A DNA stretch of 64,000 nt from assembly GCF_034092415.1 (NCBI RefSeq), contig NZ_CP139304.1, forward strand, positions 1,596,001 to 1,660,000, given 5' to 3'. This document shows positions 1 through 64,000 of this stretch, in pieces (within the stretch, counting starts at the first letter, position 1; every line of letters begins with the position of its first letter). The notes below the pieces were generated by a model. The model was not told where the DNA came from. It saw only the letters and a program-made list of their open reading frames with translations, and ran no database searches. Both the position numbers and the translations under genes were made by a program. This DNA is from Prochlorococcus sp. MIT 1341. Lineage in GTDB: Bacteria; Cyanobacteriota; Cyanobacteriia; PCC-6307; Cyanobiaceae.

Positions 1-980
1 AGCCGACCTACTGGAATATGTATGCCTGCATAGTTAAGTCCTAACTGCTTTTGAGGATGAATCCCAAAGAAAGAACGTGGTTTTTGTGAAAATATAGAAC
101 CAGGGTCTGGAATAAGTCTTCCAAATTTTTCTTGAACATGATTCCTAAAATTTTCTACTCCCACTTCATTTAAATAGAACCTAAATCGTCCTTTAGGTCG
201 TTTATAACGTTCTCCACCATCACGCCAACTAGATATAACTACACCTGTGAAATTACAGATTTCATGTGGTTTAACCCATACATTAAGAGGAATAGCGTAG
301 TCATTTAATTGAGAAGAAAGAATCCCTCCAACCCAAACACTAAAACCAAGTTCCCCTTCTTTTATAACTGGGTGGAAAATAATGTCATTATGCAAAAGAA
401 AGTTGTCATGAGAACCTGCTACTGCAGTGTTCCATTTTCTCGGCAAATTAGAGAATTCAGGATTTCCTTCTCCATTCTTAGTTAAGTAATTTTCCAACTC
501 CAATGTATATGGCCGGGTATCTATAATTTCTTTTGGATCGATTCCTGCTAATGGATTACCTGTGACATTTCTTGGGTTATCAAACCCTGATTGGATAGTT
601 TCTATATCAGCATCTTTTAGACGTCTAAGAATTTCAGGTAGGTCACTAATAAGAATTCCACGGAGTTGAAGGTTTTGCCTTGTAGTGATATCGCAACTTC
701 CATCTTCTGCATAACGAGCAACAATAGATGCAATTAAATTTAATTGATGTGCATTTAGTATTCCATTAGTTACTCGTAAACGGAGCATAAATTTTCCTGG
801 TGTTTTAGGCCGCCAGAACATTCCATACCATTTCAAGCGAAGTTCTAAGTCAGTTTTGTCAATTTTCTCCCAACCAATCTTGGCAAATTCTTCTATTTGA
901 CTACCTAGTAGAAGCCCATCTTTCATTGCCTTATTCTTTTCTATTTTATTTAATTTCTTCCCTTCTAGATACGGTTGCAT
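1..980 (-). CDS. nirA: Ferredoxin-nitrite reductase, N-terminal two thirds (cut by window edge)
   Basis: Reduces nitrite to ammonium with six electrons from ferredoxin, using a 4Fe-4S/siroheme centre; it acts in the cytoplasm in nitrogen assimilation. The reverse-strand frame is open from ATG at 978-980 to the window edge, about 326 codons. It begins MQPYLEGKKLNKIEKNK and contains TPGKFMLRLR, DGSCDITTRQNLQLRG, FDNPRNVTGNPLAGID and SFFGIHPQKQLGLNYAG, all typical of cyanobacterial NirA rather than of sulfite reductase. The cluster-ligand cysteines lie in the missing C-terminal part. Two NtcA-type boxes upstream fit nitrogen control. Identity is read from motifs and is secure for the family. Confidence 0.93.
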   Translation of the reverse strand, partial: MQPYLEGKKLNKIEKNKAMKDGLLLGSQIEEFAKIGWEKIDKTDLELRLKWYGMFWRPKTPGKFMLRLRVTNGILNAHQLNLIASIVARYAEDGSCDITTRQNLQLRGILISDLPEILRRLKDADIETIQSGFDNPRNVTGNPLAGIDPKEIIDTRPYTLELENYLTKNGEGNPEFSNLPRKWNTAVAGSHDNFLLHNDIIFHPVIKEGELGFSVWVGGILSSQLNDYAIPLNVWVKPHEICNFTGVVISSWRDGGERYKRPKGRFRFYLNEVGVENFRNHVQEKFGRLIPDPGSIFSQKPRSFFGIHPQKQLGLNYAGIHIPVGR

Positions 981-1183
981 GGTTTAGATGTGTAATGCTA
1001 TTGATTGGTATGTGAAAAAAAGAGAATAATCAACTGAGGAATACCTCAGCCTTGTAAATTTTTTGAGGCCAGACTTCTATTCATTCAAAAGGAATAAAAT
1101 TCATCTCCTATTAATGCATTTAGCGGCTCACTCTTTATGTATCAGATTAAACCAAAATGGAAATTTCTTGAATTTAAAGTTTA

Positions 1184-1197
1184 GTATATTTAGATAC
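1184..1197. promoter_or_regulatory. NtcA-type box (proximal to nirA)
   Basis: The sequence GTATATTTAGATAC fits the NtcA consensus GTA-N8-TAC exactly. It lies about 200 bp upstream of the nirA start. A clear -10 hexamer at the usual spacing toward nirA is not obvious; TAATCT occurs further downstream on the reverse strand. Confidence 0.6.
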
Positions 1198-1291
1198 AGC
1201 ACTATTACATCCAAGATGAATTTGGATTGATTGACGTATTTAAAATATTGCTAATCTGCTATTCCTATAGTAGATCAGAAGATTATGCTAT

Positions 1292-1305
1292 GTATATTTA
1301 GATAC
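1292..1305. promoter_or_regulatory. NtcA-type box (distal to nirA)
   Basis: This is a second, letter-for-letter identical GTATATTTAGATAC 108 bp further upstream. On the reverse strand a TACTAT hexamer (TAN3T type) follows about 19 bp downstream, close to the spacing of NtcA-activated promoters, so this may be the functional activator site for nirA. The rest of 981-1357 shows no gene. Confidence 0.55.
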
Positions 1306-1357
1306 AAGAAATAGTCATTTGGCTCTTTTATCTCTCTTTAGAAGCCAAATCGGAAAA

Positions 1358-1552
1358 CTAATATTGACGACCTACTTCGCCAAACCAACGGATTGAACCT
1401 TCTAATAGCATTCCCCAAACTTTCTTCATTGCAGCAATGTCTCTATCTAGTCCATTATTCAAATTACTGAGGTGGCTTAAATCATTTATTTGCTTAGAAG
1501 ATCTTGTTATTAATCTTCTTTTTGATTTTGGACTATAGAGGCGGTTGACCAT
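1358..1552 (-). CDS. Small basic hypothetical protein (64 aa)
   Basis: Open frame starting MVNRLYSPKSKRRLITRSSK, Lys/Arg-rich at the N-terminus, with no membrane segment and no recognised domain. It lies upstream of nirA on the same strand. It does not look like an antisense shadow, but it has no family I recognise, so it may be spurious. Confidence 0.35.
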   Translation of the reverse strand: MVNRLYSPKSKRRLITRSSKQINDLSHLSNLNNGLDRDIAAMKKVWGMLLEGSIRWFGEVGRQY

Positions 1553-1748
1553 TTAAAGCCCTTTTCTTGAAAATAAATTTATGACCATTACAGCAGAGAT
1601 CCATACTATTCATATGTTGCAATTGCTACAAAAAATAATATTCAATCCAAATATGCCTTTCTTGAATAAGGTTAGCTCTTAATTTAAACGTTAGATTTGA
1701 TTATTAGCTTGTGTTTGCAATTGTTTGCCTTGGAGGGATCTATTGTAA

Positions 1749-2156
1749 TTATTCTTTCGAGAAATAATCTAAATCAGCTTCTAACATGCTTTGGTTATCT
1801 TCATTTGAGCAGCATCTATACATAAGATTAATAATACGTTGTGGATCAATTTTAAGAGCTGCAACCTCATTCCATAGTTTGCGACTCAGTTCATCGTTGG
1901 CCAGATTAAACTGTGCATTAATAATATCCCTTGCTAACGAGAAGACTTTTTTATTAGCTTCAGAGCTGTAAGGCTTATTAGTAGACCCTTTAGACAAGTA
2001 TTTGATACCACGGTAGATTAAATTATTTTGAACTTTAGATGTTAATTGTCTTCTTTGATTGTAAATGCTCCGCCTGTACTTTAATTGGACAGACTTTTTA
2101 GACACAATTTCTTTGTGTTGGGTATATTTGCTGCCACGATAAAGAAGTTTTTCCAT
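1749..2156 (-). CDS. DUF4278-type protein with three 21-residue repeats (135 aa)
   Basis: DUF4278 is a short cyanobacterial domain of unknown function built around a L-x-YRG-x-x-Y core. Here the core occurs as LLYRGSKY (residues 4-11), LKYRRSIY (25-32) and LIYRGIKY (46-53), exactly 21 residues apart, giving a tandem triplet followed by a more acidic C-terminal half (residues 70-135). No signal peptide or membrane segment is visible. The divergent DUF1330 gene lies across a repeat-bearing spacer. Family call is from motif recognition. Confidence 0.7.
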   Translation of the reverse strand: MEKLLYRGSKYTQHKEIVSKKSVQLKYRRSIYNQRRQLTSKVQNNLIYRGIKYLSKGSTNKPYSSEANKKVFSLARDIINAQFNLANDELSRKLWNEVAALKIDPQRIINLMYRCCSNEDNQSMLEADLDYFSKE

Positions 2157-2324
2157 TGCTTAGAGATTGAAGATGGTCAAAGCACATTTTTTGGCCTTGA
2201 TTAAGAGGCTCTTTGAGGAATGCGTCTGAATGCGCTTTACTCAGATGCCCTCTTTATAGATAGCTACTAAGGACTAAAGATGTAGTTCATAACGGCACAA
2301 AAAATGGCTTTTTGTCTTTTCTTC

Positions 2325-2462
2325 CTCCATTTTCACCATTTCTCTAGTTTGGATAAAGTTTGGATAGAAATTTCTGATTCGCTGAGATCGATTGCTATCA
2401 CTCAAAAGGAACTTTTTATTAGCTAGTAGTTGATTTCCTGTTGTGCCATGGGATCTCAGCGA
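2325..2462 (+). repeat. Composite intergenic repeat, copy at 2.4 kb
   Basis: Contains the shared blocks CTCTAGTTTGGATAAAG, TCTGATTCGCTGAGATC, ATCACTCAAAAGGAA and TTATTAGCTAGTAGTTG in that order, then a tail with GCCATGGGATCTCAGCG that is also found at 7.83 kb. It fills most of the 490-bp spacer between the DUF4278 and DUF1330 genes. Confidence 0.8.
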
Positions 2463-2647
2463 TATTGCAATGTGTGGATGGCTTAACATTCTCACCCTCT
2501 TATGTCTATTCTATTTCAATCAAGCTTCTATTACTAATAAGGCAAAGATTATATTATCCCTTGCCGAGTTACTTTTGTATTTATTTTCTGACGTACATTT
2601 CCAAATTGCAAGGAGCATGTAATGCTGTTTCGAATTGATTTTTTCTG

Positions 2648-2944
2648 ATGGCCAAGGGTTTCTGGATTGTCACGACAACCGTTACTAATCCAGCATTTGC
2701 TGAATATGTTGAAGCATTTCAACCTTGGGTTGAATCAGTAGGAGGAGCAGTTTTTGCTAAAGATTTGGAGTCAAAAACTGTAGAAGGACAAGGTGGAAAA
2801 TTAGCAGTGATTATCGAGTTCCCATCCAAAAAAGCTGCTATTGAGGCTTATAACAGTGCTGAATATCAAGAATTGAGCAAGTTGCGTTGGGCTAATTCTA
2901 GTGATACCAATATCACAATTATGGATGGTGGTGTAACTCATTAA
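2648..2944 (+). CDS. DUF1330 family protein (98 aa)
   Basis: Small cytoplasmic alpha/beta ferredoxin-like-fold protein; DUF1330 members are dimeric and mostly uncharacterised. It reads MAKGFWIVTTTVTNPAFAEY at the N-terminus, with GGAVFAKD and VIIEFPSKKAAIEAYNSAEY, the usual DUF1330 pattern. Length is normal for the family. A longer paralogue is at 8.7-9.07 kb and a decayed third copy lies at 42.8-43.2 kb. Confidence 0.85.
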   Translation: MAKGFWIVTTTVTNPAFAEYVEAFQPWVESVGGAVFAKDLESKTVEGQGGKLAVIIEFPSKKAAIEAYNSAEYQELSKLRWANSSDTNITIMDGGVTH

Positions 2945-3124
2945 GAAACATCTCATTCACTCCAAGGCTTAGATGATGATTAGATAACGAGGTTTGTAAT
3001 TTAATCAAATTAGGACGTTTGCCATGAGCTTTTGCTCCAATAATTAAAAGATTCTGGCAACTTCTCTCTTGTTTGAGATCCTCTTCAGCGAAACAAAGTT
3101 GCTATTAAGGCGGATTTCTTTGAA

Positions 3125-3715
3125 TTAGGTTTGTAAACCAAGTCTATCTTCGTTTTCTTCTGTTGGCTTGCAATCTGTCTTAGGAAAAAATGGTGAGAAA
3201 TCATCTGGAAATCCTTTATATATCCATTGTCTAAATTGTGGTTGTAATGAGACTGGTTGATTAGAAATCAAGATCTTTTCTCTTTTAAGACGCCGTTTGA
3301 TCTTATTTCTTTTGCCTGAGTCATTCATTCTCTCAAAGACGATTCTGATATTGCTCCCTTCTTCTCCCTTTATTAATTCGATGGCTTCCTTGAGACCCAT
3401 CCCTTTTGTTGACCTACCATCGATAGAGAGAATCACATCACCTGATTTGATTCCGGATTTGGCTGCTGGTGATCCTTTTATAGAAGAATGAACAATTAGG
3501 TTTGCAGTCTCTTGGTCTAAAAAGATTCGTATTCCAATTCCAATAAACCCATTTTTCTTCAGCCCTGGATTCCTTCGCATGGCTTTGACACAACCCATAT
3601 AATCCCTTGCCTCAAGGCAGCGTTGATGGATTTTTTCTGGCACTTCAGCTAATGATGCTGTAGGGAAAATCAGCCCAAAACTTAAAGCTATAGTTACAGC
3701 CCTAATCTTCTTCAT
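3125..3715 (-). CDS. Secreted PDZ-domain protein (196 aa)
   Basis: I chose the ATG at 3713-3715 because it directly precedes a signal peptide (MKKIRAVTIALSFGLIFPTA, cleavage near SLA-EV); a longer frame to 3793 exists. After a short Cys-containing segment comes one PDZ domain, recognisable from GIGIRIFLDQETANLIVHSS, GSPAAKSGIKSGDVILSIDG and the helix that follows. There is no protease domain, so it resembles the PDZ part of C-terminal processing or HtrA proteases used alone, probably as a periplasmic binding module. Confidence 0.75.
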   Translation of the reverse strand: MKKIRAVTIALSFGLIFPTASLAEVPEKIHQRCLEARDYMGCVKAMRRNPGLKKNGFIGIGIRIFLDQETANLIVHSSIKGSPAAKSGIKSGDVILSIDGRSTKGMGLKEAIELIKGEEGSNIRIVFERMNDSGKRNKIKRRLKREKILISNQPVSLQPQFRQWIYKGFPDDFSPFFPKTDCKPTEENEDRLGLQT

Positions 3716-3858
3716 TTGACCAACTTGGCACTTGACTGCTCTTAGCTTATTTGTTTTAGCATTGAAGTCCTTTATATTCGGAGATCCGTCCATATCAGAG
3801 CCATCTTCTATTGGAGTATTGATAGTAGTTTTACATAGGTAGCTTGGGGATTCTTGAT

Positions 3859-4149
3859 ATGAGAGTCTGGGTTCTCAAAAGGGGAATTAACCCCGACGGG
3901 GATAGTAGTTATACTTATTTTGAGGATTTTCGCCTAGAAAGAACAAGGCATCTTTCAAATGGAGTAAATTTTCTGAGTCAAGAAAGTTGGCCTGAACGCA
4001 TAAGAAATTGGCTGATCAGAGCTGGGATTTTTAGCGTGATTATTTTTGTCCTTTCAGTTATTTTCATGGGCTTTATTACAGCACTTTATTTGCTGCCAAT
4101 TTGGGGCTCAATTCTTTTTGCTTATTGGTTAGTGCAGAATAAAAAATAA
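3859..4149 (+). CDS. Small membrane protein (96 aa), unknown
   Basis: I start at the ATG at 3859 rather than the upstream TTG at 3844. A soluble N-terminal half of about 55 residues is followed by a hydrophobic hairpin (IFSVIIFVLSVIFMGFI, then a second helix ending FAYWLVQNKK). The family is not recognised. It is divergent from the PDZ gene with a short spacer. Confidence 0.55.
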   Translation: MRVWVLKRGINPDGDSSYTYFEDFRLERTRHLSNGVNFLSQESWPERIRNWLIRAGIFSVIIFVLSVIFMGFITALYLLPIWGSILFAYWLVQNKK

Positions 4150-4268
4150 TAATTTCTATTATTAATAACAAACAGATCACAACTGACAGAAAACATATCT
4201 ATTCCCAATAAGAAGAGTCTGTTGAGAAATCCAGTAACGGCAACAGATCTGAGTTATTCCAATTTTTT

Positions 4269-4299
4269 CTATCCACACAATATTCAAAACCTATCCACA
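4269..4299 (+). promoter_or_regulatory. Pair of DnaA-box-like 9-mers
   Basis: CTATCCACA occurs at 4269-4277 and again at 4291-4299, 22 bp apart (about two helical turns) in the same orientation. Each differs from the standard TTATCCACA box at one base. They sit in an otherwise featureless 396-bp spacer (4150-4545) next to a dnaB remnant. Function is inference. Confidence 0.35.
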
Positions 4300-4545
4300 C
4301 ATCGCTCATTGATGGAGTGATGCCAAGGCGGTACGTGTTTCTGCATAGAGTATTCAAGCTTTCCTTTTCTCTCCGACGTTGAGGATCGATTCCAAGACTT
4401 TAGAAACTAGGTCGATGAATCAATCCATTCATCCTCATGGTGACTTTCTCGAGGGGTATATGGGGGCTTATATGCCCTGCCTATCTCGTTATATCAGCTC
4501 AGATATTTGTGCAATATTTTTTAAATTCGCCTAAGTCTTCCATGG

Positions 4546-4752
4546 TTAAGCCGCCAAATTTCTAAATCGTGTGTACTGAGGTTCAAACAGGAGTTTCACG
4601 GTCTCAAGGGGACCATTGCGATGCTTGCAAGTGATCAGTTCTGTTATGCCTCGTTCATCTGATTCAGGGTTGTAGTACTCATCGCGATAAATCATCACCA
4701 CCATGTCCGCATGACTTTCGAGTGCTTTCGTCCCGACTGGGCTTTCCCTCAT
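4546..4752 (-). pseudogene. dnaB: C-terminal remnant of replicative helicase DnaB
   Basis: The last roughly 60 codons match the DnaB C-terminus: ADMVVMIYRDEYYNPES, then ITELITCKHRNGP, then VKLLFEPQYTRFRNLA. The preceding codons (RESPVGTKALESH) keep only a trace of the family's RESGAIEQ segment, and everything upstream (helicase core, Walker A, N-terminal domain) is missing. This is a truncated duplicate, presumably inactive, with the real dnaB elsewhere. Confidence 0.8.
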
Positions 4753-4780
4753 TACGAAAGGTCATTCCTGGCAAATCCAT

Positions 4781-5644
4781 TTAGATCGAAGCTTCCTGCC
4801 TGATTATTTCCCAGGCTTCTACTGCAGTATCTGCATATCGAAAGAGTTTTAAGTGGTTATCTGCAATAAGTCCAGAATCTGCAAGTAGTTGAAAATTAAT
4901 CGTTTTAGACCAATATTCTTTCCCAAAAAGAATGATAGGGATATCGTTTTTCATGCCAGTTTGGCGAAGTGTTAAGAGCTCAAATAGTTCATCAAGTGTT
5001 CCAAAACCACCAGGAAAAAAAACAGCTGCAATCGAACGCATTACAAAGTGAATTTTGCGTAATGCAAAATAATTAAATTTAAAACAAAGTCCAGGCGTGA
5101 TAAATGGATTTGGATGTTGCTCTTTAGGAATACTGATATTTAAGCCAATTGATTTACAGTCTGCGTCAAAAGCACCTCTATTAGCAGCTTCCATAATGCC
5201 AGGGCCACCACCAGTCACGATTACATGAGAACGACATTCTTTGATTTGATTTTCTCTAGAAATAATTCTAGAAAACTCTCTTGCAGAATCATAGTAATGA
5301 GCCATTGAGTATAATTTTTCTAACCTGTCTTTTTTTCGTTTTAGTTGACTTGAGTCTGGATTTTCTTTTAAAATTTTGCTTGCTTCCTCAAGCTTTCTTT
5401 TTGTAGAAAGTTTGTCTGAAATGTTCGCTCCTCCGAATACAATTATAGTTGATATAATCTTTTCTTTTTCGAGTATTTGTTCTGGCTTGCTAATTTCAAG
5501 TAACATGCGGACTCCGCGCATTTCATCACTATTCAATAATTCTAAATCTTCATGTGCTAAGTCATAAGAATTAGAACTGAGTATTAATTGAAGATTCTTC
5601 TCAACAAGTTGAATATCATCACTGCGCTCTTGAGATTCCACCAT
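4781..5644 (-). CDS. LOG-family (lysine-decarboxylase-like) nucleotide phosphoribohydrolase
   Basis: LOG proteins hydrolyse nucleoside 5'-monophosphates (cytokinin ribotides or AMP/GMP) at the N-glycosidic bond. The signature motifs are present: VTGGGPGIMEAANRGA, the arginine-bearing helix RKIHFVMRS and PGGFGTLDELFELLTLRQTG. At 287 aa it has an extra N-terminal helical region of about 60 residues before the Rossmann core, as in larger bacterial members. The real substrate cannot be read from sequence. Confidence 0.85.
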   Translation of the reverse strand: MVESQERSDDIQLVEKNLQLILSSNSYDLAHEDLELLNSDEMRGVRMLLEISKPEQILEKEKIISTIIVFGGANISDKLSTKRKLEEASKILKENPDSSQLKRKKDRLEKLYSMAHYYDSAREFSRIISRENQIKECRSHVIVTGGGPGIMEAANRGAFDADCKSIGLNISIPKEQHPNPFITPGLCFKFNYFALRKIHFVMRSIAAVFFPGGFGTLDELFELLTLRQTGMKNDIPIILFGKEYWSKTINFQLLADSGLIADNHLKLFRYADTAVEAWEIIRQEASI

Positions 5645-5690
5645 TTTCTCCTAATAGAATTTCCTCTTGGAAGGATAGTAGATTGAATCA

Positions 5691-5804
5691 TTAGTCGTCG
5701 ATATTGCAAGCTAGATGACACTCTGTGAGTTCTGGGTTTGCAAGCCGATCAAGAATTCTTGCCATGTCTACTGCTGAGAGTTCTCCATCGCTAGACCATT
5801 TCTG
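5691..5804 (-). pseudogene. 3' remnant of an unrecognised gene
   Basis: The frame reads KWSSDGELSAVDMARILDR followed by LANPELTECHLACNIDD and a stop. It looks like a genuine protein tail (amphipathic helix with an EF-hand-like DGELS turn), but its upstream sequence is replaced exactly at the start of the riboswitch-like leader of the neighbouring gene. Either a remnant or a mini-gene of 25 codons from an internal ATG. Confidence 0.35.
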
Positions 5805-5805
5805 T

Positions 5806-5873
5806 ACGTTCGTCCCTTTGCTGGGATGCATGTTTTGGCAGCAGGGAACGGGGCTGTCACTTCGGAGGAACGT
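5806..5873 (+). promoter_or_regulatory. Glutamine-riboswitch-like leader (Downstream-peptide/glnA RNA type), copy 1
   Basis: The leader opens with ACGTTCGTCCC and closes with CGGAGGAACGT; these ends pair (9 of 10), so the Shine-Dalgarno GGAGG of the next gene is inside stem P1. Inside are P2 (TCCC/GGGA) and P3 (GGCAGC/GCTGTC), giving a three-way junction with conserved GGGATGCATG and CTTCGGAGGAACG. This layout matches the glutamine aptamer classes known in marine cyanobacteria, which precede short peptide genes. Class assignment is by recognition only. Confidence 0.65.
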
Positions 5874-5874
5874 A

Positions 5875-6054
5875 ATGAACACTCTCCCATTAATTCGCTC
5901 GCACATCAAACGAGCAGATCGCATTCACAAGGCTCAGTTAATTGCCACTTCCCATGGAAGTAAATTTCACGACCAGTCAGCTTTAAATGCCAATTCTGCT
6001 GCAAGAAAGGAGAAGGCCAAGCGTCTACATAACGCTCAATTAATGGCGTCTTAA
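5875..6054 (+). CDS. 59-aa basic peptide downstream of riboswitch-like leader, copy 1
   Basis: Starts at ATG 5875, 2 nt after the paired GGAGGAACGT. It is Lys/Arg/His-rich and carries two related motifs, IHKAQLIA near residue 16 and LHNAQLMA at the C-terminus, suggesting an internal repeat of a short helix. Short basic peptides under glutamine aptamers include glutamine-synthetase inactivating factors in other cyanobacteria, but I see no clear IF7 match, so function is open. A paralogue lies at 12.06 kb. Confidence 0.75.
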   Translation: MNTLPLIRSHIKRADRIHKAQLIATSHGSKFHDQSALNANSAARKEKAKRLHNAQLMAS

Positions 6055-6232
6055 AAGTTCGAATGGATTTTGGTTAATGCCTCAGACCCCTTGGTAACAA
6101 TAGCTTTTAACTGTTCATTAGCCAGTGAAGAGCAAAAGAGGTGTTTTTACTCTTGGGTCTTGGTTATTGGTTGGCTAGAAATCAACTAGGAGTCTAAGTT
6201 CGTTGGTGTAAAAAATAAGAACTGGACTCAAA

Positions 6233-6260
6233 GGGGGACATCGAATACGTCCCCCTTCTT
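6233..6260 (+). terminator. Intrinsic terminator-like hairpin
   Basis: GGGGGAC-atcgaatac-GTCCCCC followed by TTCTT. The same sequence in degraded form precedes the 59-aa genes at 25.41 and 29.34 kb. The stretch 6090-6230 before it is shared with 29.18-29.30 kb. Confidence 0.6.
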
Positions 6261-6261
6261 C

Positions 6262-6378
6262 ATGGAATCTCCTAACAGTTCAAGGATTCTTTTTGCCGCT
6301 GTTTTCTTTTCAGTCATTAGTCTTTGCTTCTATCTCGATTTAGTAAGTCTTGGCTTGTTTCCAGATAAAACCTATTAG
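6262..6378 (+). CDS. Possible 38-aa membrane peptide
   Basis: ATG at 6262 opens a frame MESPNSSRILFAAVFFSVIS and continues through one hydrophobic helix to a stop at 6378. It overlaps the 3' end of the opposite-strand gene by 39 bp and follows a terminator hairpin immediately. Many real genes of this size exist around it, but no family is recognised. Confidence 0.35.
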   Translation: MESPNSSRILFAAVFFSVISLCFYLDLVSLGLFPDKTY

Positions 6379-6537
6379 TAGTCCCATCAAGATCAATGGG
6401 AGAAGAGCTTTCAGTATCCCAACGACAACTAATACTCCTAACCCAACAGCTCCGTAAATAGCCCATTTAGGCACAAAGCTGACTGCATTTTTGCCTGCTG
6501 AACTAGAAGGAGGGATGACTTCAGGATCAATAGACAT
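6340..6537 (-). CDS. Small membrane protein (65 aa)
   Basis: Reads MSIDPEVIPPSSSAGKNAVS, then a helix of about 40 hydrophobic residues that could form a hairpin (WAIYGAVGLGVLVVVGI, then ALLPLILMGLLIGFIWKQ). Typical of the short conserved hypothetical membrane proteins of marine picocyanobacteria. Function unknown. Confidence 0.65.
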   Translation of the reverse strand: MSIDPEVIPPSSSAGKNAVSFVPKWAIYGAVGLGVLVVVGILKALLPLILMGLLIGFIWKQAKTY

Positions 6538-6673
6538 TAGATAATTCCTGCTGGCAAATAAAAACTAAAGCATCTCAGCAATTTTGCTAGAGAATTTTCT
6601 ACTAATTCATACTCAAAACGTACTGCTTTCTGACGGGATCGACTGTCCTAACTAGGGTGTCTGGATCACAGAG

Positions 6674-6703
6674 CACTGGATGGTGCTTAGACCTAGGCAA
6701 TAA
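6674..6703 (+). pseudogene. Last ten codons of the 31-aa membrane peptide (remnant)
   Basis: HWMVLRPRQ-stop matches the end AWMVMRPRQ of the intact gene at 14820-14915. Only this tail and the downstream intergenic unit were copied here, marking the left breakpoint of the 6.7/14.9-kb duplication. Confidence 0.65.
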
Positions 6704-6815
6704 AAAAGGCCCTTGCGAAATGCGCCGGGCCTGGGTGATGGGGGACTTATTTTCTAAGCGAGATCCAGCTCAAAATCAACCCCCACTAGTAGTGTATTTG
6801 CTTATCAGTTGTATA
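6702..6815 (-). ncRNA. Candidate small RNA, leftward, copy 1
   Basis: On the reverse strand the shared palindromic promoter region (6820-6836) is followed by about 110 nt that end in GGCCCGGCGCATTTCGCAAG then GGCC and TTTTTT, a good intrinsic terminator. No ORF fits. The RNA would contain CCCCCATCACCC, complementary to a motif in the rightward RNA. The 5' end is inferred from a TATTTATAGT -10 region; expression is not known. Confidence 0.4.
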
Positions 6816-6836
6816 AGTCACACTATAAATAGCGTG

Positions 6837-6947
6837 TATCTACCGATGACAAATCGCTTGACAGTGACTAATGTCAACCCAATGGCCGGGTGATGGGGAT
6901 CAAACGGTCTTAATACAAGAAGCCTCTTTTCTGCATGGGGGCTTTTT
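6837..6947 (+). ncRNA. Candidate small RNA, rightward, copy 1
   Basis: Preceded by a -10 element TATAAAT (6824-6830) inside a near-palindrome. The transcript would contain the inverted repeat TTGACA-N8-TGTCAA, the motif GGGTGATGGGGATC and a terminator AAGCCTC-N10-GGGGGCTTTTT. No start codon with a plausible frame is seen. Conserved in sequence and order at 15048-15165. Confidence 0.45.
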
Positions 6948-6991
6948 AACTCTTTATTGATAAAAGAATGTTTCTCTAAAAACTGGACAAG

Positions 6992-7013
6992 AAAAAGGAG
7001 CCATTAAGGCCCC
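6992..7013 (-). terminator. Terminator of the 97-aa coiled-coil gene
   Basis: On the reverse strand GGGGCC-TTAA-TGGCTCC is followed by TTTTTC, about 50 nt downstream of the stop codon at 7060. Confidence 0.8.
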
Positions 7014-7059
7014 TTGAATACGTCCTTAGTGATCCCCATCACTCAGTGAGTCGAAAGGA

Positions 7060-7353
7060 TTAAGCCTTGATAGCGCATTTTTCAGTTTCTTCAGCAGCGA
7101 GTTCAGTTTTTTTTTCTGCTGGCGCTAGAGCTTTTAGCTCTTCTTGAAGCTCATGCTCTCGTTCATCAATGATTTTGATGCGTGACTGATAAGTTTCTTC
7201 TAGTCTCTTGCGAGAAGCCTCAAGATTGTCGAGCTCCTCTTGCCGCTGCTTACGCTTGATCTCTTCTAGTTGACTATCAGAGACAACATAAACAGTCCTG
7301 GTAGGTGAGAAGAAAGAGTCGGCAAAGAAAGTATCGAATAAAGATGTGTACAT
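7060..7353 (-). CDS. Coiled-coil small protein (97 aa), copy 1
   Basis: I place the start at the ATG at 7351-7353, because both duplicates share GTTCCCGCACAGAACATC just before it and diverge further out. N-terminus MYTSLFDTFFADSFFSP is hydrophobic/aromatic, then RTVYVVSDSQLEEIKRKQRQ leads into a long charged heptad helix (residues 35-80) and an Ala/Glu-rich tail. No domain is recognised. It is divergent from a CP12-like mini-gene, and the pair is duplicated at 48.7-49.4 kb. Confidence 0.75.
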   Translation of the reverse strand: MYTSLFDTFFADSFFSPTRTVYVVSDSQLEEIKRKQRQEELDNLEASRKRLEETYQSRIKIIDEREHELQEELKALAPAEKKTELAAEETEKCAIKA

Positions 7354-7561
7354 GATGTTCTGTGCGGGAACACTCTTACTTTGTCCTAACTTTTCAGATA
7401 AAGTAATGATGTAAACCGAAGAAATTGATTCGGTAAATATCACCTGTTTCGGTTAATAACACTTTAGTTAGTGAGAACCGTAAAGCCTAAATACTTGAGT
7501 AAAAACCCTATATCTAATTCTTATAGATGTGTTAGAAAGGAAGTAACCGAATAGGAGGATT

Positions 7562-7726
7562 ATGAAACTAAGAACTCCTTTTACTGTTGTTGCGAACCCA
7601 CTTAGAGATATTGACCGCATTCACGATTTCTCTTATCAGTTACCTAATGAAAGGCAGGGCGACTTTTGGGACCAGGAATGCAAACTTCATCCCACAAAAT
7701 CCACCTGTAAGCTCTACGAAGTGTAG
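7562..7726 (+). CDS. CP12-like mini-protein (54 aa), copy 1
   Basis: ATG at 7562 follows AGGAGGATT. The C-terminus reads ECKLHPTKSTCKLYEV, i.e. C-x3-P-x4-C-x-L/I-Y-E with cysteines at residues 40 and 49. This is the spacing of the C-terminal redox loop of CP12, the protein that ties GAPDH and phosphoribulokinase together in the dark. The N-terminal CP12 helix motif and N-terminal cysteine pair are absent, so it could bind GAPDH only or be unrelated. CP12 relationship is inference from motif spacing. Confidence 0.6.
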   Translation: MKLRTPFTVVANPLRDIDRIHDFSYQLPNERQGDFWDQECKLHPTKSTCKLYEV

Positions 7727-7785
7727 ACAGAATTCTTTGCCGATATCTTTGAGATTTGCACACAGAAGCTCAGTATGAGCGTTCA
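7727..7785 (+). pseudogene. 5' remnant of the OsmC-like gene
   Basis: Directly after the CP12-like stop the sequence reads DRILCRYL-stop-DLHTEA, matching DKILCRYLGDLHTEATH of the longer copy at 49.4 kb. It has an internal TGA and stops matching after about 20 codons, just before a piece of the composite repeat (about 7825-7900). This is the right-hand breakpoint of the duplication. Confidence 0.7.
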
Positions 7786-7970
7786 TGCTTCAACGATGGA
7801 TAACTAAACCCATTTACGAATCTCTTTGTGCCATGGGATCTCAGCGAAAATGGGTGGTTGGAATAAAGGTTGAAACCCCCTTTTTCTATTTTCTAGCTCA
7901 TTGAGCTACAGAGGTATATCTTTGGAAAGGTACCTGGTTTGATATCAACCACTATAGAAAAGGAGTGTCT

Positions 7971-8612
7971 TTGGACCTGATTGCTTCTTATCGCAACCCC
8001 GGTTTCGAATCTCTTGCCGATGGGGTTATGTCATTCTTTGATCGCCGTCATGATCTTCAACGTAATGGAGTTGCATTCGGTAATCACTCATCTTCAGCTG
8101 AGTCGAAACCAGCCAAAGTTTCTACAGATATAAGCCTGGTTGCAATTGATCGTTCAGATCCAGAGGCATTTGCTCTTTCAGATGTAATTGTTCGAGGTGT
8201 TACTGCTGCTCTCAACAAATATCTTCAAGACCGTCCTTTATTGAGAGAGTGTGTTCCAGACCAGTCTTTATTTGTAATCCCAATTTTCAACATCCAACGT
8301 TATGCCCCTGGGGAAGGTTTCAAGCGTTGGCACTGTGATTGGACTATCAGCGATGAGTTAACAGAGCCTGTTCATAGAGTTCTTGCTTGGATCCTTTATT
8401 GCAATGACATTGATGCAGCTGCCACTGAGTTTTATTGGCAAGAACATAATGAATCTGCAGAAAGAGGGAAACTCTTGATTTTTCCGGCAGGTCCATCTCA
8501 TATTCACCGTGGGCAAGTGAATGCTAAAGGGACTAAAACAATTGCTACAGGGTGGATTAATGCAGGCACGAGAGATGCTTATCTTTCTCGTTTAGCAACT
8601 GCTAAAGATTGA
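7971..8612 (+). CDS. 2-oxoglutarate/Fe(II)-dependent oxygenase (about 213 aa)
   Basis: Prolyl-4-hydroxylase-like double-stranded beta-helix enzyme that hydroxylates an unknown substrate. The iron ligands are visible as RWHCDW (H-x-D, near residues 121-123) and the distal His in SHIHRGQV, followed by TKTIATGWINAG, the 2OG-binding strand. The start is TTG at 7971, preceded by AGGAG at 7961-7965; a GTG at 7965 would overlap that ribosome binding site. Confidence 0.75.
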   Translation: MDLIASYRNPGFESLADGVMSFFDRRHDLQRNGVAFGNHSSSAESKPAKVSTDISLVAIDRSDPEAFALSDVIVRGVTAALNKYLQDRPLLRECVPDQSLFVIPIFNIQRYAPGEGFKRWHCDWTISDELTEPVHRVLAWILYCNDIDAAATEFYWQEHNESAERGKLLIFPAGPSHIHRGQVNAKGTKTIATGWINAGTRDAYLSRLATAKD

Positions 8613-8725
8613 CAGTCATATATTCATAGAGCTTTTGATGCACCTGAACAATCGTTAGATACCCAATGGGGGACTTCTGCAATCTCTTAATACTTCAGGA
8701 CAGGCAGAAGCAGAATTTCTAATTC

Positions 8726-9067
8726 TTAAAGTCCCATGGCTCTTTTTAGTTTTGTAGCCTCGTCCATACCTTCCATGATTGTGAAAGTCGCGTTGCTTGT
8801 AGCAGCTTTACGAAGCTTCGATAATTCTTGATATTTAGCGGATTCATAAGCTCCCACTGCTGCTCGCATAGAAGGGAATTCACAAATTACTGCCAAGTTT
8901 GCTCCTTCTGTTCTTTCTTTCCCTTGAGGCTCTGTGTCTTTCGCAAATACTTCCCCACCAACTTCTTTTAACCATGGCCCCACTTTTTCTAAATATTCAG
9001 CAAATAACTCTGGATTAGTTACCGTTGCCGTGGAAATCCAGTAACCCTTTGCTCCTTTCTTGTCCAT
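8726..9067 (-). CDS. DUF1330 family protein (113 aa), paralogue
   Basis: Same fold family as the 98-aa protein at 2.65 kb: GYWISTATVTNPELFAEYL, GGEVFAKDTE and VICEFPSMRAAVGAYESAKY are conserved, with an extra C-terminal helix (GMDEATKLKRAMGL). Function unknown. This gene and the next one downstream in coordinates also exist as one decayed fused block at 42.8-43.2 kb. Confidence 0.85.
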   Translation of the reverse strand: MDKKGAKGYWISTATVTNPELFAEYLEKVGPWLKEVGGEVFAKDTEPQGKERTEGANLAVICEFPSMRAAVGAYESAKYQELSKLRKAATSNATFTIMEGMDEATKLKRAMGL

Positions 9068-9174
9068 AAAAGTTCTTTATCAATGAGCTTTGAAGTTCTA
9101 GTCTATTAGCTTTATCTATGAGCCTTGAGTTTCTTGATTTCTACCTCTCGACAAGACACTCAATGAAGCTGATT

Positions 9175-9396
9175 TCAGCATTGAGGAATATCTGACTCCT
9201 CTTCATTTCTTTTGATGGATGGATTCTGATAGCAACATCGTTCGATGATCGGGAGGATTCCTTCTTCTAGTTCTTGAACTAGCTCATTTCTAAATGCGTT
9301 GATGTTCTCAAGAGTTGGGTGCTCATAACCTGCTTCTTGCACATCAATAAATAGAGCCTTAATGGTTCTATGAAATAAAGGATGGCGCAAAGACAT
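9175..9396 (-). CDS. Small protein of the 'HPLFHRTI' family (73 aa)
   Basis: Begins MSLRHPLFHRTIKALFIDVQ, then EAGYEHPTLENINAFRNELV and QELEEGILPIIERC. Two near-identical 59-aa relatives are encoded at 25.41 and 29.34 kb on the other strand, so this is a real small multigene family. The acidic helix and lack of membrane segments suggest a cytoplasmic protein. Function unknown. Confidence 0.65.
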   Translation of the reverse strand: MSLRHPLFHRTIKALFIDVQEAGYEHPTLENINAFRNELVQELEEGILPIIERCCYQNPSIKRNEEESDIPQC

Positions 9397-9414
9397 TTAA
9401 GTGTTCATCAGTGT

Positions 9415-9520
9415 GTAGCTGAATTCAGCTATATCAAGGGATTTGGGCGAAAAATGGGTGGCTTGAATAGAGTTTGGATAAACTTTCGATCTCGAGGGTT
9501 TCGTTGTTTTCATTATCTCG
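9415..9520 (+). repeat. Composite intergenic repeat, partial
   Basis: Contains CTATATCAAGGGATTTGGGCG, AAAATGGGTGG, AGAGTTTGGATAAAC and a Tcgatctcgaggg-type element. It separates the 73-aa gene from the 51-aa gene. Confidence 0.7.
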
Positions 9521-9553
9521 CCTTTTCGGTTTTAAGGGTTAAGCGGCGCAGGA

Positions 9554-9709
9554 TTAATTAGGCGAGAACAGCCAGTGCAAAACCAATGTGGCAATAACTC
9601 CCGCTCCAAAACCAAAGACCCAGCTCAAGTTGAGCATTTGATAGTTGCTAAGCCCGAAACGCTTCTGGATGGCCTGGGCAGCCTTCTTGTCTAATGCGAT
9701 TAAATCCAT
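9554..9709 (-). CDS. Small single-helix membrane protein (51 aa)
   Basis: Starts MDLIALDKKAAQAIQKRFGL, then SNYQMLNLSWVFGFG leads into a hydrophobic helix ending VLHWLFSPN. Soluble amphipathic N-terminus and one C-terminal membrane helix. It is clearly coding in its codon use, family not recognised. It lies 54 bp downstream of the desaturase and may be co-transcribed with it. Confidence 0.65.
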   Translation of the reverse strand: MDLIALDKKAAQAIQKRFGLSNYQMLNLSWVFGFGAGVIATLVLHWLFSPN

Positions 9710-9763
9710 TTATTTCCTTTTGGAACGTAAAAAATATTTCCAATTTCCATGGGGAAATCAATC

Positions 9764-10972
9764 CTAATTTATGTAAGAGTTTTGCCATATATATCGACCA
9801 TCATTTTTCTCTGCCTCAACAGCAATGCAATTACAAGCGATATTCCAGAGAGCCTTATGTATTGGGACTGGGTTGAAAAGATAGGCCTTAGGGAAAGCTT
9901 TTTTTATTGCAATAGTTGCCTCTCTAGCGTGGTAATGAGGAATTGTTGGAAAAATGTGGTGAATTACGTGACTTGAGCCAATTTGATGATGTAGGAAATT
10001 CAAAACTTTTCCATAAGGCCGATCAATTGAGAGGAAGGCACCTCTCATAAAAGAGAAGTCTGAGTTGGAGAGGTGGGGAACATCTGTATCCGTATGGTGA
10101 AGCCAGGTGTATATAACTAGCCAGCAATTGACTACTAATAACGGACCTAAATACATTGCTATTAAAGGAGTTATCCCATACTTAAGCCCCGATATAAAAA
10201 GTCCTACTAATACCAAAGCTATCCCAAGATCTGAGATCCAAACCTTCTTTACCCAATTAGAAGGCCACAGTTTTGTAGAGAAGGGTTCCCTTGGCCAAAA
10301 GTGGTTCGAAGTCCCGTATTTAGGTCCCCCTGTGCTGCCAGTCAACAAATATGCAGGCCAACCAAAGCCAAGGTGCAATAGGAGTTGCATTAGCCCGTAT
10401 ATAGTTTTTCCTAGAGCAGTTGAGAGAGCTAATTCGTTCTCTCCTCCGACTTTTTCGCTGATTCCATTGCCATCGACCACTATTGGCACGTGAGTTTCGC
10501 CATCAGTTATGTGATTAGTAAAACGATGGTGAATGGAATGTGTCCGTTGCCAAGAAAAGTATGGAACGAGCAAGAACGAGTGCAGCAGATAACCAATCAC
10601 TGTTTGCAAAGTCCGGTTATCAGAGAAGGCTCCATGCCCACATTCGTGAGCGATAACCCAGAAGCCCATTGCGGTAGTCCCTGAAATAAAGGCATAGAGA
10701 ATCCAAACTGGAATCATTGCTTGCGTGAAAGGAATGGCTAGTCCTATCGCGACAATTACTGCCTGGATTGCGACTGTTTGCAAAAGGTAGGCCAAGGAAG
10801 TTGATGTCTTACGTGCGAAACAGTGCTTAGGAACAACTTCCGTAATGGCTTTCATGCTTGGGATATCACTCATCTTTATTCCAAGAGCCTTTCCCTTGAG
10901 ACCAGAAAACTGAATAGTCCTAAAATTTTTCTGGTTTGGGATAGATGGTTGTGTGTTATCCAAGCTGATCAA
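9764..10972 (-). CDS. Membrane fatty acid desaturase (delta-12/omega-3 type, 402 aa)
   Basis: Di-iron acyl-lipid desaturase of the thylakoid/plasma membrane that introduces double bonds into glycerolipid acyl chains using ferredoxin. All three histidine boxes are present: HECGHG (109-114), HSIHH (145-149) and HVIHH (335-339). The segment HSFLLVPYFSW between the first two boxes is typical of the delta-12/omega-3 group. Four hydrophobic spans are visible. The exact regiospecificity (DesA versus DesB) cannot be fixed by eye. Confidence 0.88.
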   Translation of the reverse strand: MISLDNTQPSIPNQKNFRTIQFSGLKGKALGIKMSDIPSMKAITEVVPKHCFARKTSTSLAYLLQTVAIQAVIVAIGLAIPFTQAMIPVWILYAFISGTTAMGFWVIAHECGHGAFSDNRTLQTVIGYLLHSFLLVPYFSWQRTHSIHHRFTNHITDGETHVPIVVDGNGISEKVGGENELALSTALGKTIYGLMQLLLHLGFGWPAYLLTGSTGGPKYGTSNHFWPREPFSTKLWPSNWVKKVWISDLGIALVLVGLFISGLKYGITPLIAMYLGPLLVVNCWLVIYTWLHHTDTDVPHLSNSDFSFMRGAFLSIDRPYGKVLNFLHHQIGSSHVIHHIFPTIPHYHAREATIAIKKAFPKAYLFNPVPIHKALWNIACNCIAVEAEKNDGRYIWQNSYIN

Positions 10973-11124
10973 TTGTTTTGTTAATCAAAAGGGTCTTCTC
11001 TCAAGGAGGTCAAAAACCCTTCACTTAAAAACAAAAATATTTGTAGATGGAGTTTTGCCTACTATTTGTTTTGAGAGCAGGATTTAGAAACCTGAAAATA
11101 GCTTGCTAGAATTTTTCTAGATTA

Positions 11125-11260
11125 GATTTAAAGAGATCGCTGAGTTTCATTGGTTTATAACTTTTCATTAGCCAGTAGTTAATTGCTTTCATATCAAGAG
11201 GTTTGGGTAAAAATGGGTGATTTGATTAAATCCTCGATCTCGAGGTTTTGATTGATTTAT
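11125..11260 (+). repeat. Composite intergenic repeat, 11.2-kb copy
   Basis: Blocks AAAGAGATCGCTGAG, CATTAGCCAGTAGTTAATTG, CATATCAAGAGGTTTGGG and the hairpin CCTCGATCTCGAGG in order. It is joined directly to a truncated cupin 3' end. The remaining sequence 10973-11124 shows nothing recognisable. Confidence 0.75.
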
Positions 11261-11269
11261 TAGTTGCTA

Positions 11270-11337
11270 AAACGATAGTGCTTTCGCACTGCCTTATGTA
11301 CCTCCCATGTACAAGACATCCCCTGAGGGTAGAGCAC
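11270..11337 (-). pseudogene. DUF861 cupin 3' remnant (about 22 codons)
   Basis: Reverse frame reads YPQGMSCTWEVHKAVRKHYR then FSN and stop, the C-terminal strand pair of DUF861-type cupins. No upstream part exists. The same tail occurs at 16.2 kb (longer) and 46.7 kb (shorter), each next to the composite repeat. Confidence 0.7.
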
Positions 11338-11502
11338 TAGATCACTATGTCTTCAAAGATCTTGCCACCATGAATGAGGTTTACTTTGATCTTTATTGGT
11401 TGCGATCCTTGCTAAAGATCCTTGTAATCACGATATTCATCACCACAAAGAAAATCACTAATCCAATGGTGGGAGCAAATATGAAAAGCGCATCGGAATA
11501 GT

Positions 11503-11709
11503 TCATCGCTTTATATCTGGCAGGTCTGGTGGTTGGTTTCTCTTCAGTCGTTTGTATTCAGCATGAAGAGCGCCTAGTCGCCATGCCTCTTTCATGGTTG
11601 TTGCTCCTTCATCCAGCAATTTGAGGTCATCAATAGAGACAGTCCCTTTGAGTTGCTTGAATTCTTCCCGCCACTCTGCTCCATCTGATTCTTTCCAATC
11701 AACAGTCAT
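11503..11709 (-). CDS. Small hydrophilic protein (68 aa)
   Basis: MTVDWKESDGAEWREEFKQL, acidic first half, basic Pro-ended tail (RNQPPDLPDIKR). Its ATG overlaps the stop of the upstream gene as ATGA, a sign of translational coupling. No family recognised. Confidence 0.6.
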   Translation of the reverse strand: MTVDWKESDGAEWREEFKQLKGTVSIDDLKLLDEGATTMKEAWRLGALHAEYKRLKRNQPPDLPDIKR

Positions 11710-11889
11710 ACCCTTGCCCCCTCACGCATCCGATAAAAGGTTTCAGCACAGCGAATAAGAACAGTCTTGTATTCAGGGAAACATTCCTGCATTAGTTCAT
11801 CAACCATCGGTGTTGGGAATGCACCAGGAATATGGAAGACAACTTCTTTCTCTTTTCCCTCGAAGGAAGTGAGGTGGAAGATCTTTCAT
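11706..11889 (-). pseudogene. Small gene with a single-base frameshift near its start (about 61 codons)
   Basis: From codon 2 the frame reads KIFHLTSFEGKEKEVVFHIP and so on to RMREGARV-stop, a convincing protein, but the only nearby ATG (11887-11889) is one base out of frame: ATGAAAGATC would need to be ATGAAGATC. The stop overlaps the next start by 4 nt. Either a recent frameshift, programmed slippage on AAA, or a non-ATG start. Confidence 0.5.
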
Positions 11890-11904
11890 GCTGCCGCCAC
11901 TTCT

Positions 11905-11945
11905 TCCATTTTTCACCATTTCTCTAGTTTCAAAAAAATCGAATA
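11905..11945 (+). repeat. Composite repeat, head fragment
   Basis: CTTCTTCCATTTTTCACC and ATTTCTCTAGTTTC only; the remainder is replaced by the sequence leading to the second riboswitch-like leader. Confidence 0.6.
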
Positions 11946-11994
11946 GGTAATTCTTACCAAGCCAAGATTTAGTATCCGTTGCTACCGTTTTAGT

Positions 11995-12062
11995 ACGTTC
12001 GTCCCTTGGCTGGGATGCATGTTTTGGCAGCAGGGAACGGGGCTGTCACTTCGGAGGAACGT
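11995..12062 (+). promoter_or_regulatory. Glutamine-riboswitch-like leader, copy 2
   Basis: Almost identical to the copy at 5806: ACGTTCGTCCC at the 5' end, GGGATGCATG, the GGCAGC/GCTGTC stem and CGGAGGAACGT at the 3' end. The few differences fall outside the proposed junction core, consistent with selection on the RNA. Confidence 0.65.
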
Positions 12063-12063
12063 C

Positions 12064-12243
12064 ATGAACACTCTCCCATTAATTCGCTCCCACATCAAAA
12101 AATCAGATCGCATTCACAAGGCTCAGTTAATTGCCACTTCCCGTGGAAGTAAGTTTCAGGATCAGTCAGATTTAAATGCCAATTTAGCTGCAAGAAAGGA
12201 AAAGGCTAAGCGTTTACATAACGCTCAATTAATGGCGTTTTAA
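12064..12243 (+). CDS. 59-aa basic peptide downstream of riboswitch-like leader, copy 2
   Basis: Same length and layout as the 5875-6054 peptide: MNTLPLIRSHIKKSDRIHKA, then QLIATSRGSKF, ending KRLHNAQLMAF. Substitutions are spread through the centre (about 10 of 59), so both copies have been kept as protein-coding genes for some time. Function unknown; likely responds to glutamine level if the leader is what it appears to be. Confidence 0.75.
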   Translation: MNTLPLIRSHIKKSDRIHKAQLIATSRGSKFQDQSDLNANLAARKEKAKRLHNAQLMAF

Positions 12244-12374
12244 AAGTTCGAATGGACATTTGGTCAATATCTCAGATCCCTTGAGCCTAATATTTTTTGC
12301 CAGTATGAGTCTTTGAGGGTGTTTAGACCCAAGAGAAACTTGCTTTTCTTTTCTATTAATAAAGCTTTCTCTTC

Positions 12375-12581
12375 CTATCGGTTTTTGTGCAGATGGTGCT
12401 TATGCATCATCTGCCCTTTATGCATTTGACTAGCTCCTTGAACCTCATGGCTGCCGGCTAGTTGCTTTAAAGACTTTGAACCGCAAATCGCACTAAGTGC
12501 AATAACTACCAATGAAGCTGTGCTAAGGAATTGAAGAACGATCGGCAGATGAGCATTCACTCTGTCGCGAAAAGATGCCAT
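12375..12581 (-). CDS. Small membrane protein with His/Met-rich tail (68 aa)
   Basis: MASFRDRVNAHLPIVLQFLS leads into one membrane helix (STASLVVIALSAICG). The C-terminal 25 residues, ending SQMHKGQMMHKHHLHKNR, are rich in His and Met, a possible metal-binding tail. Metal binding is inference. Confidence 0.6.
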   Translation of the reverse strand: MASFRDRVNAHLPIVLQFLSTASLVVIALSAICGSKSLKQLAGSHEVQGASQMHKGQMMHKHHLHKNR

Positions 12582-12823
12582 TTAGTGATGGGAAAGATTG
12601 TCATACCTTTTTTTTAGCGCATTTATTTAAGGAGTACAGTATTGAGAGCAATGTTGTTTTGTCTTTGTGTTACGCATCAGTGTTTTTCTAGAAAGGTAAG
12701 AAATCCTTGGTGGTTTAAGAAATCGTGGATGATGGATCGATTAAAGCAGAACCCGAGAACTTTCAATCCCTTCTTACTTATGACACCAACAGTTATTGGC
12801 GACACAATGAAAGGTCACAACTA

Positions 12824-13009
12824 ATGATTGACAGCATTAATGGAGGATATCTAGCACTTGCATTTGTTGGAATCGTTTTTTTTGGACTTCAGTTTTGGTG
12901 GATAAGCATGACTATTAGGAATGGCAAAAATGAACGAGTTCTAGTAAATCAAAACCAGACTGAGGAGATTAAAAACAGACTCGAGAAGATTTTCGCGAAA
13001 AGTGATTAA
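12824..13009 (+). CDS. Small membrane protein (61 aa)
   Basis: I start at ATG 12824 (MIDSINGGYLALAFVGIVFF); a longer in-frame ORF from 12725 has an implausible N-terminus. One helix (YLALAFVGIVFFGLQFWWI) is followed by a charged tail ending in LEKIFAKSD. Function unknown. Confidence 0.5.
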   Translation: MIDSINGGYLALAFVGIVFFGLQFWWISMTIRNGKNERVLVNQNQTEEIKNRLEKIFAKSD

Positions 13010-13017
13010 CTTCTTTT

Positions 13018-13175
13018 CTTATTCATTTCTCTAGCCAGTTTGGAAAAAGTTTGGATAGAAACCCTGATTGGCTGAGATCGGTTGATATCACCTAAAGGGA
13101 AGTTTTTATTAGCCAGTAGTTGGTTTCAGTCATATCAATGGATCTCCAGGAATTTTGGTGTGTGAATGAGAAGGC
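13018..13175 (+). repeat. Composite intergenic repeat, 13.1-kb copy
   Basis: CAGTTTGGAAAAAGTTTGG, CCTGATTGGCTGAGATCGG, ATTAGCCAGTAGTTGG, CAGTCATATCAATGGATC, then an alternative tail (GTGTGTGAATGAGAAGGC) shared with 32.2 kb. It accounts for most of the 307-bp spacer. Confidence 0.75.
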
Positions 13176-13317
13176 TATTGGCTTTTAAAGAGATCAGTTA
13201 GCGAGGGGTCTTCCCCATTAGGAGTTGTTGATCATTTTAAGTTTGATAGCTCACAAAAGATATGCTTTCCCTATAGATCCGACTAGTTTCTTTAGGAGAA
13301 AGACGCAATGACACTCA

Positions 13318-13800
13318 ATGACGAAGGCTCTTAGATACGTTGCTATAGCAGTTCTCCTTTTGTTTATTCAATTAACGCCTAAACCTGCGATAGCTTGCGT
13401 GGAAGGTTTGTCGTGGGGGATGGATCTTTCAAGTGTAGAGAGACATCTTGGTGTTTCCTTAACTCCTGTTCAGGAAGATTTAAATAGGGGCCTTTATGAA
13501 GTTAGAGATTTTCAGATGAGCGGTTTACCTGTGAATAGTCTTCGTGTTCGTGTTGAAGACAAGGATGGCTTGAAACAGCTTGCTTATGAAATGGACTATG
13601 AAAACATGACCGAAGTCTTGGCAGGTTTAAGACATCGTTTTGGTCCTCCAGTTGGCACAAGTGTTGATGTTGATGGAAGATCTTCTCAACAACAATGGAT
13701 TTGGCACACAGGAGAAGATGTGATTACTGCAGTGAAGAGTGAACAAAGACCTTTTTTGCTTTCTTATAGACCATCACTTCTAGACCCTTCTTTTCTTTGA
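13318..13800 (+). CDS. Secreted protein of unknown function (160 aa)
   Basis: Signal peptide at residues 1-26 (RYVAIAVLLLFIQLTP, cleavage near AIA-C). The mature part begins CVEGLSWGMDLSSVERHLGV, a pattern seen in periplasmic proteins with a 'W-G-hydrophobic' beta start, followed by a mixed alpha/beta domain. The best ribosome binding site (AGGAG at 13294-13298) sits closer to an upstream ATG at 13308 that opens an 8-codon frame overlapping this start. Confidence 0.7.
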   Translation: MTKALRYVAIAVLLLFIQLTPKPAIACVEGLSWGMDLSSVERHLGVSLTPVQEDLNRGLYEVRDFQMSGLPVNSLRVRVEDKDGLKQLAYEMDYENMTEVLAGLRHRFGPPVGTSVDVDGRSSQQQWIWHTGEDVITAVKSEQRPFLLSYRPSLLDPSFL

Positions 13801-13844
13801 GAATGTGTGAATGGATTTCATTGATTTCTTCTAATCTATTACCA

Positions 13845-13940
13845 CCACTCAAATTCCTCTTTTTGTTAGCTAGTAATTAATCTCAGTCATATCAAGGCGT
13901 TTGGGCGAAAGTGGTCGCTTTGGTTAAGGTTTGAGCAAAC
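13845..13940 (+). repeat. Composite intergenic repeat, partial
   Basis: TTGTTAGCTAGTAATTAATC, CAGTCATATCAAGGCGTTTG, GGCGAAAGTGG and TTAAGGTTTGAGCAAACC. Confidence 0.65.
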
Positions 13941-13995
13941 CCTTTTTATTTATTTCTGAAGGCTGAATGCACTAATTCTCTATTCAGTGCAAGAT

Positions 13996-14190
13996 CTACT
14001 TATTGAGATCTTCTTGAATTGGCTCTGTCGGGATTGCCCAAACTTCGTCATTAATATTTTCTCCTAACCATTCCTTGTACTCATGGAAAATGCAACGTCG
14101 ATCAGAAGGTTCTTCTAATGCTTCCATTCTTGATACAGCATTTTTAACCGCTATCTTCAAGATCTCTTTTAGTTGTGAATCAGCATCCAT
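13996..14190 (-). CDS. Small acidic protein (64 aa)
   Basis: MDADSQLKEILKIAVKNAVS forms an amphipathic helix; the second half contains FHEYKEWLGENINDEVWAIP. No membrane segment and no family recognised. Confidence 0.5.
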   Translation of the reverse strand: MDADSQLKEILKIAVKNAVSRMEALEEPSDRRCIFHEYKEWLGENINDEVWAIPTEPIQEDLNK

Positions 14191-14337
14191 TAATGAATGA
14201 ACTTATCTTCTATTAGATAGATAGTTAGGGATATCAATTTTGGAATGGGGAGAAATACTCTTTATGTGCAAATAAATACTCCTTAGCTTGCCGTTCATAT
14301 AGGAACAGGTTTCTTAGATTGACCACAAAAGCTATGT

Positions 14338-14530
14338 GAAATCATAATTTCTCTAGTTTGGATAAAGTTTGAATAGAGATTTGTGATTCGCTTAGAACGG
14401 TTGATATCACTCAAATGGAAGCTTTCATTAGCAAGTAGTTAATTTTAGTCATATCAATCGATTTGGGCAAAAATGGGCGGTTTGGGTAAAGTTTGGGTAA
14501 ACCCTCAATCTCGAGGGTTTTTAGTTGATT
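14338..14530 (+). repeat. Composite intergenic repeat, most complete copy
   Basis: All blocks are present in order: TTTCTCTAGTTTGGATAAAG, GAGATTTGTGATTCGCTTAG, TTGATATCACTCAAATGGAA, ATTAGCAAGTAGTTAATTTT, AGTCATATCAATCGATTTGG, GGGTAAAGTTTGGG and the closing hairpin CCCTC-aatct-CGAGGGTTTTT, which looks like a rho-independent terminator on the + strand. It is the best reference for the family and fills the spacer 14191-14661 together with unrecognised flanks. Confidence 0.85.
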
Positions 14531-14661
14531 CCATTATCTGGCATTGATGCTGCTGACCAATCGATAGGTTCGCTTTCAGCCCTTGCTGGTTTTGATTATT
14601 AGTTAACTGCGGCTACTACTGTCGATCAGATGAAAAGTTCGGAAATCAATTGGATACGGCT

Positions 14662-14817
14662 ATGACGATCCGAGTTGTAGAGCTATCTGAAAAACTGAAG
14701 GTAGGCACAGATGAGTTATTGGCTATTTGCGCACTTCTTGAAATACCTGCAACTTCGCGCATTAGCTGTCTAAACAAAGAGCACATCAAAAAACTGATCG
14801 ATTATCTCCACAGCTGA
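14662..14817 (+). CDS. Stand-alone IF-2 N-terminal-type domain protein (51 aa)
   Basis: MTIRVVELSEKLKVGTDELL, LAICALLEIPATSRIS, ending LNKEHIKKLIDYLHS. This matches the IF2_N module (RVYELAKELGVSSKELLELL type), a small helical domain normally repeated at the N-terminus of initiation factor 2. Here it is the whole protein. It may bind the ribosome or nucleic acid; function unknown. Followed after 2 nt by a 31-aa membrane peptide gene. Confidence 0.65.
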   Translation: MTIRVVELSEKLKVGTDELLAICALLEIPATSRISCLNKEHIKKLIDYLHS

Positions 14818-14819
14818 AA

Positions 14820-14915
14820 ATGTTTTGGACGCCCTATGCCGATTGGATTTATGTAGTTGTGAGCCTGACAGGGCTCACTTTCATTGCCTGGATGGTGATG
14901 AGGCCTAGGCAATAA
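14820..14915 (+). CDS. 31-aa single-helix membrane peptide
   Basis: MFWTPYADWIYVVVSLTGLT then FIAWMVMRPRQ: one hydrophobic helix with a basic cytoplasmic end, the size of small photosystem or cytochrome b6f subunits, but it matches none I know. It is 2 nt downstream of the IF2_N-like gene, so probably an operon. Its last codons are duplicated at 6674-6703, supporting reality as a gene. Confidence 0.6.
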   Translation: MFWTPYADWIYVVVSLTGLTFIAWMVMRPRQ

Positions 14916-15025
14916 AAAAGGCCCTTGCGAAACGCGCCGGACCTGGGTGATGGGGACCTTATTTCTAAGGGGGATTCAACTCAAAATCAACCCCCACTAA
15001 TAGTGTTTTTTCTTATGGTTGATAT
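14914..15025 (-). ncRNA. Candidate small RNA, leftward, copy 2
   Basis: Reverse-strand transcript from the palindromic promoter at 15031-15046 would contain the GGGGG/CCCCC hairpin (14972-14999), the sequence TCCCCATCACCC and a terminator GGTCC...GGGCC followed by TTTTTT that overlaps the stop of the 31-aa gene. Conserved with 6702-6815. Boundaries are estimated. Confidence 0.4.
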
Positions 15026-15030
15026 AAAGA

Positions 15031-15046
15031 ACACTATAAATAGTGT
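15031..15046. promoter_or_regulatory. Perfect palindrome ACACTATAAATAGTGT around a -10 element
   Basis: The 16-bp sequence is an inverted repeat (ACACTA/TAGTGT) whose centre provides TATAAAT on the + strand and TATTTATAGT on the - strand. It sits between two outward-pointing terminated units. In the 6.8-kb copy one arm is changed (CACTATAAATAGCG). Confidence 0.45.
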
Positions 15047-15047
15047 G

Positions 15048-15165
15048 TTTCTGCCGATGACAAATCTCTTGACAGCGACTAGTGTCATCTCAACGGCCGG
15101 GTGATGGGGATCAAACGGTCTGAATAAAAAGAGCCTCTTGTCTGCAACGGGGGCTTTTCTTTTTT
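15048..15165 (+). ncRNA. Candidate small RNA, rightward, copy 2
   Basis: Follows TATAAAT at 15035-15041. Contains TTGACAGCGACTAGTGTCAT (inverted repeat), GGGTGATGGGGATCAAACGG and the terminator GAGCCTCTTGTCTGCAACGG then GGGCTTTTCTTTTTT. It ends 14 bp before the stop of the truncated integrase on the other strand. Confidence 0.45.
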
Positions 15166-15178
15166 GCAGAGGGGATGG

Positions 15179-15841
15179 CTAGTTATTCAGTGTTGCCTTC
15201 TTTCCAATGAATATATTCAGATCCTCTGGTGGTAGCCAACTTCTATTAGCCCCATTCTTAAAGGCAAATCGTAGAAATTCCGCTGCGTATTGGATCCGGA
15301 GTCGTCGGCTTGCTGAGCCAGGTTCCCCTCCATGACGGTCAACAAGGGTTTTTAAAATTGAGTACCCACTGGATACAGAAGTTTCGCCAGTAAGGATAAG
15401 CAATGTGCGGGCAATAGGAGTTCGGTAGTTGCGGTTCCAAACTCGTGATCCTTTCTTCCCATTACTTGTTTTATGTGATTTGAATTTTCTAGCTAGTTGT
15501 TCCCAGTCGAGTGCACCATTTAATCCAGACTCGTTCTTTTGTTTCACTAGCTCATATGCTTCAGCTAAACCCTTTCCTTGAGATTTCATTATTAGCGAAA
15601 TATCTGTGGAGATTTTCAATATCCATCCGGCACTTGTTCCTACCCATGGAACAAAATCTGGATTGTTCTTGGCTTTTGGTCCAAGAACAATGCTGGTTCG
15701 GTTGCCATCCTCAAAACGAACTGTCAGCTGAACCTTTTGAACAAGCCCTTTCCCTATGCCGCGAACCATCCATCCCTCTCCACATTCCTGTCGAATTTCT
15801 TCGCGCAGGGAGGTAATCCATTTCGAAGGCTTATTGGGCAT
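15179..15841 (-). pseudogene. Truncated tyrosine recombinase (N-terminal and core-binding domains only, 220 aa)
   Basis: The start MPNKPSKWITSLREEIRQEC and the following beta-rich segment resemble the N-terminus of marine cyanobacterial phage-type integrases; residues 115-200 look like the SAM-like core-binding domain (DWEQLARKFKSH, RTPIARTLLIL, RLRIQYAAEFLRFAF). The catalytic domain with R...HxxR...Y is absent, as the frame stops right after the core-binding part, beside the duplicated ncRNA unit. A relic of an integrative element is the likeliest reading. Confidence 0.65.
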
Positions 15842-15885
15842 TACTTTTTATTGAATACAAGACAGGAGAATTGGTAGGTCTTTCA

Positions 15886-16026
15886 TCACCCATCCAACCT
15901 TTCTGCATAATCTCTTAAAGCCTCTGCCATTTTTTGTGGTGGGATTTCCTCTTGATATTCCTTACATAAATCAAAGAACTTGTCTAGAAACTCCTTCATA
16001 GGATTTGGTCTTTTTTCTTTAGTCAT
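15886..16026 (-). CDS. Small acidic protein next to the integrase relic (46 aa)
   Basis: MTKEKRPNPMKEFLDKFFDL, CKEYQEEIPPQKMAEALRDY, ending AERLDG. Predicted helical hairpin; no family recognised. It lies 44 bp upstream of the integrase start on the same strand and could belong to the same element. Confidence 0.55.
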   Translation of the reverse strand: MTKEKRPNPMKEFLDKFFDLCKEYQEEIPPQKMAEALRDYAERLDG

Positions 16027-16089
16027 TTAGAGCCTCAAAAGTGTGAAAAGAGTGTGAACGGATTTTGCAAATTCCTTGTAACCGCTTTC

Positions 16090-16200
16090 ACTCACTCAAA
16101 CGCCTTTTTCATTGCCAGTAGTTAATTTCTGACATATCAAGGCCTTTGGGTGAAAATGGGCGGTTTCAAAAGAGTTTGAAGAAATCCTCGATCACAGGGA
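16090..16200 (+). repeat. Composite intergenic repeat, 16.1-kb copy
   Basis: TTCATTGCCAGTAGTTAATT, CTGACATATCAAGGCCTTTG, AAAATGGGCGG and a degenerate CCTCGATCACAGGG hairpin, joined to a cupin remnant. Confidence 0.75.
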
Positions 16201-16211
16201 TGCATAGATTT

Positions 16212-16385
16212 TTAGTTACCAAAACGATAGTGCTTGCGGACTACCTTTTGCACTTTCCATGTACAAGACATCCCTTCAGGAAAGACAACAAAATCATCGA
16301 CGCCAAACCTTTCAGGCTCCACTCCTTCAGGTGAAAGGGTCACATCGCCTTCCAGCAGGAAGCATGTTTCCTTGTAGCAATATGT
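16212..16385 (-). pseudogene. DUF861 cupin, C-terminal remnant (about 57 codons)
   Basis: Reads TYCYKETCFLLEGDVTLSPE, FGVDDFVVFPEGMSCTWKVQ and KVVRKHYRFGN-stop, the second half of a DUF861-type cupin (ureidoglycine aminohydrolase-like fold). An in-frame TAG directly precedes it and no start remains. Two shorter remnants of the same tail lie at 11.27 and 46.71 kb. Nothing else is seen in 16386-16490. Confidence 0.75.
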
Positions 16386-16490
16386 CTAAGGGAATGAACA
16401 GAGATCACAAGTCCATATTTGCCATTGGTTGATCCCTAGTTCATTGAGCATGTTTTCAGAGTAGGGGGTGTTATTGAGATTGCCAAGAAA

Positions 16491-16925
16491 TTATCTCGAG
16501 CACAATCTCTTTTTCGCTATTTTCTTTGTCCAGCGATACCAATCTGGCTTTTGATTGATTTTTTCTTTGATTCTTTTTCTTATAAGTTGCAAGTCCTTCT
16601 CTTTAGGACTCCAGTCTTTATATAATTCATTTGGCCACTGCTCTTTTTTAAATTGGCGTTCTGGATTGGGATTCATTCCTCGACTTTTCATTTCATCTAT
16701 TAGTTCTAAATATCTTTTGTGCAGGTACTTCCCTTTGTTGTAGAAGAATTTGACGTGCCCAATATTCAAGGTGAATTCTTTGGGTAAGTTTTCTTTTGTT
16801 TTTTTCCAACTCTTTGATTTTATTGAGCGTTGGAGTGTTGAACCAACCATGAAAATTTCTCTATACTCCGCAATTAGATGTTGATCAGATAATTCACTTG
16901 GTTTTATCAAGTTGATTCTTGTCAT
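16491..16925 (-). CDS. denV: Pyrimidine-dimer DNA glycosylase, T4 endonuclease V type (144 aa)
   Basis: Base-excision repair of UV-induced cyclobutane dimers: glycosylase plus AP-lyase acting on DNA. The N-terminus MTRINLIKPSELSDQHLIAE is close to T4 DenV. The catalytic Thr2 (its alpha-amino group is the nucleophile) and Glu23 (EYRE) are both in place, and HVKFFYNKGKYLHKRYLELI and the C-terminal KPDWYRWTKK also match. Length fits (T4: 138 aa). Acquired from phage or shared with phages; the gene symbol is by family analogy. Confidence 0.88.
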   Translation of the reverse strand: MTRINLIKPSELSDQHLIAEYREIFMVGSTLQRSIKSKSWKKTKENLPKEFTLNIGHVKFFYNKGKYLHKRYLELIDEMKSRGMNPNPERQFKKEQWPNELYKDWSPKEKDLQLIRKRIKEKINQKPDWYRWTKKIAKKRLCSR

Positions 16926-17037
16926 AAGAAAAAATTCATGAAGCTCTATTTATGGCGTTCTTAAGGTTCGAATGAAGTTCGAATGGCTCTAGACTCCTAC
17001 TCGAGAACTCATTCGACCAAAAGCTTTTAACTTTTCA

Positions 17038-17105
17038 TCAGCCAATATGAGATATCTTTTTTCAGCTATTGCGATAAAAGAGGTTAGAGGCTTGCTGGAA
17101 TTCTA
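17038..17105 (+). repeat. Second repeat family, copy 1
   Basis: CATCAGCCAATATGAGATAT, GCTATTGCGATAAAAGAGG and GGCTTGCTGGAATTC. Related copies at 34.23, 39.32 and 52.15 kb. It begins like the composite repeat block ATTAGCCAG and then switches tail. The preceding 16940-16990 (GGCGTTCTTAAGGTTCGAAT) resembles the 3' flank of the 59-aa riboswitch-linked genes. Confidence 0.6.
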
Positions 17106-17256
17106 TTAGAATAAGGCAGAGCTAGTAACGTTGATTTGAATAAGCAACGCTTATTTACCACTTTTTATAGCAGTAGGCATATATGGTTATAACTGACTTT
17201 GGGTTTGTTAGTTACCTAGATTTCGCATAGGGTGATGCTTTAAGAGTTGGACCACA

Positions 17257-18204
17257 ATGGTTTGGTCAATTGATTCAATACCTGAACAAAATGGGCGGAT
17301 AGCTCTGATTACTGGTGCAAATAGTGGTCTAGGTTTTGATACCGCAGAAGCCTTGCTTGAAAAGAATGCAACAGTGATTCTCGGTTGTCGTTCGATTAAA
17401 AAAGCTAAAGAGGCTAGGGATAGACTGCTTTCTAAAACTAGTTATGGGACGATTGAATTATTGAACATAGATTTATCGGACTTAGTTCAAGTAAATAAAG
17501 CAGCAGATCAAGTTGGAAGCGTATTTCAGAAGTTAGATCTATTAATTAATAATGCTGGTGTAATGGCTCCACCTCGAACCTGTAGCAAGCAAGGTCTGGA
17601 ACTTCAATTCGCAGTGAATCATCTAAGCCATATGGCATTGACTCTTAAATTGTTGCCATTAATGGTTAATCAGTCTGGCGCAAGAGTTGTGACTGTTACC
17701 TCTGGGGCTCAATACATGGGGAAAATAAATTGGAGTGATCTTCAGGGAGAGGAGAACTATGATCCTTGGGCTTCATACTCTCAAAGCAAACTGGCGAATG
17801 TCATGTTTTCTTTAGAGCTAGATCAAAGATTAAAGGAATCAGATGTAAATATTGCCTCTCTTTCTGCTCATCCAGGTCTAGCCAGAACAAACTTGCAGCC
17901 CACAACTATTGCCGCAAATGGATCTTGGCAAGCTTCTATTGCTTATAAATTAATGAATCCAATTTTTCAGAGTTCCCGTATGGGAGCACTTTCCCAACTT
18001 CTTGCTGCAACTGACCCAAAAGCAAAAAGCGGTGAACAATATGGACCTCGTTTTAATTTCAGAGGTTACCCCAATCTTTGCGAAGTGGCTTCGTCTGCCT
18101 TGAATAACAAGGAAAGGAAACGACTATGGGAAGTGAGTGAAAAACTTATTGGAGACCTAGTTCAGATCAACCCAACCAAGGAAATTTTGAGCAAAAACAA
18201 ATGA
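17257..18204 (+). CDS. Short-chain dehydrogenase/reductase (315 aa)
   Basis: NAD(P)-dependent oxidoreductase with a Rossmann fold. TGANSGLG (residues 19-26) binds the cofactor, NNAG is at 98-101, the catalytic Ser is in TVTSG (about 149) and YSQSK gives Y174/K178. Arg45 in GCRS suggests NADP preference. The sequence style is that of the protochlorophyllide reductase/retinol dehydrogenase branch, but it is not the LPOR enzyme itself. Substrate unknown. A decayed fragment of a related SDR lies at 59.04-59.21 kb. Confidence 0.85.
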   Translation: MVWSIDSIPEQNGRIALITGANSGLGFDTAEALLEKNATVILGCRSIKKAKEARDRLLSKTSYGTIELLNIDLSDLVQVNKAADQVGSVFQKLDLLINNAGVMAPPRTCSKQGLELQFAVNHLSHMALTLKLLPLMVNQSGARVVTVTSGAQYMGKINWSDLQGEENYDPWASYSQSKLANVMFSLELDQRLKESDVNIASLSAHPGLARTNLQPTTIAANGSWQASIAYKLMNPIFQSSRMGALSQLLAATDPKAKSGEQYGPRFNFRGYPNLCEVASSALNNKERKRLWEVSEKLIGDLVQINPTKEILSKNK

Positions 18205-18261
18205 GTTCCGTTCCCATAAAGCTTTACTCAGCTCTACCTAAAAAAGTTGATCACTTCAGTC

Positions 18262-18315
18262 GATTTACAAGTTTGAATAAAGTTTGTATAGACCTTCGAT
18301 CTCGAGGTTTTATTA
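18262..18315 (+). repeat. Composite repeat, terminator end only
   Basis: CAAGTTTGAATAAAGTTTG and TAGACCTTCGATCTCGAGG with TTTT. The spacer 18205-18531 otherwise holds nothing recognised. Confidence 0.6.
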
Positions 18316-18531
18316 GGTTTCATTTTGCAAGTTGTACATTGCGCAGCCAGCGATAGTTAAAGTCTTGTACCCAAAAAGGTAGATAACTGGCTTTTGAGTG
18401 AGATTTAGGAAATTCTGAAGTTCTTGATAGCACTCATACCTTCTAACAACAACGAAAGTTTTCCTTTGCTCATCAGAAACTTTTTTTTTACATCTACGCG
18501 TATAAAATTAACTAAATTTTCTTGCAGGGTT

Positions 18532-18936
18532 ATGACAAAACTAATTGAAGTACTAGGAGACAAAGTAATTCTAAGGCTAACTTCTAATGATACGAATAGT
18601 AAATATAGTGTCTTGGAATTTGAGACCCCAGAAGGAGTAGGGCAACCACCTCATTCTCATAATTGGGATGAGACTTACATTGTGGTTGAAGGTGAATTGG
18701 ATCTTAATGTAAATGGAGTTAGTACAGTTGTTTCTGCTGGGCGTTCAATTGATGTCCCTGCTGGAACAATTCATGCTCCAATATCTAAAAAGAAGATTAC
18801 TAGGTATGTAATGGTTGCACAGCCAGGAGGAGTCGAATCAGTATTTACAAGTTTAGAAGCAAATTCAAGTTCTCTTGACGATATGGAAAGAGTAGTTGAG
18901 ATAGTCACGAAGGAAGGAGTTAATATTGCGATGTGA
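18532..18936 (+). CDS. Cupin-domain protein (134 aa)
   Basis: I start at ATG 18532 (GCAGGGTT precedes it); a longer frame reaches 18424 but is implausible. Single conserved cupin barrel: PPHSHNWDETYIVVEGELDL carries the metal-binding H-x-H...E, and VPAGTIHAPISKK the third histidine. Resembles quercetin-dioxygenase-type mononuclear cupins; substrate unknown. Confidence 0.75.
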   Translation: MTKLIEVLGDKVILRLTSNDTNSKYSVLEFETPEGVGQPPHSHNWDETYIVVEGELDLNVNGVSTVVSAGRSIDVPAGTIHAPISKKKITRYVMVAQPGGVESVFTSLEANSSSLDDMERVVEIVTKEGVNIAM

Positions 18937-18948
18937 GATGAGCAAAAG

Positions 18949-18971
18949 GAACGACTTGACCTAAGTCGTTC
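18949..18971. terminator. Perfect hairpin after the cupin gene
   Basis: GAACGACTT-gacct-AAGTCGTTC. The U-tract is weak on the + strand; on the - strand the hairpin is followed by CTTTTG. It may serve the convergent cupin and protease transcripts. Confidence 0.5.
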
Positions 18972-19035
18972 TCAGTAAGCAAACGATGAGGGATATGTTT
19001 TCTCCTGCTAATATTTAGATTTTATTAAATATGAC

Positions 19036-20451
19036 TCACATTAAATTACCACATCTATTTACTGTCTTTTGGAATATTTTGAACCATCCTCTGTCAGCTT
19101 TTTCAGGCTTCTGAGCTTCCACAGCTCTTAGGACATCAACGATAGAAACTGCAAAATTTAAATTTTGACCACGACCACCCATAGGTACATTAAATGTATT
19201 TATTCCTATGACTTCTCCTTTATTATTAAGAAGTGGGCCTCCACTATTTCCTGGACTAATCGAGGCATCTGTTTGGATTAAAGTCACATAATTAGGAGCA
19301 ACACCTTCGAGTTGGCCACTTGGATATCTAATCGCACTAACGATTCCTTCAGTAACAGTACCTGCGAGGCCATCTGGAGACCCAAGCGCGACAACTCGTT
19401 GTCCAGGGATTGGGTAGTCTGCGAAGCAGAGAGGTAATGGTTTTATTCTCTTTAATGGCTTTGAATTTACTAGTGCGAAATCTAGTTTTCTATCAACATA
19501 GATAACTTTTCCATCAGCCTTTAAACCACCTTGAGCAATTATTTGGAACTTACGATCACCTCCAGCAACGACGTGTCTATTGGTAACTACAAGACCATTG
19601 TTGTTAATGATGAAACCACTACCAAGCCCTCTGTCATTCTTCAACATAACTACACCTGGAAGACTTTTAGTCGCAATATCTTCAGTTGATAAGGAGCTTT
19701 TGCTAACGCTCTGAGGCTTTATCCTGATTGTTGGTTTGGCCCAAGTTTGTATTGCTTTACTAAAAAGTTTCTTTAAAGATTCTATTGTTCCTTTACCTAT
19801 CGGAACTACAACACTTTTAGATCCTCCTTTTAACTTTAGATTAACCTCTGTATTCTCATTGCTTTTTTTTATTAGGTCAATAAACCCTTGAGGGATAGGA
19901 AACTCCCCAGATGAACCATATAGACGAAAACTTTTGCTTGCTACATACAGCTCGACAACATCAGGCAAATCATTAATTTCACCTCTTGTGTATGTGCATG
20001 TCCAAAAACCACATCCACCTGCAGAGTAGGTATAACCTCGAAGAAGATCAGTTGTCCACTTCGTTACCACACCTTCTTTTGCACCTGTGTTGAAACTATC
20101 GGTAAAATCTCTGTCGAAAACAGCAAGTTGATACTCTCCATCTAAAGCTGAGGTTACCTTGACAATCTTTGACCATGGAATTTTACTTCTACCCTTAGAC
20201 TTCCAATCTATATCTTTTAAGAATTCAATTACAGGCAACCCTGTCTTCTCATCAGTGGTGTGCGTTCCTTTATTGCTTTTCTTACATTCTTCTGATCTTT
20301 TGTAAACGGGTGAACTGCAATTGATTTTGTTTTGCTGTTGTTCTTGTGTGTAGGCCTTTTGACTTAGCAGGAGGAGGAAGCCTGAAGCAGTTGCAACACC
20401 AAGACTTAAAGCAATAGCAATACTATGTTTCCTCACGGTTGTTAAATTCAC
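19036..20451 (-). CDS. Secreted trypsin-like serine protease, HtrA/Deg type without PDZ (471 aa)
   Basis: An N-terminal membrane/signal segment (residues 8-30) is followed by a unique region of about 220 residues containing a cysteine pair (GGCGFWTCTY), then the S1C protease domain from about 255: NRHVV (His293), KLDFALV (Asp324) and SPGNSGGPL (Ser403) form the triad. No PDZ domain follows. The ORF overlaps the upstream 61-aa gene by 29 bp, suggesting coupled translation. Probably periplasmic proteolysis or stress response. Confidence 0.82.
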   Translation of the reverse strand: MNLTTVRKHSIAIALSLGVATASGFLLLLSQKAYTQEQQQNKINCSSPVYKRSEECKKSNKGTHTTDEKTGLPVIEFLKDIDWKSKGRSKIPWSKIVKVTSALDGEYQLAVFDRDFTDSFNTGAKEGVVTKWTTDLLRGYTYSAGGCGFWTCTYTRGEINDLPDVVELYVASKSFRLYGSSGEFPIPQGFIDLIKKSNENTEVNLKLKGGSKSVVVPIGKGTIESLKKLFSKAIQTWAKPTIRIKPQSVSKSSLSTEDIATKSLPGVVMLKNDRGLGSGFIINNNGLVVTNRHVVAGGDRKFQIIAQGGLKADGKVIYVDRKLDFALVNSKPLKRIKPLPLCFADYPIPGQRVVALGSPDGLAGTVTEGIVSAIRYPSGQLEGVAPNYVTLIQTDASISPGNSGGPLLNNKGEVIGINTFNVPMGGRGQNLNFAVSIVDVLRAVEAQKPEKADRGWFKIFQKTVNRCGNLM

Positions 20452-20608
20452 TTATCTCATAGTAAGGACGGTCTTCGTAGTCAGCATCTGAGCAGCACAT
20501 ATCTCCGTAGATCTCCTCGAGTAAGTCATAGGCATCGTCGTAGTTATCAAATCTCTGAGAGGTGATGTCGTCTTCCTCTCCATCGTGTCTGGTGATGCGA
20601 TATGTCAT
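20423..20608 (-). CDS. Acidic Tyr/Asp-rich small protein (61 aa)
   Basis: MTYRITRHDGEEDDITSQRF, then DNYDDAYDLLEEIYGDMCCS and DADYEDRPYYEISEFN. Its 3' end overlaps the protease start. The pattern is that of a short conserved picocyanobacterial family; function unknown. Confidence 0.65.
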   Translation of the reverse strand: MTYRITRHDGEEDDITSQRFDNYDDAYDLLEEIYGDMCCSDADYEDRPYYEISEFNNREET

Positions 20609-20620
20609 GCTTTCGTTCTC

Positions 20621-20734
20621 TTAGGTCTCCCAGTCGACACCATCGTCATCTTCGTCGTATTCATAATTAAGTAGAGAGTTCTCATCGATTTCTTTTTTCT
20701 CTTCTTTATTGGTAAGAGGCTTTTCTTCTTCCAT
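20621..20734 (-). CDS. Very acidic 37-aa peptide
   Basis: MEEEKPLTNKEEKKEIDENS, then LLNYEYDEDDDGVDWET. It ends 12 bp before the 61-aa gene, so the three reverse-strand genes look like one operon. Its ATG and first codons (MEE) are part of the edge of a composite repeat, as at 2.33 and 11.91 kb. Confidence 0.55.
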   Translation of the reverse strand: MEEEKPLTNKEEKKEIDENSLLNYEYDEDDDGVDWET

Positions 20735-20737
20735 TTT

Positions 20738-20805
20738 TACCATTTCTCTAGTTTGGATAAAGTTTGGATAAAGTTTGGATAGACCCTCGATCTAGAGGTT
20801 TTAGT
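20738..20805 (+). repeat. Composite repeat, both ends fused
   Basis: ACCATTTCTCTAGTTTGG, AAAGTTTGGATAAAGTTTGG, GACCCTCGATCTAGAGG and TTTTAG: the head and terminator ends are joined with the middle missing. Confidence 0.75.
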
Positions 20806-20864
20806 TGCTTCTATTGTCGCTCAAAAAGGCCTGACTGATTCAGAAGCGAAGGATAAGGGCTGAT

Positions 20865-20886
20865 ATGGGGCAAATTGATGCCCCAT
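20865..20886. terminator. Hairpin downstream of the autotransporter gene
   Basis: ATGGGGCA-aattga-TGCCCCAT, 63 bp after the stop codon on the reverse strand. No U-tract; could be an RNA-stabilising hairpin. Confidence 0.4.
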
Positions 20887-20948
20887 GCAATATCTAGATT
20901 GGGTAATAGAGAGTTAGATCAGGATTTCCCATTTGGCTATGTAAGAAG

Positions 20949-23900
20949 CTAGAAATACCAATCGATGTGGAATTGATATGAATTCGTATAAAAGGAAGTA
21001 CCTGCTTGCTCATGCTCATAGCTGAGACTTGCAGAGAAACGATTGTCTGTATAAAAGTCAATACCAAGTGCTGTATTCCAATAATCGCTAACTGCTTTCT
21101 CAATCGTTAATCGATAGTTTCGAGAGTCGCCAACGTAGTTCATATCAACATTTGAATCATCAGTGAAATCATGGCTATATTCCACTTTCCCGAATGGCCT
21201 GAATTTCCAGTTCTCAAAGGGAATGTCATAGCCAAGGTCAATGCCAAAAGAAATCATCTTTCGATTGAGTGTTTGCTCTTTGAAAGTCAATGCAAGGTTG
21301 CTTCCAGACTCGGAAAATTCTTTGAATTTAATATGAGCGGCTTCTACCCTTCCATATGGGGTGATTTGAAAATTACCTTCAGAGAGGGATTCTCCAAGTA
21401 TGGCAATGGAACCGAAGATCATATTTGCGTCCCTATTACCCTTATGGGTGATTGAGTTGTCAATCCTTCGTGTATCCATTTGCATCTTGCCTACACCAAG
21501 TTGAGCTTCTATAGGAAGAAAATTTTTAGGTTGGTTAGCTGAATACATTGAAAGACTGTAGTTGTCTGATTCAAGTCGACTTCCTGAACTTCCAACCTCA
21601 ACATCATCATGGCCAAACGTAAAAGCGATCCCGAACAAACCATTTTCTTTGTACGGTTTATCAATCCCTAAGGTGAAGGCTGTGCTCTCTGATTCCTGAT
21701 TAGACGAAACGGATTTTCCATCAGAATTGCCAAAAATGATTTGGCCATCAGTCCACATTGACCAGTTGCCTATCAACTTTCCTGCTTTTGGGTTAAGGTT
21801 GAGCTTTCCCGTTTTATTACGAACTTCTGCTATCGCAATATCTATAGAGCCTTCTTTTAAATCGGAGATAACTTCATCAGATTGAGCTACAAGCCGTTCA
21901 TTTGACCAATTTGTTTTTGCCCAGTTTGAAAAGTCTTCAACGCGCATATCTTTCAGCCCTTTTGAAGTTCCATTGACCGCTTTTTCAATTAATGGATTTA
22001 CAAAGGAAACCTTGATTCCTTGATGCGATTTCTTTTCTGAAGCCTGATTCCTCCTGATCCAGTCAAAACGTCTATTTACTGCATTGATACTTGATTTGCT
22101 AAAACGAATTGCTGCATTGGTCCAAGCTTCTGCAAGTCCCACAACGTCCGCTTTAAGTGTTGGATCTGAATGAGGGTCAATAGGTATATGATTATTAACT
22201 ACACCGTTTGAAGTAGTGGAAGATTCATTCGTAAATGTGAAAGAAAAAGATAAATAATAGGTAGTAATTTCACCTGATGCTGGAGCCTCATCCTGATCTT
22301 GGATTTCTTCTACACCGCCTCCTAATGCGGATGTATATGTTGTACCTTCTGAAGTTATTTCAGTACTTTCAAATGAATAAGCAGCTGGTGGTTCAACCTC
22401 AATTGTATAGGTTCCATCAGAAGCATAATCGGCTTTAAAAATAAAGCTATAAGAGCCATCGGAGCCAGTTATTTGTGTATTTTCACCACCACTACTGTCA
22501 AGCCAATCATTGTTAACAAGTTCACCATTAAATAAAAGCTTTACTGTTGCACCTGATACGGGAGAACGAGTACTTGAATTGTAAATAACTCCTGCAGGGT
22601 CAATCAGTAATCCATCTATGCCATCGACATCTTCACAGGCTGTAGTGATAATAATATTTTTTACCCAACGCCCAGTTTGAACTTGTCCATTGCTCTTTGC
22701 TAGAACACTTTTAGCAAATCTAGAACCACTTGATGGTCGAACGAATTCGACTTTGTAAGTACCAGCCTCTGTAGGGTAATATTCATATTTTCCTGTACCA
22801 TCTGACTGAAGAGTAGCAATTGGAGTAATTTCATTTGCCTTATAGATATTAACTTCCGTAGTTGCATATCCTAGTCCCCCTCTACCTCTTGTCTTGCCTT
22901 CAATCTTTCCGCAAGATGATGTACCTATAGTCGTGAAATTATATGTAACTTTGCTACTGATTCCAGTAAATGCATTTGGCGAAGATGCTTTATCAACAAT
23001 AGCTCCTGAATCTATTTCTAAGTAATATCGTGTATCGGCTTCAACAACAGACTCTCCATCACTATTAACTAGATTAATTGTAAGCTCATCGTCTGAAATA
23101 GAGACATCTGTATTGCTTGCAACATCAAAAGTTTGAACTTCACTATCGTCCGCATAATTGCGAAGTGTGATGTCACCAGTTCCAAAGTTTACATCTTCTG
23201 TAAAAACTAATTTCAATATAGGATTGTCTTTGTCTAGCTGAGTGTATTCATTTGCTGGAGAGTAATGCTTGACTGTAGGTGCTGTTGTGTCTATTGATTT
23301 TGTTGTAAAATTCAAATCCCTTCGGCTTACTAGTCCTTTGTAGCTATCATTTGATGTTGATCTGATTACGTCATTTTTTATATAAATCCAGTACTCCTTA
23401 TTTGCTTGAAGTTTGTTGCTTATGTCAACCTCGATTGATCGCTTGTCAGCGCTGAATGTAACTCTGCTTGAGGTTATTCTATATCTTGCTACATCTTTTC
23501 TAAGATTTTCCCATCTATTTTTTTCCCTTAAAGCAATATACCCTCTATTAGGTTTAACATCTCTATCGAAATTTAATGTTAACTTGGCGGTTGTAAGAAC
23601 ACCCACTTGTCCATCAGAAGGTGAGGATGATGACAATATTGGCCCCGCTGCGCAACCATTACTGCCCCAGCATGGATGCTTGCTTTTCGATAAGCTTGGG
23701 CCAAACTTTTTTGGTTTCTGCCTTCTTTTTATTACATTCCAACTAGTTAAATCCTGGTCAAATGCGTTTGCAGCACGGAACATTTGATTGAATCCGCTAG
23801 CTGAACCAGTATTCCAACTCCCAATATTTTGATTAAAGGCTTTTGCACCACGAAAAGTTTGGTGGAAGCTTTTAACACTAGAAGTAACCCAATTAGAGAT

Positions 23901-24692
23901 ATTCCCATTAAAAACCTTGGCGCCTCTAAACATATTGTTCATATTTTCCACGCTTTCCACATCCCAGCTGTTTAGGCTTTGATTAAACTTATTAGCTTTC
24001 ATAAACATCTTTGCTGTAGTAGTTACACGACTGACATCCCAATCATTCAGGTCTTGATTAAATCTTACAGCACGTTCAAACATGCCATACATATTAGTTA
24101 CTTTGGCAACATTCCAATCTCCTATATCTCTATTAAACCTAAAAGCCCCTTTAAACATATAACTCATATTTTCGGCATTACTAGTATTCCATTGACTTAT
24201 ATCTGCATTGAAATACCTTTTACCTTTAAATAACCCTGAAAAGTTTTTGATATTACCTGTGTAAATATCTCCTTTAGTGGCATCCCCTGATGTGTCCCCA
24301 AATGTATACTGCTTATCGCCATTTCCGTCCCCAACATCTTTTGTTATTGTGTAATCGGTAGCGTTACTTGCTCCCGCTGAAATAGCATCAACTAATATTT
24401 GTCTATTAACTATTAGCTTTCCGTTGCAGTCTCCCGAACTTCCCAGTACTGCATTGTCCAGGCTTGTTACTTCTGTATTGCAAGGATTAGCAAACGCCTT
24501 GCTTGGTGATAAAAGTGCTATGACAAAACAACTTCTAAGTAGTTGTTTCCTTAATTCGACTAATAAGGATTGACTGGAGCATTGCAAAACCTTTTCTATT
24601 TGGGACTGAACAATATTCCCGGCAAATCTTTCATTGTCAATATCTACTTCAGTTATTGCAATGGCAATTATTGAGCCCCAATTCTTCTCCAA
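20949..24692 (-). CDS. Large surface protein: DUF285/BspA-type repeats, Ig-like domains and C-terminal beta-barrel (1247 aa)
   Basis: A signal-like segment (LRSCFVIALLSPSKAFA) lies about 50 residues in. Residues about 130-330 are tandem DUF285 repeats built on 'N-M-x-x-M-F-x-x-A...FNxxIxxWNTS'. Then come two Big_5-like Ig domains (SPSDGQVGVLTTAKLTLNFD; TAPTVKHYSPANEY), SdrD/carboxypeptidase-type beta domains, and a C-terminal autotransporter-like barrel ending in YQFHIDWYF, with a terminal Phe as expected for Bam recognition. It probably displays a repeat stalk on the outer membrane, for adhesion or defence. The function is inference. Confidence 0.8.
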   Translation of the reverse strand: MEKNWGSIIAIAITEVDIDNERFAGNIVQSQIEKVLQCSSQSLLVELRKQLLRSCFVIALLSPSKAFANPCNTEVTSLDNAVLGSSGDCNGKLIVNRQILVDAISAGASNATDYTITKDVGDGNGDKQYTFGDTSGDATKGDIYTGNIKNFSGLFKGKRYFNADISQWNTSNAENMSYMFKGAFRFNRDIGDWNVAKVTNMYGMFERAVRFNQDLNDWDVSRVTTTAKMFMKANKFNQSLNSWDVESVENMNNMFRGAKVFNGNISNWVTSSVKSFHQTFRGAKAFNQNIGSWNTGSASGFNQMFRAANAFDQDLTSWNVIKRRQKPKKFGPSLSKSKHPCWGSNGCAAGPILSSSSPSDGQVGVLTTAKLTLNFDRDVKPNRGYIALREKNRWENLRKDVARYRITSSRVTFSADKRSIEVDISNKLQANKEYWIYIKNDVIRSTSNDSYKGLVSRRDLNFTTKSIDTTAPTVKHYSPANEYTQLDKDNPILKLVFTEDVNFGTGDITLRNYADDSEVQTFDVASNTDVSISDDELTINLVNSDGESVVEADTRYYLEIDSGAIVDKASSPNAFTGISSKVTYNFTTIGTSSCGKIEGKTRGRGGLGYATTEVNIYKANEITPIATLQSDGTGKYEYYPTEAGTYKVEFVRPSSGSRFAKSVLAKSNGQVQTGRWVKNIIITTACEDVDGIDGLLIDPAGVIYNSSTRSPVSGATVKLLFNGELVNNDWLDSSGGENTQITGSDGSYSFIFKADYASDGTYTIEVEPPAAYSFESTEITSEGTTYTSALGGGVEEIQDQDEAPASGEITTYYLSFSFTFTNESSTTSNGVVNNHIPIDPHSDPTLKADVVGLAEAWTNAAIRFSKSSINAVNRRFDWIRRNQASEKKSHQGIKVSFVNPLIEKAVNGTSKGLKDMRVEDFSNWAKTNWSNERLVAQSDEVISDLKEGSIDIAIAEVRNKTGKLNLNPKAGKLIGNWSMWTDGQIIFGNSDGKSVSSNQESESTAFTLGIDKPYKENGLFGIAFTFGHDDVEVGSSGSRLESDNYSLSMYSANQPKNFLPIEAQLGVGKMQMDTRRIDNSITHKGNRDANMIFGSIAILGESLSEGNFQITPYGRVEAAHIKFKEFSESGSNLALTFKEQTLNRKMISFGIDLGYDIPFENWKFRPFGKVEYSHDFTDDSNVDMNYVGDSRNYRLTIEKAVSDYWNTALGIDFYTDNRFSASLSYEHEQAGTSFYTNSYQFHIDWYF

Positions 24693-25081
24693 AAGCTTTG
24701 CAGCCTTCTAAAATTAAAATGAAATCTAAGGATTCATGGTCTAACAGGTCCTTTCCCTTGGACACTTTTCGTAGTGCCATATTTTATGTGGGATTGGAGG
24801 GTTAATCGCTCTACACAAGTTTGAATAAAGTAGAGCTATATAAGTCAGTATGTTGATTAGGCTTATGTTCTTAGGCGTTAAAACTTCTATGACTAGAACT
24901 AAAGACAGAATTATTATTTTTGCCTGGAAAGCAGAAAAATCACTATCTGAATATGGTCAGAGTTAGGGTGTGCAGCTAACCCTTCTTGTACGGCATGGGA
25001 TATTGCTACTGATCTTTGTACGATAGAAAAATTGTATGGTATGAAAATCAAAAAATCCCTTAACCAATCCAGGAGTTAAAG
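24693..25081. other. Spacer upstream of the autotransporter gene
   Basis: Contains a short fragment of the composite repeat (ACACAAGTTTGAATAAAG near 24815) and a 25-codon ORF at about 24890 that I do not consider supported. No other signal seen. Confidence 0.4.
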
Positions 25082-25210
25082 ATGGCAAAACTCAGTCCTA
25101 CCAAGCCTGATAAAGATCAACCCTGGAGGGTATGGGCATTTGTGGTTGGCTTGAATTTAGTGGCATGGATTGGTTGGTATTTCATGCATGATGCACCATC
25201 TAAATGGTGA
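25082..25210 (+). CDS. 42-aa single-helix membrane protein
   Basis: MAKLSPTKPDKDQPWRVWAF then a helix and the tail FMHDAPSKW. AGGAG lies 7 nt upstream of the ATG, a stronger ribosome binding site than most genes here have. Function unknown. Confidence 0.6.
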   Translation: MAKLSPTKPDKDQPWRVWAFVVGLNLVAWIGWYFMHDAPSKW

Positions 25211-25217
25211 ATACCAA

Positions 25218-25310
25218 ATGCGTTGGCTTTTAAGAAAGAAAGCTTTGATTTGGAATGTAGGCGTTGGTGTATGTATTGCTCTTGGCTTGGCTCGCCATCT
25301 GATGAATTAA
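25218..25310 (+). CDS. 30-aa single-helix membrane peptide
   Basis: MRWLLRKKALIWNVGVGVCI then ALGLARHLMN. It starts 7 nt after the previous gene; the two may form an operon of tiny membrane proteins. Confidence 0.45.
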   Translation: MRWLLRKKALIWNVGVGVCIALGLARHLMN

Positions 25311-25369
25311 GGGATCAATTCAAGTTTGAGTAGAAATTCCTCATTAGCTCAGAACGGTTGCTATCCCTC

Positions 25370-25625
25370 AAAGGGGGGCATCGAAATACGTCCGCCTTCT
25401 TTATGCCCAAAAATGTTCTTACTTCATCCCCTGTTTCATCGAACGATTTTGGCTTTTCTTTTAGTTATCCAAGAGTCAGGGTATGAACTGCCAACACTAG
25501 AAAATCGAAAAGATTTCCAGGATGAATTAATCCAAGAGCTTGAAGAAGGGATTTTGCCAATCATAAAACAAAGTGTTACTAAAATCCTTTAGGGACAAGA
25601 AATGATCAAGAAGCAAATCGTCCTG
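25370..25625 (+). repeat. Duplicated block containing the 59-aa gene, copy A
   Basis: About 250 bp starting CAAAGGGGGGCATCGAAAT are almost identical to 29292-29550. Upstream (25320-25369) is a fragment of the composite repeat, so copy A begins at a repeat edge. Confidence 0.85.
25413..25592 (+). CDS. 'HPLFHRTI' family protein (59 aa), copy A
   Basis: MFLLHPLFHRTILAFLLVIQ, ESGYELPTLENRKDFQDELI, ending QELEEGILPIIKQSVTKIL. Start chosen at ATG 25413 by alignment with the 73-aa relative at 9.2 kb. It differs from the 29.34-kb copy by one visible substitution (LLV versus LLD). Function unknown. Confidence 0.65.
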   Translation: MFLLHPLFHRTILAFLLVIQESGYELPTLENRKDFQDELIQELEEGILPIIKQSVTKIL

Positions 25626-25659
25626 AGTTTTGAAGAGCACCTTTCCTAATCAAATAGAA

Positions 25660-25815
25660 ATCAAAAAATGTGCGAATGGATTTTTCTGATTCGTTGGAAC
25701 CCCTTTTAGCCACTTAAATGCACTTGTTCATTAGCCAGTAGTTGATTTCTGTCATATCAAGGGATTTGGGCGAAGATGGGTGATTTGGATAAACCCTCAA
25801 TTTCAGGGTTTTAGT
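25660..25815 (+). repeat. Composite intergenic repeat, 25.7-kb copy
   Basis: TTCTGATTCGTTGGAACC, TTCATTAGCCAGTAGTTGAT, TCTGTCATATCAAGGGATTT, GGGCGAAGATGGGTGATTTG and the hairpin end CCTCAATTTCAGGGTTTT. The remaining 25816-26219 is AT-rich and shows nothing I recognise. Confidence 0.8.
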
Positions 25816-26219
25816 TGCTAATGCATCTGCTAAATCTATATTTGTCTTGTAATTGATAAAAAGGATATTAGCACTTTAGTCGCTTCTATCTCTCTTGCAA
25901 TATGTAATGTGATGAGTGTGCTTCTAGTGCACTTTGAAATTCTTATTAATCATCTTTTTTGTTTTTCAGGTACGAAATATTTGATCAGGAGTAATACATT
26001 TACTATCGGCTACTAAAAATCTTATCGCAGATAACTCTTCTGTTCTTTGCCGTTCCTTCTATTAAGAAGGTAGTTAAAATCATATGTCGCCATTGTAAGC
26101 ATCCAAAGCAGTCGTTGATGCAGTTCGAGATTCGTAGGTATAGTTAATTTCTCTTTCAACCCATGCCTAAATTTAGAGATCTCATTGTATTATAGTAAAA
26201 ATATATGCTATTTTAAATT

Positions 26220-27119
26220 ATGCTAATACGTTTAATAAAAAGAATCAAGAATTCGGCAAGAAATAGATTTTTCAATGGCTTGAATAAAAAAAGTATACCA
26301 TCATCAATATATATGTTTTTCTACCGGCTAGAATCTAAAAGATTAGGAATAAAAAACTTAAAGATTGAAAGAAGGTCTGATTTATTTATATTATCTGAGG
26401 AAGAAGAAGCTAAGGTTGTTCAGTGGTCTTTCCCTAATAATTTAAGATTCTTAGGAGGTCGTTATAGCGATGGATTAACAGCTCGAGGCCATTACTTGGC
26501 TAAAGATTATCGTGTTGACACTATAAAATTGCAGTCAAGTGACATTATTATTGACTGTGGAGCAAACTTTGGAGACCTATGGTTATATTTAAATAGTCTT
26601 GAATTAAATCTTAAGTATTATGGTATTGAGCCAGGAATAGATGAATTTAAGGTCTTAAAAAATAATATTGAGATAAATAAAACCTCTACGCTTGTTGAGG
26701 CTAGCCTCTATAGCAATGCCTTAGGTGATAGTAATGGTAAAAAGACTTTTTACTACTCTCCAGAACGTGGGGATTCTTCATTGATAATGCCTTTAAATTA
26801 TATAAATACTTATGAAGTAGATGTTTTAACAATTGACAGTTTCGTTCAAGGAACAGGCTTAAGCAATCAAACCATTAAACTATTAAAGCTAGAGGCAGAA
26901 GGGTTTGAGCCTGAAATTCTTTATGGTTCAATTAATACATTGAAAAACATAGAGTATATAGCAGCCGATTTAAGTCCTGAGAGGGGTGTTAATGAAGATA
27001 ACACCATAGCAGAAGTAACAAGTTTTTTGACAAGGAATAATTTCGAGATGATCTTGTTTAATAATCATGTTCCTCCCTATAGGCTATCAGCCTTATATAA
27101 GAACAGACTATTTATTTAG
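26220..27119 (+). CDS. FkbM-family SAM-dependent methyltransferase (299 aa)
   Basis: FkbM enzymes O-methylate sugars or polyketides. The SAM site begins IIIDCGANFGDLWLYL (motif I, about residue 105), followed by the acidic YYGIEPG strand and IEINKTS; VDVLTIDSFV and KLLKLEAEGFEPEILYG are the characteristic FkbM motifs near the C-terminus. The first 70 residues are basic and variable. Isolated between repeat-rich spacers; likely surface glycan modification. Confidence 0.85.
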   Translation: MLIRLIKRIKNSARNRFFNGLNKKSIPSSIYMFFYRLESKRLGIKNLKIERRSDLFILSEEEEAKVVQWSFPNNLRFLGGRYSDGLTARGHYLAKDYRVDTIKLQSSDIIIDCGANFGDLWLYLNSLELNLKYYGIEPGIDEFKVLKNNIEINKTSTLVEASLYSNALGDSNGKKTFYYSPERGDSSLIMPLNYINTYEVDVLTIDSFVQGTGLSNQTIKLLKLEAEGFEPEILYGSINTLKNIEYIAADLSPERGVNEDNTIAEVTSFLTRNNFEMILFNNHVPPYRLSALYKNRLFI

Positions 27120-27485
27120 CTAATTATTTTAATGTCATCAGTAAATATTGTTTTGCAGATCCAGTATTATATAAAAGTTTTATATATAGATCTCGATAGC
27201 CCCTCTCCCTGAATTAAATAAAGTACTGGAGTTCTTGTTGCTAACTTTTATGCTCTCTTGTCGCTTTCAAACGGTAAAAAGTAAACAGTAAAAAGTAAAT
27301 AGAAATAGAAATAGGGCGTAAATGAACTGATTCGGTTAGTGTAAATCGGATATGGAGTTAAAAGTTAAAAGTTAAAAGTTAAAAGTTTAAATTTGAACAG
27401 GCCTATAACTGGGATCTTGGCCAATAGAACTTTTTTTGTTGTATGTATTGTCTCTTAAATAAAGAAAAGAATGTTTATGAGCCAA
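27120..27485. repeat. Spacer with short tandem repeats
   Basis: 27275-27315 has degenerate CGGTAAAAAGTAAA units and 27357-27388 has four units of AGTTAAA(A). The pattern is simple-sequence and AT-rich. No gene or clear promoter seen. Confidence 0.6.
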
Positions 27486-27650
27486 TTAATCAGCTCTTGA
27501 TACTCCCATTTCCCTTTTTCTTCTATCTTGTTTTATCTCTTCTTTGATTTGCTTGTAATAAGAAATTTCTTTTAGATCTCTTGAGCCAAGAACATAGCCC
27601 AGTGTTGCTGCTAAATAAATTTTGTGCTTTATATCTGCACTTAGAGACAT
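27486..27650 (-). CDS. 54-aa hydrophilic protein
   Basis: MSLSADIKHKIYLAATLGYV, LGSRDLKEISYYKQIKEEIK, ending KQDRRKREMGVSRAD. Mostly helical and basic at the C-terminus. Family not recognised; the coding look is good. Confidence 0.55.
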   Translation of the reverse strand: MSLSADIKHKIYLAATLGYVLGSRDLKEISYYKQIKEEIKQDRRKREMGVSRAD

Positions 27651-27776
27651 TGTTTATCCTAAAGATAGCTAATCATAATTTCCTCTATGTTAATCTTTAT
27701 CTTGTTTGTTGTTCCTTCTACTTTTTATATCCATTACTTTTAAGATCTTTTCAAACATTTTGGACATGCATAGTCC

Positions 27777-29069
27777 TCATGCTTTTACTTTTACTAACAA
27801 CCCATCACGAGGAGATGGACTGGGAATTTGTCGCAGAGTGAGGTCTTGATCAGGTATAACTTCAAGTCGTAATTTACGAAATAACCCAACCACCATCAGT
27901 CGGATCTCAAGTTCGGCTAACGCTTTACCAAGACATACACGTTCCCCTCCACCGAAAGGCATAAGGTTTAAAGAACATTCATTCTCTAGGTGACGTTGTG
28001 GTCGAAAGATATCTAGATCACCAATCCCATGACGGTTAGAAGCAATTAGAGCTATTTGTACTACACGATCATTAGGCACGACAATGTCATCTACGATCAC
28101 GGGTTTCTTGGTGCGGCGAAAAAAACCACCTACTGGTGGAGTGAATCGCATTACTTCTTTTAAGAGGGCATCTAGTTTTGGGGCATTTGCAGGGTCGTAG
28201 ACCATAGTTGCCTTCTCAGGACTTGGAGGCCAATCCAGTGCCTCTATCTCTTCACGAAGCCAGGGTTCCATTTGTGGATTGAGAAGTAATTCTCGCATTA
28301 GGCAGCTAAGAGCAGAAGCTGTGGTTTCATATCCAGCAAATAACAGTAGAAGTAGTTGTTCTCCCAAATCTTCATCTGCGAAAGGAATGCCTGCTTCATC
28401 TAGACCCCCTGCGAGTAAATCCAAGCCACCTTTGCCATTGATAGGTTGGCTAAGTATTTCTTGGAGTTTTTCTAGTAGACGTTTTCTTGCTTTGAGAGCT
28501 TTGGCAAAGGGACTGCCTGGAAGGGTGATGGGAATTGAGAAGAGAGCCTTGGTCCAGATCTCGAAATCAGAAAATAACTTGTCACGATCATTACCCTCCA
28601 GTCCAAGAACAGTTGTAGCTATAACGGAAAAAGCGAAACGTCGCATCTTTTCGGTTAAAGGGAGAGGAGCGTTTGCAGTTTTTAGTTCTTCCACGAGCTC
28701 ATCAATTAAGTTGATAATGCCAGGGCTATAGCGTTGAAGTGCTGAAGATGAGAATAATTGTGCTACTACCCTTCTCCTTGCTTTATGAGCTGCTCCATTG
28801 CGGTTTGCGAGTGAATGGCTACCTAAAAGTTGTTGAACACTCTGCGGCCACCAACCTTCAATCGCCTCTGGTTGAGATAACAAATCAGCAATAGCTTTGT
28901 CCCCCTGAATGAACACCATTGGCTGTCCAAGCATTGATGTTTCAAAGACATTCCCAAGACGGTCAAACCGCCTTTTGGCGAAGCTAGGGTCGCGGAAAAA
29001 TGCTAGAGCCTCAAAAATTCCAGATAGGGCACCAGTAGTTGGTAGAGGGCGCAATTTAGACATAGTCAT
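27777..29069 (-). CDS. Cytochrome P450, CYP120-like (430 aa)
   Basis: Heme-thiolate monooxygenase. The heme loop FGGGERVCLGKALAELE carries the axial cysteine, AGYETTASAL is the oxygen-activating I-helix, and the ExxR motif is present as LLKEVMR. Start chosen at the ATG at 29067-29069 with AGAGGA upstream; the frame extends to 29102. The sequence type LRPLPTTGAL is that of cyanobacterial CYP120, which hydroxylates retinoids in Synechocystis; the substrate here is unknown. Confidence 0.88.
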   Translation of the reverse strand: MTMSKLRPLPTTGALSGIFEALAFFRDPSFAKRRFDRLGNVFETSMLGQPMVFIQGDKAIADLLSQPEAIEGWWPQSVQQLLGSHSLANRNGAAHKARRRVVAQLFSSSALQRYSPGIINLIDELVEELKTANAPLPLTEKMRRFAFSVIATTVLGLEGNDRDKLFSDFEIWTKALFSIPITLPGSPFAKALKARKRLLEKLQEILSQPINGKGGLDLLAGGLDEAGIPFADEDLGEQLLLLLFAGYETTASALSCLMRELLLNPQMEPWLREEIEALDWPPSPEKATMVYDPANAPKLDALLKEVMRFTPPVGGFFRRTKKPVIVDDIVVPNDRVVQIALIASNRHGIGDLDIFRPQRHLENECSLNLMPFGGGERVCLGKALAELEIRLMVVGLFRKLRLEVIPDQDLTLRQIPSPSPRDGLLVKVKA

Positions 29070-29291
29070 CAAATGTTTTCCTCTGACTGATAAACGGTCC
29101 AAAAAGTTCGAGTGTTTTTCAAGAGAAAGCTCTTAGATCATTATCATAAATATGGATCTGGATTTGAGGATCGTTTTTTTATTAGCCAGTAAAGGTAAAA
29201 AGAGGTGTTTTTACTCTTGGTGCCTTGTGCTTAGTTGGCTAGAAATAAAATAGGAGTCTGAGCTCATTGGTGTAAAAATAAGAGCTTGACT

Positions 29292-29550
29292 CAAAGGGGG
29301 GCATCGAAATCCGTCCGCCTTCTTTATGCCCAAAAATGTTCTTACTTCATCCCCTGTTTCATCGAACGATTTTGGCTTTTCTTTTAGATATCCAAGAGTC
29401 AGGGTATGAACTGCCAACACTAGAAAATCGAAAAGATTTCCAGGATGAATTAATCCAAGAGCTTGAAGAAGGGATTTTGCCAATCATAAAACAAAGTGTT
29501 ACTAAAATCCTTTAGGGACAAGAAATGATCAAGAAGCAAATCGTCCTAAG
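29292..29550 (+). repeat. Duplicated block containing the 59-aa gene, copy B
   Basis: Almost identical to 25370-25625. Upstream, 29180-29291 instead matches 6118-6232 (GTGTTTTTACTCTTGG, TTGGCTAGAAAT, GGTGTAAAAA), so copy B is a hybrid of two other loci joined at the GGGGG hairpin. Confidence 0.85.
29336..29515 (+). CDS. 'HPLFHRTI' family protein (59 aa), copy B
   Basis: Same protein as at 25413-25592 with LLDIQ in place of LLVIQ. The near-perfect identity, including silent sites, implies a recent copy or gene conversion. Function unknown. Confidence 0.65.
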   Translation: MFLLHPLFHRTILAFLLDIQESGYELPTLENRKDFQDELIQELEEGILPIIKQSVTKIL

Positions 29551-29761
29551 TGTTGAATAGTGCTTGATTGAGTCTTCTATTGGGTTAGGATTTCTTCTAA
29601 TAGAGATGCAACTCTGCACAAATATTTGATAGATTCAATTTAGGAAAAACTAGGTTCTGCCTAGACCTTTCCATTTCAGAGATTGCATGTCAGGAGATGG
29701 TGAATAATCCACCATTATCTTAAAAAAATATGATCTAATTCTGTGAATTCATTTTTGAAAA

Positions 29762-30052
29762 ATGTCTACACCTAGCTTTATGAATGTAGTTCGCTACAAA
29801 CTCAAACCAGACTGCGTAGATAAATACTTTGAGAAGTTGGCTGAGTTCAACAGTGAAGGCCTTAGGGGGAAATACGTTGCAAAGACAGGCGTAAATGATT
29901 ATTGCTTTGTTGGACTCTGGGACAGTGAGGAGGCTATAGCGGCTGCAAGACCAAGAATGCTCGCTCATCTTGATGAGGTAAGAGGGTTTATGGAGGAGTT
30001 GTCACCAGATCTAGGGGTTACAGATCCAGTCTCTGGACCAATTGTTGCTTGA
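29762..30052 (+). CDS. Antibiotic-biosynthesis-monooxygenase-like (ABM) domain protein (96 aa)
   Basis: A dimeric alpha/beta ferredoxin-like fold. The pattern FMNVVRYKLKPDCVDKYFEK, then DYCFVGLWDSEEAIAAARPR fits the ABM/stress-responsive barrel superfamily. Catalytic activity is not established for most members. Confidence 0.6.
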   Translation: MSTPSFMNVVRYKLKPDCVDKYFEKLAEFNSEGLRGKYVAKTGVNDYCFVGLWDSEEAIAAARPRMLAHLDEVRGFMEELSPDLGVTDPVSGPIVA

Positions 30053-30223
30053 TGCATAGCTGACCCCGCAGGACATGCCCCCTGACAATCAATTCATAGA
30101 AAATTATCTGAGCCATATCTTGCTAGAGATATGGCAGCTAAGGAGCTTCTGAGAAATTCCCTTGCAACAAACTGGAGACTATTTTCATTACCCTACCCCA
30201 GGGGAAACCAGCAATCCAATTAA

Positions 30224-32083
30224 TTAGCGGCCTACTCTTAAAGCCTTCACAGCCTGACTATCCTCTTTAAGAGTTCCTATTTTCTCTTTTATTAAACTAC
30301 GCAAGGATTTATCTAGTTTATTTTCGCTAAGACCATTAGAACGAAGGGCCCTCATTTTGTGTTTAAAATATTCTAGAAATAATTTGGCTCCGTAAATATA
30401 CTCCCTAGCGGCAATATATTTAAACATTAGATATATTGGCAGAAATCTTCTTAGTCTAAAAGATAATCTAGGATAGAATACATATAATGTTCCAATTTTA
30501 CCAGCCTTGATTAGGCGGTGTAGAATCAACAATTGGTTTTTGTGGGTAGGTCCTAATAAGGGGAAAATTAGCTTTCCAATTAAAGACATTATCACACCTT
30601 TTCTTGGCAATTCTCCATTTATTTGGTTATAAGAACCCTCTAATACTTTCTTCTTATAGTGATTGAAGCCATATTTTTGCAAATAGTAATGATTGCATTC
30701 AATAGCTATAAGAAGACGCCAAGTCTCACATTCTAATTTCGGATAGTTAGTAAAGTTCAATGTTGTTAATGTATCAGAGGCATTTCTGTCAGAGATCTCA
30801 AGTAAATATTGTTCTTCCTCGGCTAAAGTTTGTCCAATCATTTTATGATGTCTAGCGTATTCATAAAGTGGAGTTCCTGGAAGAGCTTGAGCATAATTTA
30901 TACTTATTAGGGAAGGGTTTTGATCAGGGTGAATAGACATTCCATATTGAACAAAGCGTGATGTTTCTTTAATTGTCCTAGTTGTTTCTCCAGGCATTCC
31001 TAAGACTAACTGGATACTAGTATGCAATCCAGCTTCGATGGTCCATTTAATAGCATTATAATTATCTTCAATCCTAACTCTTTTCTCCATAACTTTTAGC
31101 ATATCTGAGCTGCCTGTTTCCATCCCATATGTAGCAGAAATGCATCCAGATCTTTTCATCATTTGAAGCTTATCTGGTGAGGCAGTCGTTACTCTTATGC
31201 CAGAAACCCTCCATAACAAATCATACTTTTTTATCATGGCGCAAAACCCCTCGAGCCATTCTTTATCAGTCCCAAAATTCTCATCTACAATATCTAAAAA
31301 CCCCATATTATATTTTTCTATAAGCTCTTCAATTCGCTTTGCTAAGATGTCAAAGGGAATATATCTCATGCCTTGTGTCCATCTATGGCAGAAAGTACAT
31401 CTACTTACGCAACCCTTAGAGGCAGCTAATTGCCCTAAAAGCTTATCTCTTCGATGTGGCTGATATGCTCGGGAATCTTCTCTTAACCAATAGGGCAGCT
31501 CCCCTGCTTTATTGAATGGAGAATAAAAAAACTGATTAATATCTGAAGCTTTCTCAAGATCATTCCAATTAACATCATAAACGTCTTCTTTAGGTATTTG
31601 TTCCTCATAGCCTGTATTGATCAATTCATTGTCGAGATACATTACAATGCCTCGAATGTGAACTAGCTCTCGAATATCCTTTGTTTTTATGTATTGCTTG
31701 AAAATATTACAGTTAGTTATTTCCCCTTCACCTGTGACACAGACATCTACTTCAGTTTTTTTTAGTATTATTTCTGCACTGGCCGCCATGTTCCCACCTA
31801 AAACAATTAACACATTCGGCAAAAAAGCCCTGACATCGTTAGAAATCCTTTTTGTATATTCATAAGCTGTTGACACCACAGCGCTAATAACAAAGATGTC
31901 TGGTTTTCTACTGATGATATTATTTAAAGCATCTTCATATGATGGCCTTTCAGCATCAATATTATAAAAGTCGAAGTTATTAATACCATTTTTTCTCATC
32001 GCCTGGAGGATAGATAGTACTCCTATTGGTGCAAAGTCTGTAGGCCTAGGTCGTATTGGTGTGGTGATGAAGAGTATGTTCAT
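30224..32083 (-). CDS. B12-binding-domain radical SAM protein (619 aa)
   Basis: An N-terminal cobalamin-binding Rossmann-like domain (residues 1-140; IVLGGNMAASAEI) precedes a radical SAM core with the cluster motif CVSRCTFC (Cys225, 229, 232), then GMETGSSDMLKVMEKRV and LVLGMPGETTRTI. The C-terminal 200 residues are basic and helical. Members methylate unactivated carbons or build natural products. Context gives no clear pathway; no other biosynthetic genes adjoin it. Confidence 0.85.
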   Translation of the reverse strand: MNILFITTPIRPRPTDFAPIGVLSILQAMRKNGINNFDFYNIDAERPSYEDALNNIISRKPDIFVISAVVSTAYEYTKRISNDVRAFLPNVLIVLGGNMAASAEIILKKTEVDVCVTGEGEITNCNIFKQYIKTKDIRELVHIRGIVMYLDNELINTGYEEQIPKEDVYDVNWNDLEKASDINQFFYSPFNKAGELPYWLREDSRAYQPHRRDKLLGQLAASKGCVSRCTFCHRWTQGMRYIPFDILAKRIEELIEKYNMGFLDIVDENFGTDKEWLEGFCAMIKKYDLLWRVSGIRVTTASPDKLQMMKRSGCISATYGMETGSSDMLKVMEKRVRIEDNYNAIKWTIEAGLHTSIQLVLGMPGETTRTIKETSRFVQYGMSIHPDQNPSLISINYAQALPGTPLYEYARHHKMIGQTLAEEEQYLLEISDRNASDTLTTLNFTNYPKLECETWRLLIAIECNHYYLQKYGFNHYKKKVLEGSYNQINGELPRKGVIMSLIGKLIFPLLGPTHKNQLLILHRLIKAGKIGTLYVFYPRLSFRLRRFLPIYLMFKYIAAREYIYGAKLFLEYFKHKMRALRSNGLSENKLDKSLRSLIKEKIGTLKEDSQAVKALRVGR

Positions 32084-32555
32084 TTCTTGAGCTTATAAAA
32101 GTTACCACTTGCTTATTGTTTGGGGGTACATCTACGCTTCCCCTAGTATTGGCAAGCTTGTTAGATAGTATAACCTATAGGATTGGGTTTACTCCAACAG
32201 CTATCTTGCCATGTCAAGTGATCTCAAGGAATTGAGGCATGTGAATCAGATGGCTACTTTTTATAAAACCTTTTGTTTAAAATTCAAGATCAGAAATAGG
32301 TTGAAATACTAAATCAGCTATTAATGGTTTAGCAGTTAAAATCATAGAAAGTTGGAAATCATTTTCTCAGACTGAAGTAATGGAGTTGATTTGTTAGCTC
32401 AAGTCAGATGTATCATTTAACAAGGAGGCACTTTTAGCTTTTCTGAAAAAAGTTCTAGTGACTCTTTGTAGAACTCAATGCTAAGAAGGCAAATTCCATG
32501 CTAGAAGCATTAAACATAGCCAGAAAGCACAAACCCCCTAACTTTTTTGAAACCC
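32084..32555. other. Spacer upstream of the three-gene membrane operon
   Basis: Holds one alternative-tail fragment of the composite repeat (32205-32265: TCTTGCCATGTCAAGTGATC, GAATTGAGGCATGTGAATC). Nothing else recognisable. Confidence 0.45.
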
Positions 32556-32741
32556 ATGCCAGAAGAAAAAGAACAAAAAGGCTTTCTCAAAAAGTTTGGC
32601 AAATGGGCACCAATCATTGGAGGAGCTTGGATCGCGTTGAACATTGTTCTTCCTTTAGCCCTATTACGTATACCTGCTGTTCAAAAATTCTTAGTATCCG
32701 TAGAGGACAAACTTCCTTTTGATGTCCCTGGGATTGGATAG
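32556..32741 (+). CDS. Small membrane protein (61 aa), first of three
   Basis: MPEEKEQKGFLKKFGKWAPI, one helix (IGGAWIALNIVLPLALL), then an amphipathic tail ending DKLPFDVPGIG. Start at ATG 32556 rather than the in-frame TTG at 32547. The stop is 2 nt before the next start. Confidence 0.6.
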   Translation: MPEEKEQKGFLKKFGKWAPIIGGAWIALNIVLPLALLRIPAVQKFLVSVEDKLPFDVPGIG

Positions 32742-32743
32742 CA

Positions 32744-32902
32744 ATGAGTACTGAACTTATTTGCTTTTTCTTGCTTGGATTCGCAGCATTTCTTCTAAAT
32801 GCTGGACTTTCTTCTAAAATTCTTACCCTCTTTTGGTTAGTCCTTCCATTGGTTGTAAAACTTGTTCTCGACACTAATAAAAGCAGAGTAATGGGTAAAT
32901 AA
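32744..32902 (+). CDS. Small membrane protein (52 aa), second of three
   Basis: MSTELICFFLLGFAAFLLNA and LFWLVLPLVVKLVLD are two hydrophobic segments around a short turn, then a basic tail. The stop TAA is followed at once by the next ATG, so the three genes are one operon. Confidence 0.6.
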   Translation: MSTELICFFLLGFAAFLLNAGLSSKILTLFWLVLPLVVKLVLDTNKSRVMGK

Positions 32903-33103
32903 ATGAAAAAGAGGAAAACACTCAAGTCAGATCCAAATTATCCAGATAATTTCTGGCCAAGATTAATTACTCTTTTATCTGCAGGAGCTTTTATTTTTTG
33001 GGTGATGACTTCTCCTAATGCAGATCTAACCTTACATAAATATTTGATAGATCAATTTCAGAACAAACTAGCTTCTTTCTGGAGCCCAATATTCTTTCTG
33101 TAA
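32903..33103 (+). CDS. Small membrane protein (66 aa), third of three
   Basis: MKKRKTLKSDPNYPDNFWPR, one helix (LITLLSAGAFIFWVMTSP), then an amphipathic tail. Basic N-terminus. Function unknown. Confidence 0.6.
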   Translation: MKKRKTLKSDPNYPDNFWPRLITLLSAGAFIFWVMTSPNADLTLHKYLIDQFQNKLASFWSPIFFL

Positions 33104-33114
33104 TTTTGTTTAAA

Positions 33115-33240
33115 TAGATTTAAAGAGATCGCTTAGACTTCTTGCTATCAATGGCTTTTGATTTCTTATCAGCTAGTAGTTTGCTTCAGTTATATTAAGA
33201 GTTTTGGGGCAGATAGGTGGTTTAGGTTATTAAGTTCAAG
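33115..33240 (+). repeat. Composite intergenic repeat, 33.2-kb copy
   Basis: AAAGAGATCGCTTAGAC, CTTATCAGCTAGTAGTTTGC, CAGTTATATTAAGAGTTTTG, GGGCAGATAGGTGGTTTAGG. More diverged than most copies. Confidence 0.6.
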
Positions 33241-33249
33241 AAATACCTA

Positions 33250-33690
33250 TTATTTCTTATAAGGAACAGTTAATTTCTGTCCTTTGACTCCTGCAGAAGC
33301 AACAAAAACTAGTGCAGCTTCATCACCAACGCTTTCGCAATAATGAATACTGTCTTGAGGAGTGGCGAAGCTTTCTCCAGGACCTACTTTTAATGATTTG
33401 CCATTGAGGGCCTCACAGGAAAGGTTCCCTTTCACTACATACGCAATTCCTGGTTGAGAGTGGAAATGAAGAGATGTTTTAAAACCTGGTTGGGCAGTAA
33501 TTCTCTGAAGTGTCATTTGTGGTTTGCCTTTTGGATAGGCATAAGAGTCTCCATTCCAAGACTCAGTCGCACTTATTAGAGTTTCGACAACTACAGGTTC
33601 AATATTTGCAGATGTTTTTTTCTTTGGATTACAGGCGACTAGTGGTAAAGCAATTCCAGCAGTTAGTGCAAATAGTAAAAAGCGTCGCAT
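33250..33690 (-). CDS. Cupin-fold lipoprotein (146 aa)
   Basis: The N-terminus MRRFLLFALTAGIALPLVAC is a lipoprotein signal with lipobox LVAC, so the mature protein is lipid-anchored in the periplasm. A single cupin follows: TSLHFHSQPGIAYVVKGNLS supplies metal-ligand histidines, and TPQDSIHYCESV the later one. I use the ATG at 33688-33690 on account of the signal; the frame extends to 33774. Substrate unknown. Confidence 0.75.
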   Translation of the reverse strand: MRRFLLFALTAGIALPLVACNPKKKTSANIEPVVVETLISATESWNGDSYAYPKGKPQMTLQRITAQPGFKTSLHFHSQPGIAYVVKGNLSCEALNGKSLKVGPGESFATPQDSIHYCESVGDEAALVFVASAGVKGQKLTVPYKK

Positions 33691-33754
33691 TTTTGAATTA
33701 ATGATCAATGATTGGTTCATGGCCGTTTTCATATTAAGGACGTTTCCAAAAAAA

Positions 33755-34126
33755 TTAATCAGCAAACATTCCATCTACTGATAGCTCTCTTCTTGTCTCT
33801 GGCGATGGATATTGCTGGTAATACAAGGCCATTCCATAGGTCAAAGCTATTGCAATCAGTATCCAATTAATTAACGATTTCTTTTTACTAGGAGCCTTTG
33901 CTTTCATTGCCCTTGGTTTGTTTTGCATCTCCGGGAAATAGCCAGTCAGTTGAATTAGGTCCCAGATCTCATCTCGGTCATATGAAGACAAGTCTCTCCC
34001 TGGGACACCACTCCCTTCTTGTAACCCTAGGGCTTTCATCTTTTCTCTAATCAGAGTTTTTCTTTCATCGCTTGACATCGCCCTGAAGCCATCTTTTCTT
34101 TTTTCACTGTCCTCTTGAATTGCCAT
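33755..34126 (-). CDS. Membrane-anchored small protein (123 aa)
   Basis: A charged N-terminal region (MAIQEDSEKRKDGFRAMSSD; KTLIREKMKALGLQ) and DLSSYDRDEIWDLIQLTGYF precede a membrane helix (LINWILIAIALTYGMALYY). Upstream of the cupin lipoprotein on the same strand; could be co-transcribed. Function unknown. Confidence 0.6.
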   Translation of the reverse strand: MAIQEDSEKRKDGFRAMSSDERKTLIREKMKALGLQEGSGVPGRDLSSYDRDEIWDLIQLTGYFPEMQNKPRAMKAKAPSKKKSLINWILIAIALTYGMALYYQQYPSPETRRELSVDGMFAD

Positions 34127-34296
34127 GTCTTCTTGCTTTTTTTAGCAAATTTCACCATTCCTCAAGTTTAGATAGAAATTTCAGATTCGCTGAGAACAGT
34201 TGATATCACTAAAAAGGAAGTTTTCATTAGCCAATATGAGATGTCTTTTTAACCCATTGCGAAAAAGAGGTTAAAGAGCTTGGTGAGGGTTAGAGA

Positions 34297-34338
34297 CCTG
34301 CTCAAATTTTGCTGAAATTTGAGCAGGTTTCTCTCTTT
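34297..34338. terminator. Strong intrinsic terminator (first copy)
   Basis: CCTGCTCAAATTT-N5-AAATTTGAGCAGG is a perfect 13-bp stem, followed on the + strand by TTTCTCTCTTTT. On the - strand it lies downstream of the His-rich lipoprotein gene. An identical hairpin is at 39394-39437. Confidence 0.75.
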
Positions 34339-34416
34339 TCCTATTTTGACTCACTTATCTGGTTTTGAGCTTATGGGTATGTGTGACCAGGGAATTATCA
34401 GAATTAAAGACCTTTC

Positions 34417-34569
34417 TTAATGGCTATGACCGTGGTGGTCATGATCGTGATCGTGATCTTTGTGTATTCCATCAGTGGGAACGTCTTCGACTTTAGATTC
34501 GCATCCACTTAGAGAAATAGGACTGAAAATAATTGCTGCTGCAAAAAATGGGAAAAGCAGTTTTTTCAT
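34417..34569 (-). CDS. His-rich lipoprotein (50 aa), copy 1
   Basis: The signal MKKLLFPFFAAAIIFSPISL leads to the lipobox LSGC; the mature protein is only about 28 residues and ends HKDHDHDHDHHGHSH, a metal-binding His/Asp tail. It is probably a periplasmic zinc- (or other transition-metal-) holding lipoprotein. It is divergent from an outer-membrane porin, with a palindromic operator between. Confidence 0.75.
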   Translation of the reverse strand: MKKLLFPFFAAAIIFSPISLSGCESKVEDVPTDGIHKDHDHDHDHHGHSH

Positions 34570-34597
34570 GAAATCAAAAAAATAACCTCTACGTGAG

Positions 34598-34616
34598 AAC
34601 GATAACGGTTATCGTT
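34598..34616. promoter_or_regulatory. 9-1-9 palindrome AACGATAACGGTTATCGTT (Zur/Fur-type operator candidate)
   Basis: A perfect inverted repeat with a single-base centre, between the His-rich lipoprotein and porin genes. Length and GATAAC-x-GTTATC core resemble Zur/Fur-family boxes. The matching position after the second lipoprotein copy (39710-39728) has five changes that break the symmetry. Confidence 0.6.
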
Positions 34617-34651
34617 CCTGATGAACACATTCATTCCGTGTGAGGAACTAA

Positions 34652-36286
34652 ATGAAACTCTTCCAGCAATTGCTGGTGGCTCCTGCTGCATTGGGCCTTA
34701 TGGCACCAATGGCTGCACAAGCCGCAGACCTCAACATTGACGGTGTGTCTGATTATTCAGCAGCCGGCGAGCAGGTCACCAGCGTCTCTCAATTTTCTGA
34801 CGTTTATCCAACCGATTGGGCATACCAAGCTCTTTCAAGTTTGACCGAGCGTTACGGCTGTGTAGCCGGATACCCCGGTGGAACTTTCGGTGGTAACCGT
34901 TCAATCACTCGTTACGAGGCAGCTGCATTATTGAATGCATGTCTTGATCGCGTCACTGAAGTTAGTGATGACGTCAAGCGTCTTCTTTCAGAATTCGGTC
35001 CTGAGCTTGCTGTTCTTAAGGGCAGAGTTGATGGCATCGAAGCTCGCGTTGGCGACATGGCTGCAGGTCAGTTTTCAACCACTACCAAGCTAAGCGGCGT
35101 AGCAACCTTTGTTGTTGGAGCCAACGGATTCTCTGGTGATGATGCTTTTGCTAGTAGTGACACCAGCAATCCTCGCCATGCGAATGCTGGTAAAACTGAT
35201 GGCGGAACTGTTTTGAGTTATGACCTTCAGTTGGAGCTTGCAACCAGCTTCACTGGTGAAGACCTTTTGAATACTGTTCTTAGAGCAGGGAACTTTGGTA
35301 GTAACGGTTTCGGAGGGGCTGGATATACAGAACTGTCGACTTTAGAAACAGGTTTTGACAGTGGGGATCAGCTCAAGGTTGACAAGCTATGGTATTCGTT
35401 CCCTTGGGGTGATGATTTTACAGTTATCGCTGGACCTCTAGTCGGGGCGGAAGACATGCTTGCGGTTAACCCCTCCCTTTATGGTTCTGAGACCATCCTT
35501 GATGTATTTACTTATTCAGGTGCCCCTGGTACATATGGCCGTCCTTTAGGAGGTGGTGCTGGTCTCTCTTGGAATCAAGGTGATATAGATGTAAGTGCAA
35601 ACTACGTCTCTACAAATGCATCAAATAGTAATCCCGCTAGTGGAGGTGGGCTTCTCACTGAAGCTGCTGGAAGTAGCGCTATTATGCAAGTTGCCTATAG
35701 CAAGGAGAATTGGGGTGTTGCAGTTGCTTACAATTATGCCTCTACAGATCACCAGAATATCCTCGGTGGATCTACAGGGACATCTTTAGCTAATGCAGTA
35801 CACGATATCGGGCCCACTAATTCTTATAGCTTGAGTACTTGGTGGTCTCCTGCTGAAACAGGCTTAATTCCTACCCTGAGTGCAGGGTGGGGAATTAATA
35901 CAGTGGAGGATAATGATGATAGGGAGAATACGACATACGACAGTGCTACAACTCAGTCTTGGGCTGTGGGAATGGAGTGGGAAGATGCCTTTATGGATGG
36001 GAACATCTTTGGATTTGCGTTTGGTCAGCCTAATTTTGTGACTGAAATTGACTATGACTCGTCAACTAAAGACGATGATGCCGAGGATGGCAACTATGCC
36101 ATGGAATGGTGGTATAAAATTCAGGTTTCTGACAACATTACAGTCACTCCTGCAATTTTCTATCTAAGTCGTCCATTTGGTGATCAAACTGATCAACGAC
36201 AAGACACTCATGGAGGAGATGCTGGTTCAAAGGATTCCACTTTCAGAAACTTTGGTGCACTTGTGAAGACTACCTTCACTTTCTAA
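34652..36286 (+). CDS. SLH-domain outer-membrane porin, SomA/OprB type (544 aa)
   Basis: Signal peptide at residues 1-24 (LMAPMAAQA-AD). An SLH domain (SQFSDVYPTDWAYQALSSLT, RYGCVAGYPGGTF, RSITRYEAAALLNACLDRV) anchors to peptidoglycan-linked polymer; a short coiled coil (VKRLLSEFGPELAVLKGRVD) links to a 16-18-strand OprB-like barrel ending VKTTFTF. It mediates uptake of ions and small solutes across the outer membrane. The palindrome upstream suggests metal-dependent control. Its codon use looks highly expressed. Confidence 0.9.
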   Translation: MKLFQQLLVAPAALGLMAPMAAQAADLNIDGVSDYSAAGEQVTSVSQFSDVYPTDWAYQALSSLTERYGCVAGYPGGTFGGNRSITRYEAAALLNACLDRVTEVSDDVKRLLSEFGPELAVLKGRVDGIEARVGDMAAGQFSTTTKLSGVATFVVGANGFSGDDAFASSDTSNPRHANAGKTDGGTVLSYDLQLELATSFTGEDLLNTVLRAGNFGSNGFGGAGYTELSTLETGFDSGDQLKVDKLWYSFPWGDDFTVIAGPLVGAEDMLAVNPSLYGSETILDVFTYSGAPGTYGRPLGGGAGLSWNQGDIDVSANYVSTNASNSNPASGGGLLTEAAGSSAIMQVAYSKENWGVAVAYNYASTDHQNILGGSTGTSLANAVHDIGPTNSYSLSTWWSPAETGLIPTLSAGWGINTVEDNDDRENTTYDSATTQSWAVGMEWEDAFMDGNIFGFAFGQPNFVTEIDYDSSTKDDDAEDGNYAMEWWYKIQVSDNITVTPAIFYLSRPFGDQTDQRQDTHGGDAGSKDSTFRNFGALVKTTFTF

Positions 36287-36330
36287 ACCAGGAGAAATTG
36301 GTTTAGGCCAGTTTGATTTCTCTTTTAAAT

Positions 36331-36368
36331 AATTGCTCTTATCAGAGATGGTAAGAGCAATTTTTTTG
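36331..36368 (+). terminator. Intrinsic terminator of the porin gene
   Basis: AATTGCTCTTA-N10-TAAGAGCAATT followed by TTTTT: a perfect 11-bp stem with U-tract. Confidence 0.9.
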
Positions 36369-36374
36369 CTTGCA

Positions 36375-36480
36375 TTTCCTAGAAGAGATTTACAGAAGTT
36401 GCTCAGATCCATTGGTAACAATAGTTCTTAACTGTTTATTAGCCAGTGGGGAATGTCAGTCTTATCAAGCTGGTTCAGGG
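36375..36480 (+). repeat. Composite intergenic repeat, 36.4-kb copy
   Basis: TTTACAGAAGTTGCTCAG, CATTGGTAACAATAGTTC, TTATTAGCCAGTGGGG and CAGTCTTATCAAGCTGG. The variant middle (TTGGTAACAATAG) is shared with 6.09 and 58.96 kb. Confidence 0.65.
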
Positions 36481-36545
36481 AACTTAGGCGTGCGAAGAAT
36501 GGAACTTGCTCAGCAAGACTTCTAATTGCTTTTATTATCTCTTAT

Positions 36546-36710
36546 ATGGAAAGCACTAACTGGGTTCCTTCAGAAGAAGAACGAGAAGTAATGGAAGCTG
36601 TCTGGATGCAGGTCAAAGGTGCTTGCGAGAAACTAAAGGAAGAAACCAATGCCAAAGACGAACACATCAGAAAGATGCTACAAGAGATGGCTAAAAGTTA
36701 TTACTCATGA
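36546..36710 (+). CDS. Small hydrophilic protein (54 aa)
   Basis: MESTNWVPSEEEREVMEAVW, then MQVKGACEKLKEETNAKDEH and a C-terminal helix. An in-frame ATG at 36453 would give 85 aa but begins inside the composite repeat, so I prefer 36546. Helical, acidic; function unknown. Confidence 0.5.
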   Translation: MESTNWVPSEEEREVMEAVWMQVKGACEKLKEETNAKDEHIRKMLQEMAKSYYS

Positions 36711-36786
36711 AAGGGTTCATCTTTGCAGCTATAAACCCTCGATTTGCTTTACAACCTTTGGCAAATGATCAAATGGAGAGTTCTTG

Positions 36787-38703
36787 GTGAGTTTAATTAG
36801 CTTAGTGAACGCTTCAAAAGACTTTGGCATCAAAAGCCTTTTCAAAAACCTACATCTTCATATTAATAAAGGAGAAAGACTTGGTTTGATTGGGCCAAAT
36901 GGATCGGGTAAATCAACTTTATTAAAAGTCCTTGCCGGAGTCGAACCTCTAGGGGAAGGTAAAAGGGAAGCTCTGTCTTCTTTGCGGATATCTTTTGTAA
37001 GTCAAGAAACAATTTTCGATAGTCAAAAAAGTATTTTGGAAGAAGTACTTGAAGGATGCGGAGAAAAACGGAAATTATTACTTGACTTCACTAACCTGAG
37101 CAGAAAAATAGCTCAAAACCCAGAAGATGAAAGGCTGTTAAAAAAACTAGGTGAAACAAGTGAAATGATGGATGCTGCGGAGGCATGGAATCTAGAGCAG
37201 CAATGCCAGGAAATACTTCGAAGACTAGGAATTCAAGATTTAGATAAACCAATCAAAGAGCTTTCTGGTGGTTATCGCAAGAGGGTGGGCCTTGCATCTG
37301 CCTTGGTAAGTCAACCTGATGTTTTACTTCTTGATGAGCCAACCAATCATCTAGATGCTTCTGCAGTTGAATGGCTTCAAAATTGGCTAAGTAATTACCA
37401 GGGAGCACTTGTCCTAATAACTCACGATAGGTACGTTCTCGATCGAATCACATCTCGTATGGTTGAAATCACTAATGGAGAAGTTCATAAATACTTAGGT
37501 AATTATCGACAATTTCTTCAGCAGAAAGTCGAGCAAGAGCAATTAGAAGTATCGACAAAGAAAAAGTTTCAGGGCTTTTTAAGAAAGGAGTTAGCTTGGT
37601 TAAGACAAGGGCCTAAAGCAAGAAGCACTAAGCAGAAAGCACGTCTTCAGAGAATTGCTCAAATGCAAGCGAAACCAAAAGCTTTAGTCAAAGCCAAATT
37701 AGAAGTAGATTCACTTAGCAGAAGGATTGGTCAAATTGCAATTGAAGCAGAGGGAGTAGGTTTATTGAGTGGTAATAGAAAGAATAATCCGATGCTTTTT
37801 GATAACTTTACTTATAGCTTTTCTCCAGAGGATAGGGTAGGAATCATTGGCCCCAATGGTAGTGGAAAATCAACTCTTCTAGACTTAATTGCTGGCAGAA
37901 GATCACCTAGTCGTGGAACGATTAGGCTTGGCGAAACAGTTCATATTGGCTATCTTGATCAAGATACAAATGAATTAAATCAGGGTAAAGGTTTAAATCG
38001 TAAAGTGATAGAATTTGTAGAAGAAGCTGCCCTAAGGATTGATCACGGCGGAAAACAAATTACAGCTTCTCAACTTTTAGAAAAGTTTCTTTTCCCACCA
38101 AGTCAGCAACATAGCCCTTTAAGAAAACTTTCAGGAGGCGAAAAAAGACGACTTGCGCTATGTAAAATGCTTATACAAGGCCCTAATATACTTCTTCTAG
38201 ACGAGCCGACAAATGATTTAGATATACAAACACTAAGTGTTCTTGAAGATTTTCTTGAAGATTTCAAAGGGTGTGTTGTAGTTGTTTCACATGATCGATA
38301 TTTTCTTGATCGAACAATAGATCGAATCTTTAATTTTGAAAATGGTAGCTTGAAAAGATATGAAGGAAACTACACCAGATTTCTCGAATTGAAGATTTTG
38401 GATGATCACAAAGAAGAACAAAAGGAACTTAAAAATATTAAATGCACACCTAAAAAGAATGATCTCAACCAAATATTAAAGCCTAAAAAGAGTTCAAATC
38501 GGATTAGCTTCAAAGAATCAAGAGAGCTAAAAGATCTTAACCTAAAATTACCTCAGCTAGAAGAAAAGAAAAAATTACTAGAAAAAAGAATATCCGAAAG
38601 TGAGGGTAATATTAATCAACTAAGTCATGAGCTGGCATCAATTCTTGAAGTTATTCAAGAGTCTGAGGATAGATGGATTGAATTAAGTGAACTCTCTGAT
38701 TGA
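36787..38703 (+). CDS. uup: ABC-F family ATPase (Uup-like, 638 aa)
   Basis: Soluble protein with two ABC cassettes and no membrane domain; ABC-F proteins act on the ribosome. Cassette 1 has GPNGSGKSTLL, LSGGYRKRVGLA and LLLDEPTNHLD; cassette 2 has GPNGSGKSTLLDLIAG, LSGGEKRRLALC and LLLDEPTNDLD. A charged C-terminal coiled coil (residues about 540-638) is what distinguishes Uup from EttA. I use GTG at 36787 with GGAG upstream; TTG at 36784 is the alternative. It may help rescue stalled ribosomes or affect transposon/duplication stability as Uup does in E. coli. Confidence 0.88.
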   Translation: MSLISLVNASKDFGIKSLFKNLHLHINKGERLGLIGPNGSGKSTLLKVLAGVEPLGEGKREALSSLRISFVSQETIFDSQKSILEEVLEGCGEKRKLLLDFTNLSRKIAQNPEDERLLKKLGETSEMMDAAEAWNLEQQCQEILRRLGIQDLDKPIKELSGGYRKRVGLASALVSQPDVLLLDEPTNHLDASAVEWLQNWLSNYQGALVLITHDRYVLDRITSRMVEITNGEVHKYLGNYRQFLQQKVEQEQLEVSTKKKFQGFLRKELAWLRQGPKARSTKQKARLQRIAQMQAKPKALVKAKLEVDSLSRRIGQIAIEAEGVGLLSGNRKNNPMLFDNFTYSFSPEDRVGIIGPNGSGKSTLLDLIAGRRSPSRGTIRLGETVHIGYLDQDTNELNQGKGLNRKVIEFVEEAALRIDHGGKQITASQLLEKFLFPPSQQHSPLRKLSGGEKRRLALCKMLIQGPNILLLDEPTNDLDIQTLSVLEDFLEDFKGCVVVVSHDRYFLDRTIDRIFNFENGSLKRYEGNYTRFLELKILDDHKEEQKELKNIKCTPKKNDLNQILKPKKSSNRISFKESRELKDLNLKLPQLEEKKKLLEKRISESEGNINQLSHELASILEVIQESEDRWIELSELSD

Positions 38704-38742
38704 GATAGTTTGATGATCGTAAATCGTATAGGGAAAAACAAA

Positions 38743-38901
38743 TTAAGCAGCAGTGGCCTCATAGTCTTCATTGACGACCCCTTCTATTATTTCTAAAGCG
38801 ATTTGTTTTGATGATGCTTGAGAGGCTTCCCAATATCTGATTAGGAGTTGAAGTTCTTTGATCCTCTGCTTGGCGACCTCGACTTTTTGTTCAATGTTCA
38901 T
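38743..38901 (-). CDS. 52-aa helical protein
   Basis: MNIEQKVEVAKQRIKELQLL, IRYWEASQASSKQIALEIIE, ending GVVNEDYEATAA. A single amphipathic helix with an acidic tail. Overlaps no other gene. Function unknown. Confidence 0.55.
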   Translation of the reverse strand: MNIEQKVEVAKQRIKELQLLIRYWEASQASSKQIALEIIEGVVNEDYEATAA

Positions 38902-38991
38902 AGCAAGGAAGCATTTCAAAGGCCTGAACCATTTAGACGTCTATCCCTTGCGATTTCAAGCTTGGTAAGCAAAGTAATATCAAATGATTAC

Positions 38992-39138
38992 CTAAGCGGC
39001 CATTAAGTCTCCTCCCTCTATCTCTTGCATTAAAGGCGTCAAGGCTTCCGTTAACTCTCTTTCATTTTCAAAACCCAAGACTTCCGCAGGTTCTTTACCT
39101 ATTGAGTAAACTTCATCTGCGCCTAGTGAAACGGACAT
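38992..39138 (-). CDS. 48-aa acidic peptide
   Basis: MSVSLGADEVYSIGKEPAEV, LGFENERELTEALTPLMQ, ending EIEGGDLMAA. The acidic helix followed by GG and a short tail superficially resembles a double-glycine leader peptide, but there is no core peptide, so I treat it as a plain hypothetical. Confidence 0.45.
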   Translation of the reverse strand: MSVSLGADEVYSIGKEPAEVLGFENERELTEALTPLMQEIEGGDLMAA

Positions 39139-39393
39139 TCTTTAAACGATTTTAATAAAAGATAAAGGCTTTCCTTGAAATGTCTATCTCAGATATTGAT
39201 CTGCACAATTATTGGTTCTGCAGTGGTTTGGCTAGATCTTCCTTTCAGTAATGTACAAGGGAGTTTAGATAGAAATTTCAGATTCGCTGAGAACAGTTGA
39301 TATCACTAAAAAGGAAGTTTTCATTAGCCAATATGAGATGTCTTTTTAACCCATTGCGAAAAAGAGGTTAAAGAGCTTGGTGAGGGTTAGAGA

Positions 39394-39437
39394 CCTGCTC
39401 AAATTTTGCTGAAATTTGAGCAGGTTTCTCTCTTTTC
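39394..39437. terminator. Strong intrinsic terminator (second copy)
   Basis: Same 13-bp perfect stem as at 34297 with TTTCTCTCTTTT on the + strand. Confidence 0.75.
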
Positions 39438-39513
39438 CTATTTTGACTCACTTATCTGGTTTTGAGCTTATGGGTATGTGTGACCAGGGAATTATCAGAA
39501 TTAAAGACCTTTC

Positions 39514-39681
39514 TTAATGGCTATGACCGTGGTGGTCATGATCGTGGTGGTCATGATCGTGATCGTGATCTTTGTGTATTCCATCAGTGGGAACGTCTTC
39601 GACTTTAGATTCGCATCCACTTAGAGAAATAGGACTGAAAATAATTGCTGCTGCAAAAAATGGGAAAAGCAGTTTTTTCAT
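39514..39681 (-). CDS. His-rich lipoprotein (55 aa), copy 2
   Basis: Identical to copy 1 up to the tail, which is five residues longer (DHDHDHHDHDHHGHSH) through in-frame expansion of a GTGGTGGTCATGATC unit. Start at ATG 39679-39681, as in copy 1. The upstream operator palindrome is degraded, so expression may differ. Confidence 0.75.
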   Translation of the reverse strand: MKKLLFPFFAAAIIFSPISLSGCESKVEDVPTDGIHKDHDHDHDHHDHDHHGHSH

Positions 39682-39849
39682 GAAATCAAAAAAATAACCT
39701 CTACGTGAGAGCAATAGCGATTGTCGTTTTTGTTGTGATTTTGGACAAGTCGTTTTAGTTGAACGTTCTTATATCGCTAAAAATGCCTCAAATACAATGG
39801 TTCCTGAGACCTTTTTACGGTACTGTGTTTCTATGAGTAATTAAATTTT

Positions 39850-40674
39850 ATGGGTTCTTTAGAACCAAATCTGCGGCAAAATATCAAAGGAGAGGAGCAT
39901 AAGGATTTGACGTTAGATTTCATTACCCATGTCCCAATAGCCTTTGAGCGGCGCAAGAAAAGATTATTAATAGCTTCTGCTATTTATAGATTTTATAGAT
40001 TTTCTGCTAAATTCCTATCACAGAGATTTTTGCTAGGAATAGCGCTTGAATGTGAATTCATTTTAAGAAGAATTTGCTTGGAAATTACCAATTCAGAATT
40101 AGAAGGTAGAGACTTAAGGCTTGAAAAGAAAAGAGAATTTATCCTGAAAAATATATCAAACGTGGGAAGGGTGATAGACCTTGGTTGTGCTTGTGGTACA
40201 GACACAGTTTGGCTGCATAAAATCACAGGTCGTAAGACAATAGGAATCGATCATAATTTAGAACTTATTAATACTGCTAAGAGCAGGTATAACAAAAAAG
40301 ATTTAGAGTTCTTCTGTTTAGATGCTTTACAGTTTATGAAAGAAGACCAGAGAATATTAGAACAAAATGATCTGGTATTTCTAAGCCATATAGTAGAGCA
40401 TATTGATTATCCAAGCATTATGTTAACTGAACTATCTGAATATTTCAAATATAGCTACGTAGAAGTTCCTGATTATCTTGATTCTGACCCGTTAGCACAA
40501 GCAAAGTTGCAATTGGGTTCTAGGCTTTTATATTCTGATGATGATCACACTTTTGAGTACTCAAGAATTTCGATAAGAGGTCTCTTATTGGATTGTGGAT
40601 GGAGAATAGTTGATTCAGAGTTTTACGGAGGTGTCTCAAGATTCTGGTGTAAAAGTGAAAGAAAATCTCGCTAA
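39850..40674 (+). CDS. SAM-dependent class I methyltransferase (274 aa)
   Basis: Motif I VIDLGCACGTDTVWL (about residue 106), the acidic IGIDHN strand and the NDLVFLSHIVEHIDYPSIML motif identify a methyltransferase of the UbiE/Methyltransf_11-like group. The N-terminal 90 residues are helical and basic. It stands alone after the L2 repeat; substrate unknown, possibly a glycan or lipid. Confidence 0.75.
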   Translation: MGSLEPNLRQNIKGEEHKDLTLDFITHVPIAFERRKKRLLIASAIYRFYRFSAKFLSQRFLLGIALECEFILRRICLEITNSELEGRDLRLEKKREFILKNISNVGRVIDLGCACGTDTVWLHKITGRKTIGIDHNLELINTAKSRYNKKDLEFFCLDALQFMKEDQRILEQNDLVFLSHIVEHIDYPSIMLTELSEYFKYSYVEVPDYLDSDPLAQAKLQLGSRLLYSDDDHTFEYSRISIRGLLLDCGWRIVDSEFYGGVSRFWCKSERKSR

Positions 40675-40834
40675 AAGCAAGATTTGGTATTTGGTATCAA
40701 TAGTTTTTAGATATTCATCATAAACTAGGAAACCTTAGTCATATCAACCAATTTCAAGGAGTGTTTTTTCTTTATTAGGCGTTAAGAGCCTATTTCTCTT
40801 TATTAATAGAGTTTTTGATAGCCAATGCAGCAAG

Positions 40835-41004
40835 ACCTTCAGCATATCTTTAAGCGGTGGGATTCTGTGGAGAACTAGGTAGCAGGGCCGAACCCTGAAC
40901 TCCCGACTAAGGTTTTAGGCATCCACTGTTCTTTCGCGGACAAAAACGGACAGAGGGTCACTTTTGCACAAGTTGTTCTCCCCCCCCCTCTCTCTCTCAA
41001 CGAG
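40835..41004 (+). ncRNA. Candidate structured RNA / leader ahead of the 41.04-kb gene
   Basis: A G/C-richer island in an AT-rich spacer, with GGTGGGAT...ATCCACT and AGGGccgaACCCT pairings and the sequences GAACTCCCGACTAAGG and TTTTAGGCATCCAC. The layout is vaguely like cyanobacterial 6S RNA, but I cannot confirm that. It runs into a C9 tract and (CT)5 at 40980-40998. The rest of 40675-40834 has only weak repeat traces. Confidence 0.35.
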
Positions 41005-41042
41005 AGGCCTGGTAAGCTCTGATCGTGCTCAGGCCGTTTTTT
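41005..41042 (+). terminator. Intrinsic terminator abutting a start codon (attenuator candidate)
   Basis: AGGCCTG-N18-CAGGCC-G-TTTTTT ends at 41042, and the ATG of the next gene is at 41043. A terminator placed directly against a start codon suggests conditional read-through or an unusual leaderless start. Confidence 0.6.
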
Positions 41043-41477
41043 ATGCGCTGTATATTATTTGCTTGTTTTATTGCGGCAACACTTTTTCTTACTCCGGTTG
41101 TGACCTTTGCATACACTGCTGATTTATCACCTGCTGTTTCAGATGTAACTAAGAAGTTTTCAGAGAAGTTCTGTACGTCTATTGGAAAGGGAATGACTCC
41201 TGAAAAGGCTGGAGAAAGTGCAGTGGCTCAACTTGCACCTCAACTTACAAAAGGCTTTTTTTTCTCACCTGTTATGGATGAAATAATGTCTGCTCCAAAA
41301 GCAGACTTAGCTGATTCAGTATCCAATAATATTCTTGATAAATGTGGAAATGAACTAGGAGGTATTACTACAGAAGAGCTTGATGATTATTTAACTCTAT
41401 TGGCAAGTAAAATTCCTGTCAAATCTAAGGGTTTGAATTTACCTTCAGTTCGACAGAAAGCACCTTTGAGACAATAA
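41043..41477 (+). CDS. Secreted small protein (144 aa)
   Basis: Signal peptide MRCILFACFIAATLFLTP with cleavage near TFA-Y. The mature domain is helical (LSPAVSDVTKKFSEKFCTSI, GKGMTPEKAGESAVAQLA) with two cysteines. A GTG at 41025 is in frame but lies inside the terminator stem. First gene upstream of the mini-gene operon. Function unknown. Confidence 0.65.
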   Translation: MRCILFACFIAATLFLTPVVTFAYTADLSPAVSDVTKKFSEKFCTSIGKGMTPEKAGESAVAQLAPQLTKGFFFSPVMDEIMSAPKADLADSVSNNILDKCGNELGGITTEELDDYLTLLASKIPVKSKGLNLPSVRQKAPLRQ

Positions 41478-41479
41478 TT

Positions 41480-41590
41480 ATGAGCCGATTACTAATTGCG
41501 TTCCTTAACGCTTATGAAAGTGGTATCTCCTCAGGTGACTTCTATGAGGAACCGATAGGTGATGATTATGTCTATCCAGATTGGCAATGA
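41480..41590 (+). CDS. 36-aa acidic peptide, mini-operon gene 1
   Basis: MSRLLIAFLNAYESGISSGD, ending FYEEPIGDDYVYPDWQ. It starts 2 nt after the upstream stop and its TGA overlaps the next ATG (ATGA). Confidence 0.5.
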   Translation: MSRLLIAFLNAYESGISSGDFYEEPIGDDYVYPDWQ

Positions 41591-41787
41591 ATTTTGCAGA
41601 AAATTGGGCGAGGGTATTTGTTGTGATGACTATCGTCGGTCTAGAAGTAGCCAATACCTATTTCGCCAAGGCTGAAATTGTGGGAGGCATACTCCTAAAC
41701 CTCATTGCATTTGGTTTGTTTCTTGGAGCCATTGGCTATGTTTTATTTACTGGTCCCTTATATGGAAAAGATAAAAAAGATGGATGA
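41587..41787 (+). CDS. Small membrane protein (66 aa), mini-operon gene 2
   Basis: MNFAENWARVFVVMTIVGLE and LLNLIAFGLFLGAIGYVLFT form two helices; basic C-terminus GPLYGKDKKDG. The ATG overlaps the previous stop; a TTG at 41581 is in frame. Confidence 0.65.
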   Translation: MNFAENWARVFVVMTIVGLEVANTYFAKAEIVGGILLNLIAFGLFLGAIGYVLFTGPLYGKDKKDG

Positions 41788-41902
41788 CTGGCCATCAGTT
41801 GAGGCTGCTAATAGAGTAGTGGGAACTGCTGGACTGTTTTTGTTTGCAGCAAGCTCTGCCTATTTGGCTTGGCAGTTTCAGAGATTTTTTGGCAATAAAT
41901 AA
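41780..41902 (+). CDS. Small membrane protein (40 aa), mini-operon gene 3
   Basis: MDDWPSVEAANRVVGTAGLF then LFAASSAYLAWQFQRFFGNK. Overlaps the previous gene by 8 nt and the next ATG by 1 nt. Confidence 0.55.
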   Translation: MDDWPSVEAANRVVGTAGLFLFAASSAYLAWQFQRFFGNK

Positions 41903-42105
41903 TGCAAAAAATTCTAATCACTCTCGGACTTGGAATTGCTGCTATAGGTGTTCTATACCCTTACTTAAGGCAATTGGGTTTAGGACAACTGCCAGGCGAC
42001 ATAATTTTGAAGGGAGAAAACTCAACTTTTTATTTCCCGGTCGTTAGTTGTATTACGATTAGTTTGTTTGTGTCGGCTCTGCTTCATTTATTCCGATCCT
42101 CCTAA
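41902..42105 (+). CDS. DUF2905 family membrane protein (67 aa), mini-operon gene 4
   Basis: MQKILITLGLGIAAIGVLYP, then LGQLPGDIILKGENSTFYFP and a second helix. The L-PGDI-x-ILxxG-x-FYFP core is diagnostic of DUF2905. Starts on the A of the preceding TAA (TAATG). Function unknown. Confidence 0.8.
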   Translation: MQKILITLGLGIAAIGVLYPYLRQLGLGQLPGDIILKGENSTFYFPVVSCITISLFVSALLHLFRSS

Positions 42106-42266
42106 TGCCCCTCGCAAAACCTATCCCTGACTATGTGATGCGTCTGTGGCGTAAGGTTCGCAGGTTTGAATTAACACGCACTCTTCGTGCCACTGAGAAG
42201 AGGATGGAATACGTCAAACAATCATTGGCTTATATAGATCGAGTCGAAGGCAGAACACCGAGATAG
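42105..42266 (+). CDS. 53-aa basic protein, mini-operon gene 5
   Basis: MPLAKPIPDYVMRLWRKVRR, FELTRTLRATEKRMEYVKQS, ending LAYIDRVEGRTPR. Strongly basic helix, possible nucleic-acid or ribosome contact. Again overlaps its neighbour as TAATG. Confidence 0.55.
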   Translation: MPLAKPIPDYVMRLWRKVRRFELTRTLRATEKRMEYVKQSLAYIDRVEGRTPR

Positions 42267-42425
42267 TTGATCCTAATTAAGATCTTCCAGTGGGGCTTAG
42301 TAATGCCTAGTTTTTTGTCTGTTTGAGATTTCTCAAAATGGTTTGAAAAGGTTCCCTGAGGAATCAGGTGCCCCTTCTGATTAAAGACGTTTAAGTCTTG
42401 TTGCTAGCACGTCTTACTTCCAGTC

Positions 42426-42617
42426 ATGCTCTGTTCCAAAGATTGTGTTAATACTTTGAACCGGAAATGGTTTTTATGGCTATTTTCTAAGCAGTTTCAT
42501 TATGGAGGTGATCCATTGTCGTATCTACCGATCGGTCAGGAGCTAATGGGGATTAAATCAGTTGAGCACTCAATGGCTTCAGCCTTGAAAGGTTTCATGA
42601 TTAATAGGTTTATATAG
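42426..42617 (+). CDS. 63-aa hypothetical protein
   Basis: MLCSKDCVNTLNRKWFLWLF, SKQFHYGGDPLSYLPIGQEL and a helix. Supported mainly by the terminator 25-60 bp downstream in the same direction. No family recognised. Confidence 0.4.
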   Translation: MLCSKDCVNTLNRKWFLWLFSKQFHYGGDPLSYLPIGQELMGIKSVEHSMASALKGFMINRFI

Positions 42618-42639
42618 GTTTTCTTTTTAGGCCTATTAA

Positions 42640-42678
42640 TTAAAGAGCTGGTGACAGAGTCATTGGCTCTTTTTCTTT
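42640..42678 (+). terminator. Intrinsic terminator
   Basis: AAAGAGC-N16-GCTCTTT followed by TTCTTTT on the + strand. Confidence 0.7.
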
Positions 42679-42787
42679 TGAGATTTACCTGTGTCCGAAA
42701 GTATTTCTGGATTTCTTCTAACTTCTTGGTGTTCAAACTCAAGGATTGCCTAAATTTGTTTCTCTATTCATGGAGCCTTAGCTGCTC

Positions 42788-43240
42788 CTGAGCAATCGTT
42801 ACTCACATAGGGTGGGACTTCTGTAATCTCTCAATATTTACCCTAAGCCAAAAGGACAATCTCTAGTTCTTAGAGGCCTATGGCTCTTTTTAGTTTTGTA
42901 GCCTCGTCCATACCTTCCATGCTTGTGAAAGTCGAGTTGTTTGTAGCAGCCTTGTGAAGCTTCGATAACTCTTGATATTTAGCTGATTCATAAGCCTCTA
43001 CTGCTGCTCGCATAGAAGGAAATATACAAATGACTGCCAAGTTGACTCCTCTTCATTTCTTTTGATGGAAGGATTCTGTAGCCATATAGGTCGATTATCG
43101 GGTATTGCTTCTTCTAGTTCTTGAAGTGGTTCATTCCTAATTGCGTTGATGTTCTAAAGAGTCGGTGCTTCGTGCACATCAATAAATAGAGCTTACTGCT
43201 TCTATGAAATAGCGGATGGAGCAAAGACATTGAAATATTC
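42788..43240 (-). pseudogene. Decayed fusion copy of the 8.7-9.4 kb DUF1330 + 73-aa gene block
   Basis: Follows 8643-9400 nearly base for base at its two ends, including non-coding flank, but about 300 bp are deleted (DUF1330 start joined to the tail of the 73-aa gene at GCCAAGTTGACTCCTCTTC) and several stops and frameshifts have accumulated. Not functional. Confidence 0.8.
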
Positions 43241-43355
43241 AATAGTCAGCTGATCAATTCATTAATACCTTCTCTTACAAATGTTTAATGCTTTCTACCC
43301 TTTTGTTGGCAGAATATTAAACCCAAGCGTTTCACTCAGCATTCAGGTGCAACTT

Positions 43356-43760
43356 ATGAAAAAAATCATATTCGTTGCTATTGCTTCTCTGCTTTTGATT
43401 TTCAATAGCAGCCTTGCTTTGGCAGATTTCGAAACCGAAGAGCTTCCTAAGTGCGTTGTTGTGACTCATTGCGTTCGAGTGAACTGGGAAGTTAGTGATA
43501 TAGAGGCTGCATTCAAAAAAGTTGTAGAGGCAGTTTCTAATACTCCTAGAACTAAAATTGTTGAGCAGACTGATTTTTATATCCATGCAGAAGCTAAAAC
43601 CAAATCCAGAAGATTTACCGATGACCTCTTAATCAAAGCACTCCCAGAAAAACGGGTAATTCAAGTTAGGTCTGAATCGAGAGTGGGGATAGGTGACATG
43701 GGAGTTAACCAAAAAAGAGTTGATGATTTAGCTTACCGTCTATCAACGATTAAAAATTAG
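43356..43760 (+). CDS. DUF1499-like secreted protein (134 aa)
   Basis: Start at ATG 43356, giving the signal peptide MKKIIFVAIASLLLIFNSSL (cleavage near ALA-D). The mature part CVRVNWEVSDIEAAFKKVVE, then RTKIVEQTDFYIHAEAKTKS, and IQVRSESRVGIGDMGVNQKR is the DUF1499 pattern. Upstream in-frame codons to 43281 are probably not used. Overlaps the next gene as TAGTG. Confidence 0.8.
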   Translation: MKKIIFVAIASLLLIFNSSLALADFETEELPKCVVVTHCVRVNWEVSDIEAAFKKVVEAVSNTPRTKIVEQTDFYIHAEAKTKSRRFTDDLLIKALPEKRVIQVRSESRVGIGDMGVNQKRVDDLAYRLSTIKN

Positions 43761-44044
43761 TGATTAGTCCGGATTTTTATGGGTTTATCGCTGCTGCACT
43801 AACGACCGTGGCTTTTGTGCCTCAAGTTATAAAGACCTGTAGGACTAAGAAGGCTAAGGATGTATCAACAACGATGCTCTTGATGTTCATTACTGGACTC
43901 TTGTTCTGGATTATCTATGCAATACATACACACGCTCTCCCTGTCTTAATAGCCAACACAATTACTTTTATCCTGAACGTGACAATCCTTATGCTCAAGC
44001 TGACTTATAGTAAGGAAAATAGTGTAGAAGAAACTGCCTTATAA
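43760..44044 (+). CDS. SemiSWEET-type PQ-loop sugar transporter (94 aa)
   Basis: Three-helix half-transporter that dimerises to move sugars. GFIAAALTTVAFVPQVIKTC has the PQ motif in helix 1; KDVSTTMLLMFITGLLFWII is helix 2 and PVLIANTITFILNVTILMLK helix 3. GTG start overlaps the DUF1499 stop, so translation is coupled. Confidence 0.85.
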   Translation: MISPDFYGFIAAALTTVAFVPQVIKTCRTKKAKDVSTTMLLMFITGLLFWIIYAIHTHALPVLIANTITFILNVTILMLKLTYSKENSVEETAL

Positions 44045-44275
44045 CTTGCCCTGACTAGGGTTGTTCAAAATGTATCAGCTTGAAAGTAGAAATTATCTAA
44101 GTTGATAGATAGTCATATTCAAAACCTATAGAGACCCCTTATTTTTTTTCTTTGCTGTCTTCTTCTTTTTTTACCATGTCTCAAGCTTAGATAAAGTTTG
44201 CTCAGTTTCTCCTTCGCCGGTTTCTCTAGGTAACTATATTTTGCCTTACTCTTATATAAAGGTAAATTGTTCTTT

Positions 44276-44470
44276 TTACACGACTCCTAACTTCATTGCT
44301 GCTTTCACCCTCCTGACTATGGCATCATCAATGTCGTTGTCCGTTTGAAGAGCTAACCATTCCAAGGAGGAAACGATCCAAGCCTTCATTTGTTTCTTGA
44401 ACAGTTTTTTAAGGGTCAAGTACAACATGGGCTTGAAGAATAAAAAAAAGAATCCGGCAATACTTGTCAT
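44276..44470 (-). CDS. Small membrane-associated protein (64 aa)
   Basis: MTSIAGFFFLFFKPMLYLTL, then a basic stretch (KKLFKKQMKAWIVSSLEWLA) and an acidic helix. Function unknown. A diverged piece of composite repeat (44160-44200) lies just below it and another copy above. Confidence 0.5.
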   Translation of the reverse strand: MTSIAGFFFLFFKPMLYLTLKKLFKKQMKAWIVSSLEWLALQTDNDIDDAIVRRVKAAMKLGVV

Positions 44471-44539
44471 TCTTTTAATCTAATTCGTTAAAAGTTAGCT
44501 ACTTTATTCACTATTGCTCCATTATCTCTAGACCTTTAA

Positions 44540-44645
44540 TTAATGCAAGTTTGGGTAGAAATTTCTGATTTACCCAAATGCCTTGCTTCCATGTATAGGT
44601 AAGCGGTAATGGCCAGCAGTGAATTTTAGCCATAGCAATATATCT
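44540..44645 (+). repeat. Composite intergenic repeat, 44.6-kb copy
   Basis: CAAGTTTGGGTAGAAATTTC, TGATTTACCCAAATG, ATGGCCAGCAGTGAATTTTA and GCCATAGCAATATATC. Diverged but ordered blocks. Confidence 0.6.
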
Positions 44646-44669
44646 CATCATTATTCTCTGAAACTAGTT

Positions 44670-46439
44670 CTATTTCAGGCTGACTGCTTTGCCTTCTCTT
44701 CTTGGGTCGGCAGCACCGTGCCACTTTCCATTATCCCATTGGATGAGGGCTAGTCCACTGTTAAAACGACTGTATTTAATTTGGTGCCCAAGACTCTTTA
44801 GTTTCTTATGGATGTTGTTATGCGGATCTGACCAGTTACCGCCTTGTTCCAGTAACGTGTAATCAGGTCTGACCGACAGTAAATTCTGGTTGACTACGTC
44901 TTTTGGCGAAAGCTTTAAATCTAGTGCTCCTATTAATGCATTTGTCAGGTAATGGGGAATAAGCCAGCCGCCTGGCGACCCAATTGCCAAAACTGGACGG
45001 TCATCACGGAATACTATGACCGGAGACATAGAACTCATAGGGCGTTTGTTTGGTTTAATTCGATTGGCAATGGGCTTCCCTGAGACGTCTGATAAAAATG
45101 AGAAGTCAGTTAATTGGTTGTTTAATACCATTCCTCCAGATAAATGTCTGCTCCCGAAGACATTCTCAACTGAACTTGTGTAGCTTGCGACGTTCCCATC
45201 TGCATCAACTACTACTAGGTGAGTCGTTCCTCCACCTGATGTACGAGGTTGACTTGCTAAATCCAATAATTCGCTACCTCTTGGCTTCCCTGGTAAAGGT
45301 TTAATTGTTGTTGTATTGGCAGTTTTGATGGCGCGCGCCCTTTTTTTAATATAGCTGTCTTCTAATAACCCCTTGAGAGGCACTCTCAAGTCAATAGGGT
45401 CGCCTATCCAGTGAGAACGATCAGCATCGGCAAACCTTAAAGATTCTGCTAAAAGATGCCAACGATTTAGCTTTTGCTTCCACCGACTTTTCTTTGAGAG
45501 AATTTCATATGTTCTAAGAGATTGCAAAACGGCAACTCCACCACCACTTGGGGGAGGAAAACAACAAATTTGCCAAGACTTATACTTTCGACAGACAGGA
45601 TTACGCTTTTTGACTTTATAACTTGCTAAATCCACATTAGTGATTGTTTGTACGTTCTTGTTTTTGTTTCGCTGTAGTTCAAGGTCAGCTATAAGCTCAT
45701 TGGCTACTTCACCAAGATAAAATTCATTGACACCTCCCTTTGCAATTCGGCTGAGGGTGGATGCTAATTTCTTGTTGCGAAATGGTATCTTTTTAGTTGG
45801 GAGAGAACCATTTGGAAGATAGAGGGATTTAAAAGCTTTACTGTGGTTAATTCCTATTTTTTTTGCCAAAGAAATTGATCTAAGAAGTCGAGGACTTGGA
45901 ATGAATCCGTCTCGGGAAAGATGAATACTTCTTTTGAAATTATCTGCCCAAGGTAAGCGTCCAAATTGTTGGTGTCCTTCCCACAGTAACGCAGTTGTTC
46001 CTGGGACTCCTATTGCGGAGAGACTTTTAGTTGCCTTTAGCCAAGGAACTTCTTTCCCATTCGATGTTATCCATACATTCTGTTTAATTTGAGCAGATGC
46101 AGTTTCTCTACCATCAAGAGCATGTAAAGACTTTTTTGTTTGGTCCCAATATAAAAGAAATGATCCACCACCTAAACCTGAGCTTTGTGGTTCAACAACA
46201 GACAGAACTGTCTGAGCTGAGACCACTGCATCCATGGCGGTTCCACCTTCTTCTAACGACCTAAGAGCTGCATCACTTGCTAATGGATTGGCAGTAACCA
46301 CTACAGCTCGGCCGCTCGCAGTTGATATTCCGGTGCTTTTAGTATCAATACTTTCTGGTGCTCTCCAGTTAACTTGCGCAATGAGCGGTAGGGGAAGTGT
46401 TATAAGGAGAAATAGCTTGAAGGGTTTATAGGTTGTCAA
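44670..46439 (-). CDS. ggt: Gamma-glutamyltransferase precursor (589 aa)
   Basis: Periplasmic N-terminal-nucleophile hydrolase that cleaves gamma-glutamyl bonds of glutathione and related peptides. Signal peptide at residues 1-21. SSGLGGGSFLLYWD and DGRETA are in the large subunit; autocleavage is before Thr405 in GGTTHLVVVDADGN, generating the small subunit with SSVENVFGS, MSSMSPVIVF and GSPGG. Length is normal. The start codon directly abuts a composite repeat. Confidence 0.92.
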   Translation of the reverse strand: MTTYKPFKLFLLITLPLPLIAQVNWRAPESIDTKSTGISTASGRAVVVTANPLASDAALRSLEEGGTAMDAVVSAQTVLSVVEPQSSGLGGGSFLLYWDQTKKSLHALDGRETASAQIKQNVWITSNGKEVPWLKATKSLSAIGVPGTTALLWEGHQQFGRLPWADNFKRSIHLSRDGFIPSPRLLRSISLAKKIGINHSKAFKSLYLPNGSLPTKKIPFRNKKLASTLSRIAKGGVNEFYLGEVANELIADLELQRNKNKNVQTITNVDLASYKVKKRNPVCRKYKSWQICCFPPPSGGGVAVLQSLRTYEILSKKSRWKQKLNRWHLLAESLRFADADRSHWIGDPIDLRVPLKGLLEDSYIKKRARAIKTANTTTIKPLPGKPRGSELLDLASQPRTSGGGTTHLVVVDADGNVASYTSSVENVFGSRHLSGGMVLNNQLTDFSFLSDVSGKPIANRIKPNKRPMSSMSPVIVFRDDRPVLAIGSPGGWLIPHYLTNALIGALDLKLSPKDVVNQNLLSVRPDYTLLEQGGNWSDPHNNIHKKLKSLGHQIKYSRFNSGLALIQWDNGKWHGAADPRREGKAVSLK

Positions 46440-46530
46440 TGCAAGTTTGGATAGGAATGTCTGATTCGCTGAGATCGGTTGAGATTACTCAAAAGGAAGT
46501 CTTCATGAGCTAATAGTTAATTTCCTTAAT
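46440..46530 (+). repeat. Composite intergenic repeat, upstream of ggt
   Basis: GCAAGTTTGGATAGGAATGT, CTGATTCGCTGAGATCGG, ATTACTCAAAAGGAAGTC and CATGAGCTAATAGTTAATTT. A second piece with TTTTCTCGAGGGTTTG lies at 46685-46705. Between them (46531-46680) nothing else is seen. Confidence 0.75.
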
Positions 46531-46712
46531 TGAAATTGAATCTTAGCGTTACTTACCTTTTTGTGCCTCTTCTAAAAGTGAGATATAGATTTATGTACGC
46601 AGCGATAACTAAAAGAATTAAAAGAAAGGTGTTTAGTTTCATCAATCAATAGATAGAAGTAGAAGTAGAAGGAGTTTTAATAGACCCTTTTCTCGAGGGT
46701 TTGCTTTATTTA

Positions 46713-46736
46713 TTAGTCACCAAAACGATAGTGCTT
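46713..46736 (-). pseudogene. DUF861 cupin 3' remnant (seven codons)
   Basis: KHYRFGD-stop, next to the CTCGAGGGTTT end of a composite repeat, in the same arrangement as at 11.27 and 16.21 kb. Too short to be certain on its own, but the surrounding TTATTAGTCACCAAAACG extends the match. Confidence 0.5.
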
Positions 46737-46933
46737 TCAAGGCAGGGTGAGGTTAAGGAGATTTGCAATTAATTATCTCAAACTCAACTTCTTTTTAGCT
46801 GCATATAGAAATTATGAAAGTCCATCAATAAGAGGTGTAGAGCTTTTAAACCTTTTCTTCCTGAGCAGAGATAAATGCAGAGGATCCTCAAGAGCAGAAA
46901 ATGATTTGAGTTGTCGTCCCAAGGAATCGCATT

Positions 46934-47095
46934 TCATGCCAAAGAGCTAATTAGCTTAGTTACATCAACAGGTTCATCAGGTATGCACTCTGTTGGGTAA
47001 GGGGTGACATCTCTTCCAGCAATACCTGCAACGACAGCAGCTAGTACGATACCTAATAACCATTTGTTCCGTGTGTTGGATAAGAAGCGGCGCAT
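46934..47095 (-). CDS. Small membrane-anchored protein (53 aa)
   Basis: MRRFLSNTRNKWLLGIVLAA then VVAGIAGRDVTPYPTECIPD: a signal-anchor followed by a short exported tail with one cysteine. On the same strand as the next two genes. Confidence 0.6.
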   Translation of the reverse strand: MRRFLSNTRNKWLLGIVLAAVVAGIAGRDVTPYPTECIPDEPVDVTKLISSLA

Positions 47096-47116
47096 AATTC
47101 CCGTAAAGTAAAAATA

Positions 47117-47488
47117 CTAAGCAACTTTTTCTTCTTCTTCAGTAATCACTTCAACCAGTTCTGGACTAAATGAAGAAAGTGCGGTGTCCTCATCTTCCTT
47201 AAATGGCATCTCAACTGATGGAGCTTCGACTAAAGTTAATGCCTGTTCATCCATTCCAGTTGACTCGGCAGGAGTGTCCTCACTGGAATCAGAAGAGAAA
47301 GAAGCCTTGGCTAAAACTTTTATCAGGCTCTTTAGAGATACGAAGAACATCTTGAAAATATCAGACAAGTTCTTGAGTTCTTCTTTAATGAACTTCTGAG
47401 AATCTTTTCTAACGAAGTAAGTTGTGACTGTCCATCCAGTTAGACCAATAAGGAATAGAGAGCACGAAACTGTAATCAGAGTGAACAT
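47117..47488 (-). CDS. Membrane-anchored acidic protein (123 aa)
   Basis: One N-terminal helix (MFTLITVSCSLFLIGLTGWT), a basic linker (KFIKEELKNLSDIFKMFFVS) and a Ser/Glu-rich acidic C-terminal half ending EVITEEEEKVA. Function unknown. Confidence 0.65.
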   Translation of the reverse strand: MFTLITVSCSLFLIGLTGWTVTTYFVRKDSQKFIKEELKNLSDIFKMFFVSLKSLIKVLAKASFSSDSSEDTPAESTGMDEQALTLVEAPSVEMPFKEDEDTALSSFSPELVEVITEEEEKVA

Positions 47489-47647
47489 TACTAGGTAGAT
47501 ATAGCCCTCTATGTATATCTATTCCTTTTAGACATTGCAAGGAAGTAGCCATCTCTTAGAGAGTTCGCATCTTTTCCTTATTAAATTTTCACTATTCCTT
47601 AAGTTTGGGTCGCAATGCATGATTTCACTGAGATCGCTTGCCATGAC

Positions 47648-47890
47648 TTAAAGAGAAGTTTTCAACTTGGGCTCATACACAGCGCCATTGCATACACCCA
47701 CAGCAAGAGACTCTTTAGCTTTCTGGCTCCAGGTATTTAAATCTGGTTTTTCATTGATCCATCCGACGGTACTATCAAGACAACGATTCCAATAAGCAGC
47801 TTTCTTTGAAACAGGCACTAATTCGATAGCAATTACACAGAGAGCAAGTGTTGCAACTGTTTTCAGTGTCTTGTCTAAAGAGGTCTCCAT
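47648..47890 (-). CDS. Small exported protein with two cysteines (80 aa)
   Basis: METSLDKTLKTVATLALCVI then AIELVPVSKKAAYWNRCLDS; the mature part has W...C...W...C spacing (ESLAVGVCNGAVYEP). Function unknown. A composite repeat fragment lies at 47585-47660. Confidence 0.6.
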   Translation of the reverse strand: METSLDKTLKTVATLALCVIAIELVPVSKKAAYWNRCLDSTVGWINEKPDLNTWSQKAKESLAVGVCNGAVYEPKLKTSL

Positions 47891-48236
47891 ACTGAGTTTG
47901 GGCGTTGAGGCAATCTTTTTAACTATTGTTAAAGAGAAATAATGAGAAGTCAGTAAAAATTGATAATTCTATTGATATGACTAGGGTTTGCAGATTAATC
48001 GACTTTAGACTTTTGTTTACAGGTTATTAGTTCCTTGCATTTATAGCAATTAATCTTTGGCAATTTCGATGTGGGAATGAACCCTGCTCAGTAACGTTCC
48101 TTGCCTTGTTTTTTATCGCTGAACTTAGGGCCCTAAGTATTTTCACTGCTTTTGTCAGAGGAACCTGAAGAGATGCTCTCTGACATAGAAACTTGAGGTG
48201 GAATATGTAATCCTAACTTGAATTGCAATTTCCTTG
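47891..48236. other. Spacer without recognised features
   Basis: About 350 bp between divergent genes. I see no ORF, hairpin with U-tract, NtcA box or repeat block in it. Confidence 0.4.
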
Positions 48237-48515
48237 ATGGCACTTGAAACCACTGTTGTTACCTTCAAGCTAAATGGAACTTTTGCTCAGTGGGCAGAGA
48301 TTTTTGATAGTGATGAAGCAAATAAGAGGCATGCAGATTATGGGATAAAGCCTCTATATAGAGGAGTTAATAAAGCAGACCCTCAGCAGGTGATTGTTAT
48401 TCATCAGAATCAGGAAGGGGATTTGGATAAGTTCCTTGAAGCAAACCATGATTGGATCTCTACTCATGATGTTGATATGACCAGTTTTGACAAGTCAGTT
48501 TGGACTGCTGATTAG
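48237..48515 (+). CDS. DUF3764 family protein (92 aa)
   Basis: MALETTVVTFKLNGTFAQWA, EIFDSDEANKRHADYGIKPL and QQVIVIHQNQEGDLDKFLEA match the small ferredoxin-fold DUF3764 proteins found in marine cyanobacteria and proteobacteria. ATG 48237 is used; a TTG precedes it. Confidence 0.8.
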   Translation: MALETTVVTFKLNGTFAQWAEIFDSDEANKRHADYGIKPLYRGVNKADPQQVIVIHQNQEGDLDKFLEANHDWISTHDVDMTSFDKSVWTAD

Positions 48516-48661
48516 TAACTTGATAGAAGGAAGAAGAATTTCTGCTAATGGGTCTAAGAGAAAAGTAGTAGTTTCAATGCACTTTCAGACCAAAGTCTTA
48601 CCCATTTTTATAGGTGCTCGGTTGACTTTTCTTCTTTTGTAAAAGTGCCTATTAGAAATTG

Positions 48662-48688
48662 AAAAAAGGGGGCCAATTAAGGCCCCCT
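48662..48688 (-). terminator. Terminator of the 97-aa coiled-coil gene, copy 2
   Basis: On the reverse strand GGGGGCC-TTAATT-GGCCCCC then TTTTTTC. The same position as in the 7.0-kb copy. Confidence 0.85.
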
Positions 48689-48733
48689 GAATACCTTCTT
48701 AGTTAACCCCCATCACTCAGCCAGTGGAAAGTC

Positions 48734-49027
48734 TTAGGTCTTAACAGCGTACTTTTTAGTTTCTTCAACAGCAAGTTCAGTTTTTTTTTCTGATGGAGCT
48801 AACGCTTTAAGCTCTTCTTGAAGCTCATGTTCACGTTCATCAATTACTTTGATGCGTGATTGATATGTCTCTTCAAGTCGCTTGCGGGAAGCGTCAAGGT
48901 TGTCGAGCTCTTCTTGTCGCTGCTTACGCTTGATCTCATCTAGCTGGCTATCTGAGACAACATAAACAGTCCTCATGTGAGGAAAGAATGAGTCAGAAAA
49001 AACAGATTCGAATAAGGATGTGTGCAT
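48734..49027 (-). CDS. Coiled-coil small protein (97 aa), copy 2
   Basis: MHTSLFESVFSDSFFPHMRT, VYVVSDSQLDEIKRKQRQEE, then the same charged helix as at 7060-7353. Roughly 85% identical to copy 1 by eye, with the helix almost unchanged. Its 3' region contains TGATGGGGG, resembling the motif in the candidate small RNAs. Confidence 0.75.
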   Translation of the reverse strand: MHTSLFESVFSDSFFPHMRTVYVVSDSQLDEIKRKQRQEELDNLDASRKRLEETYQSRIKVIDEREHELQEELKALAPSEKKTELAVEETKKYAVKT

Positions 49028-49235
49028 GATGTTCTGTGCGGGAACATCCTTACTTTGCTTCAAGCTTTTAGAAGCAGTAATGCTGTAAACCGAAGAAATG
49101 TATACGGTAAATATCACCTAATTCGGTTAATAGCACATTAGTTAGTAAGAACCGTAAAGTCTAAATGCTTACGTAAAAGCCCTACATGCAATTTATACAA
49201 ATATGCTAAAAATCAATTAGCCGAACAGGACGGTT

Positions 49236-49400
49236 ATGAAACTAAGAACTCCTTTCACTATCATTGCAAATCCACTTAGAGATATTGATCGTTTGCACGA
49301 TTTTTCTTACAAGTTACCCGCTGAAATACAAGGCGACTTTTGGGAAGAGGAATGCAAGCTTTATCCCACGAAATCTAATTGTAAGATCTACGAAGTGTAG
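49236..49400 (+). CDS. CP12-like mini-protein (54 aa), copy 2
   Basis: MKLRTPFTIIANPLRDIDRL, HDFSYKLPAEIQGDFWEE, ECKLYPTKSNCKIYEV. Cys40 and Cys49 and the P, Y and E of the CP12-type loop are kept as in copy 1, while the middle differs, which argues for selection on the C-terminal loop. ACCG/CGGT motifs recur in the divergent promoter region (49028-49235). Confidence 0.6.
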   Translation: MKLRTPFTIIANPLRDIDRLHDFSYKLPAEIQGDFWEEECKLYPTKSNCKIYEV

Positions 49401-49405
49401 ACAAG

Positions 49406-50335
49406 ATCCTTTGTCGCTATTTAGGAGATCTGCATACAGAAGCTACGCATCAGTATTCTGGAGAAAGACTTAGAACGGATGCACCTGTTGATCATGCAGG
49501 GAAAGGAGAAAATTTTTCTCCTACTGATTTATTAGCCACATCGTTGGGAACTTGCTTCCTTACAGTGATGGGAATAGCTGCAAAAGAAAAAGGTTGGGAA
49601 TTAGGTGAGATGACCGTTGAAATTGATAAGGGGATGACAACTCAAGGACCTCGCAAGATTGAATCTTCATCCCTTAACATTGATATGCCACTTGATTTGG
49701 AATCTGATCAATTAAAGTTCCTTAAAAAGGCTACAAAAGACTGTCCTGTTTTGAGAAATTTAAATGACTCAATCAAAATCAAGGTTAGGTGGAATCAATC
49801 AAAAAAGGAAAGCAAGACATCCCTTAATTTTTTACCTATCAATGTATTTCGGGAAACCCCTCAAGTCACGTTCTTTGATTCAGGAGTCAAGGGCTCAAAT
49901 GGATCCGATGTGGTAATTCATCCTGGAGGTGCAATTTCGCCTCCAAATGACGAGGAATATGAGCAGTATTAGGTTCATCACCAACAGATTGACCACAACT
50001 TGGTTTTAGATGGAAGTCGTACGTTTACCTTGCTCAATCCTGAATGGGATGAGCCCCATCACCTGATTTACCTGAATAGAAAAATGGGTTCTCTTCAGAT
50101 ACCAATTGGCACTTACCACCAATCTGTTTCAGGGCGAGAGGGCAGGATTGTATTGAATCAAGCAGTTAGAGATAGGGGCTTTGATCCAAGTAAGGAATTT
50201 ATTCCTATCAGTTTGCGTGATAGGTACGATTTGCGGAAAGCAAAAGCAGCGGAGCCTATTTTTTGGATTTGGGATGATGGAAGACTTAGAAGATTTACAG
50301 TAGATTCAGTTTCAAGTAGCGGTAAAAAGGTGTGA
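49406..50335 (+). pseudogene. OsmC-like gene fused to a conserved cupin-type domain; no normal start, internal TAG
   Basis: From ILCRYLGDLHTEATHQYSGE to about codon 135 the frame is a complete OsmC/Ohr-type domain (DHAGKGENFSPTDLLATSLG, TCFLTVMGIAA, KATKDCPVLRNL with its redox Cys). It continues in frame into FRETPQVTFFDSGVKGSNGS, then EEYEQY-TAG, and after the stop VHHQQIDHNLVLDGSRTFTL and on to 50335 in the same frame. No ATG, GTG or TTG exists between the previous in-frame stop and LGTC (a TTG at 49544). Likely a fusion by deletion followed by decay, or an unusual start. Confidence 0.7.
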
Positions 50336-50576
50336 TGCTAATTTCAAAGATGAAAATGTTTTTACTGATATAAATCCTTAAAGATATGCTGACTAAATAG
50401 ATTTCCAAACAAATTAAAGAGCTTATACCTGTAAAAAGATTCAAAGCTTCTAAAGCCGCAGTGCTTATATACCTTTATTTAACTATAAATTTAAGATATA
50501 AAATCAGAAGAATTTTCTAGAGAAAAGCAATTAATTAAGAAAGAATATGATATGCTTTCTCCGATAGAGAGGCTTA

Positions 50577-51698
50577 ATGGTTCACGATTCTCACACCCCA
50601 TCATGGACTTATGCATATGAGATGGAACTTTATCGTGAGGAATATCTAAGTGCTATAAATACCGTTTTCGATTCAGGATGTTTGCTGTTTGGAGAACAGC
50701 TTAAATCCTTTGAAGAAACATTCTCAAAATATATAGGGACAGCTTATTCAATTGGTTGTGATAATGCAACTAATGCGATTTTCTTATCTCTTAAATCTCT
50801 TGGTATTGGATCAGGACACACAGTTATCACTGTTCCTAATACAGCAATTCCTACGGTTTCAGCTATTCGTCAATCAGGGGCAAGGCCTATCTTTGTAGAT
50901 GTGGGAAAAAATGCCTTAATGGACCCTGCTTTGATCGAAGATGCGATACATCCTTCGACCAAAGCAATTCTCCCTGTTCATTTATATGGCTATCCATGTG
51001 ATATGCATGTGATAAATAAAATTGCTTCTAAGCATCAATTATCCGTGCTAGAGGACTGTAGTCAGGCACATGGTTCGAAGATTGGAGATAAAAGTGTAGG
51101 GAGCTTTGGCGATTTATCTTGCTTCTCTTTCTATCCTACAAAACCTCTTGGAGGGTTTGGAGATGCTGGCATGATATGCACTGATAACCAGGCTTTAAAT
51201 CAAAAACTTAGAAGGTTACGTTTTTATGGAATTGATTCCGACTATATAGCCCAATTTGATGGATATAATTCCAGAATGGACGAGATTCATGCTGCCATCC
51301 TAAATAAAAAAATTTCTCGTTTGGACCTCTCAATTAATCACAGACAAAAAATTCTAGATATCTATATTGCCACACTTTCTTCTCCATTTTTAACTCCACT
51401 ACCTCCTCCTGAAGATTCTTCGACGTCAAAATACCTTATCCCTTTTTTATTCGAAGGTGATAGAGATAAGTTTGCTGCGAGACTATATGAACACGGAATT
51501 GGAACTAATATTAGCTATAAAACGCCAATTCACCTTATGCCAGCATATAAGGATCTTAATTATAGGGAAGGAGATTTCCCTAATGCTGAGTTTTTCTCTA
51601 AACAAAATATCTCTTTCCCTATCTTTAATGATATGCCCGAGTCTCTAGCATATAAAATAGCCGAAAGGATTAATACTGTGTTAGATTTATATTTTTAA
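50577..51698 (+). CDS. DegT/DnrJ/EryC1-family sugar aminotransferase (373 aa)
   Basis: PLP enzyme that aminates a keto-sugar nucleotide for surface polysaccharide. The PLP lysine is Lys189 in FYPTKPLGGFGDAG, Asp160 lies in VLEDCSQAHG, and the substrate loop RLRFYGID is present. A complete family length. Starts the glycan island. Confidence 0.88.
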   Translation: MVHDSHTPSWTYAYEMELYREEYLSAINTVFDSGCLLFGEQLKSFEETFSKYIGTAYSIGCDNATNAIFLSLKSLGIGSGHTVITVPNTAIPTVSAIRQSGARPIFVDVGKNALMDPALIEDAIHPSTKAILPVHLYGYPCDMHVINKIASKHQLSVLEDCSQAHGSKIGDKSVGSFGDLSCFSFYPTKPLGGFGDAGMICTDNQALNQKLRRLRFYGIDSDYIAQFDGYNSRMDEIHAAILNKKISRLDLSINHRQKILDIYIATLSSPFLTPLPPPEDSSTSKYLIPFLFEGDRDKFAARLYEHGIGTNISYKTPIHLMPAYKDLNYREGDFPNAEFFSKQNISFPIFNDMPESLAYKIAERINTVLDLYF

Positions 51699-51730
51699 CA
51701 AAGAATTTTAGAAGTAAACTGCATAGAATA

Positions 51731-52050
51731 TTATATAAGAAACAAAGCCAATGTCGTAGCAATAGCTATATAATTAGAACTATCGCTTATTCTAGTCAAA
51801 GCATCTGCAATTATCACATTTACTATTAAACATAGTATTTGAATAATATGTATACCTTCTAAATTTAAAAGTATATTTCGGTTGAAACTATATCTAGCAT
51901 CGCCATAACTGTTTTTAAGGATACATGTTGACCCACTTGTAAGCACAGCGGTTGGAAGGAAAAACTTGGAGACGTAAATATTTTATAGAGAAGAATATAA
52001 AGGATCTTCCTGATTAGCCCAACCAAAGCAAATTTAACTATCCTGTGCAT
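51731..52050 (-). pseudogene. Broken GtrA-family membrane gene
   Basis: MHRIVKFALVGLIRKILYIL in one frame and GDARYSFNRNILLNLEGIHI then IQILCLIVNVIIADALTRIS in the next together make a four-helix GtrA-like protein interrupted by a frameshift around 51900-51940. An intact GtrA is at 61.95 kb. The remainder of 51699-52276 contains composite and second-family repeat fragments (52085-52235). Confidence 0.5.
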
Positions 52051-52149
52051 CTACTCTCAAGAACTCTAATTCTTAATTGAAGTAAATAGGAGTTTGAGTA
52101 TATCTAGAGGGCTCTCATAGACTGTTTGCGATTAATTAAAGGGAAGTTT

Positions 52150-52240
52150 GCATCAGTCAAGAAGAGATATTTTTTAGTCATTGCAAGAAAAGAGAATAAA
52201 GTGCTTGCTGAGGCTTCGAATCTTGCTGGAATTAGTGCAA
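52150..52240 (+). repeat. Second repeat family, copy at 52.2 kb
   Basis: CATCAGTCAAGAAGAGATAT, CATTGCAAGAAAAGAG, GTGCTTGCTGAGG. Related to 17.04 and to the L1/L2 blocks. Confidence 0.5.
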
Positions 52241-52276
52241 GGTTTTCAGCAAAAGTTAGCAACCTTTTTTGTCCTA

Positions 52277-53980
52277 TCAAGACGAACAGCTGTAGTGGGA
52301 TACACCTCCGGCGTTGAAGAATTTCTTGGGTTTTAGTTGGTCATAAGTCATCTCTATCTCAATTGATTGTTTTTCGTAGGGATTGCTGAACACAGTCTGT
52401 AGTTCCTTGATGACGCTGTAATCACCTTGCTCAGCATTCTTGTAAGCGGGTGCGACTATCCACTCGCGCCAGGTGTACTTGGGGTTAATCCCTTTCATAG
52501 CTTCAGATGTCACTCTGAGGTCACCGTAGCTTTTGATGCGATCTCGCCATTGTTGCAGCCAGCTACCCCACTGCCTATCAACTTGTTCTGAGCTAGGCAA
52601 GTAGAAGCTCTCTTTTAAGGGGGTAAGTTCCTTTGGGATATGAGAGAGCTTTCGGAAAAAGATCGTGTAGTCCACATTGGAAAGAACCATAAGCTGCAGT
52701 AGTTCGTTCACTAGTGTTGCGTCATAGCTCATCAGCCCAAGCTTCTTTGCCCACATGGTCTCGATTTCCTTATTCATAGCTTCCGAGAAGTCCTCTCGAA
52801 TTCGATCCAGCCTTGCAAGCGCCTGCATGTTGCCATTAAGGAGAGGTCGGATGGCTGCCCAGAACATCTGATAATTGGCTTCGGCAGCAATTGGTTGGTT
52901 GAAGAATGAAAAATGGTCCCCGCCTCCTGTCCAGGGTTGAAATTTGGGATTAAACAGTTCGCAGAATCCGAAGGGGCCGTAGTCGAGGGTGTAGCCACCC
53001 GCGGCACAGTTGTCACTGTTGAAATTTCCTTGGCAGTAGCCAACGCGCATCCAGTTGGCTACGAGCGATGTGAGCCGTCCGCGAAACAAGTGGGCCAGCT
53101 CGATTACTTGATCAGTAAAGCTAAGACTCGGATCAATGACCTGCTGGTAGTTGCGTTTGATCAGATGCTTCACAAGCATCCGCAGCTCGTTAAGTGCATC
53201 ATGATGGCTATTGCTACGTGCTCGACGGGCAAACAATTCAAGCTGCCCGACACGAAGAAAGGACGGTGCGACACGTGTTGCTATTGCTGTAGGATTGTCT
53301 ACCACGATGTCGGGATCGATGGATCTGGAGTTAAGTGCGTACCAGGGCCTACGTACTGTTTCGGACCGCGAAACATATAGTGTCAGAGAGCGTGAGGTCG
53401 GAATTCCGAGGGCCTGCATATACTCCTGTGCCAGGAACTCTCGCACGCTGGACCGGAGTACGGCACGTCCATCGGCGCCACGGCAGTAAGGCGTTGGCCC
53501 TCCTCCTTTCAGTTGCATTTCCCAGCGTTTGCCTTTGAAGAGGCCTTCGAAAACGGAAATTGCCCGACCATCGCCGTAGCCGTTGCCGGTTCCAAATGGG
53601 CATTGCTGTATGTATTCAGTGCCATAGATTGATAGGGCATAGCCGGTTGCCCAACCAGTAGGACGCATTGGTTCACGTACCACAGTGATGTCGCCTGAAA
53701 ATAAACGGCGAAATTGTTCGTCGTGGGCAAGCTCATGGCTCAGCCCCAGCTCGTTAAATAAGGTTTTACTGTGCGTGATGTATTCAGATTCTGGAATTGG
53801 AGTGGGGGTTACCGGCACGTAATGACCGGAGAAAACTTGTCGAGGTTTGTAATCGTGACCATCGTTTGTCGCTTGAGGATCCGCGTGGAGTGAATCCATC
53901 AGCGAATAGTCAGCTCGTTGTGAAAACTCAGCGAAAGTTTTTGCTGTAGGTGATTCGAACACGCTCGTGGTGGCTGGCAT
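52277..53980 (-). CDS. selO: Protein adenylyltransferase SelO (YdiU, 567 aa)
   Basis: Pseudokinase-fold enzyme that transfers AMP to Ser/Thr/Tyr residues, linked to redox stress. [20 protein letters not shown] and [20 protein letters not shown] are the SelO signature; [20 protein letters not shown] covers the metal-binding segment (N...D). Length is slightly above E. coli SelO (about 480). Composition is unusual: about 58% G+C by direct count of 53401-53460 against about 32% in 55401-55460, suggesting transfer from a GC-richer relative. Confidence 0.9.
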
Positions 53981-54514
53981 GGGGGCGATCGTGACTTCTT
54001 TCTAATGTTTTAGATTGCCTGGGCATGGCCCTATAGCTGATGTCGCTCCTTTTTAGCGGTAAGTCTAAAAAGGTTGAACAGAATTGAGGTAGAAATTTGC
54101 GATTTTCTGTGAACATTCAAGGGAAGTTTTCATTATTTACTAGAGGACGTCACTCATGGGGGAATGATTCGGATAATATAAGTTGCTCTTTTTCGGTCTT
54201 GTTTGCTGTTCCTATCAGTCGAATGTATGCATTTCGTTATCTTTGTGTATAGATTGGGGGTGAGAAAGCTGGCAAGATCAACTGCTTTGCCCCTCTCCAG
54301 CTTGGTGGCTTTTGAAAACCAATAGTTAATTTACTTGGATTACAAGTCCATATAGACCATTGCTTTATCCTTAGACCGTTACTGGGGGGCTTTCAGGGCA
54401 GGGGGGCATTAATGATCTCGAGTTCAACCTTTTCTAGTTGTTTTAGAGGTTCATCCGTAGATAGTCTGTTTATGGAAGGCAAGTTTCAAGCTCTGCAAAT
54501 TCAATTCAAAACTT
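53981..54514. other. Spacer between selO and the 131-aa gene
   Basis: Contains one degenerate composite repeat (54060-54140: AGGTAGAAATTTGCGATTTT, CAAGGGAAGTTTTCATTAT) and a hairpin AGCTGG...CCAGCT around 54270-54300. No gene recognised. Confidence 0.45.
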
Positions 54515-54910
54515 ATGACTTCTAACCAAGAGGGCTCTGATCCCTTCAAGAATATTACTGAGGAAAAAATATCAGAACTGATCAAGGCCAATGATGCTTT
54601 GGATCAGGAAGAGTCCAGAGTAAGAAGTGAAGAGATAGAGGAAGCAGAAAAAAGAAGATCAGATAAGAAACTTTTTAGAAGATTAAGAAAATCACCACTA
54701 GAAATTATTAATCGATTTTTATTTCTTTTGTTCATAGGTGGTTTTCTATTTTCATTCTTTTCTGTTTATGCCACGAGTCGTTGGTGGTTCTTTTGGTATT
54801 TGGTTAGTGCCTTTTCTTGTATTGCATATACACCAAACAGGAAAGCTATTAAGGAATTGCTAGATGCTTGGCCAAATATTATAGATCTAATAAAGGGTAC
54901 GAGGAAATAA
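54515..54910 (+). CDS. Membrane protein with charged N-terminus (131 aa)
   Basis: Residues 1-65 are acidic/basic helix (KNITEEKISELIKANDALDQ; EIEEAEKRRSDKKLFRRLRK), followed by two membrane helices (RFLFLLFIGGFLFSFFSVYA; WFFWYLVSAFSCIAYT). Function unknown. Confidence 0.6.
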   Translation: MTSNQEGSDPFKNITEEKISELIKANDALDQEESRVRSEEIEEAEKRRSDKKLFRRLRKSPLEIINRFLFLLFIGGFLFSFFSVYATSRWWFFWYLVSAFSCIAYTPNRKAIKELLDAWPNIIDLIKGTRK

Positions 54911-54953
54911 GTGAGATGCTATTTCTAGACCTTAATAGTTAATAGTTGTTGGA

Positions 54954-55499
54954 CTACTTGAAAGCATAAAGGTAAACATCTGCAAGTAAAAATACTGAAC
55001 ATTTAGAGACAAGATTACAGTGTTTTTCTAGGAGTAAATGTTCTTCATTTGGGCTTAGCTTGTATCCCTTGTGAGCATCTTTTTTGTTTAGTAAGTACAT
55101 TCCAATCTTATTTAGAAGGCCTTTTCTGCTTGTGCCAATCAAAAGTAATGTAGAGGGATTTTTATTTTTGACTTCTTTAAGCACTTCATCTACTTCATAT
55201 GATTCCATGCAATAAAAAACTTGATTTGCAACAAAGATTTCAAATGGAATATCTCTCCAGTTAGTTACCTCTGAATATTCCTGAATAACATCATATCCAA
55301 TCACCTTTGATTTAGGTAACATCTTTTTCAGTTTTCCATGACCACAGCCAAAATCTAAAATTACTTTATCGGTATTTTTCAAATTGCCTAATTTAATAAT
55401 CCTTGAAAGAAGCCTGTAAAAATAAATAGCACTAACCCCCTCATACTTCGTCGTCATACTTGATTTCTCACCGATAGAGAACTTGGATTTAGAAGACAT
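54954..55499 (-). CDS. SAM-dependent methyltransferase (181 aa)
   Basis: Motif I DKVILDFGCGHGKLKKML and the acidic KVIGYDVI strand identify a class I methyltransferase; the C-terminal part (GYKLSPNEEHLLLEKHC) is shortened relative to typical members. It is 30 bp from the carbamoyltransferase and probably in one operon with it. Confidence 0.75.
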   Translation of the reverse strand: MSSKSKFSIGEKSSMTTKYEGVSAIYFYRLLSRIIKLGNLKNTDKVILDFGCGHGKLKKMLPKSKVIGYDVIQEYSEVTNWRDIPFEIFVANQVFYCMESYEVDEVLKEVKNKNPSTLLLIGTSRKGLLNKIGMYLLNKKDAHKGYKLSPNEEHLLLEKHCNLVSKCSVFLLADVYLYAFK

Positions 55500-55529
55500 A
55501 CGAATTCAGATGGTGTTGTTAACCTTAAT

Positions 55530-57221
55530 TCAGGTTTCTCTATTTACAACTCTATAATCATCTATATATATTACATCAACTCTATTTTCCTTTAATGCTT
55601 TTATGGCATCAGTGTGAGAACAGACAATTGGCTCTTCATGTGTGTTAAAGGATGTATTTATTAGACACTTTTCCTCTGACGATTTTTCCCATTCAAGCAG
55701 CAAATCCCACATGAATCTATTAGACTCCTTTGTTACAACTTGTGGCCTTGCGGTTTGGTCTATATGAACAACAGCAGGCGATTCTATTGAAAAGGAATCT
55801 CTACAGTTGATAGTTGAGGTCATATATTTTAAGCTAATGTCTCTTTCATGGAAATCTAGAAAGGCTTTAGAACTTACCTCTTCTCTAATCACAGGAGCAA
55901 ATGGCATAAATTCCGTTCTATTAAGCCGCTCGTTGATTAGTTGATTAGACTCTTTATTTGCTGTACTGAATAATATGCTTCTATGTCCTAAAGCTCTTGG
56001 GCCAAACTCCATACGTCCTCTAATTAAACCAGTGAGTTTGTGATCGAGAAGATCCGCGCAGATTGATTGGATACAATTTTCTTGAAATGATATAGTTAAT
56101 TTATAGTCCTTTTGGAAGTCATTTATGAATTTCGATGTATCAATTTCTGGCCCTAAATACATTGTAGATAGAGGCTGAACCTTCAAGCCTTTTTGGTGTT
56201 GGGCAAGGGCAGATGCTCCAAGGCAGAGCCCTCCATCTCCCATTTGTGGCTGAACAAAAATATTTTTAGTAATTGGCAATTCCTTGATCACCTGATTAAC
56301 CTTCACATTGGCAAAAACGCCTCCGGCAAGCATTAAATTTGATGGCGATATATTGTTTTTATTGAACACATAAAGAAGTAAATCACTAACTAATGTCTCA
56401 AGGTGTAGTTGAGCTGCAGCAGCTACATCTTCTTTCTTGAATAACTTGATACGATCCATTAGAATGTTACTATAAGGTTTGAAATATGGAATATATAAAT
56501 CACCAAGATTTGACAATAATCTTCCATCTTTAAAATCTATCATTTCTTTCATAAGAGGTAATGCTTTATAGGGATCTCCATAGGCTGCAAGACCAGTTAT
56601 TTTACCTTCATGCCTCATTGGACTAAAACCAAGGAGGCCAGTTATCCTCCCGTAGAAATACCCAAGACTGTCAGATGTGGGTATAGAATATATTTTTTTT
56701 AAAGGATGTTTCTCAGCCTTTCTATTAAAAATCCATACAGTTAGCGATTCAAAATCTCCACGCCCATCAGAAATTAAGCAAACTCCTTCATCAAAATGGC
56801 TTAGTAATGTAGCGCTGGCTGCATGTGCTTCATGATGATAATAATGATAAAATCTTGAGCATAATGAATTGTCTATTCTCCATCTCTCCACTTCTAAAAT
56901 CTTTTGTGAGTCTCTTTTGTAATCCCATTCTGTACGTTCTTTGTAGATTGACTTTGCTTCAACTGAGGATAAAAGATCATATCTATCTAGATAATTAACT
57001 AGTAATTTAGGCTCAAATCCTTTGTACCAAGCATAAGCAATATCTACTTCATTTAATGTTAGGCCTGATTCTCCTAGTACATAGTCAATTGACTGCTTAG
57101 GGAATCTATTGTCAAGCTTTTTTCTGCTAAAACGTTCTTCACTAACCGCCGAAACTAATACACCATTCTTAAATAAGCAAGCAGAGGCAGTTTCATTATT
57201 GCATATTCCGACTGTATACAC
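55530..57221 (-). CDS. Carbamoyltransferase, NodU/CmcH type (563 aa)
   Basis: Transfers carbamoyl from carbamoyl phosphate to a sugar hydroxyl (as NodU, TobZ). The N-terminal Kae1-like domain starts YTVGICNNETASACLFKNG, with HHEAHAASATLLSHFDEGVC and NLMLAGGVFANVKVNQVI; the C-terminal domain has FGPRALGHRSIL. Expected length. Part of the glycan island. Confidence 0.9.
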   Translation of the reverse strand: MYTVGICNNETASACLFKNGVLVSAVSEERFSRKKLDNRFPKQSIDYVLGESGLTLNEVDIAYAWYKGFEPKLLVNYLDRYDLLSSVEAKSIYKERTEWDYKRDSQKILEVERWRIDNSLCSRFYHYYHHEAHAASATLLSHFDEGVCLISDGRGDFESLTVWIFNRKAEKHPLKKIYSIPTSDSLGYFYGRITGLLGFSPMRHEGKITGLAAYGDPYKALPLMKEMIDFKDGRLLSNLGDLYIPYFKPYSNILMDRIKLFKKEDVAAAAQLHLETLVSDLLLYVFNKNNISPSNLMLAGGVFANVKVNQVIKELPITKNIFVQPQMGDGGLCLGASALAQHQKGLKVQPLSTMYLGPEIDTSKFINDFQKDYKLTISFQENCIQSICADLLDHKLTGLIRGRMEFGPRALGHRSILFSTANKESNQLINERLNRTEFMPFAPVIREEVSSKAFLDFHERDISLKYMTSTINCRDSFSIESPAVVHIDQTARPQVVTKESNRFMWDLLLEWEKSSEEKCLINTSFNTHEEPIVCSHTDAIKALKENRVDVIYIDDYRVVNRET

Positions 57222-57377
57222 TTTGAATTAGAAACTTCAATATCAATTCACTATAACACACCCAGAATTTCATCTTAATTATTCCTCTCTTGAAATGTTC
57301 TATCATTAACTGGCCTTATCTCCATTTATTAATGCCTAAAAATATTTTAAGAGGTTATTCCTCTATGTACTGAAAAA

Positions 57378-58721
57378 TTAGCCATTTACCCCGGTTAAGT
57401 AGCTTACTCTTGCAGATGTAATGATAACTCCAATCACACATGGCATCGAAAAGATGATTTGGTTCACAATACGGCTGCTTAATTTACTAGCCACAATTTT
57501 TATGATCCCAATCATTCCTAAAGCAAAAAAATAGCTAAATATAAATGAATGCCCTAGTAAATGAACTGCAAGACTTTGCTGAAAAAGCATGCAAAAGCTT
57601 AGAAATGTCCATGCTAACGGAATGAAAGCCCATAAAGTTTCCCGTTTTCTTTTTGCTAAAAATATTATTCCTACTACAGATACCAATGATAAGCAAAGCA
57701 TTCCTATTATACTCAGACCACAATTATACAATCCGATCTTTCCGCTTAATTCATAAAGACCATGTGTGTATCCCTTGTCAAGGCAGACGCTTAATCTATT
57801 TCCGCCGAGAAATTGCATTGCGGCAAGTATTCCACCATGGTGTATGTTTCCAAGGCTATCTAGACCAATTCTATTAATACCACTTGATCCAGTATTACGC
57901 ACTATAGTATCTGAAAGTCTGGCAATAGTTAATGATGAAAAATGAATTAGTGTTGGAATTATTCCAATCATTATATATATCATTCTTTCCTTTTTTGACT
58001 GAAACCCTTGTGGCAGGAGATTTAGATCTCTTTGCCTACGACCAGAAAAGATTTGTGAAAGAATGTATTCTAGAATAAAGAAGAAGCTAATTATCAGAGA
58101 CCATAACCAAGAAATTAACCCTGCAATAAAATATGAAGCAATCCCTGCTATTTTGAGCCTTTTCCAGAACAGTAAAAGGCTTAGAAGATAAAATCCAAGG
58201 AAAGGCACTTCATTCCATGGTCCAAGCATCATTCTGTAAGACCATGGGCTGCTCAAAAATATAATAAATGTGGCTGGACCAATATATAAATTCTCAATCG
58301 ATTTGTATGCACAAATGATCATTATTGATAATTCTGAGACGATTACCCCTATACAACATATCCAAATATAGTCATATATAGGACCATAAGTTTCTAATTG
58401 AATTGCTGAATCGAATTTTCCTATTACTGCATGAGGTAAGTATGTTATAGCTGAAACCAAATAGGCAGTTATTGTTTGATAGGAATTCGAGTGAGATGTT
58501 ATTTCTAATGTTTTATCAGAGCTAGTAAACCCAAACCTTATTAACGCTGAATTATTTATTATGTGACTTATAGCATTTGTAACTCGCTCGAGGTGATACG
58601 GTCTCCATGATATACCCAAAGGAGAAAATCTTTCCATAAAACTGTAGTAAAAATATGAAAAAAGGAAATACGCGCAAACCCGCAAATACGCCGCATTCTG
58701 TTTAAGGTTAGATCTATGCAT
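57378..58721 (-). CDS. Polytopic membrane protein (447 aa), glycan island
   Basis: About ten hydrophobic helices. The short periplasmic-side loops and aromatic/basic content (WNEVPFLGFYLLSLLLFWKR) resemble GT-C type or polymerase-like glycosyltransferases, but no conserved DxD or Wzy motif is seen. Likely polysaccharide assembly from context; the assignment is uncertain. Confidence 0.55.
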   Translation of the reverse strand: MHRSNLKQNAAYLRVCAYFLFSYFYYSFMERFSPLGISWRPYHLERVTNAISHIINNSALIRFGFTSSDKTLEITSHSNSYQTITAYLVSAITYLPHAVIGKFDSAIQLETYGPIYDYIWICCIGVIVSELSIMIICAYKSIENLYIGPATFIIFLSSPWSYRMMLGPWNEVPFLGFYLLSLLLFWKRLKIAGIASYFIAGLISWLWSLIISFFFILEYILSQIFSGRRQRDLNLLPQGFQSKKERMIYIMIGIIPTLIHFSSLTIARLSDTIVRNTGSSGINRIGLDSLGNIHHGGILAAMQFLGGNRLSVCLDKGYTHGLYELSGKIGLYNCGLSIIGMLCLSLVSVVGIIFLAKRKRETLWAFIPLAWTFLSFCMLFQQSLAVHLLGHSFIFSYFFALGMIGIIKIVASKLSSRIVNQIIFSMPCVIGVIITSARVSYLTGVNG

Positions 58722-58954
58722 TGCTTGTCAAATTTTTATAAACCTCTTCTAAGATAAACCATTTTGTTTGCCAGGTTCCATTTTAGTCACCTAACTTTTG
58801 CTAAGTACCTGATTAAGTCTATTGATAATTATAGCCCTAGCTATCTATTGACGTCCTTCAATTGAATATCTAAATGCTTGATAAAATATGTTCTATGTGA
58901 AATTCAATAATACTCAGATTCTGTAGCCAATAACACTAGAGGATATTTATTAAG

Positions 58955-59045
58955 ATTGCTCAGAACCATTGTTACCACTAACCTACAACTTTTAATTAGA
59001 CAACAATTGATTTCAGCTATATCAAGAACTTCTGGCGAAAATAAT
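58955..59045 (+). repeat. Composite intergenic repeat, 58.9-kb copy
   Basis: AAGATTGCTCAGAACC, CATTGTTACCACTAACC, AACAATTGATTTCAGCTATA, TCAAGAACTTCTGGCG. It is joined directly to an SDR fragment. The rest of 58722-58954 is AT-rich with nothing recognised. Confidence 0.65.
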
Positions 59046-59212
59046 GCTTTAGGTTTCGAGACGGCTCAAGTTTTACTTCATAAGGTAGCAAATGTAGTTC
59101 CGGTCTGCTGACCCTTCGAAAAGCTGAAATGGCACTTCAGAAATCTTTAAATAGAATTGAGTCTGGAATGTAGATGTATTAGAGATAGACGTTGCAGGGT
59201 TGGAAAAGTATT
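59046..59212 (+). pseudogene. Decayed fragment of a short-chain dehydrogenase
   Basis: NNALGFETAQVLLHKVANVV, then a stop and a frameshift, then AEMALQKSLNRIESG, corresponding to residues 22-75 of the SDR family (GANSGLGFDTAEALLEKNAT in the intact 17.3-kb gene). The start and the rest are missing. Its left border is the composite repeat. Confidence 0.7.
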
Positions 59213-59224
59213 AGCATTAGGGCT

Positions 59225-59431
59225 TTAATTCCTCTTGCTCAAGTTCTTTTTTCTTCTGGATTCATCATTCTCCAATGTGGTTTTGATTAAATCCTGATAA
59301 CCACCCTTTGCAGAGCTGATTCCAAACATTACTAAAAACCCTAGTCCAGAAAATAAGATTAAGCCTATCTCTACTGGGCCCAAAGTAAGAGCAATAGAAA
59401 AAAGACCAGGCATAGAGGAGTAATTACTCAA
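59225..59431 (-). CDS. Small membrane protein (68 aa)
   Basis: MSNYSSMPGLFSIALTLGPV, helix EIGLILFSGLGFLVMFG, then the basic tail KTTLENDESRRKKNLSKRN. Function unknown. Confidence 0.6.
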   Translation of the reverse strand: MSNYSSMPGLFSIALTLGPVEIGLILFSGLGFLVMFGISSAKGGYQDLIKTTLENDESRRKKNLSKRN

Positions 59432-59517
59432 TTATTTATGCGCCTATTATAGTTTACCTTGGTCAATTAATAAACAAAATTATGTATTAGCTAGTATAAT
59501 AGCCAAAACTCATAAGT

Positions 59518-60459
59518 TTGAATCTTTTGGAGCTTTCCATCGTTTCTCCTGTATATCAATCGGCAGGTAGTATAGGAGCATTAGTTCGAGAAATCACCAA
59601 AAGTTGTAAAGCCTTAGAAGTCGAATTTGAGATTATACTTGTAGAAGATGGTAGCAGAGATAATTCATGGACTATGATAGAGAAAGAATGCGCTAGAGAC
59701 CCTAGAGTTATAGGTCTCAAGTTCTCTAGAAACTTTGGACAACATAATGCAATAATGGCAGGACTTAGTTACTCAAGTGGAGATTGGGTTGTTGTAATTG
59801 ATTGCGATTTACAGGATTCACCTGACCAGATAGTCAATTTATATAATGAAGCAAGGAAAGGCTATGATGTAGTTCTTGCCTTGCGAGAAAAAAGAAGAGA
59901 TAATTATTTGAAAAGATTAACATCTAAATTATTCTATAAATGCTTTAGTTATCTTACAGATACAGATCAAGATCCACGAGTTGCCAACTTTGGTATATAT
60001 AGCAAACTGGTAATTAATTCAGTTTTGCAGATGAAAGATAAAATAAAATATTTCCCGGCGATGGTAAATTGGGTGGGGTTTAAAACTAAAAAATTACCAA
60101 TTTTACACAGCACTAGTCAAAGAGGTAAATCCTCATATGGCATTTTAAAATTAATCTTGTTAGCGTTTAACATCACTATAGGATTCTCCGATAAACCCTT
60201 GCGATTATTTGCACTATCTGGTTTCTTGGCTTCTTTTGTCTCAATTTCTCTAGCATTTATATATCTTTTATTGGCTTTAATGGGAAAGCTTACTGTTTCT
60301 GGATTTGCAACCTTGTCTATATCTATTTTCATGTCAACAGGAATGATTATTATGGTTTTAGGAGTCATCGGACTTTATTTAGGTAAAACATTTGATTCAG
60401 TAAAGGATCGTCCAACTTATATCATCCAGAAAGCTATAACTCCTCCTTTTAGGCAATAG
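59518..60459 (+). CDS. GT2 glycosyltransferase, GtrB/DPM1-like (313 aa)
   Basis: Transfers glucose (or similar) to a polyprenyl phosphate. The family-2 domain has LSIVSPVYQSAGSIGALVRE, ILVEDGSRDNSW and VVIDCDLQDSPDQI (DXD-type Mn site), and two C-terminal helices (from about residue 225) anchor it in the membrane. TTG start at 59518. It pairs functionally with the GtrA flippase-like gene at 61.95 kb. Confidence 0.87.
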   Translation: MNLLELSIVSPVYQSAGSIGALVREITKSCKALEVEFEIILVEDGSRDNSWTMIEKECARDPRVIGLKFSRNFGQHNAIMAGLSYSSGDWVVVIDCDLQDSPDQIVNLYNEARKGYDVVLALREKRRDNYLKRLTSKLFYKCFSYLTDTDQDPRVANFGIYSKLVINSVLQMKDKIKYFPAMVNWVGFKTKKLPILHSTSQRGKSSYGILKLILLAFNITIGFSDKPLRLFALSGFLASFVSISLAFIYLLLALMGKLTVSGFATLSISIFMSTGMIIMVLGVIGLYLGKTFDSVKDRPTYIIQKAITPPFRQ

Positions 60460-60523
60460 AGGTAGAACACTAAGTCTTGCAATATATCCCATACGTAGAA
60501 AAAATAAGAATTTCAAAAATGTT

Positions 60524-61771
60524 TTACTTAAGTTGTCCCATCTTTTCTAATTGTCTAAAAATCTTATCGTAATCGCCGGTATCTAAATGTTTATGCAATG
60601 GGATAAATATATGGCTATTTTTTACAGCATCTGGTCCAGATAGCTTTTCATTAGATTCTTTTGCGATATTGTACAGGTTTGAGGTTCCCGTTTCACATCC
60701 ATTTTTAAATAAAGTCTCTTGTGCCAAGTTTCTTGACTCGACAGGTATTATAAATTGCCAAAATGTATCCTTTGTGTTTAAGGAATTGCCACCAATTGGC
60801 ATACTAACTTTTCTTCCTTTATAAGCTTTTACTGCTTTTTCTGCCATCTTCCTTCTTTCCGAAATTAGGCATTCAAGCTTTTCGAGATAAATTATCATTT
60901 TTTCACATTGGACTTTGCTTATATCTTCAAAGTAAAAATTTGGTAAATTCTTATATAGTTTGAAACCTGTAGTAGGGCCAAGTAGATTATCAAATAGTTC
61001 TTTATTTAGTCTCCGAATAATATTAAGGAGATCGTAGGTTATAAATTTAAAAATATGCTTATTTAAAGCAATATTCCAAATCAATGTTTTTAATATTATT
61101 TTCCTAATACGCCAACTATCAGGGGAGATTAAGGTTGATGATAATTTGTTTAACTTGTCAACAAAGCGCCTATCTTTAGAGATAATAAAGCTCCCATTGT
61201 AGCTGTCGACGTATTTGGTGATGGATGAACTATAGAAACCAGCCTTACCATGCATGCCTAAAGGAATTCCATTAAATTCAGCTCCAATCGCTTGAGAAAT
61301 GTCTTCAAAAATCACAATACCAGCCTCATTGCAAATCCCTACTATTTCGTCAATATTTGGTACTATGCCAAATAAATAAGTCAGTAAAATGCAAGCTGGT
61401 TTATTTGAATTTATCTTAGCTTTTAAATCCTTCGTACAGACGTTAAAGTATTGAAGCTCTATATCTACAAATAATGGTTTAAGTCCAAGTGAATAAATAA
61501 TATTTAACATTGGAGGTATTGTTAATGGTGTTATTAGAATTTCAGTTCCAACTTCCAAATTTAAGGAAGATAGACATGCGTAAAAACTTGTTCGTGCATA
61601 TGGGAATAAGGCGACATCCACATCACCATATAGTCGTTTTATTGCTTCCTTTGATTTACTCTTTGTTTTCTCACTAGCCCTTTTGCATCCATTTTCATTT
61701 ACAAGACTTATAATCAAGGATGACGCGTCTTCCCAGATTGAATGATATATGTTCCCTCGGCTAATTCTCAT
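60524..61771 (-). CDS. DegT/DnrJ/EryC1-like PLP aminotransferase (415 aa)
   Basis: FEDISQAIGAEFNG (Asp157) and SSSITKYVDSYNGSF (candidate PLP Lys186) place it in the DegT fold, but glycine-rich loops are less conserved than in the 50.58-kb enzyme, and the middle (residues 210-270) is divergent. Probably a sugar aminotransferase of another specificity. Confidence 0.75.
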   Translation of the reverse strand: MRISRGNIYHSIWEDASSLIISLVNENGCKRASEKTKSKSKEAIKRLYGDVDVALFPYARTSFYACLSSLNLEVGTEILITPLTIPPMLNIIYSLGLKPLFVDIELQYFNVCTKDLKAKINSNKPACILLTYLFGIVPNIDEIVGICNEAGIVIFEDISQAIGAEFNGIPLGMHGKAGFYSSSITKYVDSYNGSFIISKDRRFVDKLNKLSSTLISPDSWRIRKIILKTLIWNIALNKHIFKFITYDLLNIIRRLNKELFDNLLGPTTGFKLYKNLPNFYFEDISKVQCEKMIIYLEKLECLISERRKMAEKAVKAYKGRKVSMPIGGNSLNTKDTFWQFIIPVESRNLAQETLFKNGCETGTSNLYNIAKESNEKLSGPDAVKNSHIFIPLHKHLDTGDYDKIFRQLEKMGQLK

Positions 61772-61953
61772 GATAACTCGATTTTAAAAAAAATTCTAGC
61801 ATTAAGTAGCTTTTGCGCTAAGCCAGAATATTTCCAGCCAACTTTTTATAGAGTAATCTTACCCTCCCCCTTAACCATATTAAACTTTTCTAATTTTATC
61901 AAGGTTACTTGTTAGTTATTAAGTAGACTTTCTTTCTCTCCTCTTTACTATTT

Positions 61954-62358
61954 TTGCATCTCTTAACCCTTTCACTTATACAGCGTATAAAAAGTATTTT
62001 CATAAGATACAGTTTTTTTCGATTTATTCTTGTCGGCCTTGGAGGTGAGGTTGTTTATCTATTTTTGTATACATTGATTCTTTTACAAGGACAACCTGCA
62101 AAAAATGCCGTTTTCTTGGCTGGCTTACTAGGTGTTCTTTTAAACTCCTTTACTCATTCTAAAATAACTTTTAAGGTTAAATACAGCAGAAAAATAATTG
62201 TCCTTTACTCTTTAGTTCAAATCATATGTTTGATCAGCGTTACTTTACTTGCCTCCATTCTTCAATATTTAGCATTTCATCCCTTTATAATAGGAATCAT
62301 TACGATGATATTATGGGCAGTGTTGTCATTTTTTCTAATCCGTAATCTCTTAACTTAG
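61954..62358 (+). CDS. GtrA-family membrane protein (about 134 aa)
   Basis: Four helices in the GtrA pattern: FFRFILVGLGGEVVYLFLYT, AVFLAGLLGVLLNSFTHSKI (the conserved N-x-x-x-T/F-F segment), VLYSLVQIICLISVTLLASI and a last helix. GtrA proteins are thought to flip lipid-linked sugars. The start is probably TTG 61954. A broken relative lies at 51.73-52.05 kb. Confidence 0.75.
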   Translation: MHLLTLSLIQRIKSIFIRYSFFRFILVGLGGEVVYLFLYTLILLQGQPAKNAVFLAGLLGVLLNSFTHSKITFKVKYSRKIIVLYSLVQIICLISVTLLASILQYLAFHPFIIGIITMILWAVLSFFLIRNLLT

Positions 62359-62380
62359 AAAACTATGACCTTCTTCACTG

Positions 62381-63910
62381 CTAAAAATCTTTTTCACTTG
62401 ATCCATGAATTTTCTTTAGACAATCTCTAGCAACTCTCCTACCATTTGTCATTATCAATAACGCGATAGTACTACCTGGGATTGAGGGGAAACCAGCAGA
62501 ATCAGCTACATATACGCCAGGCAAACCGAATACTTCTCCTGAAGGGTAACAATCAGATAGTTCTACAGGCCTTTCTTTCATGGGTGTCGTTCCTCCAAAG
62601 TGCCATCCCCCTAACTGATTACCTCTGAGCAACTGTGATAACAACGAAGTAAAAGGTATAGGGATTAAAAATAATTCATTGAATTTGATTAGCACGCTTT
62701 TAAATAACTCATAAAATGCTTTTTTTGGAGAACGGTTCTTGTTTTCACGTATAGTCATTTCTTGAATGTAGCGCTCATTAGTTCTTTTGGTATTGCAAAC
62801 TATCAAGCTGGGTATTCCTATATTTGAATGGTAGCAAGTTATTGAAAATTTTATAAAACTTGTAGCCCAAATATAAATAGGGTAAATTATTTTAGGTAAC
62901 TTAGACTTTATTTGCCTTGTGATCTCACTATTAATTGGTCCTAACTGAGTATGACACCATGTGTTACCTGTACTTTGTGATCGCATTTCTAAAAAGTGTG
63001 AACAGAGTTCGCTACCTCTTATTTTCGAATGTTTAGATGATTTATTTATGCTAAGATTTAGATATGCCTGAAGGTATATCGGTGCTGAGTAAAGCGAATA
63101 GTAAGTGGTTTTATCGATATTATTGTTTAATGATCTTATACTTAAATCTACAATTCCAGTTGTATTTATGCAGCCTGCACATAATAAAACTCCATCGTAC
63201 ACCCTAGACTCTTCATGGCTAATTTGGTTAAGCTCAGTATTATACTTTTCAAATATAATCTTATTTCCACTCTTAGTTCCTTTTATGGATAGAACATTAC
63301 AGTTTGGGATATAATTAAATGAACTAGATCTTATAAGTTCTTTCAAATACCCCTCAGGTTTAAATGGTGTAATCATTTCTTTACCCGATTTTTTTACATT
63401 CCTAGTAATTGCTATACGTGAATGTCCTAAAATTAGGTCAGCTTCGTCCTTTTTCCTTTCATCATTAGTATTTATTTCATTCTTGCTACTAATGTTGAAA
63501 AAATAATCTAAATCATCTTCTCCTCTTATTAGTTCTAGACAGTCGATTATGTGATCAACATCGATTTGCTTCGGTTGTGAACCTTCAGGCCATTCACTTA
63601 AGTCGTCACTTTTAGGAAGTAGCATTGAACCACTATATACATTGCTGAACCCTAACCATGCGTGACTTGAGCATATTCTCTTACTATGAATCTTCCTAGA
63701 CCATCGATTATCATTTAGACCATATGCAAAATATGACCCTTTATAGAGTTTGCTGTTAGGCACAGCTTTGTTTGTACAAAATAATTCTTTCTTTGTTAGC
63801 CCAATATCATATATGTCTACCAGTATTTTTTCATCTTCAGAAAGAGCCGAACAGGCACCAAAGCTTGCCAGTCCCGAACCAACTACAGCAATTCTTTTTT
63901 TATTGGTCAA
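62381..63910 (-). CDS. FAD-dependent GMC-type oxidoreductase (509 aa)
   Basis: N-terminal dinucleotide fold KRIAVVGSGLASFGACSALS binds FAD. The C-terminal GMC_oxred_C segment GNQLGGWHFGGTTPM, then GVYVADSAGFPSIPGSTIAL contains the catalytic His (WHFGG) and the FAD-contacting GST. Similar genes in O-antigen clusters oxidise sugar hydroxyls. Neighbours support a role in the glycan pathway. Substrate unknown. Confidence 0.78.
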   Translation of the reverse strand: MTNKKRIAVVGSGLASFGACSALSEDEKILVDIYDIGLTKKELFCTNKAVPNSKLYKGSYFAYGLNDNRWSRKIHSKRICSSHAWLGFSNVYSGSMLLPKSDDLSEWPEGSQPKQIDVDHIIDCLELIRGEDDLDYFFNISSKNEINTNDERKKDEADLILGHSRIAITRNVKKSGKEMITPFKPEGYLKELIRSSSFNYIPNCNVLSIKGTKSGNKIIFEKYNTELNQISHEESRVYDGVLLCAGCINTTGIVDLSIRSLNNNIDKTTYYSLYSAPIYLQAYLNLSINKSSKHSKIRGSELCSHFLEMRSQSTGNTWCHTQLGPINSEITRQIKSKLPKIIYPIYIWATSFIKFSITCYHSNIGIPSLIVCNTKRTNERYIQEMTIRENKNRSPKKAFYELFKSVLIKFNELFLIPIPFTSLLSQLLRGNQLGGWHFGGTTPMKERPVELSDCYPSGEVFGLPGVYVADSAGFPSIPGSTIALLIMTNGRRVARDCLKKIHGSSEKDF

Positions 63911-64000
63911 TGCATATTTCCATCTTTCATTACTGTAACATGTTTAAACTTCCTTTATAAGACAGATACAATCACTACTTACTTTACCTACCTTGAAAAG

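Follow-up and report, generated by a model that had tools for sequence, protein, structure and literature searches.

A multi-copy intergenic cassette of Prochlorococcus with two predicted divergent small RNAs shares a hairpin loop with the translation start of rpoD4, a sigma factor gene

The window analysed here, by which we mean the whole stretch of 64,000 nucleotides, covers positions 1596001-1660000 of the 1.94-Mb single-contig genome of Prochlorococcus sp. MIT 1341. It contains an intergenic cassette in which a leftward unit, predicted to encode an RNA named L-RNA, and a rightward unit, predicted to encode R-RNA, diverge from a conserved dyad (copy A). A second cassette (copy B, 6676-6946) lies 8 kb off, matches copy A at 236 of 273 positions (86%) and is its sole strong relative within the window, which bears out the duplicate described in an earlier note on this DNA. 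Two covariance models were used, R1, a 31-nt model of the R-RNA hairpin, and R2, which spans 15006 to 14912 of L-RNA, the 5' end of which is placed within about 15006-15030. The features are as follows; copies A and B and other aligned units sit in the seed alignments of R1 and R2, so that of the scores of these models only matches in other genomes count as independent.

14912-15025, minus strand: predicted L-RNA of copy A (R2 match of 107 bits, E 4.6e-22; family alignment)
14914-14943, minus strand: L-RNA intrinsic terminator (GGUCC..GGGCC stem with inner GCG/CGC, then U6)
14945-14956, minus strand: L-RNA seed UCCCCAUCACCC, complement of the R-RNA loop and of the rpoD4 start (direct match)
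14958-14969, minus strand: small hairpin CUUAGAAAUAAG, adjoining the L-RNA seed on its 5' side (compensatory changes in two of four pairs)
14994-15006, no strand: degenerate repeat of the dyad box, CACTAATAGTG, 40 nt to its left (direct repeat, alignment)
15031-15046, no strand: dyad ACACTAT-AA-ATAGTGT between both transcripts of copy A (conserved)
15057-15085, plus strand: predicted R-RNA promoter ATGACA-17-TAGTGT (upstream-sequence alignment)
15095-15120, plus strand: hairpin at the R-RNA 5' end, GGCCG-GG-UGAU-GGGG-AUCA-AA-CGGUC, invariant in its loop (R1 match at genome position 1611093, E 4.3e-7)
15129-15167, plus strand: R-RNA intrinsic terminator (terminator scan)
6700-6810, minus strand: predicted L-RNA of copy B (R2 match of 111 bits, E 6.6e-23, spanning 6795 to 6700)
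6821-6834, no strand: dyad of copy B, CACTATAAATAGCG (direct match and dyad scoring)
6846-6874, plus strand: predicted R-RNA promoter of copy B, ATGACA-17-TAATGT (alignment)
6884-6946, plus strand: predicted hairpin and terminator of the copy-B R-RNA (fold; R1 match at genome position 1602882, E 1.2e-7)

In copy A the 12-nt sequence GGGTGATGGGGA forms a direct repeat at 14945-14956 and 15099-15110, and both sites were verified by direct match together with the 12 nt of perfect complementarity between leftward and rightward RNA that had been claimed for them; the two motifs of copy B have 11 nt in common, likewise as claimed. An exact 12-nt repeat at close range is by itself weak evidence, since the window contains 24 such pairs where 2.2 are expected, most of the 24 being tandem arrays. 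What lifts the complementary motif above chance is its conservation: GTGATGGGG occurs 27 times genome-wide vs 8 times for the reversed pattern, the excess sits in unit copies, and the whole layout is kept in dozens of relatives. Short tandem arrays of the window include those at 27269-27391 and 39523-39561 (AGTTAAA x5; 15-nt unit x2.6), and a glutamine-II riboswitch is found at 5804-5858 on the plus strand, about 0.8 kb from copy B; the unit region of MIT9313 also contains a glutamine-II riboswitch (L144, 419-476).

Outside the window, DNA search of the same genome identified degenerate copies at 1670232-1670504, 1683931 and 1736774-1736939, and a rightward hairpin (1733646) and a leftward element (1865684) occur as solitary elements. 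The relatives compared include strains that we take to be MED4, MIT9515, MIT9215, MIT9312, MIT9301, SS120, NATL2A, MIT9211 and MIT9313, and the whole divergent unit is present in MED4, MIT9301, MIT9312, MIT9215 and MIT9515. In MED4 the predicted R-RNA lies near 348770-348840 on the complement, the predicted L-RNA runs on the plus strand to about 348975, and further leftward elements stand by themselves at 772391 and 936799. In an alignment of 31 units, conservation extends to both motifs, the outer terminators, the central dyad and a rightward TAnnnT box, but not to the sequence in between. No conserved ORF was found in these 31 units, as the motif-to-motif spacing varies from 110 to 165 nt by non-multiples of three. 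An 18-mer shared with Rhodobacter-type coding sequences (ending in RVMGIKR) had been considered as a sign of common coding origin and was judged a chance identity. The search of phage records for the cassette gave no match; one of three shorter patterns occurs in 26 viral contigs, most of them GC-rich or unlike the cassette, and no phage-borne cassette was found among these 26, one of which, an AT-rich contig, bears an rpoD4-like start.

The centre of the cassette differs from its earlier description. The supposed perfect palindrome ACACTATAAATAGTGT differs from its reverse complement and consists of two 7-bp arms around AA, and its use as a -10 element in both directions finds no support, as the dyad sits operator-like upstream of AT-rich -10-like sequences, one of which adjoins it on the leftward side too. 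Perfect 16-bp palindromes occur elsewhere in the window at 731, 9416, 19152, 37951 and 48123 (5 vs about 1.6 expected). The rightward -10 element likely lies at 15080-15085, outside the palindrome, in a TAnnnT box that the upstream alignment finds kept in nearly all copies. Moreover, the TTGACA/TGTCAA inverted repeat, said to be kept, is not conserved in relatives in the unit alignment and overlaps a better candidate for the rightward promoter, ATGACA-17-TAGTGT. A CACYAT-nn-ATAGTG dyad score of at least 10 out of 12 was obtained upstream of 46% of 125 motif sites and of 3% of shuffles; these sites are not independent, many being related copies, and the signal is diluted because some of them are 3'-UTR or leftward-motif sites. 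Relative to the hairpin motif the dyad is positioned at -65 nt in low-light units and at -31 nt in high-light units. The dyad is more likely an operator than a two-way -10 element, and it is probably that of a dimeric regulator.

The covariance analysis across relatives that the earlier note had proposed showed that the R-RNA hairpin and the L-RNA terminator both covary. In the R-RNA hairpin, 98.8% of cells are paired among 28 sequences, two pairs show changes on both sides, and the covariation score was reached by none of 500 shuffles; the whole R-RNA folds with -24.8 kcal/mol (z -2.8). The R1 model finds a match in 64 of the 151 family genomes (E up to 0.05) and, with E up to 0.2 allowed, in 66 of 81 high-light-genus genomes, MED4 among them. 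For the outer terminators that had been claimed, the plus-strand site was recovered by terminator scan at 15135-15153, and the leftward one, missed by a simple scan, is supported by compensatory changes in four of its eight pairs among 30 related sequences. The next rightward ORF after the unit of copy A (15179-15841) is convergent and no conserved gene follows. The R hairpin also occurs in the 5' leaders of three small-gene families, some of which have a terminator-like stem between hairpin and gene. These leaders belong to a conserved protein of about 60 amino acids (MNLGLLFL...; five loci), a 113-aa protein of Synechococcus-like genomes (three loci) and a 30-aa Hli-like peptide (one locus).

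L-RNA carries a near-invariant CCCCAUCACC directly before its covarying terminator, and CCCCATCACC is exact in 82% of 88 distinct leftward elements. Matches to the R2 model (E up to 0.05) occur in 83 of the 151 picocyanobacterial genomes, with up to 10 copies. Part of the seed is predicted by folding to be paired within L-RNA itself. A three-way junction closing GGGG with CCCC was considered for L-RNA and rejected, being absent from some copies and without compensatory changes. Covariation cannot prove pairing, since both complementary motifs are nearly invariant; the changes in the core seed, compared with its complement, keep pairing in nine cases and break it in four, which leans only slightly towards kept pairing because most of them are C to U. 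Leftward-like elements, i.e., CCCCATCACC followed by a terminator, also lie directly upstream of a trpD-like ORF of this genome (position 73180), between it and the preceding gene, and before such an ORF in a second, Synechococcus-like genome; such an element might serve as an attenuator or be an RNA in its own right. Taken together, the outer terminators, the covarying structures, the near-invariant complementary motif and the lack of a conserved ORF suggest that the anatomy is best read as that of a divergent pair of small RNAs complementary to each other at the motif, so that the earlier proposal stands in part, and the shared -10 palindrome drops out of it.

What is new here is that the R-RNA loop GGGUGAUGGGGAUC equals the translation start of RpoD4. 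One GTGATGGGG of this genome falls exactly on the start codon of a group-2 sigma factor, AAGGAGGACAGGGTGATGGGGATCC, and this gene scores above the cut-off of NCBIfam TIGR02997. The corresponding MED4 gene holds both published qPCR primers for rpoD4 (PMM1697) at the published spacing of 102 nt and is therefore taken to be PMM1697/rpoD4, the expression of which cycles with light over the day (PMC2663038); its translation start has the hairpin loop GGGUGAUGGGGAUC in common with R-RNA. Orthologs were collected from 20 relatives and six named strains, SS120 being in both sets (25 genomes), and AGGAGGCCAGGGTGATGGGGATCCCTCTGGAATCT or a close variant is present at the start in 22 of 25, i.e., in 21 of 21 Prochlorococcus and one of four others, the division into these two groups being our own assignment by size and similarity. 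The rpoD4 start folds as CCAGGG-U-GAU-GGGG-AUC-C-CUCUGG, which places the R-RNA loop on a different stem. Third positions of rpoD4 codons 2, 3, 5 and 7 are invariant among the 22 motif-bearing orthologs; of these positions only those from +6 onward (codons 3-7) are unbiased because the pattern used to collect orthologs contained part of the motif. For comparison, none of 83 rpoD4 gene-body codons with conserved residues has an invariant third position, and their mean identity is 0.60. The frozen sites reach the far side of the hairpin, and antisense pairing alone needs no such freezing. The L-RNA seed is predicted to pair with the rpoD4 start over 12 nt at -32 kcal/mol, vs -19 kcal/mol for the next of 148 start regions, and in six strains GTGATGGGG sites outside ORF interiors are mostly L and R elements and the rpoD4 start.

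The motif furthermore occurs in 3' UTRs of a small-protein family in the window:

7030-7042, minus strand: GTGATGGGGATCA ahead of the terminator in the 3' UTR of ORF 7060-7443 (minus strand), kept beside the homologous gene in relatives
48708-48716, minus strand: GTGATGGGG, which has lost its hairpin partner, in the 3' UTR of a paralog

The first of these sites is kept by the homologous gene at five loci of relatives and in SS120 and is possibly a further binding site of L-RNA. In this family GTGATGGGG precedes the 3'-UTR terminator in several paralogs and species, also at 568238 of this genome and at 1418407 of SS120. The 3'-UTR sites, the small-gene leaders and the trpD-upstream element may be further targets or related regulators.

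What the computation shows directly is the conserved layout, the structures, the near-invariance of the complementary motifs and the recurrence of the same motif at the rpoD4 start. The model that we find best suited to them, and hold with a confidence somewhat above even, is that L-RNA acts as an antisense RNA on the rpoD4 start and that R-RNA is its target-mimic sponge. The two divergent small RNAs would be encoded around the conserved dyad, to which one transcription regulator common to both would probably bind. L-RNA, of about 95-120 nt, would be transcribed and present UCCCCAUCACCC beside its hairpin and terminator, this segment being fully complementary to the rpoD4 translation start, the start codon of which is predicted to lie within the GGGUGAUGGGGAUC-loop hairpin. 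Pairing of L-RNA at this site in the cell would then block ribosome entry and presumably lower RpoD4. R-RNA, of about 65-70 nt, would offer the same loop on another stem, bind L-RNA and free rpoD4, so that the copy number and the ratio of L-RNA to R-RNA would set a threshold. L-RNA combines, as an antisense small RNA would, a terminator of its own with a conserved seed complementary to an mRNA start, and the predicted R-RNA, a hairpin and a terminator, has in its loop GGGUGAUGGGGAUC the rpoD4 start that a sponge or target mimic would copy.

The main rival, which we regard as unlikely, assumes that the GGGUGAUGGGGAU hairpin is bound by an RNA-binding protein controlling rpoD4 translation, in which case R-RNAs would be decoys in the manner of CsrB/CsrA and the small-gene leaders more targets. 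The conservation of the stem in addition to the loop, in R-RNA and rpoD4 alike, fits such a protein, as do the multiple copies and the leader positions in three small-gene families that a pure sponge would not explain. However, it leaves unexplained why in most of these genomes the exact complement stands before a conserved L-RNA terminator, often without a neighbouring R-RNA, and the analysis turned up no candidate protein. Those same leaders, some with their terminator-like stems, are also what recommends a riboswitch-like, cis-acting leader or attenuator, with hairpin-terminator units as terminated leaders and L-RNA unrelated. This is improbable in our judgement, as the window unit has no conserved gene rightward, its next ORF being convergent, and as a ligand aptamer needs its loop neither to equal the rpoD4 start nor to complement the L seed.

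Mutual regulation of L-RNA and R-RNA without any mRNA target, the earlier reading, draws on the 12-nt perfect complementarity of copy A and is very improbable: L and R elements are each solitary in many genomes, every Prochlorococcus examined has the motif at the rpoD4 start, and it is because the motif is also the RpoD4 translation start that antisense action with a target mimic is likelier than mutual pairing alone. Slightly less probable still is that the cassette represents a type I toxin-antitoxin locus, or else a small mobile repeat with no function at the RNA level. A multi-copy unit of about 275 bp would suit it, and so would the MED4 copy, a compact divergent unit at about 348.77-348.98 kb between Yfr10 and Yfr11, a stretch that is part of genomic island 1 (PMC2518516). 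Against both forms stand the covarying structures and the recurrence of the motif at the rpoD4 start; the cassette has no conserved small ORF opposite an antisense RNA, its spacing changing by non-multiples of three, and terminal repeats or a mobility gene were not found at the repeat.

The proposal of an antisense RNA with a built-in mimic provides a concrete candidate for sigma-factor control, with one short seed, one start codon and one mimic throughout the genus. Prochlorococcus has very few protein regulators; if the proposal is true, a dedicated RNA switch would act on a master regulator in a regulator-poor microbe. Furthermore, a repeated intergenic cassette outside every Rfam family would receive an explanation, and with a known seed and target the copy-number differences between ecotypes would become interpretable. 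A wider form of the proposal, a genus-wide multi-copy circuit dedicated to rpoD4, with antisense RNA and mimic in one cassette under one regulator and copy number tuning the RpoD4 output of each strain, is put forward tentatively, at somewhat less than even confidence.

Like DsrA, RprA and ArcZ on rpoS, L-RNA would base-pair with the mRNA of a group-2 sigma factor at its initiation region; those RNAs activate by opening the leader, whereas repression would be expected here because the L-RNA seed covers the rpoD4 start codon. The chb mRNA trap for ChiX and SroC for GcvB exemplify bacterial sponges and target mimics, which titrate a small RNA by copying its target site, as R-RNA would. In the present case, however, a single divergent cassette would give rise to both regulator and mimic, and the site copied is the start of a sigma factor. 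In the microarray survey of MED4, none of the eight ncRNA intervals that were read (Yfr8, 10, 11, 13, 16, 17, 19 and 20) contains the motif and the MED4 unit overlaps none of the intervals in the survey table (PMC2518516); the cassette RNAs could correspond to small RNAs named in Voigt 2014 (Yfr22-Yfr27 / Yfr101-Yfr105). Yfr103 of marine picocyanobacteria is likewise a small RNA present in several copies, seven paralogs in Synechococcus CC9605, and its start site, too, is preceded by an imperfect palindrome, but it is 290-328 nt long and in Prochlorococcus is given for low-light strains only (PMC5069720), which by description sets it apart from RNAs of at most about 130 nt that would occur throughout the high-light genus.

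The closest likeness is with Yfr1/Yfr10-Yfr2 (RF01116; RF01701, Cyano-1), a multi-copy system in which a C-rich RNA bears the seed (CUCCUCACAC) and a G-rich RNA a nearly complementary motif. In Prochlorococcus Yfr2 binds and neutralises Yfr1 and Yfr10, blocking their targets, and in high-light strains the Yfr10 genes adjoin Yfr2 genes (PMC6778093). Searches of the window unit with Rfam at gathering and relaxed thresholds returned nothing relevant, and at gathering score there was no match at the MED4, MIT9301, MIT9313 and SS120 units or at the rpoD4 locus. The Yfr1 model (RF01116) gives no match over cut-off at the units, the single true Yfr1 of this genome being at 459404-459459, and the Yfr2/Cyano-1 model (RF01701) gives none there either, the two true Yfr2 being at 1140372 and 748920. 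The single-stranded motif of Yfr1/Yfr10, ACUCCUCACAC, is not that of the cassette, the seed of which is UCCCCAUCACCC, and a Yfr1-like motif occurs at a separate Yfr10-like locus near 748750. By Rfam models, motif and locus the cassette is not a member of this system; by analogy it would work like it, with a motif pair of its own (CCCCAUCACC / GGUGAUGGGG) and a divergent layout around a dyad.

Follow-up and report, generated by a model that had tools for sequence, protein, structure and literature searches.

A probable Zur operator between a porin gene and a His-tail lipoprotein gene in Prochlorococcus sp. MIT 1341: a proposed zinc-uptake unit

The DNA analysed, called here the window, is a stretch of 64,000 nt from Prochlorococcus sp. 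MIT 1341 (contig NZ_CP139304.1, positions 1,596,001 to 1,660,000). At 34598..34616 it contains a perfect 9-1-9 palindrome, AACGATAACGGTTATCGTT, to which no strand is assigned and which lies between two divergent genes. On the minus strand is the gene for a 50-aa lipoprotein (MKKLLFPFFAAAIIFSPISLSGC/ESKVEDVPTDGIHKDHDHDHDHHGHSH, 34417..34569), recognised by its signal peptide and the lipobox LSGC. On the plus strand is the gene for a 544-aa outer-membrane porin of the Som type (34652..36286), in which Pfam finds both an N-terminal SLH domain and an OprB barrel domain (1.2e-08 and 2.7e-15, respectively). The lipoprotein gene starts 28 bp from the palindrome, and the porin gene 35 bp from it. An 18-nt leader (34634..34651, +) directly precedes the porin ATG and is the same in all three porin genes of the genome. 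A consensus scan, which is a weak instrument in this group of organisms, gave no sigma-70-like promoter beside the palindrome. An earlier note, made from the letters alone, had described the palindrome, the lipoprotein, the porin and a second copy of the lipoprotein gene, and all four are confirmed in place by the sequence and its open reading frames.

Symmetry alone was rejected as evidence of function, since the window has three perfect 9-1-9 palindromes (0.38 expected with independent bases). The weight of AACGATAACGGTTATCGTT as evidence therefore lies in its likeness to the boxes of zinc genes and in its position. On a scoring matrix derived solely from three further zinc-gene boxes of the genome, AACGATAACGGTTATCGTT was the top-scoring site in the 64 kb, at 24.4 bits; the runner-up, at 12.1 bits, was the operator relic at the second lipoprotein copy. 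When up to three mismatches were allowed there was no second occurrence in the window, and 0 matches were expected. The three palindromes would be in keeping with a chance palindrome of no function, but the match to zinc-gene boxes, the position and the conservation of the site leave that explanation a negligible probability.

The box search covered the whole genome, 1,937,096 bases in one contig. Matches with up to three mismatches occur at three places, the operator itself included. One of the other two is the divergent promoter between znuC and znuA, and the check proposed in the earlier note, a search for the same palindrome near znuABC, is thus positive. The other precedes the gene for a CobW-like GTPase (261 aa; a P-loop was recognised by eye, and CobW_C is matched weakly, below the Pfam cut-off). 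A second ZnuA gene carries a weaker box of 19.8 bits, ending 28 bp before its start; at the third ZnuA-like gene, at 44 kb, the best site scores 7.3 bits and there is no box. A box of 21.1 bits is found before the CobW-like gene in the genome of a relative, which we take to be Prochlorococcus SS120. Some features of these zinc genes were recorded in passing. The Zur-boxed ZnuA (L002, 1502-3016) is approximately 504 aa long, and a long insert, which has His/Asp-rich stretches on either side, splits its ZnuA domain. The CobW-like GTPase gene with its Zur-type box lies in the same island, described below, in two genomes (L003; L072 near 2058-2076), where it is followed by the same two genes, phosphoesterase-like by eye.

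Two FUR-family proteins are encoded in the genome, one of 135 aa and a Fur-like protein of 171 aa. The best match of the 135-aa regulator is 7NE9 (1.2e-50), the deposited structure of Zur from Synechococcus WH8102 (PMC9337993), and the four sensory zinc ligands of that protein, D77/H79/C95/H115, are all kept as D78/H80/C96/H116. The promoter of a flavodoxin (isiB-like) gene, the sole iron-type promoter examined, has no box (best site 3.3 bits). We read the operator as a Zur rather than a Fur site because of the boxes at the znu and CobW-like genes, the Zur relative with its sensory ligands, and this box-free promoter. Where the earlier note had proposed a unit for zinc, or for iron or nickel, the zinc reading is well supported and iron becomes less likely. 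The boxes of cyanobacterial Zur are similar to the classical Fur consensus, and the 171-aa Fur-like protein is also encoded, both of which would suit a Fur box by which iron, not zinc, controls the porin and the lipoprotein. Set against the matching sites at znuA/znuC, the second ZnuA gene and the CobW-like GTPase gene, and against the one iron-type promoter, this is very unlikely.

The window porin is one of three SLH-OprB porins in the genome; its two paralogues are at 694 kb and 1050 kb. With the three-box matrix a Zur-type box is found at the window porin only, the promoters of both paralogues being box-free. Over the first 440-467 nt from the ATG the three genes are identical and their remainders differ, which suggests that gene conversion may have made the 5' ends alike. 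In G003, a genome of the same genus, the box, lipoprotein and porin are kept in the same divergent order. Of 400 family genomes, 2 match a strict pattern of the box combined with the porin leader; both belong to this genus, the only one in which the pairing of porin and lipoprotein was found. In the two paired genomes the operator is at most about 45 bp from the porin start, and no porin start was present in the fetched flank of the remaining 19 of 21 tabulated lipoprotein loci. Control of both divergent genes from one site, as originally proposed, is at the sequence level well supported by the spacing, the gene order in G003 and the conservation of the box. Porins are abundant general pores, and many genomes keep the box at the lipoprotein with no porin close by, so that the operator might chiefly serve the lipoprotein, next to a housekeeping Som porin. 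We consider this unlikely, given the closeness of the operator to the porin start and the retained leader in both paired genomes, and the other, box-free promoters of the two paralogues.

The mature chain of the lipoprotein, counted from the Cys, has about 28 residues and ends in HKDHDHDHDHHGHSH. G22 and C23 of the lipobox are invariant in six aligned family members; one copy elsewhere, L044, has lost the lipid Cys. Compared with the G003 copy, dN is 0.18 and dS 0.95, and the gene is, by these rates, under constraint between the source genome and G003. No Pfam family was matched at 0.01, and hence neither ZinT nor any other known periplasmic zinc-binding family. A scan of named genomes gave one match, in an unrelated Bacteroidales. 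A viral source was rejected because viral contigs held no relative of the protein.

A profile built from six members and run on 400 family genomes gave 25 match rows in 23 of them, or in 22 without the spurious match in G163 (L058), which is inside a 380-aa frame. With that row and three others having less than 60 bp upstream (L006, L007, L056) left out, 21 genes remained, both copies of the window genome among them. A box of at least 9 bits lies within 60 bp upstream of 14 of the 21, compared with 15 of 1425 control 60-mers taken from the same loci with operator sites masked and scored with the same matrix from the three other boxes of the source genome; the upstream regions of the other seven scored below 9 bits. 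In-frame stops interrupt 5 of the 21 genes, and in some further copies the start codon is gone or no longer in frame, so the lipoprotein appears dispensable in several relatives. The copies with stops (L043, L052, L054, L057 and L060) belong to genera g79 and g11, where loss of the gene is, by its sequences, ongoing.

A lipoprotein with such a signal would face the periplasm by default, and the outer-leaflet position suggested in the earlier note found no support. His/Asp-rich tails bind several divalent metals. The protein might on that account be a periplasmic sink for excess metal, or handle another metal such as nickel, cobalt or copper, rather than take part in zinc uptake, and the Zur of WH8102 can indeed also activate the storage gene bmtA (PMC9337993). 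Against this, the box is common to uptake genes, which that Zur represses when zinc is plentiful (PMC9337993), and we judge a sink or another metal to be rather improbable.

The second lipoprotein gene (39514..39681, -) was defined from its ORF and the family alignment, and encodes 55 aa with a His tail five residues longer. It lies in a duplicated block delimited by alignment of its two copies, which are given no strand: 34165..34598 and 39262..39710. The block comprises a copy of an island-specific repeat at its left edge (34160..34305 and 39260..39402, both + and located by repeat search), a hairpin of 19 pairs with a T-rich tail after it (34292..34332, +), the lipoprotein gene and its leader. 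The copies are identical over 434 bp except that 15 bp are inserted among the His-tail codons of copy 2. An operator relic, AGCAATAGCGATTGTCGTT (39710..39728, no strand), has 14 of 19 bases as in the operator, and its five differences are all A/G. All five mismatches of the block fall inside the operator, beyond which similarity stops. The next gene at copy 2 encodes a methyltransferase (at 39850); this bears out the earlier statement that the second copy has no porin partner. A sigma-70 promoter for copy 2, spotted by eye, was dropped as unsupported by the scan.

The likeness of relic and operator is too high for chance, and the neighbouring block is without substitution. Slow decay of the copy-2 operator was rejected, as evenly spaced mismatches would give this pattern with p of about 6e-8 by hand arithmetic, taking 434 identical columns and all five mismatches in the last 18. 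The pattern points instead to a tract of copying or gene conversion that ends at the operator. Of the loss of symmetry claimed for the duplicate, the asymmetry of the relic holds, and a copying or conversion boundary fits better than gradual loss. The simplest account would be that the duplicate is older and that its gene part has recently been homogenised by conversion, in a tract that stops at the operator. That such homogenisation takes place in this genome is suggested by the identity of the porin 5' ends. Alternatively, selection might have acted against the copy-2 operator.

The block lies in an island marked by the same repeat. Approximately 150 bp long, it occurs at 28 places in 98 kb, 27 of them on the + strand, spanning 2348-59068 of the window and genome positions 1568302-1593343; it is also present at L071 and L072. 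All 10 copies that a second genome has within 40 kb share one orientation, and 19 of 40 genomes searched contain the repeat, the source genome included. Positions 32-116, approximately, of the repeat model also match their own reverse complement. An integron-like array was considered as the origin of the duplicate and rejected: the repeat is oriented, yet the sole tyrosine-recombinase match is about 240 kb past the window end (at 1897 kb), and four folded repeat copies were no more stable than shuffled sequences. A Glutamine-II riboswitch is matched at the gathering score at 5804-5858, and 5795-6067 recurs at 11984-12256 with 93% identity. Further direct duplications in the island, of approximately 200-300 bp and 83-98% alike, are found at 7034/48708, 25367/29290, 8621/42765 and 6741/14952.

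MspD of Mycobacterium smegmatis differs from the present porin in its unrelated porin type and membrane. Zinc starvation induces it, as does loss of Zur; of several near-identical porin paralogues it is one that is placed under Zur, with ZnuABC behind (PMC13098993). The window porin would follow the same logic. A divergent lipoprotein does not figure in the available part of that account, which cites Barnett 2014 (Metallomics) for a zinc route through a porin and ZnuABC in Synechococcus. In WH8102 the Zur regulon includes bmtA, the znu genes and neighbours whose function is unknown; a single box lies between the divergent znuA and znuC and overlaps the -10 elements of both (PMC9337993). The present locus has in common with that system a Zur relative whose sensory ligands are the same, and a similar divergent geometry of its operator. 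It differs in that the main text of the WH8102 study mentions neither porin nor lipoprotein. SYNW2224 and SYNW2227 of WH8102 are annotated as possible Som porins, the type of the window porin. They changed in a zinc/phosphate/cadmium proteome, in which zinc was linked to their response no more closely than phosphate and cadmium were (PMC3865332). The exoprotein ZepA of Anabaena is more abundant in a zur mutant and mediates zinc uptake; it is extracytoplasmic with zinc-binding histidines, as proposed for the lipoprotein, but it is larger and folded, with an H-X2-9-H-F/Y-H motif, and is not a short lipopeptide (PMC10957091). In the literature searched, mainly non-subscription and in part as excerpts, there was no account of a Prochlorococcus unit of porin, Zur and lipoprotein, and PMC9337993 was the only paper retrieved on a Prochlorococcus Zur box and zinc. 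Zur-regulated porins are already known, and an operator common to a Som porin and a His-tail lipoprotein may be a new arrangement of them.

The box, its likeness to zinc-gene boxes, its conservation, the Zur relative and the box-free porin paralogues lead us to regard AACGATAACGGTTATCGTT as probably a Zur operator for both divergent genes, whose products would aid zinc uptake. When zinc is plentiful, Zn-Zur would occupy the operator and shut both promoters. When zinc drops, Zur would leave, and the porin and lipoprotein would be switched on along with the CobW-like GTPase, znuABC and the second znuA. More zinc would then cross the outer membrane through the porin, and the His/Asp tail of the lipoprotein, presumably at the periplasmic face close to the pore, would bind it and hand it to ZnuA or act as a buffer for it, the two proteins thereby feeding ZnuABC. 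A wider proposal is possible but doubtful: zinc would enter low-light Prochlorococcus-type cells by a two-part unit of the outer membrane, in which a Zur-dedicated porin paralogue and a very short His-tail lipopeptide, acting as a zinc funnel at the periplasmic mouth of the pore, replace TonB receptors. In this proposal recurrent gene conversion would keep porin and lipoprotein sequences uniform, and the operator, lying between the tracts, would preserve distinct regulation.

The success of oligotrophic-ocean strains at ultra-low zinc has been called unknown in its basis (PMC9337993). The small lipoprotein family, present in 22 of 400 family genomes, gives a test set for the idea of a Zur unit. 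If one Zur box governs both a porin paralogue and a minimal lipoprotein, this would be a compact and testable answer to how such growth is achieved, and the arrangement suggests a route for zinc through the outer membrane of small marine cyanobacteria.
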